The notes: generated by a model not told the origin, from the sequence alone. A stretch of 64,000 nt of DNA from Pseudemcibacter aquimaris (GCF_028869115.1 NZ_CP079800.1:124001-188000), one strand, 5' to 3'; positions 1 through 64,000 are shown, counted from the first letter of the stretch. Numbers and translations are program-made.

Positions 1-1693
1 GGTCTTTATTATAAAAATCTGGTTCGGAGATTTTTTCTTCAAACATTTTAATGTTTTTTTCAATTTTCGCGATTTCTTTTGGCAGATTTTCCAGCGCGAA
101 TTTATGTTTGTAACTTATTTTTTTCGCGGGTGCTTTTTCCGTCGGTTGTTCCGGCTTTTTCTCTTTTGGTTTTGCCGCTGTTTTTACAGAGGCATCTTTC
201 CTGTTTTTACGTTGCCTGACATAATCGCTATATCCACCCGGATATTCAATTACGTCACCATTTCCTTCCATCACGATGGTGGATGTGACAAGGCGGTCAA
301 GAAAATCACGGTCATGGCTGACCAGCAAAAGCGTGCCGTTATATTCACTAAGGACATCTTGTAATAAATCAAGCGTATCCATATCAAGGTCGTTGGTAGG
401 TTCATCAAGGATCAAAAGATTGGTTGGCTGCGCCAGTGTTTTGGCAAGCAGTAACCTGTTTCGTTCCCCACCGGATAATGACCCGACAGGGCTGTGGGCT
501 TGTGACGCATCAAAAAGGAAATCTTTAATATAGGATATAATATGTTTTGAATGACCACGAACCATAATATGATCGCTGCCATCGCTTAAGGTTTCCCATA
601 CGGTATCTGTATCCTTGATCAATGTTCTGTTTTGATCAAGATATGTCGCTTCCAGATTTGTGCCGAGCTTCACGCGGCCCTGATCAGGGTCCAAATCACC
701 GGTCAGAATTTTTAAAAGTGTCGATTTACCCGCACCATTTGGGCCGATAATGCCAACACGGTCACCCCGTAATATTTTGGTGTTAAAGTTTTTAAGGATC
801 ACCTTATCATCATAGGATTTATATACTTTGTGCGCTTCGATGACTTTTTTACCGGATGTTTTATCGGTTTCTGTGGATAATTTTACGGTACCTTGTACGG
901 CGATCTGCTGTTCACGTTGATGACGTAATTCCCAAAGCCTGCGCATCCGGCCCATATTACGTTTTCGTCTTGCGGTGATGCCTTTATGGGACCAATCAGT
1001 TTCCTTGGCGATTAATTTATCAAGCTTTTCTTTCTCGGCTGTTTCCTGTTCAAGGATCGTGTTTGACCATTCTTCAAAATGGGCAAATCCTTTATCCAGT
1101 CTTCTGACCAGTCCACGGTCGAGCCAGAATGTCGTATTGGTCAGGTTATTCAAAAATGTTCTATCATGACTGATGAGAACCAGCGCGCCACGCCATGATT
1201 TTAACTTGCTCTCCAGCCATTCAATGGTGGCGATATCAAGATGGTTTGTTGGCTCGTCCAATAATAATATGTCGGTTTCACTGATCAGCGCTCTTGCGAT
1301 GGCGGCGCGTCTTTTTTCACCGCCGGACATATTCGCCGTTTCCATTTTGCCTTCAAGGCCAATTTCAGCAAGGATGATATCCGCTTGGAAATGATCATGT
1401 TCTGAACTATGGACAAGGCCGCTAATCACATAATCATGGGCTGTTTTATAACGGCTTAAATCAGGATCCTGTTCCAGATAAGTAACATGGGTACCGGGTT
1501 TTACAAATCGTTCACCGCTATCAAATTCAACGGAACCATGAATGATTTTCATCAGTGTTGATTTACCGGCACCGTTACGGCCCACTAGTGAAATACGGTC
1601 TGTTTCCCCAATAGATAGCTCAACCCCGCGAAAGAGAGGGTCGGGACCATACCGTAAGGCCATATCGGTTAATGTCAGTAGTGGCGGCGCCAT
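1..1693 (-). CDS. uup: ABC-F family ATP-binding protein, Uup-like (C-terminus outside window)
   Basis: ABC-F proteins are soluble twin-ATPase proteins that act on the ribosome; Uup also influences transposon excision. The reverse strand from the ATG at 1693 encodes two ABC cassettes without membrane segments. The first has Walker A GRNGAGKST (about residue 38) and signature MSGGEKRRA; the second has GPNGAGKST and signature SLSGGERNR. Each has an LLLDEPTNHLD- or LILDEPTNDLD-type Walker B. A Lys/Pro-rich linker after the second cassette leads into what should be the Uup C-terminal coiled coil, which is cut by the window edge. About 564 residues are visible; E. coli Uup has about 635. It is divergent from msrP. 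The ABC-F call is firm; Uup rather than another ABC-F subgroup is likely from the C-terminal extension. Confidence 0.9.
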   Translation of the reverse strand, partial: MAPPLLTLTDMALRYGPDPLFRGVELSIGETDRISLVGRNGAGKSTLMKIIHGSVEFDSGERFVKPGTHVTYLEQDPDLSRYKTAHDYVISGLVHSSEHDHFQADIILAEIGLEGKMETANMSGGEKRRAAIARALISETDILLLDEPTNHLDIATIEWLESKLKSWRGALVLISHDRTFLNNLTNTTFWLDRGLVRRLDKGFAHFEEWSNTILEQETAEKEKLDKLIAKETDWSHKGITARRKRNMGRMRRLWELRHQREQQIAVQGTVKLSTETDKTSGKKVIEAHKVYKSYDDKVILKNFNTKILRGDRVGIIGPNGAGKSTLLKILTGDLDPDQGRVKLGTNLEATYLDQNRTLIKDTDTVWETLSDGSDHIMVRGHSKHIISYIKDFLFDASQAHSPVGSLSGGERNRLLLAKTLAQPTNLLILDEPTNDLDMDTLDLLQDVLSEYNGTLLLVSHDRDFLDRLVTSTIVMEGNGDVIEYPGGYSDYVRQRKNRKDASVKTAAKPKEKKPEQPTEKAPAKKISYKHKFALENLPKEIAKIEKNIKMFEEKISEPDFYNKD

Positions 1694-1826
1694 ATTTTTG
1701 TTTCCTGATGATTAGTTTTTATGCCAATAACATAAATGTGATATGCTGTTAATAGCGCAGAACATATTTTAGACATATATAAAAAATACTAGTTTAAAAG
1801 TAAGCGATAATAAATCAGGTAATGAC

Positions 1827-2780
1827 ATGTTAATCAAATCCAGAAATTCTTGGGACATAACAGAAAATCAAGTAACCACAATGGCCGAGTATAAAACCCG
1901 TCGTGATTTTATTAAGGCGGCCGGTATCGTTGGTGCTGGCGTTGCAGGATCGATGTTGATGCCCGGTATGGCACAATCAAAAACATTAAATGCCGCGGCA
2001 AATCCATATGACGGCCGTGATATCAAAGGTGAAAGTACTGATAAGCGCGCGATCCTTGGATATAACAATTACTATGAATTTGGTATGGATAAAGATGATC
2101 CAGCAAGATATGCACACAGCCTTGTGACCGATCCATGGTCCGTAAAGGTGGACGGTGAATGCGCAAAACCGGGGACATATGGCATTGAAGATTTGATTGA
2201 TTTTAACGCCCTTGAAGAACGTATCTACAGAATGCGTTGTGTTGAAGCATGGTCCATGGTGATCCCGTGGATTGGTGTACCTTTATCCAGTATCATCGAG
2301 AAACTAGAACCGACATCAAAGGCAAAATATATCTATTTTGAAACACTGGTCGACCGTGAAACCATGTCCGGCATCAGACGTGGCATCATTAAGTGGCCTT
2401 ATAAAGAAGGACTTCGTATGGATGAAGCCATGCATCCACTGACTATTATGGCGGTGGGTATTTACGGTGAAACGCTGGCCAATCAGAACGGTGCGCCAAT
2501 GCGTCTTGTTGTGCCTTGGAAATATGGTTTTAAAGGGGTTAAATCCATTGTCCGTATTTCTTTTAGGGAAAGAGAACCCAATACAAGCTGGATGCGACTG
2601 GCCCCGCAAGAATATGGATTTTATGCCAATGTAAATCCGTCGGTGCCACACCCGCGTTGGTCACAGGCAAAAGAGCGCCGCATCGGTGATTTCGCAAGAA
2701 GGCCAACATTGATGTTCAACGGTTATGGTGAACAGGTGGCACATTTATATGACGGTATGGATCTAAGAAAAAATTATTGA
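1827..2780 (+). CDS. msrP: Protein-methionine-sulfoxide reductase catalytic subunit MsrP (YedY)
   Basis: This periplasmic molybdoenzyme reduces oxidised methionines in envelope proteins. It starts MLIKSRNSW and carries a twin-arginine motif, [10 protein letters not shown] (residues 24-33), as expected for Tat export of a folded Moco protein. The molybdenum-ligand Cys lies in [14 protein letters not shown] (Cys138). The stretch [17 protein letters not shown] and the C-terminal [19 protein letters not shown] are highly conserved in the family. At 317 aa it is close to the usual length. The upstream ATG is preferred to the internal one at 1881 because alphaproteobacterial MsrP normally has this N-terminal extension and the internal ATG lacks a Shine-Dalgarno sequence. 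The stop overlaps the msrQ start by one base (TGATG). Confidence 0.95.
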
Positions 2781-3415
2781 TGTTCAAAGATATTAAAAGA
2801 CCGATTTTACATCTTATATGCGTGCTGCCATCATTGTGGCTGTTTCATCAAGTGTGGCTTTGGTACAATTTTGCACCGCATGATCTAACGGCGAACCCGA
2901 TTGAATATATCACAGATTTTACAGGCGACTGGACGGTACGGTTTTTGCTCTTAACATTAAGCATTTCACCGCTTGCAAAAATATTCAAGCTACGGATTTT
3001 GAAATATCGTCGTGCAGTTGGTCTTTATGCTTTTTATTACGGTCTTTTACATTTTCTAAATTATATGGTGCTTGATTACTTTTTTGATTGGACACTGATT
3101 TTAGAGGATATCTTTAAGCGTCCAGCCATTACATTTGGCATGTTGGCTTTCGTGTTGCTTGTGCCACTTGCGGTAACATCAGCCAGCTATTTCATGAAAA
3201 AAATGGGTAAAGCGTGGCAAAAATTACATAACATAATTTATGTGATTACCATCTTTGCCGTGACCCATAATTACATGATGGTGAAAGCGGATGTACTTGT
3301 GCCAACTATTCATGCTATAATTCTTGCAGGTTTGTTGGGGTATCGACTTTATAGTTATAAAATCAAGCAAACAAAACGGGCAAACAGAAATAAACATGAA
3401 GCAGTTCACACATAA
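2780..3415 (+). CDS. msrQ: MsrP haem-binding membrane subunit MsrQ (YedZ)
   Basis: MsrQ is a haem-b membrane protein of the ferric-reductase-like family that passes electrons from the quinone pool or flavin to MsrP. The 211-aa protein has about five to six hydrophobic segments, with haem-ligand-type histidines in YYGLLHFLNYMV and in HNIIYVITIFAVTHNYMMV. The ATG at 2780 shares its A with the msrP stop, indicating translational coupling; a TTG one codon earlier is less likely. The gene's last 20 bases overlap the next gene. Confidence 0.93.
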   Translation: MFKDIKRPILHLICVLPSLWLFHQVWLWYNFAPHDLTANPIEYITDFTGDWTVRFLLLTLSISPLAKIFKLRILKYRRAVGLYAFYYGLLHFLNYMVLDYFFDWTLILEDIFKRPAITFGMLAFVLLVPLAVTSASYFMKKMGKAWQKLHNIIYVITIFAVTHNYMMVKADVLVPTIHAIILAGLLGYRLYSYKIKQTKRANRNKHEAVHT

Positions 3416-3815
3416 CATAACGTTTCAAACAACCGGTTCCAGTCTTCTGGATGTTACGGGCCCCATTAAAAGCTGGATACATGGCCTAAATATCAGGGAT
3501 GGTTTGCTGACTATCTTTATTAAACATACATCAGCATCACTGGTGATACAGGAAAATGCCGACCCGGATGTGCTTTATGACCTTAACCAATTCTTCCGTA
3601 AAATGGTGCCAGAAGGGCCGGGGCTATATCGCCATTCATTAGAAGGGCCAGATGATATGCCCGCGCATATTAAATCTGCCCTGACACAAAGCCAGCTTTC
3701 TATTCCTGTCACTGCTCATGATCTTGAACTTGGGACATGGCAAGGAATTTATATTTTCGAACATCGTTCACACGCCCATAAAAGAACATTGTCGCTTCAT
3801 ATAATGGGCGAATAA
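3396..3815 (+). CDS. yjbQ: YjbQ/UPF0047 family protein
   Basis: This is a 139-aa single-domain protein of the UPF0047 family. Members have weak thiamine-phosphate synthase activity in complementation tests, but their physiological role is unsettled. Family marks are FIKHTSASLVIQENADP, HSLEGPDDMPAHIKSAL and the C-terminal YIFEHRSHAHKRTL, which supply the conserved His residues of the putative metal site. The ATG at 3396 is chosen because the longer reading frame to 3324 would lie inside msrQ. The start overlaps the end of msrQ, so it is probably the third gene of the msrPQ operon. No signal peptide is present, so it should be cytoplasmic. Confidence 0.88.
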   Translation: MKQFTHNITFQTTGSSLLDVTGPIKSWIHGLNIRDGLLTIFIKHTSASLVIQENADPDVLYDLNQFFRKMVPEGPGLYRHSLEGPDDMPAHIKSALTQSQLSIPVTAHDLELGTWQGIYIFEHRSHAHKRTLSLHIMGE

Positions 3816-3868
3816 TTCCTGTACATTTCTTTAATGCCACGCTTATAATCTCTAAAAAAGTTAGGGAT

Positions 3869-5140
3869 ATGAGTATGGATAATGTCATTAAAGAAAATAA
3901 ACTTCTTGATAAGCGCCGCGGTCTTTTAAAAGCGGTGGGCATAAGTACTGTTGCGCTGATGAGCGGCAATGCGAAGGCTTTCTCGCAAGGGGTTGATTTT
4001 AACAATAGCAGCACACTTTCTGACGATGAATTATTTGCAGAAGTCAGAAAGCAGGTGATGTTAAAAGATGATCTTATTTACTTAAATACGGGCACACTTG
4101 GCCCAGCACCCAAAGTGGTTATGGATAAGGTCTTTACGTTAATGAAACGACTTGAAGCCAACCCGGCTGCAGAAAATTTTGGCCCTATGGGCAGGGAAAT
4201 GGAAAAATCCCGAGCTAAGCTTGCCAAATTTCTTGGGGCACAGGAAGATGAAATTATCCTAACCCGAAATACCACCGAAGGGATCAATACTGTTTGTTCA
4301 GGGATCGATTGGCAAGCGGGCGATGAAATATTAACCACAAACCATGAACATGGCGGTGCGGAAACAGGGTTAAATTATTTGGCATCGACAAAAGGGTCGG
4401 TGATCAAAAAAATGACAATGCCTTATCCGGCAAAAAGTAAAGCTGAACTTCTGGATTTGGTGAAATCACATTTGACTGATAAAACCAAAATATTACTGCT
4501 TAGTCATATTGAAACTGTAACGGGGCTTCGTTGGCCGATTAAAGATGTGGCTGAAATGATAAAGGGCCGCGATATTTTATTCATTGTGGACGGCGCACAG
4601 GCACCGGGTATGATCAATGTTGATGTTCATGAATTGGACTGTGACGTTTATGCCTGTAGCGGTCATAAATGGATTATGGGACCAAAGGAAACAGGCGTTT
4701 TATATTTAAAGAAATCGATACAGAAGAAAATAAACAGTGTGTTTTTAAGTGGTGGTTATAAAACCTATACGGCGGCGACGGGTACACGCAATGCGCCCAA
4801 CATAATTGGTTTTGGGGATGTGGCAGAATGGCATATGGCCATCGGTAAAGACCGCATTGAAAAACGGTGTATGGAACTGGCTGCCTATTGTTACGAGCAA
4901 TTATCCAAACTGGACGGCATTAAAATCATTACGTCAAATGATCCTGAACTTGGAACGGCGATCGTCAGTTTTAGTTTACCTGATGGGGTCAACAATGGTG
5001 ATTTGGTGCGTGCCATGCGTGAGCGCAATATGACCATTAAACGCTTACCGCAGTATAATGCAATCCGTGTATCAAATCATATGTTCACGACCAATGCGGA
5101 CGTGGATAAAATGATCGCGATTTTAAAGGAATATATTTAA
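3869..5140 (+). CDS. Tat-exported class V aminotransferase-like PLP protein
   Basis: The fold is the cysteine desulfurase/isopenicillin-N epimerase type of aminotransferase class V. The PLP Lys is in ACSGHKWIMGPKETG (Lys267), preceded by the cofactor Asp in FIVDGAQAPG. NTGTLGPAPKVV and TRNTTEGIN are the usual N-terminal substrate and phosphate motifs. The N-terminus DKRRGLLKAVGISTVALMSG (residues 14-33) is a twin-arginine-like signal followed by a hydrophobic stretch and Ala-rich cleavage region, so the enzyme is probably periplasmic, which is uncommon for PLP enzymes. Length 423 aa. The ATG at 3869 follows a TTAGGGAT ribosome site; an ATG two codons on is equally possible. The substrate cannot be told from sequence. 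Confidence 0.85.
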   Translation: MSMDNVIKENKLLDKRRGLLKAVGISTVALMSGNAKAFSQGVDFNNSSTLSDDELFAEVRKQVMLKDDLIYLNTGTLGPAPKVVMDKVFTLMKRLEANPAAENFGPMGREMEKSRAKLAKFLGAQEDEIILTRNTTEGINTVCSGIDWQAGDEILTTNHEHGGAETGLNYLASTKGSVIKKMTMPYPAKSKAELLDLVKSHLTDKTKILLLSHIETVTGLRWPIKDVAEMIKGRDILFIVDGAQAPGMINVDVHELDCDVYACSGHKWIMGPKETGVLYLKKSIQKKINSVFLSGGYKTYTAATGTRNAPNIIGFGDVAEWHMAIGKDRIEKRCMELAAYCYEQLSKLDGIKIITSNDPELGTAIVSFSLPDGVNNGDLVRAMRERNMTIKRLPQYNAIRVSNHMFTTNADVDKMIAILKEYI

Positions 5141-5165
5141 GCCCCAGTCATGATGACTAGGGCTT
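5139..5165. terminator. Hairpin between convergent genes
   Basis: AAGCCC pairs with GGGCTT, and an inner AGTCA/TGACT arm lies around a short loop, between the stop of the aminotransferase gene and the stop of the DUF481 gene. A run of T is lacking on either side, so terminator function is plausible but weakly supported. Confidence 0.45.
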
Positions 5166-5177
5166 AAGATAGGATGA

Positions 5178-6143
5178 TTAGAAATCATATAGAATACCGA
5201 CACGGGTGATCGTGTCGGTTTTTTTACGGTCAATCGGTGCGTCACGGTTATAAAGCACATCAAAAGAAACTTTACCGCTCAAAGCGCCACTGATTTGTAT
5301 TTTATAATCTGATTTATTTTCAATAACGACTTTATTACCTATATAAACTTTTGTTTCATTGTCAAATTGACTGCGGTCATTGATAACCCATGAAAAGATA
5401 CTGCTGGCAAAACCGGTTAGGGTTGTATCATAATCTTCTGTACTGGCTGCTTTTGTGATTAGCATCGCAGGACCTGCTTCAAGGTTCCAACTATATTCAT
5501 CATTATCAAGAACGCGGATACCGTAACCGGCGTTTAACGTGAAACGTTTGTTGAAGGCACCAAAACTATCCCCTTCGAAGCTTCCAAAGCCTGTGATATA
5601 GGAACGGTCATTAATGAAATAATCGTTTTTATAGGCAAGACCATATCTACGTTTATTAGTGATGCCTTCACTGTTGTTGTAATCAAAATATGTGGTGACC
5701 TCTTGACGGTATGCTTCAGCTTCGCGGACGAACTTTGTGCCTGTACCAAATGATCTTTGTCTGGCGTTACCTGTTGTAAACAGCAGGTTGACCTCGACCT
5801 CTTTATCCCAGCCGGGTAGGAACGCTTGCGAAAGTTTTTCTGCACCCTCATCAGAGAAAATAGTGCCACGTGCCGCTGCAAGTGTCGTTGGGCCTGATGG
5901 CGTCTGCACTGGCGGGGTTGGTTTTAATTCTTCAGCAATGCGTCTGAATTCTTCCGCGTCTTCAGGGTATGTTGCAGCGAGCAATTCAACAAGCGTTGCT
6001 AAATCTTTGCCGCCATCTTTACTGGCAGCAGTGGCAAGTAACTTATATTGATCGGGTGTAACCTCAGCAAGGGCGTTGGTGGCAAGCACAGGCAAACAGA
6101 ACAGGCTGGCAGCCAGCGCTGTTTTGGAAATTCTATAGGCCAT
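5178..6143 (-). CDS. DUF481 family outer-membrane beta-barrel protein
   Basis: DUF481 (YdiY-like) proteins are predicted salt-induced outer-membrane barrels of unknown function. The 321-aa product has a Sec signal (LAASLFCLPVLATNALA, about residues 10-26), then a predicted helical region (about 27-100) with an Ala/Glu-rich sequence. It ends in a barrel of alternating aromatic strands closing with VGILYDF, the terminal-Phe signature recognised by the BAM machinery. FTTGNARQRSFGTGTKF and YGLAYKNDYFINDRSY are typical DUF481 strands. It lies 29 bases downstream of the YceI gene on the same strand, so the two envelope proteins are probably co-transcribed. Confidence 0.82.
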   Translation of the reverse strand: MAYRISKTALAASLFCLPVLATNALAEVTPDQYKLLATAASKDGGKDLATLVELLAATYPEDAEEFRRIAEELKPTPPVQTPSGPTTLAAARGTIFSDEGAEKLSQAFLPGWDKEVEVNLLFTTGNARQRSFGTGTKFVREAEAYRQEVTTYFDYNNSEGITNKRRYGLAYKNDYFINDRSYITGFGSFEGDSFGAFNKRFTLNAGYGIRVLDNDEYSWNLEAGPAMLITKAASTEDYDTTLTGFASSIFSWVINDRSQFDNETKVYIGNKVVIENKSDYKIQISGALSGKVSFDVLYNRDAPIDRKKTDTITRVGILYDF

Positions 6144-6172
6144 AATTTATAGTTTAATCCTTATATTAAAAT

Positions 6173-6766
6173 CTATTTTTCAAAAGTTAGGTTAAAAGAC
6201 ATTGGAACAACAGTTGCAATGGAATCCAGGCCCGCTAAACCGCGTAATGTTTCGATTGCGGATACCAGATTATAATCATCAACATCGATAAACATCACAC
6301 CATGTGGTGTTACCAGGACCTTATTTTCAGCAAGTCTTGTGACCATTAGGGTGACGTCATGTTCAATTTTTTCACCAACAAGTTCTAGACCGATTGTGGC
6401 TTCGACCATTTTACTGGTGCCGATTTCCTGATCATTGTGGGCTTGCAGGTTCATATCCCCTGTTAATTTGGCAGATGCATTTTCAGCAACCTTAAACACA
6501 ATATCGCGCATGCGTTGGTCGCGTAGTTCGATTTGTGTGTCAACGGATGAAAGGTCAATTGTAATATCAATATGACCATCGTCATTCAGGGAACCGGAAA
6601 CTTTTTTGAAAGTGTTATTTTCGCCGATCATGCTGTTTTTGATTGTGCCATATGATAAGTTTGAGCTGCCCTCAACCAATTTCCAGTCAGCCATCGCAGA
6701 ATTTGCACATAAGAATGATGCAGCCAGAACCATCGTTCCGCCGATTAGATTTTTAAAAGTTCTCAT
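6173..6766 (-). CDS. YceI family periplasmic lipid-binding protein
   Basis: YceI proteins form a small extended lipocalin-like barrel that binds isoprenoid or amide lipids in the periplasm. The product has a Sec signal ending NSAMA, then WKLVEGSSNLSYGTIKN, an ITIDLSSVDT strand and the family-typical LRDQRMRDIVF segment near residue 85. Start choice: the ATG at 6766 has AGGGTG six bases upstream. An upstream GTG at 6775 lies inside that ribosome site and is rejected, giving 197 aa. It is the first gene of a probable pair with the DUF481 barrel. Confidence 0.85.
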   Translation of the reverse strand: MRTFKNLIGGTMVLAASFLCANSAMADWKLVEGSSNLSYGTIKNSMIGENNTFKKVSGSLNDDGHIDITIDLSSVDTQIELRDQRMRDIVFKVAENASAKLTGDMNLQAHNDQEIGTSKMVEATIGLELVGEKIEHDVTLMVTRLAENKVLVTPHGVMFIDVDDYNLVSAIETLRGLAGLDSIATVVPMSFNLTFEK

Positions 6767-6846
6767 TTTGAACACCCTGATTATTTATTATGAAAAAGTC
6801 GCGTAAAACCTATATCTCACAACGATTCGACAGATGCAAGGCTTAA

Positions 6847-8637
6847 TCAGAAATCTTCTGCTTCCATTGCCATTACATCTCCTGCGCCGGCCTCGATTTT
6901 ATATCTTAGTGACGTTGTTTCTGGCAAAATATGATGGAAGAAAAAATTACCCGTTATGACCTTATTTTTCAGGTAATTTTTATCACCTTCGTCAGCCTTG
7001 ATCATTGCTTTGGCTTTAATAAGAATATTAAGCCATGCAAAACCCATACAAACGAGCGCCATAAGGTTCAGATAATAATGCGCGGTGGCACCCGCTTGAT
7101 CCGGATCACTCATGGCATTTTGCATTAACCACATGGTAGCAGCCTGTTGTCTTTGCAGTGCTTTTTCAAGCAATGTGCAATATTCGGTTAAATCTTCATT
7201 GCCTTTATGTTCATCGATGAATTCTTGGATCATGGTGAAATATGCTCTTATGACCTCGCCGTTTTTACGCGGTAATTTACGTCCAACCAAATCCATTGCC
7301 TGAATACCATTGGTACCTTCATAAATTGGTGCGATACGGGCATCTGATAAGAACTGTGTCATGCCCCATTCTGTAATATATCCATGACCACCAAGGCACT
7401 GCATCGAACGGCTGGCGGCATCAACGCCTTGATCGGTCAGATATGATTTAATCACCGGCGTCATCAGTGAAAGCAGATCATAAGCAAGTGCTTTTTTATT
7501 TTCGTCCTGTTCATGGCGGGCAACATCCGATTGAAGGGCGGCCCAAACAACGATGGCACGCGCCCCTTCTGTGAATGCACGGGTTGTCATTAACATACGT
7601 CTGACATCAGGATGTACAATGATCGGGTCGGCGGCTTGGTCTGGGAATTTTGCACCTTTTAACGCGCGGCCCTGAATGCGCTCTTTTGCATAATCGGCTG
7701 CGTTTTGTTGTGCGACTTCCGCAATGGCAAGTCCCTGAACACCAACGCCAAGACGGGCTTCATTCATCATGGTGAACATGGCGCGCATGCCTTTATTTTC
7801 TTCGCCAAGCAAATATCCTTTTGCATTATCATAATTCAAAAGACAGGTTGCGTTTGAATGAATGCCCATTTTTTCTTCGAGCGATCCGCAGGTGACACCA
7901 TTGTGATTGCCAAGTGATCCATCGTCGTTAACCTGGAATTTTGGAACGATAAATAAACTAATGCCGTCTGTGCCGTCCGGTGCACCTGTTATGCGCGCCA
8001 GCACAAGATGGATGATATTTTCAGTTAGATCATGATCACCCGCCGAAATGAATATTTTGGTGCCTGAAATTGAATAGGACCCATCATCATTTGGTTCCGC
8101 TTTGGTTCTAAGCATTCCAAGGTCTGTGCCGCAATGCGGTTCCGTTAGGTTCATGGTGCCGGACCATTCCCCGGATGTCATTTTAGGAAGGTATGCCTGT
8201 TTTTGTTCATCTGTTCCCCATGTATGAATGGTTTCGGCCGCGCCATTGGTAAGACCCGGATACATTGATAGGCCCCAGTTGGATGAAACCATCATTTCAT
8301 TGATGGCTTGACCAAGCACCATCGGTAATCCTTGTCCGCCATATTCAGGGTCGCCACAAATTCCCTGCCAACCGCTTTCGGTAAATTGATCATAAGCGTC
8401 CTTGAAACCCTTTGGTGTTGAGACCACACCATTTTCAAGTTTACATCCTTCTTCATCGCCAGACTGGTTTAATGGCTGGAAAACATTTTCCGTTAATTTT
8501 GCCGCCTCTTCTAGAATAGCGTCAATGAGATCAGGTGAGGATTCTTCAAATGATTTTAAGTGCTCATAGTCAGAAAGATTAAAAACTTGATGTAGTAAGA
8601 ATTGGTAATCTTTTACGGGTGCTTTATAGGATGGCAT
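6847..8637 (-). CDS. Acyl-CoA dehydrogenase, DmdC-like long type
   Basis: This FAD enzyme carries out alpha,beta-dehydrogenation of an acyl-CoA. At 596 aa it is longer than classical 380-aa members and fits the group with an extra C-terminal domain, which includes 3-methylmercaptopropionyl-CoA dehydrogenases. Visible features are an N-terminal extension MPSYKAPVKDYQFLLHQVF, the FAD/substrate loops LTEPHCGTDLGMLRTKA and GTKIFISAGDHD, and CLGGHGYITEWGMTQFLSDARI followed by IYEGTNGIQAMDLVGRKL. A final domain of about 120 residues ends EAGAGDVMAMEAEDF. No partner thiolase or electron-transfer flavoprotein is adjacent. The substrate (fatty acyl or methylmercaptopropionyl) is undetermined. Confidence 0.92.
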   Translation of the reverse strand: MPSYKAPVKDYQFLLHQVFNLSDYEHLKSFEESSPDLIDAILEEAAKLTENVFQPLNQSGDEEGCKLENGVVSTPKGFKDAYDQFTESGWQGICGDPEYGGQGLPMVLGQAINEMMVSSNWGLSMYPGLTNGAAETIHTWGTDEQKQAYLPKMTSGEWSGTMNLTEPHCGTDLGMLRTKAEPNDDGSYSISGTKIFISAGDHDLTENIIHLVLARITGAPDGTDGISLFIVPKFQVNDDGSLGNHNGVTCGSLEEKMGIHSNATCLLNYDNAKGYLLGEENKGMRAMFTMMNEARLGVGVQGLAIAEVAQQNAADYAKERIQGRALKGAKFPDQAADPIIVHPDVRRMLMTTRAFTEGARAIVVWAALQSDVARHEQDENKKALAYDLLSLMTPVIKSYLTDQGVDAASRSMQCLGGHGYITEWGMTQFLSDARIAPIYEGTNGIQAMDLVGRKLPRKNGEVIRAYFTMIQEFIDEHKGNEDLTEYCTLLEKALQRQQAATMWLMQNAMSDPDQAGATAHYYLNLMALVCMGFAWLNILIKAKAMIKADEGDKNYLKNKVITGNFFFHHILPETTSLRYKIEAGAGDVMAMEAEDF

Positions 8638-8904
8638 TTTTGAACCTCTTATGGCTGATATCAGTTTCTTATCATTGCATTAAGTTATAATTTAGTCAAA
8701 AAAATGTTCACCGTAAACATATGTTAATTTCTTTGTGATAATGCTACTTTTGATTGTCATATTGAATTCACCATAGACCCCTTGCAGGAACGAATTTTTG
8801 GGTCTATACAAGGCCAAAGGAATGATTCTTTTATTGGGTCTAATTGATTTTCTATCATGGCGACCGAAATGTAATTTTTAAACACCACAGAAAAAAGAAT
8901 AACC

Positions 8905-9831
8905 ATGCAGATCTACCTGCCCATCGCTGAACTCTCTATGAACATATTTGTTCTGCTTGCCATGGGGGGTGGTGTGGGCTTTTTATCCGGTATGTTTGGT
9001 GTTGGTGGCGGGTTTTTGATGACGCCGCTTTTGATTTTTTCCGGTGTTCCTCCTGCGATTGCTGTGGCGACAGAAGCCAACCAGATTACGGCGGCATCCG
9101 TTTCCGGTGCTGCGGCCCATTGGCGAAGAGGCGGCGTTGATTTTAAAATGGGCATGGTGCTGATTGCGGGTGGTATTGTCGGTACCTATATCGGTGCGAT
9201 GATATTTACTTACCTGCGAACCATTGGTCAGGTGGATTTAATGATTTCTGTGGCCTATGTTTTGTTTCTTGGCAGCGTCGGTGGGCTTATGTTCGTTGAA
9301 AGCATCAGAAGCATGCTACGTGCCCGTCGCGGCGAAGTGGTAAAGGCCGTTAGACGTCAAAGAACATGGATTGATGCGTTGCCATTTAAAATGCGTTTTC
9401 GTAAATCGAAAATGTATATCAGTGTGATTATGCCGCTTGCGATTGGCGCTTTTGTCGGGATATTGGCTGCGATTATGGGTGTTGGCGGTGGCTTTATTAT
9501 GGTGCCGGCCATGATTTATTTGCTGCATATGCCGACCAATGTTGTGATTGGAACATCGCTTTTCCAAATTACATTTGTAACTGCAGCGGCCACATATTTG
9601 CATTCGATTAATACGCAAACTGTGGATGTGGTGCTTGCTGTTATCTTGCTTGTTGCCGCAGTTATCGGGGCGCAGGTTGGTGCGGTTGTGGGCGCAAAAT
9701 TAAAAGGCGAGCAATTAAGAATTCTTCTTGCGGGAATGGTGCTTCTTGTTTGTGCTAAGATGGCACTTGATCTGGTTATTGAACCGGATGAACTTTATAC
9801 CGTTTCAACAATGATTGTGGAGGGGCATTGA
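8905..9831 (+). CDS. TSUP (TauE/SafE) family membrane permease
   Basis: TSUP permeases are proposed to move sulfite, sulfonates or other small organic anions. The 308-aa protein has about eight hydrophobic segments in two pseudo-repeats, each marked by a GVGGGF motif: FGVGGGFLMTPLLIF near residue 32 and MGVGGGFIMVPAMIY near residue 191. A positively charged loop (RARRGEVVKAVRRQR) lies between the halves. The start MQIYLPIAELS is the usual N-terminus of this alphaproteobacterial subgroup. Its stop lies three bases before the ATG of the next gene. The substrate is unknown. Confidence 0.9.
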   Translation: MQIYLPIAELSMNIFVLLAMGGGVGFLSGMFGVGGGFLMTPLLIFSGVPPAIAVATEANQITAASVSGAAAHWRRGGVDFKMGMVLIAGGIVGTYIGAMIFTYLRTIGQVDLMISVAYVLFLGSVGGLMFVESIRSMLRARRGEVVKAVRRQRTWIDALPFKMRFRKSKMYISVIMPLAIGAFVGILAAIMGVGGGFIMVPAMIYLLHMPTNVVIGTSLFQITFVTAAATYLHSINTQTVDVVLAVILLVAAVIGAQVGAVVGAKLKGEQLRILLAGMVLLVCAKMALDLVIEPDELYTVSTMIVEGH

Positions 9832-9833
9832 TC

Positions 9834-10619
9834 ATGAACCTTCGTCAATTGATAGCATCAGTATTCGTATTATTATCAAGTATATTACCAATACGTGCGG
9901 AAACTCTGGTAACTGATCTTTCGCAAAGTGAAATTCAAATAACGTCTCAGTTTGCCGGAAGTGAGCTATTGTTATTTGGCGCCATCGAACGCCATGCCGT
10001 TGAAGCCACGCAAACAGATGAAATTCAGGTGCAGGGACTTGATTATGACATCATCGTTGTGGTGCAAAGTGACCCAACTGACCTTGTGATCCGCAAAAAA
10101 GAAAATGTCGCGGGTATCTGGATTAATAATCAAAATGTGAATGTTTCAGGTGTGCCAGGTTATTATGTGATCGGTTCAACAAGATCACTTGATGATTTTT
10201 TACCGGCTGATAAACAGGTTGAACTTGAATTGGGTCTCGAAAACCTGACCTTTAATAGTGATGCCGATCCTGCAGAAGTGCGTGATTATAAGGCGGCCTT
10301 GATCAGAAATATGATTGACCGTGGGCTATATCTTGAAAATTACGGTAATGTAGAAGTGAAAAATCAAATTTTGTTCCGTGCCAATCTGACTTTCCCATCA
10401 AACATGCCCGTCGGGAATTATAATGCGGAAGTATATTTGGTGCGTGACGGCAATATCATCATGTCACATAGCACACCGTTACTTGTTGATAAGCAAGGTA
10501 TTGAAAGATTGATTTATAACTTCGCTCATGATTATCCGCCATTTTACGGTATCATGGCCATTATTGTCGCAATATCAGCGGGTCTTTTTAGTGGTTATGT
10601 CGCCCGAAAGTTTTCGTGA
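9834..10619 (+). CDS. TIGR02186 family exported/membrane protein
   Basis: This is a conserved alphaproteobacterial family of unknown function that habitually follows a TSUP permease gene, as here. The product is 261 aa with a Sec signal (LIASVFVLLSSILPIRA). A long periplasmic beta-rich domain contains SEIQITSQFAGSELLLFGAI and DYDIIVVVQSDPTDLVIRKK. A single C-terminal membrane helix follows (about residues 235-256). The ATG at 9834 is preferred to the TTG at 9828, which overlaps the previous stop. The fixed pairing suggests that it assists or regulates the permease from the periplasmic face; that is inference. Confidence 0.85.
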   Translation: MNLRQLIASVFVLLSSILPIRAETLVTDLSQSEIQITSQFAGSELLLFGAIERHAVEATQTDEIQVQGLDYDIIVVVQSDPTDLVIRKKENVAGIWINNQNVNVSGVPGYYVIGSTRSLDDFLPADKQVELELGLENLTFNSDADPAEVRDYKAALIRNMIDRGLYLENYGNVEVKNQILFRANLTFPSNMPVGNYNAEVYLVRDGNIIMSHSTPLLVDKQGIERLIYNFAHDYPPFYGIMAIIVAISAGLFSGYVARKFS

Positions 10620-10621
10620 TA

Positions 10622-10915
10622 TTAATGTGCGATCAAGTTTCCGGTTTTTTCAAGATTGTTTAATTGTGCGGTGATCGCATTCCAAATGGCGGCGGCTTCC
10701 ATATTTCCTTCATCTTTGAAATCGCTTTCAATTTGAAGGGAATAATCAAGAGCAATTGCACCATATTGATTGGCAAGATCACGTGCGGCAATTTCAAGAA
10801 AAGGAGTAGGATCAATACCCATCATTTCCATTTCCAGCAATATTCCTGCACTTTCCTTAAGATTGGCATTTGCGGATTTTGGAAGTGGTTGTTGGATAAT
10901 GATATTTGATTGCAT
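10622..10915 (-). CDS. Small hypothetical protein (97 aa)
   Basis: The ATG at 10915 is preceded by a strong AAAAGGAGT ribosome site, so the longer frame beginning at 10963 is rejected. The protein MQSNIIIQQPLPKSANANLK... is soluble and acidic and mainly helical in appearance, with no Cys, no signal and no motif I recognise. It converges on the TIGR02186 gene with a two-base gap. It is probably real on the strength of its ribosome site. Confidence 0.6.
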   Translation of the reverse strand: MQSNIIIQQPLPKSANANLKESAGILLEMEMMGIDPTPFLEIAARDLANQYGAIALDYSLQIESDFKDEGNMEAAAIWNAITAQLNNLEKTGNLIAH

Positions 10916-10995
10916 TTTATACTCCTTTTCTGATGGAGTAATTAGAAGCAATAAACATGCCATTTGTTAAAAGGTTGAATTTACGGGAGATTATT

Positions 10996-11124
10996 TTGAG
11001 TGATAAACAGAAGAGGCATTTAATGCCTGCGCAGATTGGTCATAAAAAACACATATTGCCTACTTATCTTCTTGCAAAAATAACGGATTCTGTAAATATA
11101 GTGACAGCAAAATTCAGAGGTTGA
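10996..11124 (+). CDS. Candidate small basic protein or leader ORF (42 aa)
   Basis: A TTG codon at 10996 follows a clear ribosome site (ACGGGAG, six to seven bases upstream). It opens a 42-codon frame, MSDKQKRHLMPAQIGHKKHI..., rich in Lys and His. Its TGA stop is one base before the ATG of aminopeptidase P. The tight placement suggests a small translated gene or a leader coupled to the next gene. No family is recognised; chance cannot be excluded at this length. Confidence 0.4.
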   Translation: MSDKQKRHLMPAQIGHKKHILPTYLLAKITDSVNIVTAKFRG

Positions 11125-11125
11125 A

Positions 11126-12910
11126 ATGGATAATAAATTATCGGCATTAAGGCAGAAAATGCGGGATCAGAAATTAAACGGATTTCTGGTACCTCATACC
11201 GATGAACATCAAAGCGAATATACACCGGGATACGCGAAAAGAATTGCTTGGCTAACCGGGTTTAAGGGATCAGCGGGCCTTGTATCTGTGACCTTGGATC
11301 AGGCCGCCATTTATGTGGACGGAAGATATACGCTTCAGGTACGTGATCAGGTTGATATGAAGCTTTATCAACAAATGAAATTGTATAAAGATAAACCGGA
11401 AGATTGGTTTTCAGATGTTTTGAACGATGGCGATGTCGTTGGATTTGATCCATGGCTTCATGATAAAGGGTTGGTCAAAAATATACGGGAAAAGTTGGCA
11501 AAAAACGGTATTGAGTTAAAGGCCGTATCTGAAAACCCGATTGACGAAATATGGCAAGACCGCCCGGAACCATCAAAAGAAATGGCCGTCCCTCATGATA
11601 TTCAATATGCGGGGGAAACATCGAAAGATAAAAGAAAAAGACTTGCCAAAATCATCAAGGAAAAGCAAGCCGAAGCACAAATCATCACGACACTTGATAG
11701 CATTGCGTGGCTATTAAATATCCGTGGTTCTGATGTTGATTGTACGCCCTTGGTTTTAAGTTTCGCGATCTTGAAAAAGAACGGGAAAGCAGAATTATTC
11801 ATTGATCCGGATAAACTTGATGATGATATTAAAAACCATTTGGGTGATGACGTAAAAATTTATGCCAAAGATCAATTTGAAAGCGCGCTGAAAAAACTTG
11901 GTGCAAAGAAGAAAACAGTGTTGGTTGATCCGAAAAGATCACACGTCGCTATTTTTGATGTGCTTGAAAAGGCGGGTGCAACTATCATTGATCATGAAGA
12001 TCCATGCCAGCTGGATAAGGCGCAAAAAAATGATGTGGAACTGGATGGATGTAGGGCGGCTCATGTCCGTGATGCGGTTGCCGTTTGTAAGTTCCTTCGC
12101 TGGATTGATGAAAATGCGGCGAGTGGTGAATATGATGAACTCGACGCCGTTGAAAAATTATATGAATATCGTCAAGAAGTGTCGCTTTTTAAAGGAAACA
12201 GTTTCGAAACCATAAGCGGCGCAGGTTCAAACGGTGCCATCGTTCATTATAATGTAAAAGAAGCCAGTCCGAAAAAATTAGAAGACCAGATGTTATATCT
12301 GGTGGATTCTGGTGGACAATATTTGGATGGTACCACGGATATCACAAGAACCATTGCCATTGGTGACCCAACAGAAGAGCAACGTGATAATTTCACCCGT
12401 GTTCTAAAAGGCCATATTGCATTGGCACAGGCCAGATGGCCAGTGGGCAGGACAGGGGCGCATCTTGATACGCTGGCGCGGAAATCATTATGGGATGTTG
12501 GCCTTGATTATGATCATGGCACGGGCCACGGTGTCGGTAGTTACCTTGGGGTTCATGAAGGGCCGCAAAATATTTCGCCACTTGGTCATCATACACCGCT
12601 TAAGGCCGGTATGATTTTATCCAATGAACCGGGGTTTTATAAAACTGGTGAATATGGCATTCGCATTGAAAATCTTGTGATTGTAAGAAACAGCAATTTC
12701 AGAGGACAAGATAGACCGATGCAAACTTTTGAGACGGTGACGTTGGTGCCCATTGATACTCGTCTTGTGAACGCCCATATGATGACGGCAGCGGAAATTA
12801 CGTGGCTTAATATTTATCATGCAAAAGTACGCGAGGAAATTGGACCATTACTTGATGGCGAAGATAAAGAATGGCTGATGGCGGCCACTGAATCCATCAC
12901 AACACTTTAA
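11126..12910 (+). CDS. Aminopeptidase P family Xaa-Pro aminopeptidase
   Basis: This M24B metallopeptidase removes an N-terminal residue before proline. The 594-aa three-domain form has two creatinase-like N-terminal domains (to about residue 310) and a pita-bread catalytic domain. The dinuclear metal ligands are visible in VDSGGQYLDGTTDITRT (two Asp), GTGHGVGSYLGVHEGP (His), NEPGFYKTGEYGIRIEN (Glu) and the closing FETVTL (Glu). A C-terminal tail with WLNIYHAKVREEIGPLL is usual for this long type. No signal peptide is present, so it is cytoplasmic. The next gene starts nine bases after its stop. Confidence 0.95.
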   Translation: MDNKLSALRQKMRDQKLNGFLVPHTDEHQSEYTPGYAKRIAWLTGFKGSAGLVSVTLDQAAIYVDGRYTLQVRDQVDMKLYQQMKLYKDKPEDWFSDVLNDGDVVGFDPWLHDKGLVKNIREKLAKNGIELKAVSENPIDEIWQDRPEPSKEMAVPHDIQYAGETSKDKRKRLAKIIKEKQAEAQIITTLDSIAWLLNIRGSDVDCTPLVLSFAILKKNGKAELFIDPDKLDDDIKNHLGDDVKIYAKDQFESALKKLGAKKKTVLVDPKRSHVAIFDVLEKAGATIIDHEDPCQLDKAQKNDVELDGCRAAHVRDAVAVCKFLRWIDENAASGEYDELDAVEKLYEYRQEVSLFKGNSFETISGAGSNGAIVHYNVKEASPKKLEDQMLYLVDSGGQYLDGTTDITRTIAIGDPTEEQRDNFTRVLKGHIALAQARWPVGRTGAHLDTLARKSLWDVGLDYDHGTGHGVGSYLGVHEGPQNISPLGHHTPLKAGMILSNEPGFYKTGEYGIRIENLVIVRNSNFRGQDRPMQTFETVTLVPIDTRLVNAHMMTAAEITWLNIYHAKVREEIGPLLDGEDKEWLMAATESITTL

Positions 12911-12919
12911 GGGTATATT

Positions 12920-13969
12920 ATGAGCGAAGAAATTCAATTTCATCAACAATCCGGTCTCGGCGTCATTTCATTAAATAGACCGGATGTACTGAATGCTCTG
13001 TCACTGGAAATGTGCCTGGAACTTGATCAAAAGCTTTCTGAATGGGAAAGCGATGATAGCATTCAAGCGGTGATCATTCGCGGTGAAGGTGGCAAGGCAT
13101 TTTGCGCGGGTGGTGACGTAAGAACCATTGTTGAACAAGGGTTTGAAAATAACCAAATGGCGGATGAGTTTTTTGCCACCGAATATAAAATGAATGCCCG
13201 CATTCATCATTTTAAAAAACCGTATATCGCACTGCTTGATGGTATTGTTATGGGGGGCGGTGTTGGCGTCTCCATTCATGGTTCACACAGGATTGTCACT
13301 GAAAAAACGCTTTTTGCCATGCCGGAATCGGCCATTGGCCTTATTCCTGATGTGGGCGGCAGTTATTTTTTGCCGCGCTTGCCGGGTTCACTGGGTAAAT
13401 ATCTTGGGCTTACGGGCGCAAGGCTTAAAGGATCGGATGTATTATATGCCGGGATAGGAACCGCATATATGTCGTCAGAGAAATTAGAAGAATTCGTAGC
13501 CACATTGATGCAAGAAGATATTTCATCGGATGAAGATGTTGACCAGATCATTGCCCGCTTCGCGGAAGATCCGGGCGAGGCACCAATTGATGAATTTCGT
13601 GATTTAATTGATGCCGCTTTTTCAGAAACTACGATGGAAGATATTCTCGATCATTTATCTGATATCGATCATGACTGGGCACGGGAAACCGGGGCCGTGC
13701 TTAATAAAATGTCACCAATCAGTTTAAAAGTGATCGTTGAACAACTTAACCGCGGCGCAAAACTGGAATTTGATGATTGTATGATCATGGAATACCGCAT
13801 TGTCGCAGCTATTTCGTCGTATGATAGTGATTTTTATGAAGGGGTACGTGCCGTATTGATTGATAAAGATCATAACCCAAACTGGGTGCCGCCGACATTA
13901 AGTGAGGTTAGCCATGCCATGGTGATGGCGCATTTTGATGTGCCGAAAAGTGGTGATCTGGAACTTTAA
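12920..13969 (+). CDS. 3-hydroxyisobutyryl-CoA hydrolase / enoyl-CoA hydratase family
   Basis: This crotonase-superfamily protein has the length (349 aa) and motifs of the HIBYL-CoA hydrolase branch of valine degradation. GKAFCAGGDVRT (about 55-66) and MGGGVGVSIHGSHRI form the oxyanion hole, and MPESAIGLIPDVGGSYFLPRLPG carries the catalytic Glu and Asp region. The C-terminal half, with SPISLKVIVEQL and a later MEYRIVAAI, is the extension that separates hydrolases from 260-aa enoyl-CoA hydratases. It follows aminopeptidase P closely and overlaps the convergent rluA stop by four bases. No other valine-degradation genes are adjacent. Confidence 0.87.
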   Translation: MSEEIQFHQQSGLGVISLNRPDVLNALSLEMCLELDQKLSEWESDDSIQAVIIRGEGGKAFCAGGDVRTIVEQGFENNQMADEFFATEYKMNARIHHFKKPYIALLDGIVMGGGVGVSIHGSHRIVTEKTLFAMPESAIGLIPDVGGSYFLPRLPGSLGKYLGLTGARLKGSDVLYAGIGTAYMSSEKLEEFVATLMQEDISSDEDVDQIIARFAEDPGEAPIDEFRDLIDAAFSETTMEDILDHLSDIDHDWARETGAVLNKMSPISLKVIVEQLNRGAKLEFDDCMIMEYRIVAAISSYDSDFYEGVRAVLIDKDHNPNWVPPTLSEVSHAMVMAHFDVPKSGDLEL

Positions 13970-14619
13970 AATGGCACTTTACTGGTAAAGGTCATTTTTT
14001 CTTTTAATACAGGATGCATGATGGTGACTTCTTTTGAATGAAGACATAAACGGTTCTTCATTTTTAGCGCTCGCTCATTGGCGTAAAAACGATCACCAAG
14101 AATTGGATGGCCAAGTTCCATTAAATGTACTCTTAATTGATGAGAACGCCCTGTAATCGGGGTCAGTTGAACCCGAAAATAATCGTCATCTTGATTGATG
14201 GTCTGCCATTTCGTTTGGGATGGTTTGCCACGGTCATGATCGACCATTTGTTTCGGCCTATTGGGCCAGTCACAAATAAGCGGCAAATCAATTAAGCCCT
14301 CTGTTTCCTGTGGTGTGCCAATAGCAAGGGCCTCATATATTTTATCCACATTACGGTTTTGGAATTGAAGACTTAAATGACGGTGGGCAAATTTATTTAA
14401 TCCCATCACAATCAATCCTGATGTGTCCATATCCAGTCTATGTACTGTCAGGGCTGTGGGAAATTCTTTTTGGGCCCGTGTTTCAAGACAGTCCGCGTGT
14501 TTTGGATCTTTCCCCGGTACCGTTAATAATCCGGCCTGTTTATTCAGCACCAAAATATCATCATCCTGATAGATAACCTCAAGAAAAGGATCACTTGGTG
14601 GGTTGTAAATAAAAGGCAT
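13966..14619 (-). CDS. rluA: RluA-type pseudouridine synthase
   Basis: RluA modifies uridine in 23S rRNA (position 746 in E. coli) and tRNA position 32. The 217-aa protein is close to E. coli RluA (219 aa) and lacks the S4 domain of RluC/D. The catalytic Asp is in TVHRLDMDTSGLIVMG, DILVLNKQAGLLTVPG is the N-terminal motif, and TPITGRSHQLRVHLMELGHPILGD is the C-terminal motif. It is convergent with the hydrolase gene. Confidence 0.88.
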   Translation of the reverse strand: MPFIYNPPSDPFLEVIYQDDDILVLNKQAGLLTVPGKDPKHADCLETRAQKEFPTALTVHRLDMDTSGLIVMGLNKFAHRHLSLQFQNRNVDKIYEALAIGTPQETEGLIDLPLICDWPNRPKQMVDHDRGKPSQTKWQTINQDDDYFRVQLTPITGRSHQLRVHLMELGHPILGDRFYANERALKMKNRLCLHSKEVTIMHPVLKEKMTFTSKVPF

Positions 14620-14666
14620 TGTTAACTTTTTCTGGTTTTAATAACTGCGAAATATGAATTTCAATG

Positions 14667-14711
14667 GATAAAATATCGGCTTTTTCATAAATTTAGCAGC
14701 ACATTCTGCTA
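14667..14711 (+). promoter_or_regulatory. Two-part upstream element shared with putA
   Basis: GATAAAATATCGGC (14667-14680) and ACATTCTGCTA (14701-14711) recur base for base, with the same 20-base spacing, upstream of putA (25681-25725). In both places the element ends 56 bases before the ATG. Here the second part sits in a perfect inverted repeat, TTAGCAG-CACATT-CTGCTAA (14693-14712). This differs from the published E. coli Lrp consensus (YAGHAWATTWTDCTR) only at the two W positions. It is read as a Lrp/AsnC-type operator, probably for the regulator at 23275-23784; that assignment is inference. Confidence 0.6.
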
Positions 14712-14767
14712 ACCCTATGCTAATTTCTCATCATAAATACATGAAAGCAGACGGTAAGGGAAGCTAT

Positions 14768-15994
14768 ATGAAGAAATCTTTGGGATTTTGGCGCTCATGG
14801 GCGCTGGTGGTTGGTACGGTCATTGGTTCGGGCGTTTTTACCCTTCCAGCGATACTGGCACCATATGGTAGTTTCAGTTTTCTTGGTTGGGTTGCAACGG
14901 GGATAGGCGCGTTATCAATTGCTTTTTCCCTATGTCATCTGGCCGCACGTGCGCCAAAGGTCGGTGGACCATATGCTTATGTCTTTGAAGCGTTCGGTCA
15001 TATTCCGGCAGTGGTCGTGGCGTGGGGGTATTGGATATCATTATGGATCGGTGTGGCGGCCATTGCCATTTCATTTTCAGGATATATGGGTGTCTTTATT
15101 CCTTCTGTCGCAAGTCAGCCAGGCTTAAGCGCGGCTGTTGCGATAACCGTTGTTTGGATATTCACATACATCAATATTCGCGGCGTGGAAGAAGCCAGTA
15201 TTGTGCAGCTGATCACCACAGTATTAAAAATGATCCCGCTGTTTGTCATTGGTGCCATTGGACTTGGTATGGGGGATATCACATCCGTACCCGCACTTAA
15301 TCCAAACGGTGAACCGATGATCATTATGATTTCAAGCATGTGTTTACTTATTATGTGGTCGTATATCGGGATTGAGGCGGCAACGATCCCGTCGGATGAT
15401 GTAGAAAATCCGAAAAAAACAATTCCACGTGCCTTGATTGCGGGCACCTTGACGGCAACTTTTATTTATATGCTTGCGATGGCAGGGGTGATGGCCATGA
15501 TCCCGCCAATTGACCTCATGACGTCAACGTCGCCGTTTGCGGATGCGGCTATGATGATTTTCGGCGATGTCGGTGCGCTTATTATTGGTGTCGGTGCGCT
15601 TATTGCCATTGGTGGTGCATTAAATTCAATGATCCTTCTTTCTGGTGTGGTACCGATGGCTGGTGCCAAAGATAAAATGTTTCCCAAAATTTTTGCCAAA
15701 CAGAATAAAAGCGGAACGCCTGTTTCTGCGCTTATTTATTCCAGTATTTTGGCGTCAATCGTCATACTGGTGAATTCGAATAAAGGGTTATTAAAAGCAT
15801 TCGAATTCATGATCCTGCTTTCAACATTTACGGTGTTGATTGCATATTTAGGATCGGCATTTGCCAGTATCAAGCTTCAGATTACAGATATAAAAAAGGG
15901 CGTTTCTTTAAAGCCCGCACTTTTCTTCGTTTCAACATTAGCGGCCATATTCTCGGTAATTGCGATTATCGGGGCATATGTGCTCTATCAATAA
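14768..15994 (+). CDS. APC-superfamily amino acid permease
   Basis: This is a cytoplasmic-membrane amino acid transporter of the APA type (AdiC/PotE-like), with about 12 hydrophobic segments over 408 aa. The unwound helix-1 motif GTVIGSGVFTLPAILA (residues 16-31) contains the GSG substrate-binding turn. WSYIGIEAATIPSDDVENPKKTIPRAL is the helix-6 and following-loop signature. The ATG at 14768 is chosen because TAAGGGA lies seven bases upstream and because this start stands at exactly the same distance from the shared upstream element as the putA ATG does; a longer frame from 14717 is rejected. The dimethylargininase gene starts 16 bases after the stop, which suggests transport of arginine, methylarginines, citrulline or a related compound. 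Confidence 0.88.
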   Translation: MKKSLGFWRSWALVVGTVIGSGVFTLPAILAPYGSFSFLGWVATGIGALSIAFSLCHLAARAPKVGGPYAYVFEAFGHIPAVVVAWGYWISLWIGVAAIAISFSGYMGVFIPSVASQPGLSAAVAITVVWIFTYINIRGVEEASIVQLITTVLKMIPLFVIGAIGLGMGDITSVPALNPNGEPMIIMISSMCLLIMWSYIGIEAATIPSDDVENPKKTIPRALIAGTLTATFIYMLAMAGVMAMIPPIDLMTSTSPFADAAMMIFGDVGALIIGVGALIAIGGALNSMILLSGVVPMAGAKDKMFPKIFAKQNKSGTPVSALIYSSILASIVILVNSNKGLLKAFEFMILLSTFTVLIAYLGSAFASIKLQITDIKKGVSLKPALFFVSTLAAIFSVIAIIGAYVLYQ

Positions 15995-16010
15995 TTTAAA
16001 GGAATATAGT

Positions 16011-16772
16011 ATGTTTAAAAATGCAATTGTCAGAACTCCAAGTCGTTCCATGGTTGATGGCATCACCGAAGCGGATCTGGGTAAGCCGGATTATGAAAAC
16101 GCGCTAAAGCAACACGCCGATTATATTGAGGCCTTAAAAGAATGCGGGCTTGAGGTAACGGTACTTCCGGCGGTGGAAGAATATCCGGATAGCTGTTTTG
16201 TTGAGGATCCGGCCCTTATGACACCACATTGTGCAATCCTGACAAACCCGGGTGCAGAAAGCCGCCGCGGCGAAGTGGCCCATATCGCGGACGCGGTAAA
16301 AAGCTTTTATGATAATGTCGAAGAGATCAAAACACCGGGTTTTGTTGAAGCTGGTGACATTATGATGGTCGGTGATCATTATTATATCGGTCTATCCGAA
16401 CGTACAAACCAGGAAGGTGCGGATCAAATGATTGCCATTTTGGAAAAATATGGCATGACGGGATCGGTGGTTGAAATGTCTGAAATGCTGCATCTCAAAA
16501 CTGGGCTTGGATATCTTGAAGACAATAATCTAGTGGCGTGTGGTGAATTTTTATCAAAGCCTGAATTTCAGAAATATAATCTGATGGAAATTGACCAAAA
16601 TGACAGCTATTCAGCCAATAGCGTATGGATCAACGGCACTGTACTTGTACCGGCCGGGTTCCCTGAAACATCGGCGTTGATTGAAAAGGCGGGCTATAAA
16701 GTTCGCGAGGTCGATGTATCTGAATATCAAAAACTTGATGGTGGCCTGAGCTGTCTATCGCTTCGTTTTTAA
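16011..16772 (+). CDS. NG,NG-dimethylarginine dimethylaminohydrolase (DDAH)
   Basis: DDAH hydrolyses asymmetric dimethylarginine or monomethylarginine to citrulline and a methylamine. The 253-aa protein has the pentein-fold catalytic set: Glu/Asp in SCFVEDPALM and GFVEAGDIM, His161 in MLHLKTGLGYLED, and the nucleophile Cys248 in KLDGGLSCLSLRF. The positions closely match the Pseudomonas aeruginosa enzyme (His162, Cys249). The start at 16011 has AAAGGAA eight bases upstream; the longer frame would overlap the permease gene. It pairs with the permease in a two-gene operon, consistent with uptake and use of methylated arginines. Confidence 0.92.
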   Translation: MFKNAIVRTPSRSMVDGITEADLGKPDYENALKQHADYIEALKECGLEVTVLPAVEEYPDSCFVEDPALMTPHCAILTNPGAESRRGEVAHIADAVKSFYDNVEEIKTPGFVEAGDIMMVGDHYYIGLSERTNQEGADQMIAILEKYGMTGSVVEMSEMLHLKTGLGYLEDNNLVACGEFLSKPEFQKYNLMEIDQNDSYSANSVWINGTVLVPAGFPETSALIEKAGYKVREVDVSEYQKLDGGLSCLSLRF

Positions 16773-16780
16773 TATAATGG

Positions 16781-16848
16781 CATTCTGATTTAATATAATA
16801 AATTTAGCATGGTTTATGTTATTTTTACGTATAACGTGTATCAGAATG
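16781..16848. promoter_or_regulatory. Inverted 9-bp half-sites upstream of RND efflux operon
   Basis: CATTCTGAT (16781-16789) and its exact reverse complement ATCAGAATG (16840-16848) lie 50 bases apart in the 101-base gap before the efflux operon. A smaller ACGT-ATA-ACGT symmetry (about 16828-16838) lies between them. This could be a pair of operator half-sites or a long hairpin. No TetR/MarR regulator gene is adjacent. Confidence 0.35.
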
Positions 16849-16873
16849 TAAATTATATTAAAATGGAGCCTTC

Positions 16874-18319
16874 ATGATCAATGTAGGATCAAAGGGGTAC
16901 AAAGCGCTATTGCTTGGCTGTAGTATGTTGATTGCAAGCTGCGCACCCCAATTAAATGTTGATGACCAACTGGATATGGTGGCAACTCCAGCCAGTTGGC
17001 AAAGCGCAGATATTGTTTCGGTTGATGATCAGCTGAGCTGGCTAAGCAATGACAGCGATATGGCTGATCTAACCGAAATTGTGACAAAGGCGCTCGATAA
17101 TAATCCGGATTTAAGGATTTCTGCCAATCGTTTAAGAACATCTTTGGCACAACAATCAATTACCGATGGCGCACGTAGTATTACGGGGGATCTGACCCTT
17201 GGCGCATCCAGAAATGGTGATTTTGAAAGCGGTACACCGGATAATCAAAATTTTTCCTTACGTGGTGGTCTAGCGTGGGAAGCGGATATCTGGGGACGCC
17301 TTGCAAGCAACAGTGCATCCGCAGAACAATCGGTTCGTGCCACAAAAAATGATCTGGATTATGCGCGTATGTCGCTCGCAACCAGAACGGCACAACGATA
17401 TTTCGATGTGATCGAAGCCGTGATGCAGGTTGCGCTTTTGGAACAGAACCTTGAAAAATTGCTGCAGGCGCAGGACCTAGTGGACCGTAGATACGACCGT
17501 GGTATTGCCGATGTTTTGGATATGTTGCAAATTCAAACCAACGTGGCAACGGCGAAATCAAACCTTGCTAATCAGCAGCAGACCGTTATTCAACGCATGC
17601 GTACACTTGAAGTATTGATCGGATCTTATCCATCTGGAAAGGCTGATGGGGATTTAACGCTTCCGTCACTTGATACCCTAATGAATACGGGTATTCCAAC
17701 GAATTTACTTGAAAAACGACCAGATATTATGGCGGCGAAGAACCGTGTATTGGCGGCGAATTATAATCTAGAATCCGCGAAAAAAGCGCTTTATCCGTCA
17801 TTAAGGGTTTCCGGCAGTACGTCAATGAGCGGTAGTGAAATTAGCGATATTGCGGATATTGATGAACTGGTGTGGAGTGTGGTTGGCAATATGGTGCAAC
17901 CTATTCTGGATGGCACACGTCGTCGTAGTCAGGTTGTCATCAATGAAGTGGCGCTGGATACAAGTCTTGCAAATTATTTAAAAACTGTGCTCAACGCTTA
18001 TCAGGAAACAGAAAATGCCCTAACGGCCGAAATGACACTTGCTGAGCAGGAACGCCACTTAACCATTGCGGTTGACCGTGCCGTCTATAGTGAGGAACGC
18101 GCCCTCGATCAATATAGTAAGGGTCTTGTGGATATTCTTTCCCTTGTGAACGTACAGCGTAACCGAATTTCTTCACAGCAGAGTTTATTGCGTGTGAAAT
18201 ATCGTCGTTTACTTAATCGTGCTGATCTTCATTTGGCACTGGGTGGGGAAAATCTCGAAACTTATATTAATCAAATGACTGGTACGAATGAACCGGTGAA
18301 TAATCAAGGTAGTTTATAA
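16874..18319 (+). CDS. RND efflux outer-membrane lipoprotein, NodT/OprM type
   Basis: This is the TolC-like channel subunit of the tripartite pump encoded here. The N-terminus MINVGSKGYKALLLGCSMLIASC carries a lipobox (IASC, Cys at about residue 23) for lipid anchoring. Two outer-membrane-efflux repeats follow, with the typical ALDNNPDLRISANRL, GLAWEADIWGRLAS and the matching second-repeat phrases LLEKRPDIMAAKNRVLAANYNL and YSKGLVDILSLVNVQRNR. Length 481 aa is normal. The stop shares its last A with the ATG of the adaptor gene at 18319. Confidence 0.93.
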   Translation: MINVGSKGYKALLLGCSMLIASCAPQLNVDDQLDMVATPASWQSADIVSVDDQLSWLSNDSDMADLTEIVTKALDNNPDLRISANRLRTSLAQQSITDGARSITGDLTLGASRNGDFESGTPDNQNFSLRGGLAWEADIWGRLASNSASAEQSVRATKNDLDYARMSLATRTAQRYFDVIEAVMQVALLEQNLEKLLQAQDLVDRRYDRGIADVLDMLQIQTNVATAKSNLANQQQTVIQRMRTLEVLIGSYPSGKADGDLTLPSLDTLMNTGIPTNLLEKRPDIMAAKNRVLAANYNLESAKKALYPSLRVSGSTSMSGSEISDIADIDELVWSVVGNMVQPILDGTRRRSQVVINEVALDTSLANYLKTVLNAYQETENALTAEMTLAEQERHLTIAVDRAVYSEERALDQYSKGLVDILSLVNVQRNRISSQQSLLRVKYRRLLNRADLHLALGGENLETYINQMTGTNEPVNNQGSL

Positions 18320-19788
18320 TGAAAAAGTCACATTCACAGTTTATGATCGTTGCCGCAATCGCTGCTGTTACAGCTATTGTATTCACAGGCATGTATATCA
18401 TGCGGCCCACAGCGCCAGTTGAAAAGCTTGAAGACCGTGTTGAAAGGCTCGAGGTTATTACAGCAAAACGCGGTGATTATACCCCAAGTGTGAAAACGCA
18501 GGCCGTCGTGGAAAGCCGTTTTAACATCACGATTAAATCACAAGTGGCCGGTCAGGTTATTTATATTTCACCTAAATTTATTTCAGGCGGTTTCTTTGAT
18601 ACCGGTGAAGTGATTATGCGTATTGATCCAAGTGATTATGAACTGGCGCTTGCACAGGCCGAAGTAAACGTGGCCCGTGCGGAACAAACGCTTAGCCTTG
18701 AACTTGAACAGGGTGAGCTAGCACGTCTTGATTGGGAAAAATATGGCGAAGGTGAACCAACGGATTTGGTTTTACGAATTCCGCAAATTAAAACTGCCGA
18801 AGCAGGGTTGAAAGGTGCGCAGGCTGCATATGAAACACAGAAAATCCGCCTTGAGCGGACTGAGGTAAAAGCACCATTTCCGCTTATGATCGCAACAAAA
18901 CAAGTGGATCTTGGTCAGATCGTTGGCAATAATCAGGATCTTGCCGCTGTCTTTGGAACGGATGAATTTGAAATCCGTATGCCACTTAGTCAAAAGCAAA
19001 TGGATCTTTTGAGTGTTAAAAGCGTTGGTATTTTACCAGAAGAAGAAAGACTGGATATTAAGGTACGTGATCTGACCCGTGATGCGAACATTGCTTGGGA
19101 TGCGGAAATCACACGTATTGAAAGTAACATTGATCGTCAAAGCCGTGTTTATTTCGGTATTGGTACAGTTTATGACCCAATGAATTTAAAAGGGGATAAA
19201 GATACGCCGCCGTTATTGCCGGGTGTTTTTGTGGACCTTGAAGTCATGGGTGCAACAATGGAAAACCTTTACCGTGTGCCGACAAAATCCATGCGGGATG
19301 ATAACAATATTTATATTTATAATGATGAACAGCTACTCACCAAACCGGTACAGGTGCTGGACCGTGATCAACAAATGACGACAGTGATTTCTGGTATAGA
19401 TGATGGCGAAATGATTGTTATTTCACCGCCATTTTCATATGTGCCGGGAATGAAGTCAACAATCGCTAGCCTTGACGGTATGCCAGTTGGCGGCCCACGC
19501 GGCCGTGGCGGTCCCGGTGGATCAGGCGGCGGGCGTCCTGGCGGTGGTTCTGCACCAAGTGGTGGTGGTACAACAACGGCTAACGCGGCACCGGCTGGTG
19601 ATGCGCCTGCGCAAACCGCTGCGGATGGGGAGACACAGAGACCAGATTTTGCTAATATGACACCAGAGCAAAGACGCGCGGCAATTGCCAATATGACACC
19701 GGAACAACGAGCTGCTTTGCGCGCCAGACGTCAGGCAAGTGGCCAAAATGGTGCATCAGGGGGCCAACCACAAGGAGGTAGCCAATGA
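18319..19788 (+). CDS. RND efflux periplasmic adaptor (HlyD/MFP family)
   Basis: This membrane-fusion protein bridges the inner-membrane pump and the outer-membrane channel. An N-terminal membrane segment (FMIVAAIAAVTAIVFTGMYI, about residues 8-27) is followed by a lipoyl half-motif (FNITIKSQVAGQVIYISPKF). Next come an alpha-hairpin (about 95-180), the second lipoyl half (VKAPFPLMIATKQVDLGQIV) and the beta-barrel domain. The C-terminal 100 residues are unusual: a Gly/Pro-rich low-complexity tail and two near-copies of ANMTPEQRRA/ANMTPEQRAA before an Arg-rich end. At 489 aa it is about 100 residues longer than standard adaptors because of this tail. Its stop overlaps the pump start by four bases (ATGA). 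Confidence 0.92.
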   Translation: MKKSHSQFMIVAAIAAVTAIVFTGMYIMRPTAPVEKLEDRVERLEVITAKRGDYTPSVKTQAVVESRFNITIKSQVAGQVIYISPKFISGGFFDTGEVIMRIDPSDYELALAQAEVNVARAEQTLSLELEQGELARLDWEKYGEGEPTDLVLRIPQIKTAEAGLKGAQAAYETQKIRLERTEVKAPFPLMIATKQVDLGQIVGNNQDLAAVFGTDEFEIRMPLSQKQMDLLSVKSVGILPEEERLDIKVRDLTRDANIAWDAEITRIESNIDRQSRVYFGIGTVYDPMNLKGDKDTPPLLPGVFVDLEVMGATMENLYRVPTKSMRDDNNIYIYNDEQLLTKPVQVLDRDQQMTTVISGIDDGEMIVISPPFSYVPGMKSTIASLDGMPVGGPRGRGGPGGSGGGRPGGGSAPSGGGTTTANAAPAGDAPAQTAADGETQRPDFANMTPEQRRAAIANMTPEQRAALRARRQASGQNGASGGQPQGGSQ

Positions 19789-22700
19789 GAAACTTAATAG
19801 CATGGTTTGCGGATAACGGTGTTGCAGCCAATCTGTTGATGCTTTTGATCATTGTGGCAGGTGTTGTCAGTGTTCCAATGCTTCGCACAGAAGTATTTCC
19901 AGTGGTAGAATCTGATGAAATTACCGTTTCGGTATCATATCTTGGTGCTGGCCCAAAAGAGGTCGAGGACAATATCACCATTCCTATTGAAGAAACGCTG
20001 AAAGGCGTGGCGAACATCCGTAAAATGTCATCACGTTCTTCGCGCGGCACTTCAACGGTGACACTTCAACTTGAACGCGGTGCCAACATCCAGATCGTGA
20101 TGGATGAAGTTCAATCGCGCATTGATGGTATTCGCTCTTTTCCAAGTGATATTGAACCACCCCGTGTTCGTCATAATATTCAAAACGATGATATTATTGA
20201 TGTGATTGTATCCGGTGATACGGATCAGAAAACACTGGCGGGTGTCGCCAGACGTGTAAGATCAGACCTGCTTGCGCTGCCCGACGTGACGCTTGTGGAA
20301 GTAAACGGCATGCCTCCAAACACAATCAGTATTGAAGTATCGGAATTTGATCTTCGCCGTCTTGGCATTTCTATGGCAACTGTGGCGCAAGCCATTAGCG
20401 CCAGTTCCGTGGATGTTTCTGTGGGATCAATCCGTACGGGTATGAGGCCACTACAAATCCGTGCTGAGGGTCGGGCTTATTATTCTGAAGAATTTAAAGA
20501 GATTACCATTTTACAGCAACCAAACGGCACACGTATTAAGCTGGGTGATATTGCTGTCATTAAAGATGGCGTCAGTGAACGACCATTTATATTCCGCTCA
20601 AAAGGAAAGCCGTCTATCGTCTTGGAAACACAGCTTAGTCCAGGGCAGGATGTGCTTAAATTAACATCAGCGGTTAATGGATATCTTGAAAATGCAGAAG
20701 GAAGTTTCCCGCAAGGTATCACTGTTTCCACATGGCGCGATGACAGTGTTGAATTTTATCAACGATTAGAAATGCTGATTTCGAACAGTTTGACAGGGTT
20801 ATTACTTGTTTTTGTGCTTCTTGTGATGTTTTTGCGTCTTGATCTTGCGCTTTGGGTAACATTTGGTATCGCAATTGCTTTTAGTGGTTCGTTTATGGTG
20901 TTGAAGCTCTTTGATTTCTCGATTAATCAGATATCGCTCTTTGGGTTTTTGCTGGTGCTCGGGATTGTGGTGGATGATGCCATTGTTATTGGCGAAGGCA
21001 TTCATGCGACTCAGCGGCGCGGCAGGAAGGGGCTCTCTGGTGCTATATTCGGGGCGCAGACACTTTCTTTACCGATTACCTTATCAGTATTAACGACCAT
21101 CCTTGCGGTGATGCCACTGTTGTTTTTTGTTTCTGAAACCGGACAACAGGCCCGTGATATTGCAGTGGTGGTTGCGGGCGCGCTTTTATTCTCGCTTGTT
21201 GAATGTTTGCTTATCTTGCCGAATCATTTATCAGGAACAAAGCATTTTGGACTTAAGGCCGAGTGGTATCAAAAATTCGTGACATTCCAACGTAAGGTCG
21301 CACAATGGTTAATCGATGTTTCCCGTTATAAATATAAGCCGTTCGTGGAAAAATGTTTGCGGTATAAATATCTTACCGCAGCAATATTCTTTTCTGTGCT
21401 GATATTATTTACGGCGGCTTATTCGCTTGGTTTTATCCGTTCGTCTTTTAATCCAGAAATCCCGAGTAATATTTTAAGATATTCAATCGAACTTTCTGAA
21501 ACGGCACCGGACGGAACGGGTGAACGACTTCATGATGAAATGGTCGCCGCCATTAGTGGCCCGGGCGGCATCGAAGAAGAATATGAAGAAAAAACAGGGT
21601 TAGCCCGTAATATTCTATTCCCCAATTACAGTAGCTTTGCGTTCGGCAACCGTATCTTTATGTCGCTAGAAATGTCATCAGAAGCGATGGCGATACTGGA
21701 CGCGGAAACCATTATGAATGAATGGCAGGAACGTGTCGGTGAAGTACCAGAAGCGGTGGAGGTTACTTTAAGAAATTCAAGAAACACGGGCCGCCGTGGT
21801 GGTGATTTAAGTTTCTATGTGTCGGCAAATAATGATGCGGAACTTGAAGCATCCGTTGAACGTATTAAGTTAGAAATGCGTGATATTCAGGGGCTGACAC
21901 AAATTTATGATAACCGTGACCGTCAGGGTCAGGAATTAAGGTTATCCTTAAAACCCGAAGCTGAACATTATGGCTTAACGCTTGGCACCTTAAGTGATCA
22001 AGTACGTCTTGGTTTCTTTGGACGGATTGTGCAGCGTATCCCACGTGACGGGGAAACCATTGATATTCATGTCCGTTATCCACTTGAAGCACGCCAGGAT
22101 ATGAACGCGCTTAGGGAAATGTATATTCGTACCCCGGGCGGTGGTGAAATCCCGTTTAATATGGTCGCTGAAATGGAATATGTACCGATGTTAAATTCAC
22201 CGGAACGTATTAATGGCCAAAATATTATTAAGGTTCAGGCACGGATGAACAAAAATATTGTGTCGCCTTATGAGGCTTTCCAATATCTTGAAAACGGAAT
22301 TTTCCAGGAATTAAAAGGCGAAGTCACGGGCTTTTCCGTCATTCCGGAAGGGGCGGTTGAAGAACAAGCAATATTCTTTGGTGAAATTAGTTTCTATTTA
22401 TCACTGGTGTTGCTTGCGATTTATACATTGCTTGCAGTTGGCCTAAGATCATATGTGGAACCATTCATTATTCTGACGGCTATTCCGTTTGGGTTTGTGG
22501 GTGCGTTGATTGGTCATTTGATCATGGACATGCCGGTCAGTCTTTATTCATTCCTTGGGCTTTTTGCAGCCGCTGGTGTGGTGGTGAATGATAATCTGGT
22601 GCTTGTGGACTGTATCAAAAACCTTAAAAAAGAAGGAATGGCTTATACAGAAGCAATCGCCGAAGGCGGGCGCATGCGTTTCCGTGCGATTATTCTGACA

Positions 22701-22943
22701 TCGATTACCACTTTTGTTGGACTTGTACCGATCATGCTTGAAACAAGTTATCAGGCGATTTTCATCATTCCAATGGTTGTGTCATTAACGTTCGGTGTGC
22801 TTTTTGCCACTATGATTACCTTAGTACTAGTGCCTTGTCTTTACGATATTAAGGACACAATTGCCGATAAACTTGGCGCATTACATGGCACATCCGGCCA
22901 TGAGGCCGAAAGCGAGACAAAAGAAGTCGGTGCTGCCGAATAA
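19785..22943 (+). CDS. RND family inner-membrane efflux permease
   Basis: This is a proton-driven pump of the AcrB/MexB superfamily, 1052 aa, with 12 expected membrane helices and two large periplasmic loops. Marks include NLLMLLIIVAGVVSVPMLRTEVFP in helix 1, FGFLLVLGIVVDDAIVIGEGIHA in helix 4 with the paired Asp of the proton relay, and the matching FFAAAGVV/NDNLVLVDCI region in helix 10. SYLGAGPKEVEDNITIPIEE is the porter-domain entrance. It is the last gene of the three-gene operon. The substrate range is not predictable, though it groups by eye with hydrophobe/multidrug pumps and not with heavy-metal pumps. Confidence 0.93.
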   Translation: MRNLIAWFADNGVAANLLMLLIIVAGVVSVPMLRTEVFPVVESDEITVSVSYLGAGPKEVEDNITIPIEETLKGVANIRKMSSRSSRGTSTVTLQLERGANIQIVMDEVQSRIDGIRSFPSDIEPPRVRHNIQNDDIIDVIVSGDTDQKTLAGVARRVRSDLLALPDVTLVEVNGMPPNTISIEVSEFDLRRLGISMATVAQAISASSVDVSVGSIRTGMRPLQIRAEGRAYYSEEFKEITILQQPNGTRIKLGDIAVIKDGVSERPFIFRSKGKPSIVLETQLSPGQDVLKLTSAVNGYLENAEGSFPQGITVSTWRDDSVEFYQRLEMLISNSLTGLLLVFVLLVMFLRLDLALWVTFGIAIAFSGSFMVLKLFDFSINQISLFGFLLVLGIVVDDAIVIGEGIHATQRRGRKGLSGAIFGAQTLSLPITLSVLTTILAVMPLLFFVSETGQQARDIAVVVAGALLFSLVECLLILPNHLSGTKHFGLKAEWYQKFVTFQRKVAQWLIDVSRYKYKPFVEKCLRYKYLTAAIFFSVLILFTAAYSLGFIRSSFNPEIPSNILRYSIELSETAPDGTGERLHDEMVAAISGPGGIEEEYEEKTGLARNILFPNYSSFAFGNRIFMSLEMSSEAMAILDAETIMNEWQERVGEVPEAVEVTLRNSRNTGRRGGDLSFYVSANNDAELEASVERIKLEMRDIQGLTQIYDNRDRQGQELRLSLKPEAEHYGLTLGTLSDQVRLGFFGRIVQRIPRDGETIDIHVRYPLEARQDMNALREMYIRTPGGGEIPFNMVAEMEYVPMLNSPERINGQNIIKVQARMNKNIVSPYEAFQYLENGIFQELKGEVTGFSVIPEGAVEEQAIFFGEISFYLSLVLLAIYTLLAVGLRSYVEPFIILTAIPFGFVGALIGHLIMDMPVSLYSFLGLFAAAGVVVNDNLVLVDCIKNLKKEGMAYTEAIAEGGRMRFRAIILTSITTFVGLVPIMLETSYQAIFIIPMVVSLTFGVLFATMITLVLVPCLYDIKDTIADKLGALHGTSGHEAESETKEVGAAE

Positions 22944-22951
22944 GTTTCTAT

Positions 22952-23269
22952 TCAATCTGGATAGGGGATCTCGACGGTTAATCCGTCGAGGTCTTCTTTC
23001 ATTATGACCTGACAGCTAAGGCGGCTGCCCATTTTTCTGCCATTTAAGAAATCAAGCAGTGCGCTTTCATCTTCGTCGGCATAGCCTACCTTTGATAAAT
23101 CGGCATGATTAAAAATGATATGGCATGTGGCGCAGGCGCATGCGCCACCGCAATCTGCATCAATGCCGTCGACATTATTTTTGACGGCGATTTCCATTAA
23201 TGTTTCACCAATGGGGGCTTCAACATTAAATTCTTTTTTTTCTGGGGAAATAAAGGTGAATTTTGGCAT
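22952..23269 (-). CDS. Adrenodoxin-type [2Fe-2S] ferredoxin
   Basis: This 105-aa electron carrier has the cluster ligands of the plant/vertebrate type: Cys40, Cys46 and Cys49 in DADCGGACACATCH (C-x5-C-x2-C) and Cys86 in GSRLSCQVIM. The extra Cys44 is common in the adrenodoxin branch. It ends VEIPYPD, close to the usual terminus of that branch. Such ferredoxins serve iron-sulfur assembly or cytochromes P450; neither kind of partner is adjacent. It starts five bases before the stop of the Lrp-type gene upstream, so the two may be one transcription unit. Confidence 0.92.
   Translation of the reverse strand: MPKFTFISPEKKEFNVEAPIGETLMEIAVKNNVDGIDADCGGACACATCHIIFNHADLSKVGYADEDESALLDFLNGRKMGSRLSCQVIMKEDLDGLTVEIPYPD
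22970..22990. terminator. Hairpin inside the ferredoxin 3' end, facing the efflux operon
   Basis: CTCGACGG-TTAAT-CCGTCGAG is a perfect 8-bp stem 27 bases after the stop of the RND permease and within the last codons of the convergent ferredoxin gene. It is followed on the plus strand by a T/C-rich stretch. It may end the efflux transcript. Confidence 0.35.
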
Positions 23270-23274
23270 TTATT

Positions 23275-23784
23275 TTATACTTCGTTACTTACGTTAATGG
23301 CACTGCTGGCTTTTATTTCTTCCATCACCACATAGGTATGTGTGTTACTAATGTCTTCAATCAGGGCCAGTTTCTCACTTAAAAACCGTCTGTAATGTTC
23401 CATATCGCGGGTTCTGACTTTAATCAGATAATCAAATCCACCGGCGACCATATGACATTCCTGAACCTCATCCATTCTCAGGATTACTTCACTGAATTTA
23501 TCAAATGCTTCGGTTGTTGTCCGTCCTAATGAAACCTCGATAAATGAAACCAATGCTGAATTCAACATTTTAGGCTCTAAGACCGCGACATATTTTTTAA
23601 TGTAGCCTTCTTTTTCCAAGCGCTTTACACGTTCAAGGCACGGTGTGGGACTGAGATGAATTTTTTCAGCCAGTTTGACATTTGAAATACGGCCATCTTC
23701 TTGCAGCAGGTCGAGAATTTTTCGGTCAATTTTATCCAGCGGTCTTGGTGGCGTTTTGTCCGTTAAATCGTATCTTGATTTCAC
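23275..23784 (-). CDS. Lrp/AsnC family transcriptional regulator
   Basis: This feast/famine-type regulator (169 aa) has an N-terminal winged helix-turn-helix, DRKILDLLQEDGRISNVKLA then LSPTPCLERVKRLEKEGYIKKY (about residues 20-65). An AsnC/RAM ligand domain follows, with VAGGFDYLIKVRTRDMEHYRRFL. The LSPTPCLERVKRLE recognition helix is common in Lrp proteins that control proline or branched-chain amino acid catabolism, including alphaproteobacterial PutR. putA and serine dehydratase lie 0.5-2 kb away, and putA has a Lrp-like upstream site, so it is a good candidate for a PutR-like activator. The gene symbol is withheld because the target is inferred. Confidence 0.88.
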   Translation of the reverse strand: MKSRYDLTDKTPPRPLDKIDRKILDLLQEDGRISNVKLAEKIHLSPTPCLERVKRLEKEGYIKKYVAVLEPKMLNSALVSFIEVSLGRTTTEAFDKFSEVILRMDEVQECHMVAGGFDYLIKVRTRDMEHYRRFLSEKLALIEDISNTHTYVVMEEIKASSAINVSNEV

Positions 23785-24065
23785 TATGGCGAATATCTCT
23801 TTTCATTATAGATTGGTTAGATGAATCGAATGAAGAATCATAACATGGCAATATTTTATTCTATAAACTTGCAAATGCACAGATTTAAATATACCGTGTG
23901 AAATATGCCTGTGAAACCTATGTAAATATTTGTGAATATCTTTGGTTGACTTTGGGTTTTCAGGGGCGTAAATGCTGTGTTTTTTAGGGCATCTTATTGC
24001 CATAATGTTGTGTCATTATGTGAAAATAGTGAACGTTAAGTCAGTACCAAAGAGCAGGTAAAACC

Positions 24066-24212
24066 ATGAGCGACCAAACAATTGAAGAGCTTGCAAAGAA
24101 GTTGATCCGACGTATGGGTCGTAGCCAAGCCATCGAAATATGTGAAGCGAATAAATGGTTAAGGGTATTAGAGCATATCAAATCACTTGATAAGAATGCT
24201 CAAAACGCATAG
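24066..24212 (+). CDS. Small protein (48 aa) with its own terminator
   Basis: The ATG at 24066 opens a 48-codon frame, MSDQTIEELAKKLIRRMGRSQ..., giving a helical basic/acidic amphipathic peptide with a short Ala-rich tail. Spaced upstream is GAGCAGG. The frame is bounded upstream by a 280-base gap shared with the divergent regulator, and its stop codon lies in the loop of an intrinsic terminator. It therefore sits alone on a short transcript. The family is not recognised; it resembles small alphaproteobacterial hypothetical proteins by eye only. A regulatory RNA that overlaps this frame is the alternative. Confidence 0.6.
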   Translation: MSDQTIEELAKKLIRRMGRSQAIEICEANKWLRVLEHIKSLDKNAQNA

Positions 24213-24223
24213 TCTGCGTTTTT
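24202..24223 (+). terminator. Intrinsic terminator of the 48-aa ORF
   Basis: AAAACGCA and TGCGTTTT form an 8-bp stem around a five-base loop holding most of the TAG stop, followed by further T residues (24223 on). The sdaA start is 50 bases downstream, so serine dehydratase probably depends on read-through or on a promoter within the short gap. Confidence 0.55.
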
Positions 24224-24272
24224 AATATCTTTTTCAACACAACTCCCTAAATAACAGAGTAAGGGTGAGGGC

Positions 24273-25646
24273 ATGTATTACAGCGTTTTCAACCTTTTTA
24301 AAATTGGTGTGGGGCCATCCAGTTCGCATACCGTAGGGCCGATGCTTGCGGCCAAAGATTTCCTTGAAAATATCGTTTCAATTGAAGCTGTTTCATCCGT
24401 AAAAATTGATGTTTATGGCTCACTTGCATTAACCGGTATTGGTCACGCCACTGATAAAGCCATCCTGATGGGATTAGAGGGCAATGAACCAGCCACAATT
24501 GATCCATCCATCATTGATGCGCGTTGTGACGAGATAAAAACGAGCCAGCGTATAAAACTGCTCGGCAAGCATGAGATTTATTTTTCGGTTGCTGACCATA
24601 TGCCGTTTCATATGGAAAAATTATTGCCACATCATAGCAACGGCATGACATTAAGCGCGTATGACGAAGCAGGAAAATTACTTTCCAAAGATAATTATTA
24701 TTCAGTTGGCGGCGGCGCGATTATGCGTGAGGCAGATTTTGGTAGAAATACACCGCCACCGGAAGAAATTCCAGTTCCGCACCCCTTTAATACGGGTGAA
24801 GATCTGTTGAAATTATGTGAAGAACATGATTGTTCAATTGCTGAGCTGATTTGGGAAAATGAAAAGGCCTTAAAATCAGAAGACGAGATTAAAGCCGGAC
24901 TTGATCAAATATATGAAGCAATGGATTTTTCCATCAATCGAGGATGCGAAACCAAAGGAAAGCTTCCGGGTGGCCTTAATGTGGAAAGACGTGCTGCCCA
25001 GACATTAAAAGCATTACGCGATGCTCAGGAAAAACAATTAAGCGATCCTTCCGTTATTCTTGATTGGATTAATTTATGGGCGCTTGCGGTGAATGAGGAA
25101 AATGCGGCCGGTGGTCGTGTGGTCACGGCCCCCACCAATGGGGCAGCGGGAATTATCCCGGCGGTTCTGCGGTATTATGACAGGTTTTATAACCGAAATG
25201 GCGACATGGAACCGATCCATGAATTTTTATTAACGGCGGCGGCGATTGGGTCTCTTTATAAAAAGAATGCATCTATTTCCGGTGCCGAGGTCGGTTGTCA
25301 GGGCGAGGTTGGCGTGGCTTGTTCTATGGCAGCGGCAGGACTTGCAGCCGTAAAAGGTGGTACCCCGCTTCAGGTGGAAAATGCCGCCGAGATCGGCATG
25401 GAACATAATCTGGGTCTGACGTGTGATCCAATTGGCGGCCTTGTGCAAATTCCGTGTATTGAACGCAATGCCATGGGGGCGGTTAAGGCCATCGATGCGG
25501 CGCGTCTTGCCATGCACGGTGACGGGGTTCATCATGTGTCACTTGATAAGGTTATTGAAACGATGCGACAAACCGGAAAGGACATGCAGGAAAAATACAA
25601 AGAGACCTCAAAAGGTGGTCTTGCTGTGAATGTTGTGGAATGTTAG
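24273..25646 (+). CDS. sdaA: L-serine ammonia-lyase (iron-sulfur serine dehydratase)
   Basis: This enzyme deaminates L-serine to pyruvate with an oxygen-sensitive [4Fe-4S] cluster. The single-chain form of 457 aa matches E. coli SdaA (454 aa). It starts with the beta-domain motif [20 protein letters not shown]. The C-terminal catalytic domain has [15 protein letters not shown], the [20 protein letters not shown] cysteines and [19 protein letters not shown], giving the cluster ligand set. GTG-type alternatives were not needed because the ATG at 24273 follows GTAAGGGTGAGGG. It lies between the regulator and putA in an amino-acid catabolic cluster. Confidence 0.95.
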
Positions 25647-25680
25647 TAGCATAAAATCCTGTTTTAAGCATCTAAACTTA

Positions 25681-25725
25681 GATAAAATATCGGCACAATC
25701 CTGAAAAAAGTAGGACATTCTGCTA
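25681..25725 (+). promoter_or_regulatory. Two-part upstream element shared with the permease-DDAH operon
   Basis: GATAAAATATCGGC (25681-25694), 20 bases, then ACATTCTGCTA (25715-25725): the same two words at the same spacing as 14667-14711, again ending 56 bases before the ATG. The second word with its left flank reads TAGGACATTCTGCTA, which fits the Lrp consensus at 12 of 15 positions. Probable site for the Lrp/AsnC regulator at 23275-23784. Confidence 0.6.
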
Positions 25726-25781
25726 TAAACTTGGCATAATTTTTGTAATCTCATTTACATTAATTTACAGGAGTGGCCGAT

Positions 25782-28700
25782 ATGTACGCGCTTAACGACC
25801 GTGAAAACGCACTTTCATTATCATTGGATGATATCCGTTTAAATCTTCGTAAAAATATCCATGCGGATGAAGAAAAATGTATCGATAATCTGTTGCATGC
25901 AACAGAACTGACATTCGGTGAACGTAACAGACTTGTTGACCGTGCCCGTGATTTCGTTACCAAATCACGTGATAAAAGCGATAGCCAAGGGACAATGGAT
26001 TATTTCCTTCAGGAATTTGATCTATCTAATAAAGAGGGCGTTGCTCTTATGTGTCTGGCAGAATCGCTACTGCGTGTTCCCGATGGTGCCACGGCTGATA
26101 AGCTTATCAATGAAAAGATTAAGGCGGGCAAATGGTCTGATCACAAGGGACATTCCGAAAGCACATTTGTCAATGCGTCCACTTGGGGCTTAATGCTGAC
26201 GGGTGAATTTGTTGATCTTGGCGATGTTGCTGGTAACACGGATAACTGGTTTAAAAGCTTTATTAAAAAGGCCGGTGAACCGGTGGTTCGTACTGCGATC
26301 ATGCAAGCCATGCGCATCATGGGCGGTCAATATGTTCTTGGCCGCACCATCGAGGAAGCTATTTCACGTGGTATCAAGGAAAATAAACCTGGCACGCGTT
26401 TTTCATTTGATATGCTAGGTGAAGGCGCGCGCACTATGGCCGATGCCGATAGATATTTTGAAGCTTATAAAACGGCGATCCTTGAAATTGGTAAGGGTGA
26501 AAAAGAAACACATCCGTATCCAGCCAATGGTATTTCGGTGAAATTTTCCGCGCTTCACCCACGTTATGAAATGGGTCATCATGATGTTGTGATGTCATTT
26601 ATGGCGCCGCGTATTATTGAGCTTGCAAAACTTGCTAAAGAAAGGAACCTTGGCTTTACAATCGATGCGGAAGAAGCAGACCGTCTTGATATATCCCTTG
26701 ATATTTTTGAAGCAATGGCAAGATCAGAAGAACTTCAGGATTGGGAAGGTCTGGGTCTTGTGGTGCAGGCATACCAAAAGCGTGCGCCATATGTGATTGA
26801 CTGGCTTACTAAACTGGGCCGTGAATTAAACCGTAAATTTATGGTGCGTCTGGTTAAGGGTGCCTATTGGGATAGTGAAATTAAACATGCCCAGGAAGCA
26901 GGACTTTCTGATTATCCTGTCTATACTCGTAAGCCATCAACTGATCTTTCTTATCAGGTTTGCGCGGAACGTCTTATGTCGGCACGTGATGTATTTTATC
27001 CACAGTTTGCAACGCATAATGCCTATTCCGTCGCTCTTATATTAGAGCTCGTGAAAAAATGGAATGTGGCTGCGGAAGAATTTGAATTTCAACGTCTACA
27101 CGGTATGGGTCATTTATTATATGATACGGTGTCGGATAATACGGATGTTGATTTTAATATTCGTGTTTATGCGCCGGTGGGTGCACATAAAGATTTGCTG
27201 CCTTATCTTGTGCGTCGTTTGCTTGAAAATGGGGCGAACAGTTCATTTGTGAACCGCTTTATGGATAGTGAAGTGGCGGTTGATGATTTGATGCAAGATA
27301 CCATTAAGTTGGTTGAGGAAAAATCACCAAAGCGTCACAGTATGATTCCACTGCCAGCTGATATTTTAAGTGCTTCTGAACGTGAGGCCATTGGCCGAAA
27401 AAATGCAAGTGGTTTTGAACTAACAGACCCGCTTGAAATTGAGGAATTATCAGAAAACCTAAAAATTGAACATGATTGGACAGTGGGGCCGATTGTTTCC
27501 GGTGAAATGTCACTTTCCAATCTGGAAGATGTCTTAAGCCCCACAACTGGACATGCTGTTGGTAAGGTTGGTATCGCGTCCGATGATGATATTGAGCGCG
27601 CATTATCCGCAAGCACGAAAGCACAGAAAGCATGGAATGCTATTGGCGGTGCCGCACGTGCAAAAATATTAAACGAAGCCGCCAATGAGCTTGAAGCCAG
27701 AACCCATTATTTTATGGGTCTGGTAGCCAAGGAAGCGGGTCGCACACTTGCGGACGGATTATCAGAGGTTCGTGAAGCCGTTGATTTCTTAAGATATTAC
27801 GCAGGACAGGCAGAAGAAAAATTCGAAGGTGGTATTTTACTGCCTGGCCCAACGGGTGAGCGTAACGAGCTATATCTTAATGGCCGTGGTACATTTCTTT
27901 GTATCAGCCCGTGGAATTTTCCACTTGCGATTTTCTTGGGTCAGGTTACAGCTGCCCTTGCGGCCGGTAATGCGGTTATTGCAAAACCAGCCGAACAAAC
28001 ACCGATTGTGGCTGCGGAAGCTGTAAAAATAATGCATGAAGCGGGTGTGCCGGTTGATGTACTTCATTTGATGACGGGTGATGGTGCAACAGTGGGTGCA
28101 AAATTGGTTGCAGATGAACGTATTTCCGGTGTGGCCTTCACGGGTTCAACGGAAACGGCGAAAATCATCAATAGAAGCCTCGCAAACCGTGAAGGTGCGA
28201 TTGTGCCGCTTATTGCGGAAACGGGTGGCCAAAATGTTATGATCGTTGATAGCACGGCCTTGCCTGAGCAAGTGGTTGACGATGCTATTTCATCAGCATT
28301 CCAGTCAGCCGGGCAGCGCTGTTCTGCATTACGCGTTCTTTATATTCAGGATGATGTGGCTGATACCATTATCCCAATGTTAAAAGGTGCCATGGACTGT
28401 TTATCGCTTGGTAATCCATTAAGCCTTAAAACCGATGTGGGGCCGGTGATCGATGGGGATGCGCGCGGATTGCTTGATGCTCATATTGAACGTATGGACC
28501 GTGAAGCAACGCTTCTTCATAAGCTGGAAACACCGGATGAATATAAAGACGGTACATTCTTTGGCCCGTGCCTTTATGAAATTGGTTCACTTGATCAACT
28601 AACCAACGAGGTTTTTGGTCCGGTTCTTCACGTGATCCGTTATAAGGCATCAAAACTGGATGATATTCTGGCGCAGGTTCAAAACACTGGTTTTGGCTTA

Positions 28701-28961
28701 ACACTTGGTGTTCATAGCCGCATTGAGGAAAGTGCAAATTATATTTTCCGCAATCTGGATGTTGGTAATACCTATGTAAACCGCAATATCGTTGGTGCGG
28801 TTGTCGGTGTTCAGCCATTCGGTGGGCAAGGGTTATCTGGTACAGGGCCAAAAGCAGGCGGACCAAGGTATCTATACCGATTTGCGACTGAAAAAACATT
28901 AACGATTAATACGGTGGCAACCGGTGGTAATACTGAACTCTTCGCGATGGAAGAAGAATGA
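25782..28961 (+). CDS. putA: Bifunctional proline dehydrogenase / P5C dehydrogenase PutA
   Basis: PutA oxidises proline to glutamate in two steps, passing electrons through FAD to quinone and then to NAD. The N-terminal half is the FAD barrel (MVRLVKGAYWDSEIKHAQ near residue 350 and a YPQFATHNAY segment). The C-terminal half is an aldehyde dehydrogenase with LCISPWNFPLAIFLGQV, the Glu in AETGGQNVMIVD and the catalytic Cys in AGQRCSALRVLYIQ. It has no ribbon-helix-helix DNA-binding domain and is 1059 aa, so it is the short non-regulatory type. The ATG at 25782 is preferred to the GTG at 25773 because the ribosome site ACAGGAG lies over that GTG. Regulation is probably by the nearby Lrp-type protein. 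Confidence 0.96.
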   Translation: MYALNDRENALSLSLDDIRLNLRKNIHADEEKCIDNLLHATELTFGERNRLVDRARDFVTKSRDKSDSQGTMDYFLQEFDLSNKEGVALMCLAESLLRVPDGATADKLINEKIKAGKWSDHKGHSESTFVNASTWGLMLTGEFVDLGDVAGNTDNWFKSFIKKAGEPVVRTAIMQAMRIMGGQYVLGRTIEEAISRGIKENKPGTRFSFDMLGEGARTMADADRYFEAYKTAILEIGKGEKETHPYPANGISVKFSALHPRYEMGHHDVVMSFMAPRIIELAKLAKERNLGFTIDAEEADRLDISLDIFEAMARSEELQDWEGLGLVVQAYQKRAPYVIDWLTKLGRELNRKFMVRLVKGAYWDSEIKHAQEAGLSDYPVYTRKPSTDLSYQVCAERLMSARDVFYPQFATHNAYSVALILELVKKWNVAAEEFEFQRLHGMGHLLYDTVSDNTDVDFNIRVYAPVGAHKDLLPYLVRRLLENGANSSFVNRFMDSEVAVDDLMQDTIKLVEEKSPKRHSMIPLPADILSASEREAIGRKNASGFELTDPLEIEELSENLKIEHDWTVGPIVSGEMSLSNLEDVLSPTTGHAVGKVGIASDDDIERALSASTKAQKAWNAIGGAARAKILNEAANELEARTHYFMGLVAKEAGRTLADGLSEVREAVDFLRYYAGQAEEKFEGGILLPGPTGERNELYLNGRGTFLCISPWNFPLAIFLGQVTAALAAGNAVIAKPAEQTPIVAAEAVKIMHEAGVPVDVLHLMTGDGATVGAKLVADERISGVAFTGSTETAKIINRSLANREGAIVPLIAETGGQNVMIVDSTALPEQVVDDAISSAFQSAGQRCSALRVLYIQDDVADTIIPMLKGAMDCLSLGNPLSLKTDVGPVIDGDARGLLDAHIERMDREATLLHKLETPDEYKDGTFFGPCLYEIGSLDQLTNEVFGPVLHVIRYKASKLDDILAQVQNTGFGLTLGVHSRIEESANYIFRNLDVGNTYVNRNIVGAVVGVQPFGGQGLSGTGPKAGGPRYLYRFATEKTLTINTVATGGNTELFAMEEE

Positions 28962-28990
28962 TTTAATAAAGATCTAACTCAGACAAAAGA

Positions 28991-29022
28991 AAAGGCGGGC
29001 CTTAAAATTAAGGTCCGCCTTT
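28991..29022. terminator. Bidirectional intrinsic terminator between putA and TonB receptor
   Basis: AAAGGCGGGCCTTA and its complement form a stem of about 14 bp (one G-T mismatch) with a short A/T loop, with T-rich sequence on both sides. It lies 29 bases after the putA stop and 22 bases from the stop of the convergent receptor gene, so it can serve both. Confidence 0.85.
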
Positions 29023-29044
29023 AATATTTTTATTATCGACTATA

Positions 29045-31483
29045 TTAGAATGTAGCGTCTAGACGTACTGAGATAGTACGCTCACGGCCATAGTAATATG
29101 TACGTGCGCCCAGTGACCAATCACTGTTGTAACGTTGTCTCTTATAGTTGATGATTTCTTTGTTGAATAGGTTTCTTACGTGAACGCTAACGTCCATGTT
29201 TTCAGATAGGTTAAGACCTGCTGAAAGACCAACAACTGTGTATGCAGGTGAAATATCTGTATCCTTCGCACGGAAGTGAGATTTACTTTCACCATAACCG
29301 TTTGCTTCAACACGGATAAACGCATCTTGTTCACCGATTGTGAAAGCTTGGTCAAGAGCAAGGTAGAAGTTATACTTCGGTACCATTGTCATGTCATCAC
29401 CAGCTTCAGCTTGAAGTGCTGGAACAGCTTCTTGCATTGTTGATTTAGTGTATGACGCGTTCGCAAGGAACTTCAATGTGTCAGTAAGGTTTGTAGTACT
29501 TTCGAACTCAACACCTTTTGAACGTGCAGCAGCAGCGTTCGCAGTATAACTAAATCCACAAGATGGCATATAAACGCTTGCTTGTACGCCTTCCCAGTCG
29601 ATTTGGTAAGCTGCAGCAGAGAAGCTCATGTTACGGTTAAATGCAAAACCTTTGAAACCAATTTCATAGTTTTTGATTTGGTCTGATTCATAACGGTCAA
29701 CATATGAACCGATGTTTTCATCATTTCTACAGTCGTTAGGTGCTGATGGACCATTGTTACCACCTGGGCGGTAGCCTTCAGCATAAAGAGCGTAGATTGA
29801 GAAATCATCGTTTGGCATATAGTTCACGCTGAACTTCTTACGGAAGCCAGTTTCACCGTCATTAACCATTGTTGTATCAAGTGTTTGATTTACTGGATCA
29901 ACCCATTGACCTGATTGATGTGAATCTTCAACATCTTTAAGATCGTAATAACGAAGACCAGCAACAAATTCCATACGACCAGCATCGCCAAGATCAGCTG
30001 TATAACCAACTTCACCGAATAGTGCGAATTCTCTTTGTTCGTATTTGTTTGTTGTTACGTTATAGTTCTTGGTTGGATCGCCATACATAGCAATACCAAG
30101 TGCAGTTGGATCAGCATAATCAGCATATGGTGTGCTTGGGCTATCCCAGTAAACATTCCATAGGTATGCTGCAATCGCACGACTTTGTGGATCAGATGCA
30201 TGATACTGCCACTGTTCAGAATCTGTTGGATCCTGTTTCGTTTTGTCATAGAACGCACCAACAGTCCACTGAAGTGGAGCATCGAAGTCATTGTTCTGTA
30301 AACGAAGTTCTTGTGTGATACGCTCATCATCATATTCATCGATGATCCATGTACGGAACATGTCGTTTGCATCAAGACGAGTCCAACCAGATTGTTGGCC
30401 ACGGTTTCTGTAATGGCGCCATGAACCAGCATATGTCAGGTCAACACCTTCGATAATGTCTGTTTGTTCAAGTGTTAATGCAACAACGTGATATTTATCT
30501 TCGTTATATGGATCCATAAGTTCCCAGTCAGCGAACTTAGGGTTATGACCATTTAATGAAGTACCGAAGCGATCATTATAACATTCAACACGTGACATGC
30601 CTGGATCGGCACAATCTGTGAATGCTGGTGTTACGTCATAGCCGTAAAGTGCACTATCATTCGCAGTAAGTTGGAAATCATAGTAATAGCCAGGGACTGT
30701 ATGGTCAGAACCATCACGGCCGCTATCGAAATCACGTGTGTTAATCCAAGAAAGGTTTACTTTGGTGTTTTCTGTTGGTTCCCAACCTAGTTGAGCACGA
30801 ACGAAGAAATCATCTTCTTTACCTGAATTGTTTGTATATGGGTTATAAATCTTACCATCTTCATGACCAGATGAAGCTGTAACACGGATAGCCATTTTTT
30901 CTTCAACAAGTGGCATGTTGAACATACCAGATGCACGAGTACCCATGCCAGGGCGATTCTTTTCAGAAGAAATCATTACAGATGCACTGCCAAGGAATTC
31001 GTTTAGGTTTGGCTTGTTAGTAATAACCTGAACTGTACCACCGATAGCGTTTGAACCCCAAAGTGTACCTTGTGGGCCACGAAGTACTTCGATACGCTCA
31101 ACGTCATATAGGTTACCGAAGTCAAAAGGAATGCCGTCAGTAAATGTCGCTGTTGTTTCTGGTGTACTGTCGTTACCACCTGATAGACCACGAAGAATAA
31201 GCTCACCACGTGGGTTCGCAGCACCCGCGAATGTACGGAATGCGTCTTCAGCCATAACAAGGTTACGATGACTGATTTCTTCTGCACCAACAACCGCAAT
31301 ATTCATTGGGATTTCAGTTACGATTTCAGGTCTTTTACGTGATGTCACATAGATAATATCTACGTTGTCTTCGTCTGCTTGTGCAGCATCTTGTGCGAAT
31401 GCACCTGTTACAGCAAACCCTGACGCTGCAACACCACACATCAGAGATGTTTTGAGCATAGTGCTCAATGGGTTGGATTTCAT
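29045..31483 (-). CDS. TonB-dependent outer-membrane receptor
   Basis: This is an energised importer of a large substrate (siderophore, vitamin or glycan). The 812-aa product has a Sec signal ending TGAFAQ, a TonB-box-like VDIIYVTSRKRPEIV and a plug domain. The plug contains DVERIEVLRGPQGTLWGSNAIGGTVQVITNKP, and a long 22-strand barrel closes with RTISVRLDATF (terminal Phe). The ATG at 31483 has a strong GGAGGAAA ribosome site. The substrate is unknown; the plug style resembles the TonB receptors common in Sphingomonadales and related groups. The gene stands alone. Confidence 0.93.
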   Translation of the reverse strand: MKSNPLSTMLKTSLMCGVAASGFAVTGAFAQDAAQADEDNVDIIYVTSRKRPEIVTEIPMNIAVVGAEEISHRNLVMAEDAFRTFAGAANPRGELILRGLSGGNDSTPETTATFTDGIPFDFGNLYDVERIEVLRGPQGTLWGSNAIGGTVQVITNKPNLNEFLGSASVMISSEKNRPGMGTRASGMFNMPLVEEKMAIRVTASSGHEDGKIYNPYTNNSGKEDDFFVRAQLGWEPTENTKVNLSWINTRDFDSGRDGSDHTVPGYYYDFQLTANDSALYGYDVTPAFTDCADPGMSRVECYNDRFGTSLNGHNPKFADWELMDPYNEDKYHVVALTLEQTDIIEGVDLTYAGSWRHYRNRGQQSGWTRLDANDMFRTWIIDEYDDERITQELRLQNNDFDAPLQWTVGAFYDKTKQDPTDSEQWQYHASDPQSRAIAAYLWNVYWDSPSTPYADYADPTALGIAMYGDPTKNYNVTTNKYEQREFALFGEVGYTADLGDAGRMEFVAGLRYYDLKDVEDSHQSGQWVDPVNQTLDTTMVNDGETGFRKKFSVNYMPNDDFSIYALYAEGYRPGGNNGPSAPNDCRNDENIGSYVDRYESDQIKNYEIGFKGFAFNRNMSFSAAAYQIDWEGVQASVYMPSCGFSYTANAAAARSKGVEFESTTNLTDTLKFLANASYTKSTMQEAVPALQAEAGDDMTMVPKYNFYLALDQAFTIGEQDAFIRVEANGYGESKSHFRAKDTDISPAYTVVGLSAGLNLSENMDVSVHVRNLFNKEIINYKRQRYNSDWSLGARTYYYGRERTISVRLDATF

Positions 31484-31912
31484 TTCATTTCCTCCATAGA
31501 AATAAAAATGGGAAACAAACTTTTCCCTTTACAATTTGTGTTGAGAAATTTCGAGGAATAAATCAACACGGCTCTCATCAGCAATTTAATAAAAAATGCC
31601 TTATCATGCCTACAGCATTCAATTGTGATCACGGTCAATTTATAATAATTATAATATAACATTCCAAAAGCGCGCATTTGCTAGTTTTTTCAAACAATGT
31701 TACGTTTTTATGTTAGTTACAAAATAATATTCGGCATGTGATTGGAAAATAAATAATATCTGTTGATTTTTTTGTAGTATATCAACAATAAGTCAAGATT
31801 AGAAAGGGCTTAGAATTAAATTATGTTATGAAATATTATTTTGTAATAATATTTTTCTAATTTAAAGTAAACTAATCTTTTATTTCATTTCGCAGCATAG
31901 AAACCAGATTAT
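31484..31912. other. 429-base AT-rich divergent intergenic region
   Basis: This gap separates the TonB receptor and the TPR-sulfotransferase and must hold both promoters. It is very AT-rich with no open frame of note. TAACAT (31657-31662) and ATGTTA (31697-31702) form widely spaced inverted hexamers like the arms of the repeat at 52059-52080, but this is weak. No RNA gene was recognised. Confidence 0.4.
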
Positions 31913-33928
31913 ATGAGCAATCAAGACCATCAATTTTATCAATCAGTTACGAATCTTATTCGCCAGAATAATTATGATAATGCCATCAACGAACTAGAAT
32001 CATTTTTAAAGCAAAACAAGAATGATGAAACGGCCATGTCGATTTATAGCAGCGCTTTAATGCGTAAAGGCGAAGAAAAAAGGGCAATTGATGTTTTGCA
32101 TCAAATTATCGCTATTTATCCCGAATCATATGCGGCGCATGCAGATCTTGCATTTACATCGATGAAACTGGGGAATAACGAGCAAGCAATAGATTCTTTT
32201 GAAAAAGCAAAAAATTTGAAACCTGACTTTTATCAGGCCTGGGTATTTCTTGGAAAATTATATTTTGACGAAAAAAAATATAAAGACGCCGTAAATGCCG
32301 TAGAAGAAGCAGAAAAATATGATCCGTTTGATCAAGATTATAAAAGAATGCAACAAGCGATGCAGGAACAAAAACCAAATATTGCTGAGCAAATTGCAAG
32401 AGACATATTAAGAAAGCAACCTGGGCACCCACGTGCCGGATTTATGTTGGCTCATTTGGCAAGTACAGTTGAGGCCCACGAAGAAAGAGCTGATATTTTA
32501 AGACATTGTTTGGAATATCATCCAGCCAACATGATTTTGCGTAATGAACTCGTTACTGCATATGAAGCTATTGGCGATTATGAACTCGCGAGAGACGAGG
32601 CAGCCATTCTGGTTCAGACAGATGATAATTATAAAAATTATTGGGTTCAAAGCCGAATTTTTGGTCATTTAGGGGATCATGAGAACGCGTTGATTGCTGC
32701 AGAAAAAACCGCAGAAAAAGTAAAAGATGATGTTGATGAGTTAGGGAAAGTCGACCTAATGCTTGGACATGCATACAGGGTTCTTGGGCGCCGTAAAGAA
32801 AGCGAAGAAGCATATAAAAATTGCTTAAAAAATACACCCTATAATGGCGCGGGATGGTGGGGGCTTGCGGATCTTAAAACCTATAAATTTTCAGAAGAAG
32901 ATAAGATGGAAATGAAAAGGTTAATCGCATCAGAAGAAATTGATCCGGCCCAACGTTGTCAGGTGGCATTTGCACTCGCGAAAGCCTATGAAAGCGAAGG
33001 TAAAATCAAGGAAACTATTGATCAATATAAGATTGCCAATGGTATGCGTCCAAACATTGACTATAAGCCTGAATATAATGATCAATTTTGTAATAGGCAT
33101 TTAAAGGCATATGAGAAAAATACTTTGAAAAAACAAGCGGCACCGCAGCCAGCAGGAGCAACGCCAATTTTCATTGTCGGAATGCCGCGTGCGGGGTCCA
33201 CGCTCATTGAACAAATATTATCAAGCCATAGCAAAATTGAAGGCACGATGGAACTTTCTACTTTGCCGAAGCTAGAGCGAAAAATTAAAATATTCGGCGG
33301 TAAAAAATATAAAGAACATTTCCCGGAAGTTGTGGAAAAATTCGATGAGACGGAACTTGCAAATTTTGGTCAGGAATATATCGAAAAAACGAAACCTTAC
33401 CGTACGAATAAAGAATTTTTCATTGATAAAATGCCCCCCAATTTTGAACGTGTCGGCCTCATTCATAAGATAATGCCACAAGCAATTATTATTGATGCGA
33501 GAAGACACCCGCTTGATTGTAGTTATAGTGCCTTTAAGCAGCATTTTGCGGGTGGACATGAATATAGTTATGATCTTGAAAATATTGGGAAATATTATAA
33601 TAATTATCTGAAATTTATGGATCATTGGGATAATGTATTGCCGGGTAAAGTGATCTGTATCCAATATGAAGAAATGGTGAGAAATACCGAAGCAACCGTC
33701 AGAAAATTACTTGATCATATCGGTGTTGATTTTGAAGAAGGCTGTCTTGAATTTTATAAAAATAAAAGAGCCGTAAAAACAGCCAGCAGCGAACAAGTCA
33801 GACAGCCTATTTATACAAAAGGCATGGGTCAATGGATGCCGGTAAAAGATGAACTGGGACAATTATTTGACAGCCTTGGTGAAGAAACCTTAAAAAGGTT
33901 TGAACAATTTTTACCGGAAAATAATTAA
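31913..33928 (+). CDS. TPR-repeat sulfotransferase
   Basis: The N-terminal 390 residues are tetratricopeptide repeats (for example AAHADLAFTSMKLGNNEQAIDSFEKAKNLKPD, described here by position 64-95). They are followed by a PAPS-dependent sulfotransferase domain. The 5'-phosphosulfate loop is PIFIVGMPRAGSTLIEQIL (about 418-436), and the 3'-phosphate motif is ARRHPLDCSYSAFKQHF (about 528-544). No signal peptide is seen, so action on cytoplasmic or membrane-proximal acceptors is likely. Such TPR-sulfotransferases are widespread in marine alphaproteobacteria with unknown acceptors. The next gene follows after 25 bases. Confidence 0.9.
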   Translation: MSNQDHQFYQSVTNLIRQNNYDNAINELESFLKQNKNDETAMSIYSSALMRKGEEKRAIDVLHQIIAIYPESYAAHADLAFTSMKLGNNEQAIDSFEKAKNLKPDFYQAWVFLGKLYFDEKKYKDAVNAVEEAEKYDPFDQDYKRMQQAMQEQKPNIAEQIARDILRKQPGHPRAGFMLAHLASTVEAHEERADILRHCLEYHPANMILRNELVTAYEAIGDYELARDEAAILVQTDDNYKNYWVQSRIFGHLGDHENALIAAEKTAEKVKDDVDELGKVDLMLGHAYRVLGRRKESEEAYKNCLKNTPYNGAGWWGLADLKTYKFSEEDKMEMKRLIASEEIDPAQRCQVAFALAKAYESEGKIKETIDQYKIANGMRPNIDYKPEYNDQFCNRHLKAYEKNTLKKQAAPQPAGATPIFIVGMPRAGSTLIEQILSSHSKIEGTMELSTLPKLERKIKIFGGKKYKEHFPEVVEKFDETELANFGQEYIEKTKPYRTNKEFFIDKMPPNFERVGLIHKIMPQAIIIDARRHPLDCSYSAFKQHFAGGHEYSYDLENIGKYYNNYLKFMDHWDNVLPGKVICIQYEEMVRNTEATVRKLLDHIGVDFEEGCLEFYKNKRAVKTASSEQVRQPIYTKGMGQWMPVKDELGQLFDSLGEETLKRFEQFLPENN

Positions 33929-33953
33929 AAAATAAATTCGTGGGAGTAGGCCG

Positions 33954-35480
33954 TTGAATAAAATGAATATACTGAAATATGTTGGTTTAATTTCGTTATC
34001 ATCTGGTTTACTTATATCCTGTTCTGAACATGATCTTGCGAATATTAAATTAGCGGCGCATCTTAAAAAATTTGATCAGGCGAAAGAACTTATTAGAGAG
34101 CGTAATTTTCATTCAAGTAATCCCATTTCACGTGAGGAGTGGGAAGAATTTTTAAAAGTTGACCCTTCTGATGAATTTACCGATATTGAAATGGGCTTGC
34201 TTCGTGAAAATCAACGTTTGATCATTGAAGCAAGCAAAGCAACCGCGATCAGAAAATCGGCAATTGATGTTGAACCACTGCGGAATGATCCCGCGGCACT
34301 CGCAGAATTTTGTCATGCTATTCCAAAAGGGGGCATGCTGCATGTTCATCCATATGGATTATTTACCAGACCTGTTATTGAAGAAATATTGAATGAATAT
34401 AATCCGGTGATCGAACCGGAAAAGTTTATCACCACCATTAGTAATAATGGGCAAGTGTTATATGATCATGAACTGGACGCGTTAAGAAGCTTGCCGGGGA
34501 GCGCAAATTTCCTTGATTTATCTGATGCCGATAGAAGCCTGTTTATAGATTTCTTCTTTTTGCCAACTGATCCGGTATCCCATGATTTTACTAGGTTTGA
34601 CGCAATTTTTGCCTTTGTCATATGGATGGTCGAGGATGATTATCTGGATACAAAGATGGAAAAACTGTATCTGGATTTCCTCGCCCGCGCAGCAGGTCAC
34701 GGCATCAGTTATATTGAATTTACCAATGGTTTTTCACCGGAACTTTCCAGCATTGAAAAGCTTGATGCCTGGTCAGAGAAATTCTTTAATGAAACGGGTG
34801 TGGTCGTTAGGTGGAACCTTGGCCAGTTAAGGTTTTTACCAGCAGAAATGAACGCGGAAATGATCCGTAAATGGAACGAATTACTCGCTGAAAATCCATC
34901 GACAAGCATTGTCGGGACCGATCTTTATGCCATTGAACGCGGCAATCCGGCGCTTGAAAAAGCGCAGAATGCCTATGGATATTTAAGTGGTTATAATTGG
35001 GAAAATCAGGATCACCCATTAAAGATGACCATGCATGCGGGGGAAATGGGAGATCCGCGTAACGTCAGGGACGCGATGATCATGGGTGTATCGCGCATTG
35101 GTCATGGGGTTCTTTTGGATGAAGATTTAATCAATATTGAATATGCAAGAAACCTTGGTATCGGTATTGAAATGAATATCAACAGTAATCATCAATTAAG
35201 TGTTCACGATAAAAATGCTGCGCCGCATCCATTTTTAAAATTCTTGCGTCTTGGTATTCCTGTTAGTCTTTCCACCGATAACGACGGTATTTTTGACACC
35301 AATATTTCCAAAGAATGTATCGCAGCCGTCAGCACGACTGATGTGACCTACGCCGAACTTCAGCAAATGAGCTTTAATAGTATTTCCACAAGTTTTGCCA
35401 ATGCCAAATATAAAGATATTTTGACCAATAGATTACGTCAAAGCTTCACACTGTTTGAACAGGAATATTTAAACCGCTGA
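33954..35480 (+). CDS. Adenosine deaminase-like lipoprotein (ADGF-like)
   Basis: This metal-dependent hydrolase of the adenosine/AMP deaminase superfamily has a lipoprotein signal, LISLSSGLLISC (lipobox Cys23). The metal ligands are visible in MLHVHPYG (His130, His132), TMHAGEMGD (His and Glu), RIGHGVLLDE and STDNDGIFD. At 508 aa it is nearer the secreted ADGF/ADA2 group than 330-aa cytosolic adenosine deaminase. It would act on extracytoplasmic nucleosides. The TTG at 33954 is seven bases after GGGAG, while the ATG at 33963 is rather far, so the TTG start is preferred. It is probably co-transcribed with the TPR-sulfotransferase. Confidence 0.82.
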   Translation: MNKMNILKYVGLISLSSGLLISCSEHDLANIKLAAHLKKFDQAKELIRERNFHSSNPISREEWEEFLKVDPSDEFTDIEMGLLRENQRLIIEASKATAIRKSAIDVEPLRNDPAALAEFCHAIPKGGMLHVHPYGLFTRPVIEEILNEYNPVIEPEKFITTISNNGQVLYDHELDALRSLPGSANFLDLSDADRSLFIDFFFLPTDPVSHDFTRFDAIFAFVIWMVEDDYLDTKMEKLYLDFLARAAGHGISYIEFTNGFSPELSSIEKLDAWSEKFFNETGVVVRWNLGQLRFLPAEMNAEMIRKWNELLAENPSTSIVGTDLYAIERGNPALEKAQNAYGYLSGYNWENQDHPLKMTMHAGEMGDPRNVRDAMIMGVSRIGHGVLLDEDLINIEYARNLGIGIEMNINSNHQLSVHDKNAAPHPFLKFLRLGIPVSLSTDNDGIFDTNISKECIAAVSTTDVTYAELQQMSFNSISTSFANAKYKDILTNRLRQSFTLFEQEYLNR

Positions 35481-36293
35481 TTATCCCTTAACCGCGCCGG
35501 CGGTTAAGCCTTGCACGATGAATTTCTGAATGTATGCAAAAAAGATACAAACCGGAATCAGTGCGAGGATCATGGCGGCCGCCATTTGCCCCCAATCCAC
35601 AGAAAATTTGGTGACAAAATTCATAATCCCAGCCGGAAAAGTCATCTGCGACTGGCGGCTTATGAACATAAGTGCGAATAGAAGTTCCGACCATGCGGCG
35701 GTAAACACAAACCCAAGCGTCGCACCAATGCCAGGCAGGCATAATGGAATGGTGACTTTTTCTAATGCTTGAAAACGTGTATAGCCATCTATCATAGCCG
35801 CTTCTTCAAGCTCAATGGGTAATCCATCAAAGAATGACTGCATCAAGAAACAGGCAAACGGCAAATTAAACGCGGTATAAACAAGAATAAGTCCCGCGAT
35901 ATGGTCCACCAAATTAATATAGGTCAGCACATTATAAATTGGCGCAATGATCATCACGATCGGGAACATTTGCGTAATAAGCAAGATAGTCATGATGGCC
36001 GTGCGGCCTTTAAAATTAAACCGTGATAACCCATACCCCGCAAGACAGGCAATCACGGTCACCAATATGGCCGTTGAAAAAGACACGATGAAACTGTTTA
36101 GGAAATAATCGGGGAAGCTTCCCTCGATGAGCACGGCGTAATAATGATCCCATGTTATCTCACTTGGCCAAGTGGTAATGCCTTCGCTAAATAAAAGCCT
36201 GTCTGGCGTAAGCGATATTTTCAGCATCCAGAAAACAGGAAACAGGGTAAAGATAAGAAAACCGACAATGAATGCATATTTTGAACTTTTCAT
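35481..36293 (-). CDS. Carbohydrate ABC transporter permease (MalG type)
   Basis: Inner-membrane permease of the CUT1 sugar importer family, 270 aa, six hydrophobic segments. The EAA loop that docks the ATPase reads ELEEAAMIDGYTRFQALEKVTIPLCLPGI (residues 163-191). PDRLLFSEGITTWPSEITWDHYYAVL is the typical MalG N-terminal periplasmic part. It is the third gene of a binding protein-permease-permease operon and starts ten bases after the upstream permease. No ATPase gene accompanies it. Confidence 0.92.
   Translation of the reverse strand: MKSSKYAFIVGFLIFTLFPVFWMLKISLTPDRLLFSEGITTWPSEITWDHYYAVLIEGSFPDYFLNSFIVSFSTAILVTVIACLAGYGLSRFNFKGRTAIMTILLITQMFPIVMIIAPIYNVLTYINLVDHIAGLILVYTAFNLPFACFLMQSFFDGLPIELEEAAMIDGYTRFQALEKVTIPLCLPGIGATLGFVFTAAWSELLFALMFISRQSQMTFPAGIMNFVTKFSVDWGQMAAAMILALIPVCIFFAYIQKFIVQGLTAGAVKG
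35487..35508. terminator. Hairpin within the permease 3' end, facing the deaminase gene
   Basis: CTTAACCGC-GCCG-GCGGTTAAG is a perfect 9-bp stem just after the deaminase stop, embedded in the last codons of the convergent permease. There is no T-run, so the terminator role is uncertain. Confidence 0.3.
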
Positions 36294-36303
36294 TTCCGCC
36301 TCC

Positions 36304-37179
36304 CTAAAAATACGTTGTCATACGTTGTCTGATGCGCCCTAATATCAGGCCATAAACAAGCAAAAGGCTCATCAATGCAATGGATATTACGGATGCGTAA
36401 CCAAAATCCATTTCCTGATAAGCGGTGTCATAAATATAGGTGGCGACAATCTGTGTTGAATTGGCGGGACCACCATTGGTCATGACGATGATTATTTCCG
36501 CAAAATTGGCTATCCATATGGCTCGTACCAGTAGCGTAATGATTATTGTTGGCGCAATTAGCGGTATTGTAATATGGCGAAATGCCTGAAATCCGCTAAT
36601 GCCATCGATTTGGGCAGCTTCATATATATCGTTTGGTATGGACCTTAATGCCGCAAGCAGCATGATGGTGAAAAACGGGATACCAAACCACACATTGGCC
36701 GTGATTGGCCCCCACATGGCAAGATCAGGATCACTTAAGATATTTTCCGGCTCTTGTAATATACCCACAGCTTCGAACAGATATGGCAGTGGTCCTGTCA
36801 CCGGATTAAACATCCATACCCACATCAAACCAATTAAAAAGGATGGCACAGCCCAGGGGATAAACAGCACCGGTTGAATGAATTTAACCCCCTTAAAGCC
36901 ACTGTTTAAAATAAGCGCCAGCAATAACCCGAGCGTAAATTGGAAAAAAAGCGATGCACTTGTCCAGAAAAGCGTATTAAGCAAACTTTTGGTGAAAAGC
37001 GCGTCTTCACTTAATATCCGTTTAAATTGATCAAACCCCACATATTCCTTGGAGCCGGAAATTAGATCAAAATCATAAAAGGCGTATGTGATCCCCGTGA
37101 CCAACGGCACAAGCACCATCAGGAATATAAACAAGAGCGTCGGCGCAAGATAAAGCCATGGTTCACGTATGTTATTCAT
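36304..37179 (-). CDS. Carbohydrate ABC transporter permease (MalF/UgpA type)
   Basis: This is the partner permease, 291 aa, with six hydrophobic segments starting WLYLAPTLLFIFLMVLVPLVTGI. The ATPase-docking EAA loop is IPNDIYEAAQIDGISGFQAFRHITIPLI (about 188-215). LFIPWAVPSFLIGLMWVWMFNP is the typical helix-3/4 motif. Its start overlaps the 3' end of the binding-protein gene by eight bases, indicating coupling. Confidence 0.92.
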   Translation of the reverse strand: MNNIREPWLYLAPTLLFIFLMVLVPLVTGITYAFYDFDLISGSKEYVGFDQFKRILSEDALFTKSLLNTLFWTSASLFFQFTLGLLLALILNSGFKGVKFIQPVLFIPWAVPSFLIGLMWVWMFNPVTGPLPYLFEAVGILQEPENILSDPDLAMWGPITANVWFGIPFFTIMLLAALRSIPNDIYEAAQIDGISGFQAFRHITIPLIAPTIIITLLVRAIWIANFAEIIIVMTNGGPANSTQIVATYIYDTAYQEMDFGYASVISIALMSLLLVYGLILGRIRQRMTTYF

Positions 37180-38452
37180 TGGCCTTTAACCACCTTTTTT
37201 GAGATGCACTTAAAAAATCAGCCCAGGCGCGCGCCGTTTCTTCCGGTGTTTGTTCACCAAGCATCATGGCTTGGCCGCTTTGGACAACTTCGATGCTGTC
37301 AAATTCTGCGATATCCGGTAAGTAATTGGGATTAATCATATAATTCCAGCGGTCATCCTGTGTGGTTTCAAGCCATCCTGCGCCAATGTCACCACCCGCG
37401 AATATATCTTTCGCGAGGTTCTTATAAATAGGCACAAGTCCCGAACGTCTTGCCCATGCTTCGTGCTGTTCCCGTTCAAGTAAGTGACGAACCAGTTTAA
37501 AGGCCGCATCCTTTTTCGTTGATCCTTCCATCACGGACCAGCCGATATACCCTAAATGTGGGAAGCTTTTCCCCGATGGGCCAAGCGGCATTGGCGCCGA
37601 TGCATATTCATCATCATTCATTCTTTTTCTTAAGCTCGTAAGCGCATCGGGCGTTTGATGAAGCATGGCACAGGTGCCGCTATAAAAACCGGAAACGGTT
37701 TCATTTAAGCCCCAGTTAAGGCTGTCTTGTGGTGCATAGCCGTTTTGATAAAGATCACGAATAAACGTCAGGCCATCAATGGCCCCCTGATCATAAAATG
37801 TGCTGTTGCCATCCTGATCAAAAAATTCATTTTTGCCGTTCATCGTGTTCATGATCCAGTAATAAAAAACAGCACCCCCGCGTCCGCCATGATGGCAATA
37901 CCCGCTTGTGCCGGGCAGCTCGGAAATCTTCGCGGCCGTTTGATAAAATTCATCCATGGTCAGTGGTGGTTTTGAAATGCCGGCCTCGCGGAATATTTTC
38001 TTGTTATAAAGCATCGCCCGTAAGTAATAACCATAAGGCACCGTGTAAATGCGGTCATGAATGCTACCATATGCAAAGGTATCCTGTTCCAGATCAGCAT
38101 CAAATGTTTCACCGGAAAGATAATCCGTCATATCGGCCACTTGTCCGGCACTGACATAACGGGATAACCAGAAATCTGGCATTTCAATCACATCGGGAAT
38201 TTGCCCGCCCGCGATCATCATGCTTAATTTTTCAAAGGCCTGCCCCCATGAAAGCGAGATAACATCGACCTTAAGACCCGGGTTTTCCGCCTCGAAACTG
38301 TCGAGCTGTGATCTTAATAATCCGGTGCGTTCGGCGGATGTATTGACCTCGACAATCAGTAACCTGTTGGGGTCACGGTCGCGGTCTAATGCCGCCTGCC
38401 AACCGACAGCCGCCAAAATAATAATCACCAAAATGAATGCAATGCGAACCAT
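37172..38452 (-). CDS. ABC transporter extracellular solute-binding protein (family 1)
   Basis: This is a periplasmic sugar-binding protein of the MalE-like cluster B group, 426 aa. The N-terminal hydrophobic segment IAFILVIIILAAVGW acts as signal or anchor; no lipobox Cys is seen. SFEAENPGLKVDVISLSWGQAFEKLSMMIAGGQIPDVIEMPDFWLSRY contains the first-lobe signature (residues 52-99), and the C-terminal half has the hinge and PEETARAWADFL helix. It is first in the operon and reads away from the phosphoribosyltransferase gene. The ligand is unknown, most likely an oligosaccharide, polyol or glycerophosphodiester. Confidence 0.9.
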   Translation of the reverse strand: MVRIAFILVIIILAAVGWQAALDRDRDPNRLLIVEVNTSAERTGLLRSQLDSFEAENPGLKVDVISLSWGQAFEKLSMMIAGGQIPDVIEMPDFWLSRYVSAGQVADMTDYLSGETFDADLEQDTFAYGSIHDRIYTVPYGYYLRAMLYNKKIFREAGISKPPLTMDEFYQTAAKISELPGTSGYCHHGGRGGAVFYYWIMNTMNGKNEFFDQDGNSTFYDQGAIDGLTFIRDLYQNGYAPQDSLNWGLNETVSGFYSGTCAMLHQTPDALTSLRKRMNDDEYASAPMPLGPSGKSFPHLGYIGWSVMEGSTKKDAAFKLVRHLLEREQHEAWARRSGLVPIYKNLAKDIFAGGDIGAGWLETTQDDRWNYMINPNYLPDIAEFDSIEVVQSGQAMMLGEQTPEETARAWADFLSASQKRWLKANE

Positions 38453-38534
38453 GCGAGCATTCTATCAATCATCGGCAAGAATGGAATTCCTTTTTTATAT
38501 TATGGGCGTTATAGTACGCGGGAAAGGGAATAAT

Positions 38535-39107
38535 ATGGATAAAGTTTATATCACAGCAGACGAACTGATGAGCGCGTCACTGAAACTTGGGGAACAGATT
38601 ATCCGCGATGGGTTTCGTCCGGATTTTATCGTCGGTGTCTGGCGTGGCGGCACACCCGTGGGCATTGCCGTTCAGGAATTGATGGATTTCTGTGATATAA
38701 AATCAGACCATATCGCCATTCGCACCGCGAGCTATACGGGTATTGGCAAACAGGATAAAAACGTCCGTGTTTACGGCCTTCATTATCTGGTGGAAAATAT
38801 GAATGCGGATGATAGCTTGCTTATTCTCGATGATGTATTTGATAGCGGACGCAGCATTAAAGCGATCATCGAAGAGCTTAAAAATCAAATGCGCAAAAAC
38901 ATGCCGACCGATTTACGGGTGGGTACGGTTTATTATAAACCAAATAAAAACATGACCGACCGCGTGCCGGATTATTATACCCATAAAACCGAAGACTGGC
39001 TTATTTTTCCCCATGAACTGGATGGCCTTTCTGACGAGGAAATATTATCCAATAAACAGGACGCTGAAATGCTTGTCGCGCTCCGCAATGATTGCAGCGG
39101 GTCATAA
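38535..39107 (+). CDS. Phosphoribosyltransferase (hypoxanthine-PRT-like)
   Basis: This type I PRTase of 190 aa has the PRPP loop LLILDDVFDSGRSIKA (residues 95-110) with the two acidic residues, and the FIVGVWRGGTPVG first loop (31-43) giving the nonproline cis-peptide region. HKTEDWLIFPHEL is the purine-binding hood of the bacterial/archaeal hypoxanthine-guanine PRT-like group. Start: ATG 38535 with AAGGGAA; the longer frame to 38220 is antisense to the binding-protein gene. It overlaps the next gene by one base. A purine-salvage role is likely; exact base specificity is not shown. Confidence 0.85.
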   Translation: MDKVYITADELMSASLKLGEQIIRDGFRPDFIVGVWRGGTPVGIAVQELMDFCDIKSDHIAIRTASYTGIGKQDKNVRVYGLHYLVENMNADDSLLILDDVFDSGRSIKAIIEELKNQMRKNMPTDLRVGTVYYKPNKNMTDRVPDYYTHKTEDWLIFPHELDGLSDEEILSNKQDAEMLVALRNDCSGS

Positions 39108-39430
39108 TGGAAGAACTGGATTTTGAAATAACGGCCCCCATGTGGATTTATCAAGGCAAGGGCGCATGGCATTTCATCACCATTGACGGGGAAGAGGCCG
39201 CAAAAGTGCGCTTTTTCACGGACCCCGCCAACACGGGCCGAAAACGCCGGGGCTGGGGTTCGGTGAAGGTCACGGCCACCATCGGCAATACCACATGGGA
39301 AACCAGCATGTTCCCAAGCAAAGATTTAGAAGGGTATGTCTTACCCATCAAAAAGGACGTCAGAAAAGCAGAAGGCATATTCGCCGAAAATGACGTGACC
39401 GTTAGGCTTAAGGTCAAAACCGGATTATGA
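39107..39430 (+). CDS. DUF1905 domain protein
   Basis: This small soluble protein of 107 aa belongs to the DUF1905 family, whose function is unknown. The pattern MWIYQGKGAWHFITID then RRGWGSVKVTATIGNTTWETSMFPSKDLEGYVLPIKKDVRKA (spans residues 43-85) is the family core, often joined elsewhere to YdeI-like domains. The ATG shares a base with the stop of the phosphoribosyltransferase (TAATG). It overlaps the convergent membrane-protein gene by six bases. Confidence 0.85.
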   Translation: MEELDFEITAPMWIYQGKGAWHFITIDGEEAAKVRFFTDPANTGRKRRGWGSVKVTATIGNTTWETSMFPSKDLEGYVLPIKKDVRKAEGIFAENDVTVRLKVKTGL

Positions 39431-39676
39431 CCGACTTTTTTTAATCGCTTGAAAAATACCAAATAAACTGATCATCAACCACGCAATTTCAATCACGAAA
39501 GACGCCATGTTGAAACTGACCGTTAATGAGATCAGAATGAATATAGCCCCAAGCGCATTGACCAAAGAATAAAGCAACGATTTCACATCCATACGGTCCA
39601 ATTGCACCAACGAATAAACAACTAAAATCATCACAACACCAGTCATCCCGATGATATCAAAAATCAATGTGGTCAT
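39425..39676 (-). CDS. Small membrane protein, CBU_0592-like
   Basis: 83 aa with three hydrophobic segments: IIGMTGVVMILVVYSLVQL, LLYSLVNALGAIFILISLTV and FVIEIAWLMISLFGIFQAI. This arrangement, with the conserved Y-x-L and LVNALGA motif, fits the CBU_0592 family of small membrane proteins of unknown function. It overlaps the DUF1905 gene end and lies next to a GC-rich intergenic element. Confidence 0.75.
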   Translation of the reverse strand: MTTLIFDIIGMTGVVMILVVYSLVQLDRMDVKSLLYSLVNALGAIFILISLTVSFNMASFVIEIAWLMISLFGIFQAIKKSRS

Positions 39677-39705
39677 AGCACTGCTTTCAACAATGAGGTT
39701 CCTTG

Positions 39706-39769
39706 AGGGGGGAGGCCGTAAGGCCGGGGGGAGCTCAAGTAGCGAGGGCCACGAGCGGTAGATCCCCCC
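39706..39769. repeat. GC-rich structured intergenic element A
   Basis: A 64-base GC-rich stretch in an otherwise AT-rich gap. GAGGGGGG at the left end can pair with CCCCCC at the right (39764-39769), and inside is GGCC-GTAA-GGCC (39714-39725). Like the cluster at 40327-40419, it ends in CCCC-ATTAAAC/ATCAAAC-type sequence. Both flank the histidine phosphatase gene. Confidence 0.4.
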
Positions 39770-39775
39770 ATTAAA

Positions 39776-40258
39776 CTAAAAACTCGTCTGAAACTGCGTC
39801 AATGTCGCCTTGCCATCCTTGATCACGACCTTGAACATTTGCTCGTAATCTGTTTCCGCAAGTTTTGGTTGCTTGGTACCGGAAAGCAGTGACGCGAGAT
39901 CGGGTGTTGATGAACTATGGGCGACGATCAGAAACGTACCGTCCAGTGATTTTAACATATCCGCAAAGCCGGAAAGATCATCTGTGCTGAAAAGCTCAAC
40001 CGCGACACCCCTGTCGGCGGCGGTTGGTGTTGCAGTCATTACGGTGCGGTAAGTTTCCGTTGAAAAGACCCGTGAAATCGGTTCATCTTTTAACATTTTA
40101 ACGATATGTTCCGCGCGCTTGACGCCCTTTTCGGTCAGGATCGGGTTATCCCCATCCTGCTTTTCCGCATGACGCACCACATAATAGGTCCCATCCGCCT
40201 GCGCAATCTGCACCATCCCAAACAGGGCCACTAAAATGAATGCAACAAATCTTTTCAT
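39776..40258 (-). CDS. Exported histidine phosphatase family protein
   Basis: This phosphoglycerate-mutase-like phosphatase of 160 aa has a Sec signal (FVAFILVALFGMVQIAQA, residues 4-21) and the phosphohistidine motif YYVVRHAEKQDGDNP (His30 with Arg29). A central RVFSTETYRTVMTATP arginine segment and the second-His motif FLIVAHSSSTPDLASLL follow. The extracytoplasmic location is unlike SixA of E. coli, which is cytosolic. The substrate is unknown. It is monocistronic, between two GC-rich hairpin elements. Confidence 0.85.
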   Translation of the reverse strand: MKRFVAFILVALFGMVQIAQADGTYYVVRHAEKQDGDNPILTEKGVKRAEHIVKMLKDEPISRVFSTETYRTVMTATPTAADRGVAVELFSTDDLSGFADMLKSLDGTFLIVAHSSSTPDLASLLSGTKQPKLAETDYEQMFKVVIKDGKATLTQFQTSF

Positions 40259-40326
40259 GAATAAACTCCGGTAAAAAATGAATTACCTGCACTTTAACCA
40301 TCATTCACGATAATGTCACCCCCCGA

Positions 40327-40419
40327 AGACCTTGATCATCAAGGTCTGAGAACGGCGCTTCTGCGCCGCGCGAACGTTTTCGCGGAGGGGGAGCGCGCGA
40401 GCGCGGGGGCAACGCCCCC
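40327..40419. repeat. GC-rich intergenic element B: five consecutive perfect hairpins
   Basis: In the 323-base gap before the P-loop ATPase, five perfect stem-loops follow one another: AGACCTTGA/TCAAGGTCT (40327-40347), GGCGC/GCGCC (40354-40367), CGCGAA/TTCGCG (40369-40384), GCGC/GCGC (40393-40404) and GGGGGC/GCCCCC (40405-40419). There is no open frame. The rest of the gap (40420-40581) is AT-rich and holds the promoter of the next gene. Confidence 0.7.
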
Positions 40420-40522
40420 ATCAAACAAAGAAACTTTACACACTCAAGCGGTAAGAATCCTCGAAGTGGAAAAAATTATCAAGTAGAGACTAGCAATTTG
40501 ATTTTCATACATTGATTGAAAT

Positions 40523-40551
40523 TTGACACGTACAAATTTTGTTAATAGAAT
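40523..40551 (+). promoter_or_regulatory. Sigma70-type promoter for the P-loop ATPase
   Basis: TTGACA (40523-40528), 17 bases, TAGAAT (40546-40551): a perfect -35 and a five-of-six -10 at ideal spacing. An AAGGGGGG ribosome site (40568-40575) and the TTG start at 40582 follow. Confidence 0.7.
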
Positions 40552-40581
40552 TACTAGAAATTACTTTAAGGGGGGACTAGA

Positions 40582-42051
40582 TTGTCTAATATTGAAAAAT
40601 TAACCTTATATATTGAAGAAAATTTGAGAGCTACAGTAAATTCTGGTATGGATTTTGTAGACCCTAAGAATTTTAAAAAGAAACTACTTTCTAAGCAAAA
40701 TCATGTTGTCTTTGGTAGAAGAGGGGCAGGAAAATCATCATTAGTATCTTCTATTAATGACCAAAAAAAATATGCTTTTATTTATATTAATCTAGAAGAT
40801 TATAAAGATATTAGTTTTCCAAATATTATTTTATATGTTTTAAAGACATTGATTGAACAATTAATTAAGGTCTCTAGAGAAGAAAGACCTCTCTATAAAT
40901 GTAACTTTAAAGCATCAATCTTTAGAAGACATTTAAATCAAGTATTAAAAGATATTAATTTAGAAATACAAAAACCAGATTTTCAAGAAACTGACCTAAA
41001 AGAAAGAAATCTATCCGAAAATGGTGGTGCGGGTGAAATAAGTGGTAAACATGCAAGTGCTAGTTTAACAGGAAAAAAGTTGAGAGAGAAGGAAACTTCT
41101 ACTAGTGTTTCCTATTATAAAATAGAAAATTTAAAATTAACTATAAATAAATACCAAAAGGTTTGTAACGATTATAGCAAAGCCAATGATGGGCAATTTA
41201 TCTTTTTGATATTAGATGATTTTTATTTTTTAAAAAGGAATACTCAAGCATATTTTGTAGATTTCTTTCATCGAATATCAAAAGGGACATCTTTATATTT
41301 AAAAGTAGCTACAATTAAACATAGAAGTACTCTTTATGTCCAAGAAGATGATTCATATATTGGAACTGAATTAGGTCATGATATTTATGATATAGATTTA
41401 GATTATACATTAGATAAGTTTGATGATTTACAAGTTTTTATGAAATTCTTATTAGAGCATTCAATTGAGAAGAGTGGCGCATTAGGATTAAAGATAAATG
41501 AGATTTTTGCCGGAGATTCATTTAAACAATTGTGTTTAGCTTCTGGTGGGGTACCGAGAGATTTTTTATCTCTATTTGTAAAACTTATTCAATCAAAGCC
41601 TGAAGGTGAAAAAATTAATAAGATTCAGGTAACTGATGAAGCAATCTCATCAATTAGAAAAAAAATGGAGGGTATCGGAAAAGATTCAGAAGAAGATGCC
41701 AATTTATTAGAGAAATATTTACAAGAGATAAAAACCTTTGTTTATCATGATAATAGAACAAATGTATTTTTAGTTTCTAAGGAAGATTTGGAAAACATTA
41801 GAGAGTTTAGGCAGGCATTAAAAGAACTTGTAGATTTAAGGTTAATTCATATTATCCATATAAATACAAGTTGCGCACCTAGCGATGGTAAAAGATATGA
41901 AGCATATATGATTGATGTTGGTTTATATGACAATTCTAGGCCTATGAATTTCACATATGTGGAACCAGGGGCTGCAGATGATAAAGGGCGTAAAGATAGA
42001 ATGAGAGCATCACCTAAGTTAAAATTGGATAGATTCTTAAAACTGAGTTAG
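40582..42051 (+). CDS. AT-rich P-loop ATPase, Sll1717-like, probably acquired
   Basis: 489 aa, soluble. Walker A is VVFGRRGAGKSSL (Lys51) and Walker B FIFLILDDFYFLK (207-219), with a third motif ASGGVPRDFLSLF (sensor/lid-like, about 321-333). A Lys/Glu-rich C-terminal half looks helical and winged-helix-like. The FGRRGAGKSS style and overall layout fit the Sll1717 P-loop ATPase family, some of which are linked with mobile or defence loci; the role here is unknown. Start: TTG 40582, seven bases after AAGGGGGG; no closer ATG exists. Base composition is far more AT-rich, with Ile/Lys/Asn-rich codons, than the neighbouring genes, which are among the most GC-rich in the window. This points to horizontal transfer. 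Confidence 0.8.
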   Translation: MSNIEKLTLYIEENLRATVNSGMDFVDPKNFKKKLLSKQNHVVFGRRGAGKSSLVSSINDQKKYAFIYINLEDYKDISFPNIILYVLKTLIEQLIKVSREERPLYKCNFKASIFRRHLNQVLKDINLEIQKPDFQETDLKERNLSENGGAGEISGKHASASLTGKKLREKETSTSVSYYKIENLKLTINKYQKVCNDYSKANDGQFIFLILDDFYFLKRNTQAYFVDFFHRISKGTSLYLKVATIKHRSTLYVQEDDSYIGTELGHDIYDIDLDYTLDKFDDLQVFMKFLLEHSIEKSGALGLKINEIFAGDSFKQLCLASGGVPRDFLSLFVKLIQSKPEGEKINKIQVTDEAISSIRKKMEGIGKDSEEDANLLEKYLQEIKTFVYHDNRTNVFLVSKEDLENIREFRQALKELVDLRLIHIIHINTSCAPSDGKRYEAYMIDVGLYDNSRPMNFTYVEPGAADDKGRKDRMRASPKLKLDRFLKLS

Positions 42052-42092
42052 TTTGTTTTATAGCGATTACAAACAATAACTTTTGCTGTCTC

Positions 42093-43367
42093 CTACCTAA
42101 CAACCCCCATCGCCTGCTCAAGATCAGCAATCAAATCTTCCACATTCTCGATCCCTACGCTCAAACGAATAATGCTGTCCGTAATCCCCGCGATTTCACG
42201 TTCCGCTTTTGGGGTGGCGCTGTGGGTCATGCTGGCGGGGTGTTGGATTAGGCTGTCTACATTTCCGAGTGACACCGCAAGTGTCGGGACGGTCAGGGCA
42301 TTGGTGAAGGCTTTGCCGTTTTCCGCGCCGCCGTTTTTGCCGTCATGCAGTTCAAAAGATAGCATGCCGCCGAAACCGTTGATCATTTGCGCTTTTGCTT
42401 TTTCATGGCCCTTGTTTGATTTTAGACCCGGGTAGTAAACGGCTTTAACCTCGTCACGGGCTTCTAACCATTCGGCGATGGCTTGCGCGTTTTCCGCGTG
42501 GCGCTGCATGCGGATTTCAAATGTTTTTAGGCCGTTATTAATCAGCCATGTGTCTTTCGGGCTTGGGGCCACGCCCAGCATTTTATAAGTTAACCCCACG
42601 CCTTGTCCGCCAGGGTGCATGTAATCAAGGTGGGTGCTGACGATGGCGCCGCCGATGATTTGGCCGTGACCGGAAATATATTTGGATGTTGAATGAACAA
42701 TTACATCAACACCGAAATTTAACGGGCGCTGGTGAAATGGGGTCGCGAATGTATTGTCGGCAAACACCCACATGCCGTGTTGGTGGGCCTTGTCACACAG
42801 TGCTTTTAAATCAATCACTTCCAGTTTTGGATTGGACGGTGTTTCCACAAACACCAGTTTGGCGTCCGGATGGGCGTTGATTGCGGTTTCTAACCCTTCG
42901 CGGCTGCAATCGGAAACCCACATGACCTCGATCCCCAACCTTGGGGCCAGTTCATTGAAAAATTTAAAAGTGTTGCCATATAGGCCCATTTGAACAATGG
43001 CCTTATCACCGGCGCCGATGTGGGCGAGCACAGCCGCGGATGTGGCACCCATGCCGGATGATGTCACTTTACCCATGACGATTTCATTTGGTTCTTTGTC
43101 CGGGTTAGCCTTGATTAAATCGATCCCTTCCATATAGGCGATTTTATTGGCGAGATGATCATAATTGGGGTTGTGGGTGCGGGTATATGCGTAACCCTTA
43201 ACGCGGCCCGCGAAAACATCGGCGGCGTCATCGACCGTGTCAAACCCAAAGGTAGACGTCTGATAAATCGGCATTTGATGGGAATGGCGGTCATGAATGC
43301 CTTCGCCCACGTGGTTTACGATGGTGCCCATGCCGGCGTCTTTTGATACTTTTCCGTCTTTGCTCAT
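42093..43367 (-). CDS. Cystathionine gamma-synthase family PLP enzyme
   Basis: This Cys/Met-metabolism PLP enzyme of 424 aa (gamma-synthase, O-acetylhomoserine sulfhydrylase or methionine gamma-lyase type) has the PLP Lys in VHSTSKYISGHGQIIGG (about residues 216-232) and the phosphate-site YAYTRTHNPNYDHL (about 55-68). The C-terminal SLGNVDSLIQHPASMTHS (about 365-382) is the usual active-site loop. It is the last gene of the methylthioadenosine operon, 33 bases after the aldolase. That context fits reassembly of methionine from methanethiol and an activated homoserine, but the sequence alone does not separate this from a lyase. Confidence 0.88.
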   Translation of the reverse strand: MSKDGKVSKDAGMGTIVNHVGEGIHDRHSHQMPIYQTSTFGFDTVDDAADVFAGRVKGYAYTRTHNPNYDHLANKIAYMEGIDLIKANPDKEPNEIVMGKVTSSGMGATSAAVLAHIGAGDKAIVQMGLYGNTFKFFNELAPRLGIEVMWVSDCSREGLETAINAHPDAKLVFVETPSNPKLEVIDLKALCDKAHQHGMWVFADNTFATPFHQRPLNFGVDVIVHSTSKYISGHGQIIGGAIVSTHLDYMHPGGQGVGLTYKMLGVAPSPKDTWLINNGLKTFEIRMQRHAENAQAIAEWLEARDEVKAVYYPGLKSNKGHEKAKAQMINGFGGMLSFELHDGKNGGAENGKAFTNALTVPTLAVSLGNVDSLIQHPASMTHSATPKAEREIAGITDSIIRLSVGIENVEDLIADLEQAMGVVR

Positions 43368-43400
43368 TTTAATGTCTACCTTTATTAATACTTTTATAAT

Positions 43401-44222
43401 TTAATCTTTATCTTTAAATGCGTTTTTATATCTGTCGGTGCGGCCGAAATATTCCATTGATTTATCAAGGTCCTCGCCGCGCATGCCGTCGACGCTTAGG
43501 CCGGATTGTTTTAATGTCCAGAATATATCGGCGGCTTTTTCGACGACCTCAAGCTGGTCAAATGCGTGGGTGAGGGACGTGCCGACACTTAACGCGCCAT
43601 GCATATGCCACAGGATCACATTGCGGTGTTTAACTTCTTCCGCGCTTAACAGGCCGAGCTCTAAACTACCCGGTACCTGAAACGGTAAGTGGCCGATGCC
43701 TTCCGGTAATTGGATGCGAGCCTCGCTTTGAAGTCCTAATATACAGTCGCTTAAGACCTTTGGGTCATGGAATTCCGGGATATGGGTCAGCGATATTAAT
43801 TTTACCGGATGGGTATGGACAATGGCGCGATATTCCGGGCGGCTTAACATAAATTCATTTTGAATGGCGCAGTGGCTTGGCATTTCGCTGGTGGGGCGGT
43901 TGTTGCCGATAATCCACTGATATGATTTGCCGTCGTCGGCGATTTTATATAATCCGACGCCCTCTTCCGGGATTAAGGCAATATCACGGGAACGGGTGCC
44001 CGATCCGGTGATCAACAAATACTGACCGCCCAGTGCCGCAACCGTTAACGGCAGTGGCACGGGGTCACTATCAGGATTTCTTAAAATTTCCGGAATGTTT
44101 TCCGCATCAATCCTAAGGGACAGATTGCCGCCTTCTGCTTCTGACCAGCCCTTAAAGGCGAGCCATTCACAGATTTCTGAAAAATCATCAAGCGGTGTGA
44201 TATTTTGAAATGTTTCCTGCAT
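43401..44222 (-). CDS. Class II aldolase, RhaD-like, of methylthioadenosine operon
   Basis: This zinc aldolase/adducin-family protein of 273 aa closely follows E. coli rhamnulose-1-phosphate aldolase. It has GWSEAEGGNLSLRID (25-39), ITGSGTRSRD (71-80), the catalytic Glu113 in PTSEMPSH, zinc ligands His136/His138 in VHTHPVKLISL and His208 in WHMHGALS, and PEGIGHLPFQVPGS. No rhamnose genes are near. It follows mtnP and mtnA, so its likely substrate is 5-methylthioribulose-1-phosphate, cleaved to dihydroxyacetone phosphate and 2-methylthioacetaldehyde as by the aldolase of the Rhodospirillum/E. coli DHAP shunt. The alternative is a methylthioribulose-phosphate dehydratase (MtnB), which is the same superfamily but shorter. 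Confidence 0.8.
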   Translation of the reverse strand: MQETFQNITPLDDFSEICEWLAFKGWSEAEGGNLSLRIDAENIPEILRNPDSDPVPLPLTVAALGGQYLLITGSGTRSRDIALIPEEGVGLYKIADDGKSYQWIIGNNRPTSEMPSHCAIQNEFMLSRPEYRAIVHTHPVKLISLTHIPEFHDPKVLSDCILGLQSEARIQLPEGIGHLPFQVPGSLELGLLSAEEVKHRNVILWHMHGALSVGTSLTHAFDQLEVVEKAADIFWTLKQSGLSVDGMRGEDLDKSMEYFGRTDRYKNAFKDKD

Positions 44223-44231
44223 AAAATCCCC

Positions 44232-44987
44232 CTAAAGCAAAATTGGTGCTTCGCACGCATCGTCGGTGGTGGATTTTAAGACATCCAGCATCAAACGCAC
44301 CATATTTTCTCTTACCTCATCAATGTTGCCCTCGTGAATGGTTATTTTTTCCTCTAACCCGGCCGCAAGGTTAATGGGTAATGCAACCGCACCCATTACC
44401 ATGCCAAGCTCACCAGCAAGGTATACTTCCGGGCATCCGGTCATACCAACCACATCACCGCCCAGCATTTGATACATTTTAATTTCGGCCGGGCTTTCAA
44501 AACGGGGGCCGTTTGTCGCCACATAAGTGGCACCGTCATTGACCCTGATATTATGTTTATCCGCCAGTTCGATTGCCTTGGCGCTCATCACCGGGCAGTA
44601 TGGGATGCTCATTTCCACGTGGCCGATGCCGCGTTCGATGGTGTCAAAGAAACTAAATTCACGGCCATTTGTGAAATCAAGGAAATCCCGCATAATCGCC
44701 AGTTCCATGACCTGATATTTGGCGGTGATGGACCCAACCGCATAGGTGGCCATGATGCGTTTAACGCCTGCGTCTTTTAATGCCTTCATATTGGCGCGGT
44801 AATTAACGCGGTGGGGTGGGGTCGTGTGATCCACACCGTGGCGGGTCATGAAAATGATATCGGCGTAATCCCCTTTACCCTGATAATAGACGGCCTCACC
44901 ATATTCATTGGTAACGCGGACTTCATCAATTTCGATACCGGGCAGGTTATAAATCCCCGTGCCGCCAAGAATTGCTGCTTTTGACAT
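44232..44987 (-). CDS. mtnP: S-methyl-5'-thioadenosine phosphorylase MtnP
   Basis: Phosphorolysis of methylthioadenosine to adenine and methylthioribose-1-phosphate. The 251-aa protein has AILGGTGIYNLPG (phosphate loop), MTRHGVDHTTPPHRVNYRAN (phosphate/ribose site), a C-terminal-domain motif GATYVATNGPRFESPAEI and the MTGCPEVYLAGELGM base-site segment. Start choice: the second ATG, at 44987, lies six bases after AAAGGA and overlaps the mtnA stop as TAATG; the first ATG (44993) directly abuts that ribosome site and is rejected. It is the second gene of the operon. Confidence 0.93.
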   Translation of the reverse strand: MSKAAILGGTGIYNLPGIEIDEVRVTNEYGEAVYYQGKGDYADIIFMTRHGVDHTTPPHRVNYRANMKALKDAGVKRIMATYAVGSITAKYQVMELAIMRDFLDFTNGREFSFFDTIERGIGHVEMSIPYCPVMSAKAIELADKHNIRVNDGATYVATNGPRFESPAEIKMYQMLGGDVVGMTGCPEVYLAGELGMVMGAVALPINLAAGLEEKITIHEGNIDEVRENMVRLMLDVLKSTTDDACEAPILL

Positions 44988-46402
44988 TACCATTCCTTTA
45001 AATTCTTAAGTGTGTAGGGGCTGACGACACCCGATGTGGTTACCACACCGGATACATATTTCGGTGGTGTGATATCGAATGTCGGGTATCTTGCACCCAC
45101 GTCATCACGGGTTGTTGGCTGGCCTAGCGCCTGCCTGATTTCCGCGGGGTCGCGTTCTTCGATCACGATGTCATCGCGGCTTAATTTATTATCGTCACGC
45201 CCCCACGCAAACGCGAAATAGGGGATATCATGGGCATGCGCGGTGATGGCATTTTGGTATGTGCCGATTTTATTGCACACATGGCCATCAACCGTGATTA
45301 GGTCGGCGGCGGTGATATATTTATTGATTTTGCCTTCGCGCATGATGTGTGCGGGCATATTGTCGGTGATCAGGTTGGCTTCAATACCCAGTTCCGTGAT
45401 GCTTGGCGCGGTTAATTTGGCACCCTGTAGGTATGGTCTTGTTTCCGGGACGTAAGCGGTGATATTTTTACCGTCACGTTTTGCGAGCGCCAGTGACAGG
45501 ATAAATCCGGCTTCACCAAAACACATGGTTAGGATCCCGTCACCATCATCAATTACATCGGCCATGGCACGGGCGCGCAGGGCGTAATTATCATAAATGC
45601 TGTTTTTAATGCTTTCGATTTTATTTTTAATCGCGTCATCAACGCTGATACCATTTTCGTCCGCAAGGCGGGCCGCTTCAAGAACCTCATCAAGGCGTAA
45701 TGACATGGCGGTGTTGGTTGGGCGGGTGGCGACCAATTCATCGCGGGCCGTTTTTAACGCATCCGGCCCGTCATTTGCAACAAACCGTAATGCATTAACC
45801 GCCGCCATCCATGGGCCGCTTCCTTGTGTGACCATGTCTTTAATTGCGGTGGCGACATCGGTGACGGATGCGCATTCATGCATGACCTTTTCAAATGGGT
45901 ATTTGCGGCGGTCACCGATCAGCACTTTATCGCCATCGAACCTTGCGATATTGTCCGGGTTAACCACAAACGGCAGCAGATCATAAATGCCCTCTTTAAC
46001 GGCGGGTGATTTTCCGGCGCGTTTTGGCACAACGGCGCCATTTTCCTTAACCCATTTGCTAAAACCGCCATCGATGTGACAGATATTTTCCACGCCGACA
46101 TCTTGTGCGGCCTTGGTCGCAAGTGCACTGCGCCAGCCAGATTTACAGTAAAAAATGAACTTATTACCGGAGGCAAAAATTTTCTTGTAATAAGGGCTTT
46201 GCGGATCGGCCCAAAATTCAATCATGCCGCGCGGCATATGATATGCGCCGGGAATGGTTCCTTCCGCGTCCAGTTCACGCACATCGCGAATATCCACGAA
46301 TGTGTTATTGGGATCATCAAGCATTGATTTTGCCTGATCCACGCTGATGGTTTCAATTTCCGCATTTGCGGCCTGGACCATTTCCTTAGAAGTTTTTGCC
46401 AT
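44987..46402 (-). CDS. mtnA: Rhodanese-MtnA fusion (methylthioribose-1-phosphate isomerase)
   Basis: This is a two-domain protein of 471 aa. Residues about 15-125 are a rhodanese domain with the loop Cys86 in FYCKSGWRSA, able in principle to carry a persulfide. Residues about 140-471 are an aIF2B/MtnA-type sugar-phosphate isomerase. The isomerase part has ATRPTNTAMSLRLDE, the catalytic Cys294 in GILTMCFGEAG, ETRPYLQGAKLTAPSITELGI, and Asp367 in TAADLITVDGHVCNKIGTYQ. Canonical MtnA is about 350 aa without rhodanese, and the usual GAPA motif is altered here to TQGSGPWMAA. It is first in the operon and should turn methylthioribose-1-phosphate into methylthioribulose-1-phosphate. The rhodanese role is unknown. 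Confidence 0.85.
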   Translation of the reverse strand: MAKTSKEMVQAANAEIETISVDQAKSMLDDPNNTFVDIRDVRELDAEGTIPGAYHMPRGMIEFWADPQSPYYKKIFASGNKFIFYCKSGWRSALATKAAQDVGVENICHIDGGFSKWVKENGAVVPKRAGKSPAVKEGIYDLLPFVVNPDNIARFDGDKVLIGDRRKYPFEKVMHECASVTDVATAIKDMVTQGSGPWMAAVNALRFVANDGPDALKTARDELVATRPTNTAMSLRLDEVLEAARLADENGISVDDAIKNKIESIKNSIYDNYALRARAMADVIDDGDGILTMCFGEAGFILSLALAKRDGKNITAYVPETRPYLQGAKLTAPSITELGIEANLITDNMPAHIMREGKINKYITAADLITVDGHVCNKIGTYQNAITAHAHDIPYFAFAWGRDDNKLSRDDIVIEERDPAEIRQALGQPTTRDDVGARYPTFDITPPKYVSGVVTTSGVVSPYTLKNLKEW

Positions 46403-46479
46403 GTGTTATATCTTTATTCTGTCACTCATTTACGTTAAGGTTTGAACATAAACCTAAAATAAAATAATGGGAATAACTA

Positions 46480-47760
46480 ATGCTTAAAAAATGGGGTACG
46501 TCGTTACTTGTTTTATCTTCTATGTCCGTGATGGCTTGTGCGCAAGATAGCACGGTGAACAGCAGTGACACGCAGTTTCTTGTGGTGGGTAAAACCGCCA
46601 ATTACAGACAAGACCGAAATTCTGAAAATCAGGAAATGATCAATTATCATTTCTTCGCTGAAATTTTCGTGAAAGAGGGCGGCGCGGTTACGGATGGAAC
46701 CCTTGCCAATGCGGGCATTGATACCATGAATTTCGCGGATCACCCAAGCGTACTTGAAACGCATGGCGGCCGTTATGAAACGGAAGCCGATCTCGATGCA
46801 TTATATCCAGATGGGGATTATAATTTTACCTATACGGAAACGGGGAATAATACCCTTAATATCCCTGTGAATTTAAGCAAGAAAGCAGACGGAAAAACCC
46901 GTATCCCTGCGGCGCCCGTGATTACATTCAAGCAAGACGGCGGTGTCGTGAATTCATATGATATTGATCCGGAAAAGGACCTTAATATTTCATGGACACC
47001 ATTTACAGAGGGGGGCTCGGACGAAAATGGCTTTGTTGATGATCTTGTGTTCGCGGTGGTTGGGAACTGCAAGGGCGAAAAAATATCCCATTCTGGTGTG
47101 CCGTTTGGCGGCGGGGCGCATTTGACCTACGCTGATACGGATGTGACCATTAGCGCGGATCTTCTTAATCCCGGCGAAGTATATTCAGTTTCCGTTGAAC
47201 ATGCGGTGATGGACACAAATTATGTGGGCAATGTACCAACCATTGCCACTTATGCATCCACGTCTTTCTTGGATTTTAATACGACAGGGGAAAATGTTGG
47301 CGGTTTGCAGTGCACGGAACTGCCGGTTCAGATGGACAAAGGACAAACAGACAGGAGCTTAAAAGGAACCATGGATTTACCAACAATCGATGAACAAATC
47401 ACAATGCTTTATTATTCAGCAGATGATTGGGAAAAGGCCGTTAATTTCTATGGTCGTGATCTGTCATTAGAAGCCACATATGATGATGACTGGGTTAAAA
47501 TTTATAAGCTTAACGCCGGTGCGTTCGTTGGGGTCGTGAAAGACAGCGATGGTGGTTTTCATAAACCCAACCCGGATAGTGCGGTGATGGTCAGCATTGT
47601 TTCAAAAAGTGTTGATGATTGGTATGGTGCGATCCTGAATGCCAAGAACATCAAAATTGAAAAAGAAATCGAAACCCATCAGGGTACACCAATTCGTGCC
47701 TTCCTGATCCGTGACCCGGGTGGTTATACGGTTGAATTTTTCCAGTGGATGAACCGATGA
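46480..47760 (+). CDS. Lipoprotein with C-terminal VOC domain
   Basis: 426 aa. The lipobox SVMAC (Cys20) indicates a periplasmic lipoprotein. Residues about 33-300 form a beta-rich domain nearly colinear with the whole of the next protein; shared words include the NYHF-AE-F-KEGG-VTD segment and the D-L-WTPF/WSPF, GN/DCHG and TTGEN motifs. Residues about 305-426 are a vicinal-oxygen-chelate (glyoxalase-like) domain: MLYYSADDWEKAVNFYGRDL and RDPGGYTVEFFQW. The function is unknown; a sensor or enzyme on an exported small molecule is possible. Its stop overlaps the next start (ATGA). Confidence 0.75.
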   Translation: MLKKWGTSLLVLSSMSVMACAQDSTVNSSDTQFLVVGKTANYRQDRNSENQEMINYHFFAEIFVKEGGAVTDGTLANAGIDTMNFADHPSVLETHGGRYETEADLDALYPDGDYNFTYTETGNNTLNIPVNLSKKADGKTRIPAAPVITFKQDGGVVNSYDIDPEKDLNISWTPFTEGGSDENGFVDDLVFAVVGNCKGEKISHSGVPFGGGAHLTYADTDVTISADLLNPGEVYSVSVEHAVMDTNYVGNVPTIATYASTSFLDFNTTGENVGGLQCTELPVQMDKGQTDRSLKGTMDLPTIDEQITMLYYSADDWEKAVNFYGRDLSLEATYDDDWVKIYKLNAGAFVGVVKDSDGGFHKPNPDSAVMVSIVSKSVDDWYGAILNAKNIKIEKEIETHQGTPIRAFLIRDPGGYTVEFFQWMNR

Positions 47761-48626
47761 AAAGGTTACTTTTAACGACGGCTCTTTTATCATTAAGCCT
47801 GCCCGTAATGGCGCAGGATAGCCATCCTGATATTTCATTTATTCCAATTGGCAAGGCCGTCAACTTGAGGCAGATGAATGACGGTGAAACCAAGGTTTTA
47901 AATTATCATTTTTATGCTGAATTATTCATCAAAGAAGGCGGATCGGTAACCGATGCCAAGTTTACCGGTAACGGTAAAACCGTGGATTTTGATCTTATTG
48001 ATAACATGCTTAAGGTAAAAGGGGATCGTTATAAAACCCGTGAAGAAATGGACGTCAAATATCCTGATGGTGAATATCATTATAATTTTAAAACCAGCGA
48101 CGGTAAAAACCATGATTTGAAATTTATGGTCGGTGGTGAAAATGGGGATAGAACCATTCCTGATTTCATCAAGGTCACTTTTAAACAAGGCGGCATTCCG
48201 GTTTCGCAGGATAATATTAATCCGGATAAAGACCTGACAATAACATGGTCACCCTTTAGCAGTGGGCGTGCTGATCCGAACGGTATTATCGATGATATGA
48301 TTTTTGTATCCGTTACAGATTGTCACGGTAACCGCGTTGATCATAGCGGTACGGCGTTCACGGATCGTGGGGCGATGACATTTCGTGAAACTCAATACCG
48401 CCTGCATGCGGATCAATTAAAAGCGGGGATGATTTATCCGATTTTTGTTGAGCATGTGAAAGCAGACACCCTTGATCAGGACGGTATAAATGGCATGGTT
48501 GCCAATGCAACGACTGTATTTGTGGATGTAAAAACCACCGGTGAAAATATGGGGGATGCTTGCCCGGCATTATTGCCGCAAATGGAACCGGGTCAAACCG
48601 ACAGACCGGGGAAATATCAGGGTTAA
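47757..48626 (+). CDS. Exported paralogue of preceding lipoprotein domain
   Basis: 289 aa with a Sec signal (LLLTTALLSLSLPVMAQ), and no lipobox Cys. The mature part matches the N-terminal domain of the upstream gene along its whole length (NYHFYAELFIKEGGSVTDA, RYKTREEMDVKYPDGEYHY, DLTITWSPFSSG, DVKTTGENMGDACPALLPQM) but stops where the VOC domain would begin. Start: ATG 47757 in an ATGA overlap; a GTG 12 bases earlier is inside the preceding gene. This is a tandem duplication followed by gain or loss of VOC. I do not recognise the family. Confidence 0.75.
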   Translation: MKRLLLTTALLSLSLPVMAQDSHPDISFIPIGKAVNLRQMNDGETKVLNYHFYAELFIKEGGSVTDAKFTGNGKTVDFDLIDNMLKVKGDRYKTREEMDVKYPDGEYHYNFKTSDGKNHDLKFMVGGENGDRTIPDFIKVTFKQGGIPVSQDNINPDKDLTITWSPFSSGRADPNGIIDDMIFVSVTDCHGNRVDHSGTAFTDRGAMTFRETQYRLHADQLKAGMIYPIFVEHVKADTLDQDGINGMVANATTVFVDVKTTGENMGDACPALLPQMEPGQTDRPGKYQG

Positions 48627-48650
48627 GAAATTGAGAGTCGTAAAATAAAA

Positions 48651-48676
48651 AAGACGCTGAAAATAATCAGCGTCTT
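48651..48676. terminator. Bidirectional intrinsic terminator
   Basis: AAGACGCTGA and TCAGCGTCTT form a perfect 10-bp stem with A-rich sequence before and TTTTCTTTT after, between the convergent VOC-paralogue and RidA genes. Confidence 0.85.
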
Positions 48677-48706
48677 TTCTTTTGCAATCAAGAATTAACT
48701 TGAAGT

Positions 48707-49186
48707 TTATTTGGTTCTCGCACCACGTACGTCGATTTCTACGAGCCAGCCATCAACAGCCAGACCGGAAATTTCAACAACGGCACGAACTGGTTTATTT
48801 GGATTTTCTTCTGTACCGAAAAATTCACGGTATGCAGTGTTAAAACCTGCGAAATCCATTTTACCCATTGCCGGATCAGCAACAAGATACACACGAACCA
48901 TTACAAGATCACTCATGCTCCAGCCTGCTTTTTCAACGGCTTCTTTGATCTTTGTGAATGTGCTGCGTGCTTGTTCTTCTGTTGAACCGTAACGTGCTAC
49001 ACCTTCTGCGTCTGGGTTAATGGCGCCTGGGCCTTTACCAGATACATAAAGCTGATCCGCACCAGCAGGTACTTCGATCGTTGAATAGAAATGACGACCT
49101 TCGTCGATACGTGTAATTTCCTGTGCGTTTGCAGTCACGGTTAGCGCAGCAAAGGCAGCAAGTGCAATTTTAAAGAATTTAGTCAT
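48707..49186 (-). CDS. Exported RidA family imine deaminase (second of pair)
   Basis: RidA proteins hydrolyse reactive enamines/imines to ketones plus ammonia. This one (159 aa) has a Sec signal (FFKIALAAFAALTVTANA, residues 4-21), so it is periplasmic, unlike ordinary RidA. The core contains DQLYVSGKGP, TFTKIKEAVEKAGWSMSDLVMVRVYL, and PVRAVVEISGLAVDGWLVEIDV. The last keeps the active-site Arg (position of E. coli Arg105). The ribosome site AAGGAAG lies nine bases before the ATG. It is co-transcribed with the RidA gene 24 bases upstream and lies downstream of the cytochrome and amine oxidase genes. Confidence 0.88.
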   Translation of the reverse strand: MTKFFKIALAAFAALTVTANAQEITRIDEGRHFYSTIEVPAGADQLYVSGKGPGAINPDAEGVARYGSTEEQARSTFTKIKEAVEKAGWSMSDLVMVRVYLVADPAMGKMDFAGFNTAYREFFGTEENPNKPVRAVVEISGLAVDGWLVEIDVRGARTK

Positions 49187-49210
49187 AATGATTTCTTCCT
49201 TCGTATCTTA

Positions 49211-49729
49211 TTATTTTGGCATGCGGATGGCGCGTGCTTCAACTTCAACCAACCAACCTGGTACAACAAGTGAATGAATACCTACGAATGTACGTGATGG
49301 AAGGTTTGTGTTACCGCTTGTTGAATTTTCACCGAAATATTCACGGTATGCTTTGTTGAATGCTGCTGAATCAACTTTGCCGTCTTCACCCGGTACACCA
49401 TAAATACGAAGCATAACAACATCGCTTAGTGACCAACCAGCGTCTTCAAGCTGAGTTTTGAAAGATTCGAAAATTGCTTTACCTTGTTCATACATATCGC
49501 CCGGCTTACATTCGTCGCCTTTTGCTTGGCGCTCTTCGCGTGTCATGCAACCTTCGCCCCACGCGTGGTTACCTTTACCACTCATGTAATATGTTTCTGC
49601 ACCAGCAGGGATTGCGATACCTGGATCTAGGAAACCTTTACTTGTTCTTTCGATTTCTTGTGCATTTGCAGAAAAAGCAGTTAGACCACCGATAACCAGT
49701 GCCGCTGCGATTTTAGTTAGTTTAGACAT
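49211..49729 (-). CDS. Exported RidA family imine deaminase (first of pair)
   Basis: 172 aa, with a Sec signal (KIAAALVIGGLTAFSANA) and a RidA core: TYYMSGKGNHAWG, FESFKTQLEDAGWSLSDVVMLRIYG, and LPSRTFVGIHSLVVPGWLVEVEA, which keeps the active-site Arg. Compared with its neighbour it carries an insert (GCMTREERQAKGDECKPGD) with two Cys that could form a disulfide in the periplasm. The two proteins are diverged duplicates, so they may form a mixed trimer or handle different imines. Confidence 0.88.
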   Translation of the reverse strand: MSKLTKIAAALVIGGLTAFSANAQEIERTSKGFLDPGIAIPAGAETYYMSGKGNHAWGEGCMTREERQAKGDECKPGDMYEQGKAIFESFKTQLEDAGWSLSDVVMLRIYGVPGEDGKVDSAAFNKAYREYFGENSTSGNTNLPSRTFVGIHSLVVPGWLVEVEARAIRMPK

Positions 49730-49799
49730 TGTTTTCTCCCTAGGAATTTATTTTTCAGCATCTTCATGCAAGGACGGAAGATAGCTTATAGGATTAAAA

Positions 49800-49840
49800 A
49801 AAAATCGCAATGAAATCTGTTTGAAATCATTGCGATTTTT
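49800..49840 (-). terminator. Intrinsic terminator after cytochrome c gene
   Basis: AAAAATCGCAATGA and its reverse complement form a 14-bp stem with a 13-base loop. On the minus strand it is followed by an unbroken T-run. It ends the amine oxidase-cytochrome transcript, so the RidA pair needs its own promoter or read-through. Confidence 0.85.
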
Positions 49841-49849
49841 CATGAATTT

Positions 49850-50251
49850 TTAGTTACCAGGACCGAAGCCGTCGTCTTCTTCCGCAATTTCTTCATAGGC
49901 GACGTCCATTTCTTCTTGTGTAATCTCACCGCCTGCATTGCCCCAACTGTTTCGAATGTAGTTAACGATCGTTGTTAGTTCGTCAACCTCAAGATCGCTG
50001 ATGAAGGTTGGCATTCCTGCACGGCCTTCAAGAAGCAGATAAATAAGTTCTTCTTTATCGCCAAGAACAAACTCATTTCCTTTTAGCGCAGGATAGATAT
50101 CTTCATATCCTTCACCACCTGGTTGATGGCATGCTTCACAAAAATCAGTATAGATTTGTGCGCCTTCTGCAGAATGATCTTGCGCATTTGCGTTTGAAAT
50201 AATTGTCGTTGCGCCCATTAAAGCAACTAGTAACTTAAAGTAATTTTTCAT
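49850..50251 (-). CDS. Periplasmic cytochrome c
   Basis: 133 aa with a Sec signal (residues 1-23, ending NANA) and one haem site, FCEACHQ (Cys38, Cys41, His42). The likely axial Met is Met80 in GRAGMPTF. An acidic C-terminal tail (EEMDVAYEEIAEEDDGFGPG) follows. The ATG at 50251 is preferred to the GTG at 50260, which overlaps the weak GGTGA ribosome site. It lies 105 bases downstream of the flavin amine oxidase gene and is the obvious candidate electron acceptor, as shown for NicA2 and its cytochrome in Pseudomonas. Confidence 0.9.
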   Translation of the reverse strand: MKNYFKLLVALMGATTIISNANAQDHSAEGAQIYTDFCEACHQPGGEGYEDIYPALKGNEFVLGDKEELIYLLLEGRAGMPTFISDLEVDELTTIVNYIRNSWGNAGGEITQEEMDVAYEEIAEEDDGFGPGN

Positions 50252-50289
50252 ATTCACCACACTATATATTATATATATTTATTATTAAT

Positions 50290-50325
50290 CGTTACATTAT
50301 ATCATTATTTGATATTAATGTGACG
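50290..50325. promoter_or_regulatory. Large inverted repeat upstream of cytochrome c gene
   Basis: CGTTACATTATATCA (50290-50304) and TGATATTAATGTGACG (50310-50325) are nearly perfect reverse complements, 39 bases before the cytochrome start. The word GTTACATTAT also occurs in the palindrome upstream of the amine oxidase (52061-52070). It could be an operator common to both genes; being AT-rich and without a T-run, it is less likely to be a terminator. Confidence 0.45.
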
Positions 50326-50355
50326 ACATTATGTCCTCAAAATCAAGATATCAAA

Positions 50356-51972
50356 TTATCCTTGTTGTGCAACACGTTTGTCGATAACTTCCATTGTAGA
50401 CCACGCACCTTCAATCGCACCAGCCATCCAGCCACCAAGAGCAGGGGAGGCGATGTTACCTGAAACAAAGATACGATTATCACCTTTATGCACAATTGGG
50501 AATGCACGTGTGCGTCCACGGCGTGTCCAGTTTTCCCAACCTGCCAGTGCATATTTCATCTTGTGCCATGCCACTGACATCGCTTCGCCAGTGAAATGTT
50601 TTCTATATTTGCCAGGGTGAACTTTTTCACCAACTGATAATGCAAATTCAATCCGTTCTGACATGGAAAGATTACTGATCGGAACAGATTGACCGCCAAT
50701 TGGGTAATAACCAAGAATAACACCAGTATCACCATGTGCCTGACCAAATAGGTTGCCTGATGGATAAGCCAAAATGCGGTGACCAGGAATATCAGTGCTT
50801 GTTACACCGCCATAAATCATTTCTTCCTGTTCCCAGAAACGATGATCCATTTCAACACCGATTTTACAAGCCGGATTACCGTTTGTGGCCTTCATCGCGT
50901 TCGCAAAATCTTCGCTTAAGTTAATATTCATTTTCTGCATCACACCAAGTGGAGCAGTTGAAATCACATAATCAGCTTCTTCTGTTCGAACACGGCCATT
51001 TTGAGTATTTTTATAAGTAACCTTAACACCGTTATCGTCTTGAACCACATCTGTGACTTCAGAATTATAACGAATTTGGTTTTTCTTAAGTGCATTTTTC
51101 AAACCTTGCGCGATCTGATCCATACCGCCAACGGCTTGGAACATAACCGGTGGATGATCGGCCGTTTCATTGCGTGCTGCAGGCGTAATTGAAAGCGCAT
51201 CCGCAAGGGCAAATGGCTCTGATAGTTCACCAAAGTTTGTTCCAGCACCTGGATAAACACTGTGGCCACGGGCGCGGTTTGCGCGGTAGTTAAGTTCGCG
51301 TGAATTGATTAGTCCGGAACGACGCAGGTTTTCTAGTAATTTTTCTTTATCTTCTTGTGAAATCAGCTGATCAAGACCACCTTGGTCAGCAACCTTTGCA
51401 AGGAGTTCAGTTGAATAACCTTTGAAATCTATATCTGCAAGTTCCTGACGGACAGGCTGACCTTTAAAGGCACCTTCTTTATTTTCATAATAGTAATAAG
51501 ATTTACCTGATTTATTTACGAGCACTTCAAGGGGAACACCAAGCGTGCGGCAATAATAAATGGTTGATTTATGTTCGGCAGGGATACGCCATGGACCATA
51601 GTTCACATAGTTCCCATCTTGGAAATTACAAACTTGTTTTTCGCCGCCGATTTCTTCGATCACATGGCCTTTACGGGCGGATACACAACGGCCACCAGCA
51701 TAATCGAGTGCTTCGATAATTTTCGTTTTGTAGCCCTTTTTTGACATTTCATAGGCGAGAACCATACCGGCAAGTCCGGCACCAAGAATAATAACCTTTT
51801 TACCATTACCATCTGTGGACATTTCTGGCGGGCGATCCACTTCGGATGCAAAACCCATGTCCCAGCCTTGTAATGCAGTCATTACAGCTGCTGTGCCACC
51901 GATCATGCCAACAGATTGCAAGAAAGAGCGTTTCGTAATAGCGGTAGGTTGTGAATTCTCAGTCTTTGTCAT
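50356..51972 (-). CDS. Tat-exported flavin monoamine oxidase/dehydrogenase
   Basis: 538 aa. FAD-binding VIILGAGLAGMVLAYEMSKKG (residues 60-80) and YAGGRC (91-96) are the amine-oxidase Rossmann motifs. The C-terminal FAD segment is FVSGNIASPALGGWMAGAIEGAWST. The N-terminus, TKRSFLQSVGMIGGTAAVMTAL, is Tat-like but has Lys-Arg in place of Arg-Arg, a tolerated variant. Such exported flavin amine oxidases include NicA2, which reduces a cytochrome c and not oxygen. The neighbouring genes (cytochrome c and two exported RidA) suggest amine to imine, electrons to cytochrome, and imine to carbonyl, all in the periplasm. The substrate is unknown. Confidence 0.9.
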   Translation of the reverse strand: MTKTENSQPTAITKRSFLQSVGMIGGTAAVMTALQGWDMGFASEVDRPPEMSTDGNGKKVIILGAGLAGMVLAYEMSKKGYKTKIIEALDYAGGRCVSARKGHVIEEIGGEKQVCNFQDGNYVNYGPWRIPAEHKSTIYYCRTLGVPLEVLVNKSGKSYYYYENKEGAFKGQPVRQELADIDFKGYSTELLAKVADQGGLDQLISQEDKEKLLENLRRSGLINSRELNYRANRARGHSVYPGAGTNFGELSEPFALADALSITPAARNETADHPPVMFQAVGGMDQIAQGLKNALKKNQIRYNSEVTDVVQDDNGVKVTYKNTQNGRVRTEEADYVISTAPLGVMQKMNINLSEDFANAMKATNGNPACKIGVEMDHRFWEQEEMIYGGVTSTDIPGHRILAYPSGNLFGQAHGDTGVILGYYPIGGQSVPISNLSMSERIEFALSVGEKVHPGKYRKHFTGEAMSVAWHKMKYALAGWENWTRRGRTRAFPIVHKGDNRIFVSGNIASPALGGWMAGAIEGAWSTMEVIDKRVAQQG

Positions 51973-52011
51973 TTTGTTCCCTTAAAATTATGCTTTAGAA
52001 TACTTATTTCA

Positions 52012-52033
52012 TCACGTGACTAGGATCACATGA
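52012..52033. promoter_or_regulatory. Tandem TCACGTGA-type palindromes before amine oxidase
   Basis: TCACGTGA (52012-52019) and TCACATGA (52026-52033) lie 14 bases apart, 40-60 bases upstream of the amine oxidase start, in a place suited to an operator. The regulator is unknown; none is encoded next to it. Confidence 0.4.
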
Positions 52034-52058
52034 TGTTTTAATTTTTTAAAAAATCAGA

Positions 52059-52080
52059 ATGTTACATTATGATATAACAT
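52059..52080. promoter_or_regulatory. Palindrome sharing a 10-mer with the cytochrome c upstream repeat
   Basis: ATGTTACATTATGATATAACAT is near-palindromic (outer hexamers ATGTTA/TAACAT perfect); described as positions 52059-52064 and 52075-52080. It contains GTTACATTAT, found again at 50291-50300. Candidate operator; AT-richness makes chance likeness possible. Confidence 0.35.
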
Positions 52081-52084
52081 ATCT

Positions 52085-52180
52085 ATGAAAATTATGCAAA
52101 TAATGTATTTGTCCCTGATCGGAATGGGGTTATTGGTAATTTCTTATAATATTAAGAACCATTGCCATCAAAAGGTATAA
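52085..52180 (+). CDS. Possible 31-aa membrane peptide
   Basis: ATG at 52085 opens a 31-codon frame, MKIMQIMYLSLIGMGLLVIS..., with one hydrophobic segment and a His/Lys-rich tail. No ribosome site is evident (upstream ACATATCT) and no homologue is recalled. Listed because it occupies most of an otherwise empty 290-base gap; it may be chance. Confidence 0.2.
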   Translation: MKIMQIMYLSLIGMGLLVISYNIKNHCHQKV

Positions 52181-52262
52181 CCCCTTCCTAAGCCCCGTAA
52201 AATAACGCTTTTTTATCAAAATAAAAGGGGAAAATTCAAAATAAATATAAATATTATTGGTT

Positions 52263-52580
52263 TTATTTATTTAGCGGTTTTTTCTTAATATCCACTTCGA
52301 AAACCAATTCATGGCTTTCCCCGTTATCTAATTGAAATTCAAAAGAAATACCTGATTTTGAAGGTTTATACTCACGTAGTAAATGATTCGGTAACTTAAT
52401 TTGAAATCTATTATCTTTTACCATAAATGAGGGATCGTGATCAAGTTGGGCACTGATTGATATGTTTCCACCACCTGGAAAATGGGTAATTTGAGAAAGT
52501 TCACCCGTATCAAGGAAGGATTGAAATTCGGCCTTGCTCAGTCTTAATGTTGTTTTTTTAGGCTCTATCCTAAGCTTCAT
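52263..52580 (-). CDS. Small DUF7009-like protein coupled to moaA
   Basis: 105 aa, soluble and beta-rich. The N-terminus MKLRIEPKKTTLRLSKAEF resembles the MKLRIRGNSIRLRLTRSE pattern of the DUF7009 family (recalled, not searched). The ATG is one base after the moaA stop, with GGTGG as ribosome site, so it is translated with moaA and shares its Moco riboswitch. No metal or catalytic motif is visible. A link to molybdenum cofactor use is inferred from position only. Confidence 0.65.
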   Translation of the reverse strand: MKLRIEPKKTTLRLSKAEFQSFLDTGELSQITHFPGGGNISISAQLDHDPSFMVKDNRFQIKLPNHLLREYKPSKSGISFEFQLDNGESHELVFEVDIKKKPLNK

Positions 52581-52581
52581 A

Positions 52582-53562
52582 TTAGCCACCAGTTGATGAC
52601 AGGTTTGTCATAATACCAGTGTTGCCGTCCTGTAGAAAATGTGATGATGCCTTGTAATCAAGTTGCTTTGAAATTGCGGCTTTTAGGTCATCTTTCTGAT
52701 CATCGCTTTGTAACATATGGCGCAAAGGAATACCGACATTACCAAACAGACAAAGTCGTAGGTCGCCTGTTGAGGTAATCCTTAGACGGTTACATCCAGT
52801 GCAGAAATCTTTTGAATAAGGTGCGATTAAACCAATAGATCCTTTATAATCAGGATGGGTGAAATTGACGGCTGGGCCCGCACCAATTTGTCTTATGTTT
52901 TCAACCCAACCACGATCAATAAGTTGGTCTTTAACATAATCGGCACTTTGATGATATTTATTGAAATAAGTCAGGTTGTCACCTGTTTGCATAAGTTCAA
53001 TATATCTGACGCTCACCGGCGTATCTTTCACATATTCAAGATAAGCATCTAGTTCATCATCATTGACGCCTTTTAAAAGAACGACATTGATCTTCACATC
53101 TTCGAAGCCGACCTCTAATGCTTTTTCGATGCCTTCGCGGACCTCTTGCATGCGGTCATGGCCAGTGATGTCATGAAATTTTTTCGCATTCATGCTGTCG
53201 ATGCTGATGTTAATAGCATTTAAGCCAGCATCGCGCCATTCCGCCGCTTTTTCACGTAATTTATAACCGTTTGTGGTAAATGCCAATTTGGTGATTTCTG
53301 ACTTTTCACCGATCATTTTGGCAATTTCGGTAAAATCCTTTCGGATTGTCGGCTCACCACCTGTGATTCTTATCTTCCAGACACCTAACTCAACGAAAGC
53401 ATTCACAAGGCGCATAATCTCATCCTGGCGCAGGAATGATTTTTCATGATCTTTTTGATAGCCGTTGGGTAAGCAGTAACTGCAACTGAAATTGCAAACT
53501 TCGGTTATAGACAGCCGAAGATACGGAAAGGTTCTGTTATAATTGTCAACAAGCATGTTCAT
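52582..53562 (-). CDS. moaA: GTP 3',8-cyclase MoaA
   Basis: This radical-SAM enzyme makes the first step of molybdenum cofactor synthesis from GTP with MoaC. The 326-aa product has the SAM-cluster motif EVCNFSCSYC (Cys23, 27, 30), WKIRITGGEPTIRKDF, and the C-terminal cluster CTGCNRLRITSTGDLRLCLFG, but lacks the standard terminal GG of MoaA (it ends SSTGG, so a GG is in fact present). Start: ATG 53562 with GGA six bases upstream. The longer frame to 53631 would run through the riboswitch and is rejected. It heads a two-gene unit with the DUF7009-like gene. MsrP at 1.8 kb is a Moco user. Confidence 0.94.
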   Translation of the reverse strand: MNMLVDNYNRTFPYLRLSITEVCNFSCSYCLPNGYQKDHEKSFLRQDEIMRLVNAFVELGVWKIRITGGEPTIRKDFTEIAKMIGEKSEITKLAFTTNGYKLREKAAEWRDAGLNAINISIDSMNAKKFHDITGHDRMQEVREGIEKALEVGFEDVKINVVLLKGVNDDELDAYLEYVKDTPVSVRYIELMQTGDNLTYFNKYHQSADYVKDQLIDRGWVENIRQIGAGPAVNFTHPDYKGSIGLIAPYSKDFCTGCNRLRITSTGDLRLCLFGNVGIPLRHMLQSDDQKDDLKAAISKQLDYKASSHFLQDGNTGIMTNLSSTGG

Positions 53563-53670
53563 CTCTTTTCCAAGCACGGGAGGCCGGGACGTTTCCATCC
53601 AAACCCGGTGGGCGAACCCACGGCCTGACAACCATATCGTTATTGAGTTAGGCGTTCAGGCTTCAGAGTA
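53563..53670 (-). ncRNA. Moco (molybdenum cofactor) riboswitch
   Basis: Reading the minus strand into moaA, the leader begins ACTCTGAAGCCT and ends CGGCCTCCCGTGCTTGGAAA just before the start codon. This closely matches the E. coli moaA leader (ACTCTAGCCTCT at its start, GCCTCCCGTATCTGGAAA at its end). Between are a hairpin GTGGG-TTCG-CCCAC (53602-53615) and a stem CGGG...CCCG around a GTTTGGATGGAAAC loop. The ribosome site GGAAAAGAG lies in the 3' end of the motif, so control of translation by Moco binding is expected. Confidence 0.8.
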
Positions 53671-53807
53671 AATAACTTATGACAGATTATTAAAATTTGC
53701 CGATAAGTCCAGTCACAAATATAAAAATCTTTGTGAATTTACAAATTAAGGATAATTGAAAATAAAGAGGTAAAATTGATTTAAGACAAGTTTTGACGCA
53801 AAAACCG

Positions 53808-54416
53808 TTAAAATGGTCTTCTTGAATTAAGGGCGGTCGTCAGTGTTCCGTCATCCAGATAATCAAGTTCCCCACCAATTGGAACACCATGTGCAAGGCG
53901 TGTGACCTCTATATCAAATGATTTTAATTGTTCTGTGATGTAATGCGCAGTTGTTTGGCCGTCCACAGTCGCGTTGGTGGCGATAATCACTTCTTTTAAA
54001 TCAGGGTCGGCTGCGCGTTCGATCAATGTATTAATGTTTAGATCATCCGGACCAACGCCATCAAGTGCGGAAAGTGTGCCGCCAATCACATGATAAAGAC
54101 CACGGTAAGAACCCGCCCGGTCAAGCGCCCAAAGATCTGATACATCCTCAATTACACAGATCGTTGATCTGTCACGTTTCGTGCTTTCACAAATATGGCA
54201 GGGGTTCTCAACATCCAGATTGCCACAAGTAGAGCAAGGGTGGACATTTTCCGCCACATCCGCAAGTGCACTGGATAGCGGCTTCATTAAGCTGTCCTTT
54301 TTCTTGATCAATTGAAGTGCCGCGCGTCTTGCTGAACGCGGCCCAAGCCCCGGAACCTTACCGAGGAGGCTTATTAAATGATCAAGTTCATTATTGTTAG
54401 AGGACGACTTATACAT
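53808..54416 (-). CDS. recR: Recombination mediator RecR
   Basis: RecR acts with RecF/RecO to load RecA on gapped DNA. 202 aa: helix-hairpin-helix [20 protein letters not shown] (18-37), a zinc finger [16 protein letters not shown] (57-72), and a Toprim domain with [17 protein letters not shown] and an [15 protein letters not shown] metal-site segment. It begins four bases after the ybaB stop in the conserved dnaX-ybaB-recR order. Confidence 0.96.
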
Positions 54417-54419
54417 GAT

Positions 54420-54743
54420 TTAAAATGGCAGGTTCATGCCTTCTGGCAACTGAAGACCGCCCGTCAGTTTGGCCATTTCAGTTTTGTTAAATTCATCAAC
54501 CTTGCGTTTTGCGTCATTGAATGCGGCAACGATCAGATCTTGTACGATTTCAGCATCGTCGCTATTAAAAATGCTTGGGTCAATTTCCAAGCTGCGCATT
54601 TCAAATTTTCCGTTTAATCTGACACTAACCATTCCCCCACCGGCCGTGCCCATATGTTCTGATTTTTCAAGCTCAGCCTGCATTTCCTGCATTTTGGATT
54701 GCATTTCCTGGGCCTGTTTCATCATTTTACCAAGGTTTTTCAT
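54420..54743 (-). CDS. ybaB: YbaB/EbfC family nucleoid-associated protein
   Basis: 107-aa DNA-binding dimer: MMKQAQEMQSKMQEMQAEL coiled coil (7-25), the central VSVRLNGKFEMRSLEIDPSIF and C-terminal DLIVAAFNDAKRKVDEFNKTEM helix are diagnostic. It is placed 58 bases after dnaX and directly before recR, the order conserved across bacteria. Confidence 0.96.
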   Translation of the reverse strand: MKNLGKMMKQAQEMQSKMQEMQAELEKSEHMGTAGGGMVSVRLNGKFEMRSLEIDPSIFNSDDAEIVQDLIVAAFNDAKRKVDEFNKTEMAKLTGGLQLPEGMNLPF

Positions 54744-54801
54744 TTCTACTCTCTTTTAAAAATAAGACACCATTATTTAAATAAGGGGTGTAAAGGGTAA
54801 A

Positions 54802-56613
54802 TTATTCTTCATCAAGCCCGAATTCATCGGGGCTGACGGAAAACTCCGTATCAAAAACTTGCGTTTCAAACGTAAACTCATCTTTGATTTTCTGAATATC
54901 AGAAATAGAGGCGCCTTCAAATGTTTCAATGATGGATTTTACCAGTTCATTATTTGAAACCATATCTTTCAAGGCTTCCTGTTCGGCGATCTCTTTTTGA
55001 TAAAGGGTATCTTCACCGATTTCGTTTGATAAGGAAACGGCCCATATTTGACCAGTCCATTCTTTGAGTAACGCAGACATGCGACCCGTAAGGTTTTTAG
55101 GGGCACGTTCATTGGCACGAATATCAATTCGGCCTTGATCAAAGCTTACTGGATGAACGTTATCATTTAAATGAAATGCAATATCAGGTTCGCCTTTTTG
55201 TTCAAAAAGGGCTGCGAGTTCTTCAAAACTGGATATTGATATTGCATATCCACCGTCCGTTTGCGGAATTGGATCACTCACGCGTACTGCTGTTTGGCCA
55301 CCTGATCCTTGAATAACATTAAAAGCATGTGGTGCACCGCCCATATCAGGCGAACCGTTGCTAATCGTCGTTTGCGCTTGTGCGGATGCGCCGCCGCCAC
55401 CTGTTGATGGGGCAGCTCCGGCACCACTTGCTGCGGCCGCGGGATTGTTTTTAATTTGTTTTACCAACTCTTCCGGTGTGGGCAGGTTCGCACTATAAGT
55501 CAGGCGCACAATGACCATTTCTGCGGCTGAAATCGGGTTCGGTGAAACGCGCACTTCTTCCGTACCCTTAAGAAGCATTTGCCATGTCCGTGTCAGCACA
55601 GGGATTGAAAGGCCACCAGCCATTTCAAGGCCCTGTTTACGTTCTGCTTCTGATGTCACAAGATCGTCACCGGCATCCGGTACGACCTTAAGACGTGTAA
55701 GCCAATGTGTTAATTCGAGCATATCCTGAATGATTACGGCTGGGTCGGCACCATGATGGAATTGATGACGCAGTTTGGCAAGCGCATCAGCGGTTTTGCC
55801 CGCAAGAATATCATTATAAAGATCAAAAACCTGCGCCCTGTCAGCAAGTCCAAGCATATCACGTACTTGTTCTTCGCTAACTTTTCCTGCGCCGTGGGCA
55901 AAGGCCTGGTCAAGAAGGGATAATCCATCACGCACGGAACCTTCTGCTGCGCGTGCAATCATTGCAAGAGCTGGCTCTTCAATTTCGCAGTTTTCCTTTT
56001 CCGCGATATTGGAATAATGGTTCATAAGTTCTTCGATGGATACTCGGCGCAGATCGAAACGTTGACAGCGGCTTAAAACTGTAACCGGTACTTTTCTAAT
56101 CTCGGTCGTTGCGAAAATAAACTTCACATGTTCCGGTGGTTCTTCAAGCGTTTTCAGAAGGGCGTTAAACGCATTACGGCTTAACATGTGCACTTCGTCG
56201 ATGATGTAAATTTTATAGCGTGCAGATACGGATGCATATTTAACACCGTCAATAATTTCACGGATATCATCAACACCAGTGCGGCTGGCGGCGTCCATTT
56301 CCATCACATCGACATGACGAGATTCACTGATGGATACGCAATTTTCACATTCACCACATGGTTCAATGGTTGCTTCGCCATTGCCGTCTTTACCAATACA
56401 GTTAAGTGCTTTGGCAATAATTCTGGCGGTGGTGGTTTTACCAATACCGCGTACACCGGTCAGAATAAACGCATGGGCAAGGCGGCCTGTTTCAATAGCA
56501 TTGGATAGGGTACGCACCATTGCGTCCTGTCCGATAAGTTCGGCAAAATCGACAGGGCGATATTTTCGCGCTAACACTCTGTAATGGGTATCGCCTTCGG
56601 TATTTTCTGCCAT
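54802..56613 (-). CDS. dnaX: DNA polymerase III subunits gamma and tau (DnaX)
   Basis: This is the clamp-loader ATPase. 603 aa: Walker A GVRGIGKTTTARIIAKAL (53-70), zinc motif with CGECENCVSI, DEVHMLSRNAFNALLKTLEEPP (Walker B region) and sensor TTEIRKVPVTVLSRCQRF. A Gly/Ala-rich linker (about 395-425) leads into the tau-specific C-terminal region with a helical tail. No obvious slippery run was found for a gamma frameshift product. It is transcribed in the same direction as, and just downstream of, the SRP RNA gene. Confidence 0.97.
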   Translation of the reverse strand: MAENTEGDTHYRVLARKYRPVDFAELIGQDAMVRTLSNAIETGRLAHAFILTGVRGIGKTTTARIIAKALNCIGKDGNGEATIEPCGECENCVSISESRHVDVMEMDAASRTGVDDIREIIDGVKYASVSARYKIYIIDEVHMLSRNAFNALLKTLEEPPEHVKFIFATTEIRKVPVTVLSRCQRFDLRRVSIEELMNHYSNIAEKENCEIEEPALAMIARAAEGSVRDGLSLLDQAFAHGAGKVSEEQVRDMLGLADRAQVFDLYNDILAGKTADALAKLRHQFHHGADPAVIIQDMLELTHWLTRLKVVPDAGDDLVTSEAERKQGLEMAGGLSIPVLTRTWQMLLKGTEEVRVSPNPISAAEMVIVRLTYSANLPTPEELVKQIKNNPAAAASGAGAAPSTGGGGASAQAQTTISNGSPDMGGAPHAFNVIQGSGGQTAVRVSDPIPQTDGGYAISISSFEELAALFEQKGEPDIAFHLNDNVHPVSFDQGRIDIRANERAPKNLTGRMSALLKEWTGQIWAVSLSNEIGEDTLYQKEIAEQEALKDMVSNNELVKSIIETFEGASISDIQKIKDEFTFETQVFDTEFSVSPDEFGLDEE

Positions 56614-56732
56614 TGAATTGAATGTCCCTTGCTTAAATGAATCAGTTCACGAATGACTATAAAATCACTGCGTCATGATTGCTATAGGGATATGAAATTA
56701 TTTTGAATTTTTTAGAAAAAAGAATGGTAAGT

Positions 56733-56819
56733 GAGAGATTGAACGACCCAGCGATCCCGTTGCGGCTGCTCCCTTCCGGGCCTGACCGGATTGGCGGGTA
56801 GACTGTCCGCCAATCTCTC
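56733..56819 (-). ncRNA. ffs: Signal recognition particle RNA (4.5S, small bacterial type)
   Basis: The minus strand carries GGTCAGGCCCGGAAGGGAGC followed by AGCC (56762-56787), the universal SRP domain IV core with the GGAA tetraloop and asymmetric loop bases. The ends pair perfectly: GAGAGATTG (56733-56741, plus strand) with CAATCTCTC (56811-56819). The length of about 87-95 nt and position upstream of dnaX agree with the conserved scr-dnaX-ybaB-recR order. The rest of the 318-base gap 56614-56931 shows nothing else. Confidence 0.93.
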
Positions 56820-56931
56820 GCGCTCTATATGGTCTTTTTTTAAAGTGATTTCAAGATAAATTTGTAATGATCAATAACATGGGTAGTAATTCATCAAGAA
56901 ATATGTCACAGGTAACAAAAAAGGAGCCGTC

Positions 56932-57822
56932 ATGTTTTTTGAAAATTCTTGTATTTTTGCAGAGTTTCCGCTGGATCCATGCGATCTATTGCGTGGAAAT
57001 GAACATGAAATTTCAAAATTAAAAGAAAGCCAGAATGCCAGATATATTGGGTATTTGAACGGTGATATTCTATTATATGAGAACTATGATGTTTATTTCC
57101 TTGATGAACCAAGCCCTGATTCTGAGGTTATATTTTTAGGTAAGGATGACGAATATTCTTATTTTGCAGCAAATATTGATGAAAATTACCAAATTCCAGA
57201 TGGTACAGAACTTATTGATATGCGTTCAATTGCAAATAAAGCATCAGAGAACGGATTTTCGGCGACACCATCATTATTGGCCCGAGGAAAGATGTTACTT
57301 GATTGGCATGCGCGGCACAAATTTTGTGCCAATTGTGGTTCAATAAGTGAATTACGTAAAGGTGGCTATCAACGATATTGTGAGAATTGCAATACGGAAC
57401 ATTTTCCGCGTATTGATCCTGTAGTGATTATGATGATCACCGATGGTGATAAATGTTTAATGGGGCGCAGCCCGCATTTTTTACCGGGAAGATATTCCGC
57501 GCTCGCCGGATTTATGGAACCTGGTGAAACCATTGAAGAAGCCTGCAGAAGAGAAGTTCTTGAAGAAGCAGGCATAAAGGTCGGTCATGTTGAATATATC
57601 AAAAGCCAACCGTGGCCATTTCCATCATCATTAATGATTGGTGTGATTGGTGAGGCGATCACCACAGAAATCGATATTGATAAAGATGAACTTGAAGACG
57701 CGAGATGGGTGAGCAAGGATGAAATCCGTGACGTACTTGCCACAGGCGGTGATGATCAATTTTCCGTGCCTGATAAGCTCGCGATCGCAAGGCATATTTT
57801 AGAGCAATGGGCTAATAGTTAA
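56932..57822 (+). CDS. nudC: NAD(H) pyrophosphatase / decapping hydrolase NudC
   Basis: This Nudix hydrolase cleaves NADH and removes NAD caps from RNA. 296 aa: an N-terminal beta domain, a zinc ribbon FCANCGS...RYCENC (about 130-150), and the Nudix box GFMEPGETIEEACRREVLEEAGI (about 187-209) with all conserved Glu. The SQPWPFPSSLM signature (about 222-232) marks the NADH-pyrophosphatase branch. ATG 56932 follows AAAAAAGGAGCC. Monocistronic, convergent with pheA. Confidence 0.95.
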   Translation: MFFENSCIFAEFPLDPCDLLRGNEHEISKLKESQNARYIGYLNGDILLYENYDVYFLDEPSPDSEVIFLGKDDEYSYFAANIDENYQIPDGTELIDMRSIANKASENGFSATPSLLARGKMLLDWHARHKFCANCGSISELRKGGYQRYCENCNTEHFPRIDPVVIMMITDGDKCLMGRSPHFLPGRYSALAGFMEPGETIEEACRREVLEEAGIKVGHVEYIKSQPWPFPSSLMIGVIGEAITTEIDIDKDELEDARWVSKDEIRDVLATGGDDQFSVPDKLAIARHILEQWANS

Positions 57823-57824
57823 GA

Positions 57825-58685
57825 TTAGCCGCGTTGATCAATGCGGTATTGTGACTGCGGGTAGCTTCCAAGAATTCTATATTCATCCGTATAGAATGAT
57901 AGTTCTTCAAAAGCGTGTTTTACCCCTTCATCATCAGGGTGGCCCTCGATGTCAGCATAAAACTGGGTCGCGCAAATTTCCCCGTCAAGCTGATAGCTTT
58001 CCAACTTGGTCATGTTAATGCCGTTTGTGGCAAAACCGCCCATCACTTTATAAAGGGCCGCAGGTGTGTTTCGAACCTGGAAAATAAATGATGTCATTGT
58101 CGGTTGATCTTGCGGAAGATTGGTAAGAGGTTCTCTTGAAAACACAACAAAACGGGTTGTGTTGTGTTCGGCGTCCTCGATATCTTTTTTAATGCTTTCT
58201 AGGCCGTAAATTTCCCCGGCAAGTGATGATGCGATGGCACCAACAGTTGGATCACCCAGTTCGGCCACATGTTTTGCCGCGGCGGCTGTATCGGCGTAAA
58301 CCTCTCTTTTAATGCCAAGCGCATCCATGGTTCTGCGGCATTGGCCAAGCGCTTGTTCATGACTTCTTACGGATTTAAGGTCTTCGACTTTGGTGCCTGG
58401 AATAACAAGCAGGTTATGATTAATTCTAAGGAAATGTTCCTTGATAATATGCAGATTGGAATGCGGGATTAAATAGTGGATATCGGCAACACGTCCCGCC
58501 ACACTATTTTCAATGGGAATGGCGGCGTATTTTGCTTTTCCGTCATCAACAGCGGCAAGAGCATCTTCAAAAATGCGGCAAGGCAGAACCTCCATATCCG
58601 GAAACATTTGTTTTGCTGCCAGATTGGAATATGCACCAAGATCACCCTGAAAAGATATCAAATTATCGCTGTTGTTATTTGTCAT
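57825..58685 (-). CDS. pheA: Prephenate dehydratase
   Basis: Forms phenylpyruvate from prephenate in phenylalanine synthesis. The 286-aa stand-alone PDT-ACT form has FQGDLGAYSNLAAKQMFP, AAIPIENSVAGRVAD, the catalytic TRFVVFSREP (Thr in TTRF), and an ACT domain FQVRNTPAALYKVMGGFATNGINMTKLES. The usual ESRP phenylalanine-binding motif reads ESYQ here, so feedback inhibition may be altered. Start: ATG 58685 with GGAG nine bases upstream; the ATG 36 bases earlier lacks a ribosome site. Confidence 0.94.
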   Translation of the reverse strand: MTNNNSDNLISFQGDLGAYSNLAAKQMFPDMEVLPCRIFEDALAAVDDGKAKYAAIPIENSVAGRVADIHYLIPHSNLHIIKEHFLRINHNLLVIPGTKVEDLKSVRSHEQALGQCRRTMDALGIKREVYADTAAAAKHVAELGDPTVGAIASSLAGEIYGLESIKKDIEDAEHNTTRFVVFSREPLTNLPQDQPTMTSFIFQVRNTPAALYKVMGGFATNGINMTKLESYQLDGEICATQFYADIEGHPDDEGVKHAFEELSFYTDEYRILGSYPQSQYRIDQRG

Positions 58686-58940
58686 TTTTAATGTCTCCAA
58701 AAATATCTCGGCAGTATTCATTTTTCTTATTATGCTGTCAATGAAAGACCTGAGATAAAAAATAATTATATTTTTTGTGTGTATATTAAGGATATTTAAT
58801 GATTTTATGATTAAATCACCCTTGTCTCGGATGAAAAAAATATGTACATAAGGGGCATCGTGAAGAGTGATGATTCTGATTAGGGATAATTTTTGAATAC
58901 TCTTTAAATATTTTACTGTTAATGATTACGGGGATTTACC

Positions 58941-59540
58941 GTGAATTCACATGATTTAAATAAATTCGCCATGGGCATCTTGATTGCGATGCTTGGCCTT
59001 ATTGGTTTCAACCTTATTGCTGAAGAGATTTTCCATCAGGATCCACTGACTGCAAATGCATATCCAATTGATACATCTGCGGTTGCATCTGCAACTGTGG
59101 CAACGGCTGCTGTTGAAGAAGGGCCATCTATCGCGGAACTAATGCAAACTGCTGATGCTGAAAAAGGCGCTGGCGTATTTAGAAAATGCGCAGCATGTCA
59201 TACAACAGAAAATGGCGGTGCTAACAAGATCGGTCCTAACTTATGGAACGTTGTTGGTAACGATGTTGGTTCAAACAGTTCATTTGGCTACTCTGACGCT
59301 GTTCTTGCCGTTGAGGGTGGTTGGACTTATGAACTTCTAAACAGATATCTTACTAAGCCAAAAGATGCGATCCCTGGTAATAAAATGGTTTTCGCTGGTC
59401 TTAAAAAAGGTTCTGACCGTGCTAACGTAATCATGTATCTACGTTCATTCTCTGATGCTCCTATTGAACTTCCAACAGTTGCTGCTGTTGAAGAGGCAGT
59501 AGAAGAAGCCGTAGAGGCAGCTGCACCAGAAGCAATGTAA
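58941..59540 (+). CDS. cycM: Membrane-anchored cytochrome c (CycM/c552 type)
   Basis: The respiratory electron carrier linking the bc1 complex and the terminal oxidase in alphaproteobacteria. 199 aa from GTG 58941: an uncleaved anchor FAMGILIAMLGLIGFNLI (residues 10-27), an Ala-rich linker, one haem site FRKCAACHTTENGG (about residues 79-92), the downstream KIGPNLWNVVGN and Met ligand region PGNKMVFAGLKKGSDRANVIMYL. It ends in an Ala/Glu tail. GGGGATT acts as the ribosome site. Confidence 0.92.
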   Translation: MNSHDLNKFAMGILIAMLGLIGFNLIAEEIFHQDPLTANAYPIDTSAVASATVATAAVEEGPSIAELMQTADAEKGAGVFRKCAACHTTENGGANKIGPNLWNVVGNDVGSNSSFGYSDAVLAVEGGWTYELLNRYLTKPKDAIPGNKMVFAGLKKGSDRANVIMYLRSFSDAPIELPTVAAVEEAVEEAVEAAAPEAM

Positions 59541-59561
59541 TTTAAATTACATAACAGAATT

Positions 59562-59593
59562 AAAAAGCCGCTGAATTTTCAGCGGCTTTTTTT
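59562..59593. terminator. Strong bidirectional intrinsic terminator
   Basis: AAAAAGCCGCTGA and TCAGCGGCTTTTT form a 13-bp stem (loop ATTT) followed by T residues on both strands, between convergent cycM and the NlpC/P60 gene. Confidence 0.92.
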
Positions 59594-59602
59594 GTGTTTT
59601 GA

Positions 59603-60520
59603 TTAAATGCAAAATGAAACGCGTTTAATGCAACTAAGCGGTGGTTTGTCTGTTTGGAAGCTGACTATGTCGATAACCTCTTTTAACGGATCAATGCTGA
59701 CGCGCATATGATGGGCATTGGCGTGTAGCAAATGCATATCATCAAGCATAATGCCAACGTGGCCCGGGAAAAAGGCCAGATCACCATATTCGGGGACCTC
59801 ATCTTCTTTTAAGGCATTGCCAAAACCTGCTTCCTGAAGGTCAGCATCACGGGGTACGGAAATACCGATGGATGCAAAGGCAATTTGAACAAGACCGCTG
59901 CAATCAATTCCCGCGTTTGTTCTGCCACCCCAAAGATAAGGGGTATATAAAAACTTTAACGCTTCCGATACGGCGTCCTTGCCGTAATCCTTGGCGATAT
60001 GGGTGGCATAAATCCAATTGCCATCAGCAAGCGGAACAAAACCATTTTGCTGTTTTTCATCAATGACGGCGACATCCGACATCATGTGAATTTTATCAAC
60101 CGGCATGGATTTCAGATTTGGTTCTGGATAAATATGTGTGCTTAAGGCACTGACATGGTGGGTCGCAGCATGCAAATCAGGTGTTAAGTTTCCAACCGGA
60201 CAATAGCCTACATAACCATCCTTAATTGATTGGCCCCATGCCCATCCGTCATTTATTTCAAAGACATTGAAATATTCACCGAACAAAAGCTGGCTGACCA
60301 TTGGTTTTGAATAGCCCGCCTCTGGATAAAGTGGTGCAACGCCAATTGCCACCTGATATTTATCAGGTTCTTTAAACAGGGTTGCTTTGACTTTGTCTTT
60401 GAGATTGATGTCGGCGATATCGTCACGATATGCGTATATACGCTTATCCAGATCCATATGTGTCATTTCCCGCCCTAAGGTATTGTTTAATTTTTTATTC
60501 TTCTTCTTGTGCTTCGTCAT
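59603..60520 (-). CDS. NlpC/P60 family peptidoglycan hydrolase with SH3 domains
   Basis: 305 aa (or 287 from the ATG at 60466, which has AGGG six bases upstream and avoids overlapping the marR-type gene; both starts are possible). Residues about 50-170 look like two bacterial SH3-type domains (VSQLLFGEYFNVFEINDGWAWGQSIKDGYVGY). The rest is a gamma-D-glutamyl-diamino acid endopeptidase, with Cys in GIDCSGLVQIAF, first His in FPGHVGIMLD and a further HANAHHMRV. No signal peptide is seen, so it may act on recycled cytoplasmic muropeptides, as in YkfC-like enzymes. Confidence 0.87.
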   Translation of the reverse strand: MTKHKKKNKKLNNTLGREMTHMDLDKRIYAYRDDIADINLKDKVKATLFKEPDKYQVAIGVAPLYPEAGYSKPMVSQLLFGEYFNVFEINDGWAWGQSIKDGYVGYCPVGNLTPDLHAATHHVSALSTHIYPEPNLKSMPVDKIHMMSDVAVIDEKQQNGFVPLADGNWIYATHIAKDYGKDAVSEALKFLYTPYLWGGRTNAGIDCSGLVQIAFASIGISVPRDADLQEAGFGNALKEDEVPEYGDLAFFPGHVGIMLDDMHLLHANAHHMRVSIDPLKEVIDIVSFQTDKPPLSCIKRVSFCI

Positions 60521-60863
60521 TTGATCTTTCGATCATCTCTGCGAAATCCGTAAGGAAAACTGCCCCTTTAACAGTACGTGTGATGAATACATTTCTTTTA
60601 TCTTTTTCATCACGGATCCTTTTTACCAGACCAAGGATACTCAATGTATCCACGCAGCGGGTAATCACCGGTTTTGAAACATCAATGGCAGCGGCAAGTC
60701 CGCGAACAGTATGCTGTTTTGGTTCAAGATAAACCGCCAATAAAACACTTAGCTGTCGGGCCGTGAGATCCGGCCCCTTCTTTAGAACAATGTTCGAAAG
60801 GGTTTGTTTCCAGAGTTTTAATCCGGCATGACCGCTAAGTTCAAATTCCATGATACTACCCAT
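60495..60863 (-). CDS. MarR family transcriptional regulator
   Basis: About 122 aa with a winged helix-turn-helix: LTARQLSVLLAVYLEPKQHTVRGLAAAIDVSKPVITRCVDTLSILGLVKRIRDEKDKRNV covers residues about 28-87, ending in the DEKDKR wing. Starts at 60863 (MGSIMEF) or 60851 (MEFELSG) are both possible; the longer frame to 60911 has no ribosome site. The 3' end overlaps the 5' end of the NlpC/P60 gene if that uses its first ATG, so the two are probably co-transcribed. Confidence 0.82.
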   Translation of the reverse strand: MGSIMEFELSGHAGLKLWKQTLSNIVLKKGPDLTARQLSVLLAVYLEPKQHTVRGLAAAIDVSKPVITRCVDTLSILGLVKRIRDEKDKRNVFITRTVKGAVFLTDFAEMIERSNDEAQEEE

Positions 60864-60949
60864 ATTACTATATTTTGCACTCTTACAACCTAGATAATGC
60901 CAAGGAATCAAAGATTTATCAATGAATTTCTAAAATCAGCGGCTTCAGA

Positions 60950-62356
60950 TTATCCGAAACGCTCTGATAAATATGCGAATACGGCTCTTATTCCCATCGC
61001 TTCGCCCCCCTTTGGTTTGCCGGGGCGGTCACTGGCGTTCCATGCATATACATCAAAATGTATCCACGGAATATCTTTACCAACAAAGTGTTTTAGAAAG
61101 AGTGCCGCAGTAATTGCGCCGCCAAATCCACTGCTTCCCACGTTATTGATATCAGCGATGCTGCTGGAAAGCATTTTACGGTATGGCGTATATAAAGGCA
61201 GTGGCCATAACGGGTCATGATGATCATGCTGAATTTCAAGAAGTTTGCTATTCAATTCCTCGTCATCTGTGAAATATGGCGGAACATCGACACCCATGGC
61301 AACCCGCGCTGCGCCTGTTAGTGTCGCGAAATCAATCATTAATTCAGGGTTTTCTTCACTGGCAAGCGCAATGGCATCGCATAATACAAGCCTGCCTTCG
61401 GCGTCGGTGTTACCGACTTCAATCGTTGTGCCTTCGTAACTTTTGATGATGTCGCCTGGTCTAAAGGCATTGGCGGAAATATTATTTTCCACGGCCGGGA
61501 TCAATACACGAAGCCTGATTTTTAATCCCACTTCCATGATCATTTGCGCTAACCCCAATACATGGGCGGCTCCGCCCATATCTTTTTTCATCGTCAGCAT
61601 GGCACTTGATGGTTTGATATCAAGTCCGCCGGTATCGAAACAAACCCCCTTACCAATAAGCGTGATTTTTGGGTCATTTTCATCACCCCAAGTGATATCA
61701 ATTAATCGCGGCTCTTTTTCAGCCGCACGTCCAACGGTATGGATTGTCTCATATCCTTTTTCAAGCAGGTCATCACCGACGGTAATGTCACATGCCGCGC
61801 CATATTCTTTCGCAAGTTCTTGGGATGCGTCCGCCAATTCCGTTGGTCCCATATCACACGTAGGGATGTTGACCAGGTCACGGGTTAAGTTGGTGCCATT
61901 AATAATGGCTGATATATGGTCAAAGTTACAATTTTCAGGGGCGATAAGAACTGCGCATTTGTCATTTTTTTCTTTTAGATATTGATCGAATTTATAATGG
62001 CCCATCGCCCAGCCAAAAGCAGCCATTTCTGCTTGATTGTTGGGTAGGTCTGTTTCGATTTTATAAGTCCCGTTACTCAGCGAAGATGCAATTTTAGAAA
62101 AGAACCACGGGTCACTTTTTTTGGCATCAAAAATAATACTTATGTTGCCAATTGTGCCTCCTTCACCCGGGAACTTAACCAGATCACCATGCTTTTCTTT
62201 TATCTGGTTTGCCGCAAGCCAGCTTGTATGAGTATCAGACAAGCTATCTTTCCATTCATCCAGTTCATTAATATTAATTAAATGAAGGGGAATGTGGTTT
62301 TCATCAGATGAATTTATCACGGCGAAATGATTTTCGGTATTTATGTATTTAGGCAC
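60950..62356 (-). CDS. Leucyl aminopeptidase family (M17) protein
   Basis: Two-metal aminopeptidase, about 468 aa. The signature NTDAEGRLVLCDAI (about 322-335) and the first-metal segment LIGKGVCFDTGGLDIKPSSAML with catalytic Lys are intact. An N-terminal macro-like domain precedes (about 1-160). Start: GTG 62356 lies six bases after AAGGA; the TTG at 62362 touches that site and is rejected. It ends with FAYLSERFG. Monocistronic, divergent from the GST gene. Confidence 0.93.
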   Translation of the reverse strand: MPKYINTENHFAVINSSDENHIPLHLININELDEWKDSLSDTHTSWLAANQIKEKHGDLVKFPGEGGTIGNISIIFDAKKSDPWFFSKIASSLSNGTYKIETDLPNNQAEMAAFGWAMGHYKFDQYLKEKNDKCAVLIAPENCNFDHISAIINGTNLTRDLVNIPTCDMGPTELADASQELAKEYGAACDITVGDDLLEKGYETIHTVGRAAEKEPRLIDITWGDENDPKITLIGKGVCFDTGGLDIKPSSAMLTMKKDMGGAAHVLGLAQMIMEVGLKIRLRVLIPAVENNISANAFRPGDIIKSYEGTTIEVGNTDAEGRLVLCDAIALASEENPELMIDFATLTGAARVAMGVDVPPYFTDDEELNSKLLEIQHDHHDPLWPLPLYTPYRKMLSSSIADINNVGSSGFGGAITAALFLKHFVGKDIPWIHFDVYAWNASDRPGKPKGGEAMGIRAVFAYLSERFG

Positions 62357-62425
62357 TTGCAATCCTTGTTATCTCGGTTATCGTGCCATTGTAATATGGC
62401 TTTTAAAAAATGACAGGATAAATTG

Positions 62426-63061
62426 ATGTCTGACTTTACTTTAATCATTGGCAATAAAAATGTATCAAGCTGGTCGCTGCGTGGTTGGCTTGCGGTTAAA
62501 CATTCGGGTGTGGATTTCGAAGAAATTCTGATCAGACTTCGCCCAACGTGGAACCAAGAAGAACTTGATGCCTTAACGCCAGCCAGTAAAGTTCCGGCGT
62601 TAAAACGTGGGGATATGTATATTTGGGATAGTCTTGCCATCGCGGAATATATGGCGGATTTATATCCTGAAAAAAAATATTGGCCAGCGGATGTAAATGT
62701 TCGTGGTCACGCAAGATCGGTTTCTGCGGAAATGCATTCGGGGTTTGTGCCGTTACGATCTATTATGCCGATGGATTGTCTAAATTCATATGACACGCCG
62801 GAAATGACACCGGAACTTGAAAAAGACATTAATCGGGTAATGGATATCTGGACGGAATGCCGTGAAAAATATGGCGATCAGGGACCATATCTTTTTGGTG
62901 AATATTCAATAGCCGATATGATGTATGCACCGGTGGTGTTCCGGTTCAAAGCATACGGCATTGAATTGCCGGAAATCATTCAGGATTATTGCAATAGCAT
63001 GTTAAGTCACGATGACATCAAAGCATGGCTTGATGATTGTGATGCGGGTGATATCGCCTAA
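62426..63061 (+). CDS. Glutathione S-transferase family protein
   Basis: 211 aa. The thioredoxin-like N-domain has IIGNKNVSSWSLRGWLAVKHSG with the presumed catalytic Ser, cis-Pro in ASKVPALKRG and DSLAIAEYMADLYPEK (GSH-binding). The helical C-domain has GEYSIADMMYAPVVFRFKAYG with the N-capping Ser/Asp. This subgroup is common in proteobacteria with no known substrate. It overlaps the convergent stop of the next gene by four bases. Confidence 0.9.
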   Translation: MSDFTLIIGNKNVSSWSLRGWLAVKHSGVDFEEILIRLRPTWNQEELDALTPASKVPALKRGDMYIWDSLAIAEYMADLYPEKKYWPADVNVRGHARSVSAEMHSGFVPLRSIMPMDCLNSYDTPEMTPELEKDINRVMDIWTECREKYGDQGPYLFGEYSIADMMYAPVVFRFKAYGIELPEIIQDYCNSMLSHDDIKAWLDDCDAGDIA

Positions 63062-63756
63062 AGATCACATCTTTGTACGCTGGCGTCAGCAAAACTTGTG
63101 CGGCCAGCGGTGATGCTGAAGCGGTATTCTGAACCACCGGTGATCACGCTGTGATATAGGGGAAGTGTGCCTGAAATATCCTGTTTTTCACCGCCCGGCA
63201 TCATAAAACTGATAAAGACTTCTTTCGCAGGATCAAACCATGCTTCCGGTGCGCCGTTTTCATTCATCACTGAACTTCCGGTACCGGATACGGTAATCAG
63301 ACCACGGTAATAACTGGCTGTTGATACTTCATCCGGTGAAACGGGGGTAAGCACCATGAAACGTTTGCTGTCAATTTCTGCGTCACATGTGGCATCTTTG
63401 GAAATGCCGCTGATGATGTTTTCCATTCTGGCAAGGTCCACGCCTTCGTTTGCTTTGGCTGTAACGACGGCAATAACGTTTCTCATGTCTTCATTAGGTA
63501 GAAGCTGTTTCATTTGATCGAGTTCTGCCTTGTCTTGGCCCAGCTCGACTTTTAATTTTTCATTCTCGGCCGCTTGATTTTCGTATCTGGTTTGCCAGAT
63601 CAGCACTTCTTCCTGTGCAACAGAAAGTCCAATTTCATGGGCGTAATAACCAATCCCGCCACAAAGGCCGACGACAAAAACAAATTTGATCATGGCCCAT
63701 AATCTTCTTTTGCGGCGTTTTTGAACTTCTTTTCTATGTACGAGACCTAATGACAT
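63058..63756 (-). CDS. Single-pass membrane protein with coiled coil, unknown function
   Basis: 232 aa: a basic N-terminus (KRRKRRLWA), one membrane helix (MIKFVFVVGLCGGIGYYAHEI, residues 22-42), a coiled coil (about 50-90, AENEKLKVELGQDKAELDQMK), then a beta-rich extracytoplasmic domain with two Cys (CDAEI and the terminal RCDL) that could form a disulfide. It resembles conserved alphaproteobacterial hypothetical proteins but I cannot name a family. Monocistronic. Confidence 0.7.
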   Translation of the reverse strand: MSLGLVHRKEVQKRRKRRLWAMIKFVFVVGLCGGIGYYAHEIGLSVAQEEVLIWQTRYENQAAENEKLKVELGQDKAELDQMKQLLPNEDMRNVIAVVTAKANEGVDLARMENIISGISKDATCDAEIDSKRFMVLTPVSPDEVSTASYYRGLITVSGTGSSVMNENGAPEAWFDPAKEVFISFMMPGGEKQDISGTLPLYHSVITGGSEYRFSITAGRTSFADASVQRCDL

Positions 63757-63906
63757 GTTTTTTCCGAAATTTGATATCTAATTGATTATTATATTATGTG
63801 AATTGTGTGAAAATTAAAGATAAAATATTTTTTGTTATATTTATGACGGGATTTTTATTATGTTTCATAAAAGCAATCAATAAAAACACAAAAAATAGGG
63901 AAATTA

Positions 63907-64000
63907 ATGAGCGGCGATATCAATATCGAAGCCAATGAAGCTAAGTTAAAACGTGACATTGGGTTATTTGCAGCAGGATTATTAGTATTAAATGGTGTCA
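63907..64000 (+). CDS. N-terminus of probable APC-type amino acid permease (cut by window end)
   Basis: The ATG at 63907, after AGGGAAA, opens a frame reading MSGDINIEANEAKLKRDIGLFAAGLLVLNGV. The acidic head, Lys-Arg before GLF and LLVLNGV resemble the entrance to helix 1 of APC-superfamily permeases, where a G-x-G-x-F turn usually follows. Only 31 codons are visible, so the call is provisional. Confidence 0.55.
   Translation, partial: MSGDINIEANEAKLKRDIGLFAAGLLVLNGV

Follow-up and report, generated by a model that had tools for sequence, protein, structure and literature searches.

A conserved gene cluster of Pseudemcibacter aquimaris encodes a Tat-type L-amino acid oxidase/dehydrogenase, a cytochrome c and two predicted exported Rid3-type proteins

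Results

Gene content of the locus

The window analysed here is a stretch of 64,000 nucleotides of Pseudemcibacter aquimaris DNA (GCF_028869115.1, NZ_CP079800.1:124001-188000), from a genome consisting of a single contig of 3.37 Mb. Four ORFs lie at nt 48707-51972, all on the minus strand (Table 1), as an earlier note on this DNA had proposed in describing four genes in one direction, and all were assigned by Pfam: the flavoenzyme to Amino_oxidase (1e-44), the cytochrome to Cytochrome_CBB3/Cytochrom_C (5e-11) and the two Rid proteins to Ribonuc_L-PSP (5e-17 and 1e-11). The named relatives used for comparison were Emcibacteraceae/Kordiimonadaceae MAGs.

Table 1. Features of the cluster, with positions in the window
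Feature	Position (nt)	Strand	Remarks
L-amino acid oxidase/dehydrogenase (LAAO), flavin, Tat-type, 538 aa	50356-51972	-	Tat motif of KR variant (TKRSFLQ); Pfam, homology, alignment
LAAO active-site positions (R. opacus LAAO)	50356-51972	-	Occupied by R129, Y423, W479, W515
Class I cytochrome c, Sec-exported, 136 aa	49850-50260	-	Single-haem (CxxCH); putative dedicated electron acceptor
Cytochrome c, predicted Sec signal peptide, residues 1-26	50183-50260	-	Cleavage placed by eye, between NANA and Q; orthologues pass our rule
Hairpin with T-run, cytochrome/Rid A intergenic	49799-49841	-	Possible terminator/attenuator
Rid A, exported Rid3-type, 172 aa	49211-49729	-	Tandem paralogue, diverged; R146 as catalytic Arg; two conserved Cys in a loop insert
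Rid A, predicted Sec signal peptide, residues 1-23	49661-49729	-	Own rule
Rid B, exported Rid3-type, 159 aa	48707-49186	-	Catalytic Arg R134; orthologue in all genus clusters examined
Rid B, predicted Sec signal peptide, residues 1-21	49124-49186	-	Own rule
Intrinsic terminator 3' of Rid B	48647-48680	-	

The flavoenzyme

The best solved relative of the oxidase is the LAAO of Rhodococcus opacus (2jae; E 3e-77, full-length match), followed by snake-type LAAOs. In the alignment to 2jae, the four active-site residues of the window protein stand, in the order of Table 1, opposite chain positions 83, 370, 425 and 466, which we equate with R84, Y371, W426 and W467 in the published numbering; in LAAOs, the residues at the positions of R129 and Y423 hold the carboxylate of the amino acid. 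Across an alignment of 15 sequences, R129, W482 and W515 did not vary and Y423 hardly varied. Both the full-length homology and the conserved substrate-site residues place the protein with the Rhodococcus-type LAAOs, and from family and residues we infer an L-amino acid as substrate. The NicA2-type identity suggested by the earlier note was rejected: NicA2 is absent among the 60 PDB matches listed for the oxidase, and on these matches the protein is judged to fall outside the NicA2-related clades.

That note had also called the enzyme a Tat-type flavin oxidase. This stands as regards the presence of a Tat-like motif and of TatC, which is encoded in the genome, with the correction that the motif is a non-canonical KR form and not RR. 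The KR motif was found in all ten genus clusters checked (TKRTFLQ in one orthologue), while distant LAAO homologues mostly have RR. Separately, the protein encoded at L064:3487-5730 begins with a TRRTFL motif, the genus LAAOs seen, including that of the same genome, being of the KR type.

Seven further LAAO paralogues, eight copies in total in 3.4 Mb, are encoded in the genome (G000:C1, positions 246908, 1491231, 1493028, 1790380, 1792784, 1916171 and 2206362). No cytochrome or Rid gene was found nearby at the four of these loci that were inspected, so that of the loci examined the window copy alone has both; this LAAO type is thus evidently able to work without either.

The Rid proteins

The N-terminus of both Rid proteins has lysine in the n-region, then a hydrophobic core and a cleavage site of the form A-x-A (MTKFFKIALAAFAALTVTANA and MSKLTKIAAALVIGGLTAFSANA, each followed by Q), and these signal features are kept among orthologues. 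Export was called by a rule of our own (n-region charge, hydrophobic core, A-x-A site); the Sec signals previously proposed for both proteins were not rejected by this rule, which flagged 0 of 8 cytosolic-type Rid controls. The active-site arginine was likewise found retained in both, as had been claimed, together with the other Rid invariants.

The closest solved structures to both proteins are the Rid3 proteins PFL_1385 and PSPTO_3006 (PDB 9bkc and 9bka), to which they are closest by sequence and fold and with which they have the retained Arg in common; a model of Rid A (pLDDT 79) indeed has the Rid fold, with 9bkc as best match. The original label "RidA-family" is hence right in that these are Rid proteins with a Ribonuc_L-PSP domain, but the best match is specifically to the Rid3 subfamily, and proximity to Rid3 members and retention of the catalytic Arg agree in this assignment. 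PFL_1385 and PSPTO_3006 were assigned to Rid3 and hydrolyse LAAO-made imines in vitro (PMC5619798), and clustering of Rid3 genes with those for FAD amine oxidases has been described (PMC4433059). Export is unmentioned in these two papers (neither "signal" nor "periplasm" was found in the former, neither "signal peptide" nor "periplasm" in the latter), whereas the window Rids carry predicted signals. PFL_1385 (9bkc chain) itself begins with a signal-like segment, which PMC5619798 does not discuss.

Conservation across genomes

In a phylum sample of 399 proteobacterial genomes, a cluster-type Rid was found in 25 and the LAAO in 28; the LAAO was present in all 25 Rid genomes, always at a Rid-LAAO distance <=3.7 kb, and in 21/21 when the four genomes that were sources of the profiles were left out (Fisher 5e-32), an association beyond what chance would give. 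A cytochrome c gene was adjacent in 18 of the 25 clusters, as well as in all ten genus clusters checked, and the Rid carried a signal peptide or lipobox in 23/25, several lineages having a predicted lipoprotein Rid, an alternative way to the cell envelope. The two signal-less Rids (G606 and G657) belong to one lineage, in which the cytochrome is absent and the Tat core of the LAAO contains charged residues; export of Rid and of LAAO has apparently been lost together. In a class sample of 289 genomes, ten had a strong Rid match and nine of these the LAAO, which is weaker evidence because several of these genomes supplied profile sequences.

Exported Rids beside an LAAO were also found among distantly related Alphaproteobacteria and in genomes of other classes. 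The genome search for exported Rid, oxidase and cytochrome c suggested in the earlier note thus gave a positive outcome, and conservation beyond close relatives, on which its reading had been made to depend, extends across Proteobacteria. The idea of one exported functional unit is supported, as are export of the Rids (by our rule), their retained Arg and this wide conservation. From these sequence comparisons, Rid3 would generally be exported together with its LAAO, a generality that is apparently unreported.

Tandem duplication of the Rid gene

On a tree for which the program warns of long branches, Rid A forms a monophyletic genus clade with a stem of 1.88 changes per site, joining Rid B with support 99/96. 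Its orthologues are 83-91% identical to the window Rid A, those of Rid B about 68-80% identical to the window Rid B, and the two Cys of the Rid A loop insert are conserved in the orthologues shown. Of the 12 genus genomes that hold a cluster Rid, that of the window among them, 7 have Rid A, and some members of the genus have Rid B alone. The long stem, the high identity among orthologues and the conserved Cys together suggest a duplication followed by rapid change and then by strong constraint. The doubling and divergence of the Rid, seen here in this genus, have apparently not been reported before.

Genomic neighbourhood and transcription

The context of the cluster is fixed in the genus: it is flanked at one end by dnaX-ybaB-recR-moaA-DUF7009 and at the other by a VOC-domain gene of convergent orientation and mtnA-mtnP (gene names assigned by family). 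The terminator 3' of Rid B is conserved in all ten clusters folded. The hairpin of the cytochrome/Rid A intergenic region carries a T-run only in the window and L168, a relative; elsewhere the T-run is missing or the hairpin absent. Since this terminator-like structure separates the cytochrome from the Rid genes, a plain single-operon reading is weakened and remains uncertain; co-transcription of the cluster is likely but may be attenuated. Promoter and terminator scans performed no better than on shuffled sequences.

The convergent VOC-domain protein (nt 46480-47760) was not taken to belong to the module: the gene is syntenic in the genus but lies on the other strand and belongs to a multi-copy family, and the family is missing in three genomes (G034, G037 and G044) that have an exported Rid next to or near the LAAO. 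The ORFs at nt 46480-47760 and 47745-48626 (plus strand) encode two exported proteins with a common beta-rich domain, the first with a C-terminal VOC domain; the domain family is multi-copy in the genus and also occurs in G035. No Pfam match was found for the shared domain, nor did a fold search with it give a reliable match (TM to query at most 0.28).

A link to the flanking methionine-salvage genes would rest on synteny in the genus only. Among these, the gene at nt 44987-46402 (minus strand) encodes an MtnA-type isomerase with a fused N-terminal rhodanese domain, is conserved in the genus, and adjoins genes for an mtnP-like phosphorylase and a class II aldolase. At nt 53545-53680 (minus strand), a molybdenum/tungsten cofactor riboswitch lies at the start of a moaA-like gene.

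Discussion

Relation to known systems

The earlier note had named no described system that places RidA in this position; two related systems precede the present one. A lao-cccA-ridA cluster was described in 2016 in Gluconacetobacter diazotrophicus PAL5 (PMC5053998), and in Chlamydomonas the LAAO LAO1/LAO2 and a RidA-type protein, RIDA, were placed in the periplasm (PMC10805672).

The same three genes of G. diazotrophicus, adjacent, in the same order and on one strand, are found in the window. The published qPCR primers translate to YPSHGYF/QVIHPNY (lao), AIYQHV/NYVRSH (cccA) and ASTIYL/KLGKID (ridA), which match the window proteins at closely similar residues (404 vs 403, 41 vs 35 and 48 vs 43 in G. 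diazotrophicus and window, respectively), numbers derived from primer positions; the correspondence to G. diazotrophicus sequences is one of primer translations and positions only. The ridA position points to a comparably long N-terminus on the G. diazotrophicus Rid. According to the part of PMC5053998 available, the LAAO is predicted to be Tat-exported, a signal peptide being mentioned there for the LAAO and not for RidA; the tested role of the cluster is IAA synthesis from tryptophan, lao mutants having lost IAA production, and ccm mutants are cited as producing 5% of the wild-type IAA. That cluster has one Rid, whereas the window has two.

The Chlamydomonas system likewise has an LAAO and a RidA-type protein cooperating outside the cytoplasm, but it is eukaryotic, makes H2O2 and has a cluster without cytochrome c. 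Among NicA2-related enzymes, a Tat signal with an adjacent cytochrome c was shown in 2025 to mark cytochrome-using dehydrogenases, Tat enzymes without an adjacent cytochrome reacting fast with O2 (PMC12224317). The window enzyme has in common with these NicA2/Pnao-type dehydrogenases a Tat flavin amine oxidoreductase (here with the KR-variant motif) beside a Sec-exported cytochrome c, but is LAAO-type and of a different sequence group; neither Rid nor L-amino acids are mentioned in PMC12224317.

Proposed mechanism and alternatives

The cluster is real and conserved, and probably deaminates amino acids outside the inner membrane with electrons passing to a dedicated cytochrome. The reading that we favour, and regard as rather probable, is that of a periplasmic L-amino-acid-oxidising module made of the LAAO, a cytochrome c acceptor, exported Rids for imine hydrolysis and a specialised Rid A. 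The Tat-exported flavoenzyme would oxidise an L-amino acid to the imino acid; the reduced flavin would then be reoxidised by the Sec-exported cytochrome c of the neighbouring gene, which would pass the electrons on to a terminal oxidase, with O2 not being the main acceptor; and the exported Rid3-type proteins would convert the reactive imino acid by hydrolysis into ammonium and a 2-oxo acid, so preventing damage. Rid B would be the ancestral Rid3 and Rid A a lineage-specific duplicate with a specialised role, speculatively another imine range or a structural part in a mixed Rid trimer or oxidase complex. The acceptor role of the cytochrome is suggested by gene context and precedent, and imine hydrolysis by the Rid3 homologues, so that the path from amino acid to imine and keto acid with electrons going to cytochrome c is plausible by analogy; in part it was already proposed for G. 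diazotrophicus (PMC5053998). Some observations speak against such a module: seven of the 25 Rid-linked LAAOs have no adjacent cytochrome c, the Tat motif is non-canonical, the genome has seven LAAO paralogues, the inspected four without cytochrome or Rid, and a terminator-like hairpin sets the Rid genes apart from the cytochrome gene.

O2 is used by characterised LAAOs, among them the R. opacus enzyme, which is the closest with a solved structure. The enzyme of the window could accordingly be a true oxidase that makes H2O2 in the periplasm; in that case the Rids would still hydrolyse the imine, and the cytochrome c would scavenge peroxide or carry electrons independently. The clusters lacking the cytochrome would fit this, as would the fast reaction with O2 of Tat enzymes without such a neighbour (PMC12224317); we nevertheless consider it unlikely for a cluster type in which the cytochrome gene is so often directly adjacent, a signpost that predicted dehydrogenases in the 2025 study, and given that ccm mutants of G. 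diazotrophicus lose the output of the pathway (PMC5053998). These genetic signposts and precedents favour cytochrome c over O2 as acceptor.

It is quite unlikely that the Rids, and the diverged Rid A in particular, serve as non-catalytic structural subunits of an oxidase complex, as in the periplasmic LAAO complex of Chlamydomonas, whose RidA-type subunit is called non-catalytic in work cited in PMC5053998. The very long stem of Rid A with its later tight conservation, and the Cys-containing insert, would suit a structural part; yet both proteins keep the Arg for imine hydrolysis and the other Rid invariants, the Rid3 proteins assayed are active imine deaminases (PMC5619798), and most clusters have a single Rid. 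Finally, that the substrate is, as in NicA2-type systems, an amine or other compound and not a free L-amino acid would be compatible with the breadth of the Pfam family, but is improbable for a full-length LAAO match that keeps the carboxylate-binding residues.

Implications

Rid proteins are discussed as protecting PLP enzymes in the cytosol from damage by imines. Extending the periplasmic module beyond the window, we tentatively suggest, as a quite possible generalisation, that Rid3 is as a rule the exported partner of Tat enzymes which act as L-amino acid dehydrogenases, not as oxidases, and supply the respiratory chain with electrons via a dedicated cytochrome c, an arrangement widespread in Proteobacteria and largely unrecognised, with a second, possibly disulphide-bearing Rid of distinct role in this lineage. 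If this is true, a Rid subfamily exported in step with an imine-making enzyme would show the purpose of Rid3, and imine control would sit in a compartment apart from PLP metabolism. Within the flavin amine oxidoreductases, the LAAO branch would then also include cytochrome-using dehydrogenases, and some proteobacterial enzymes annotated as "L-amino acid oxidase" would make little H2O2.
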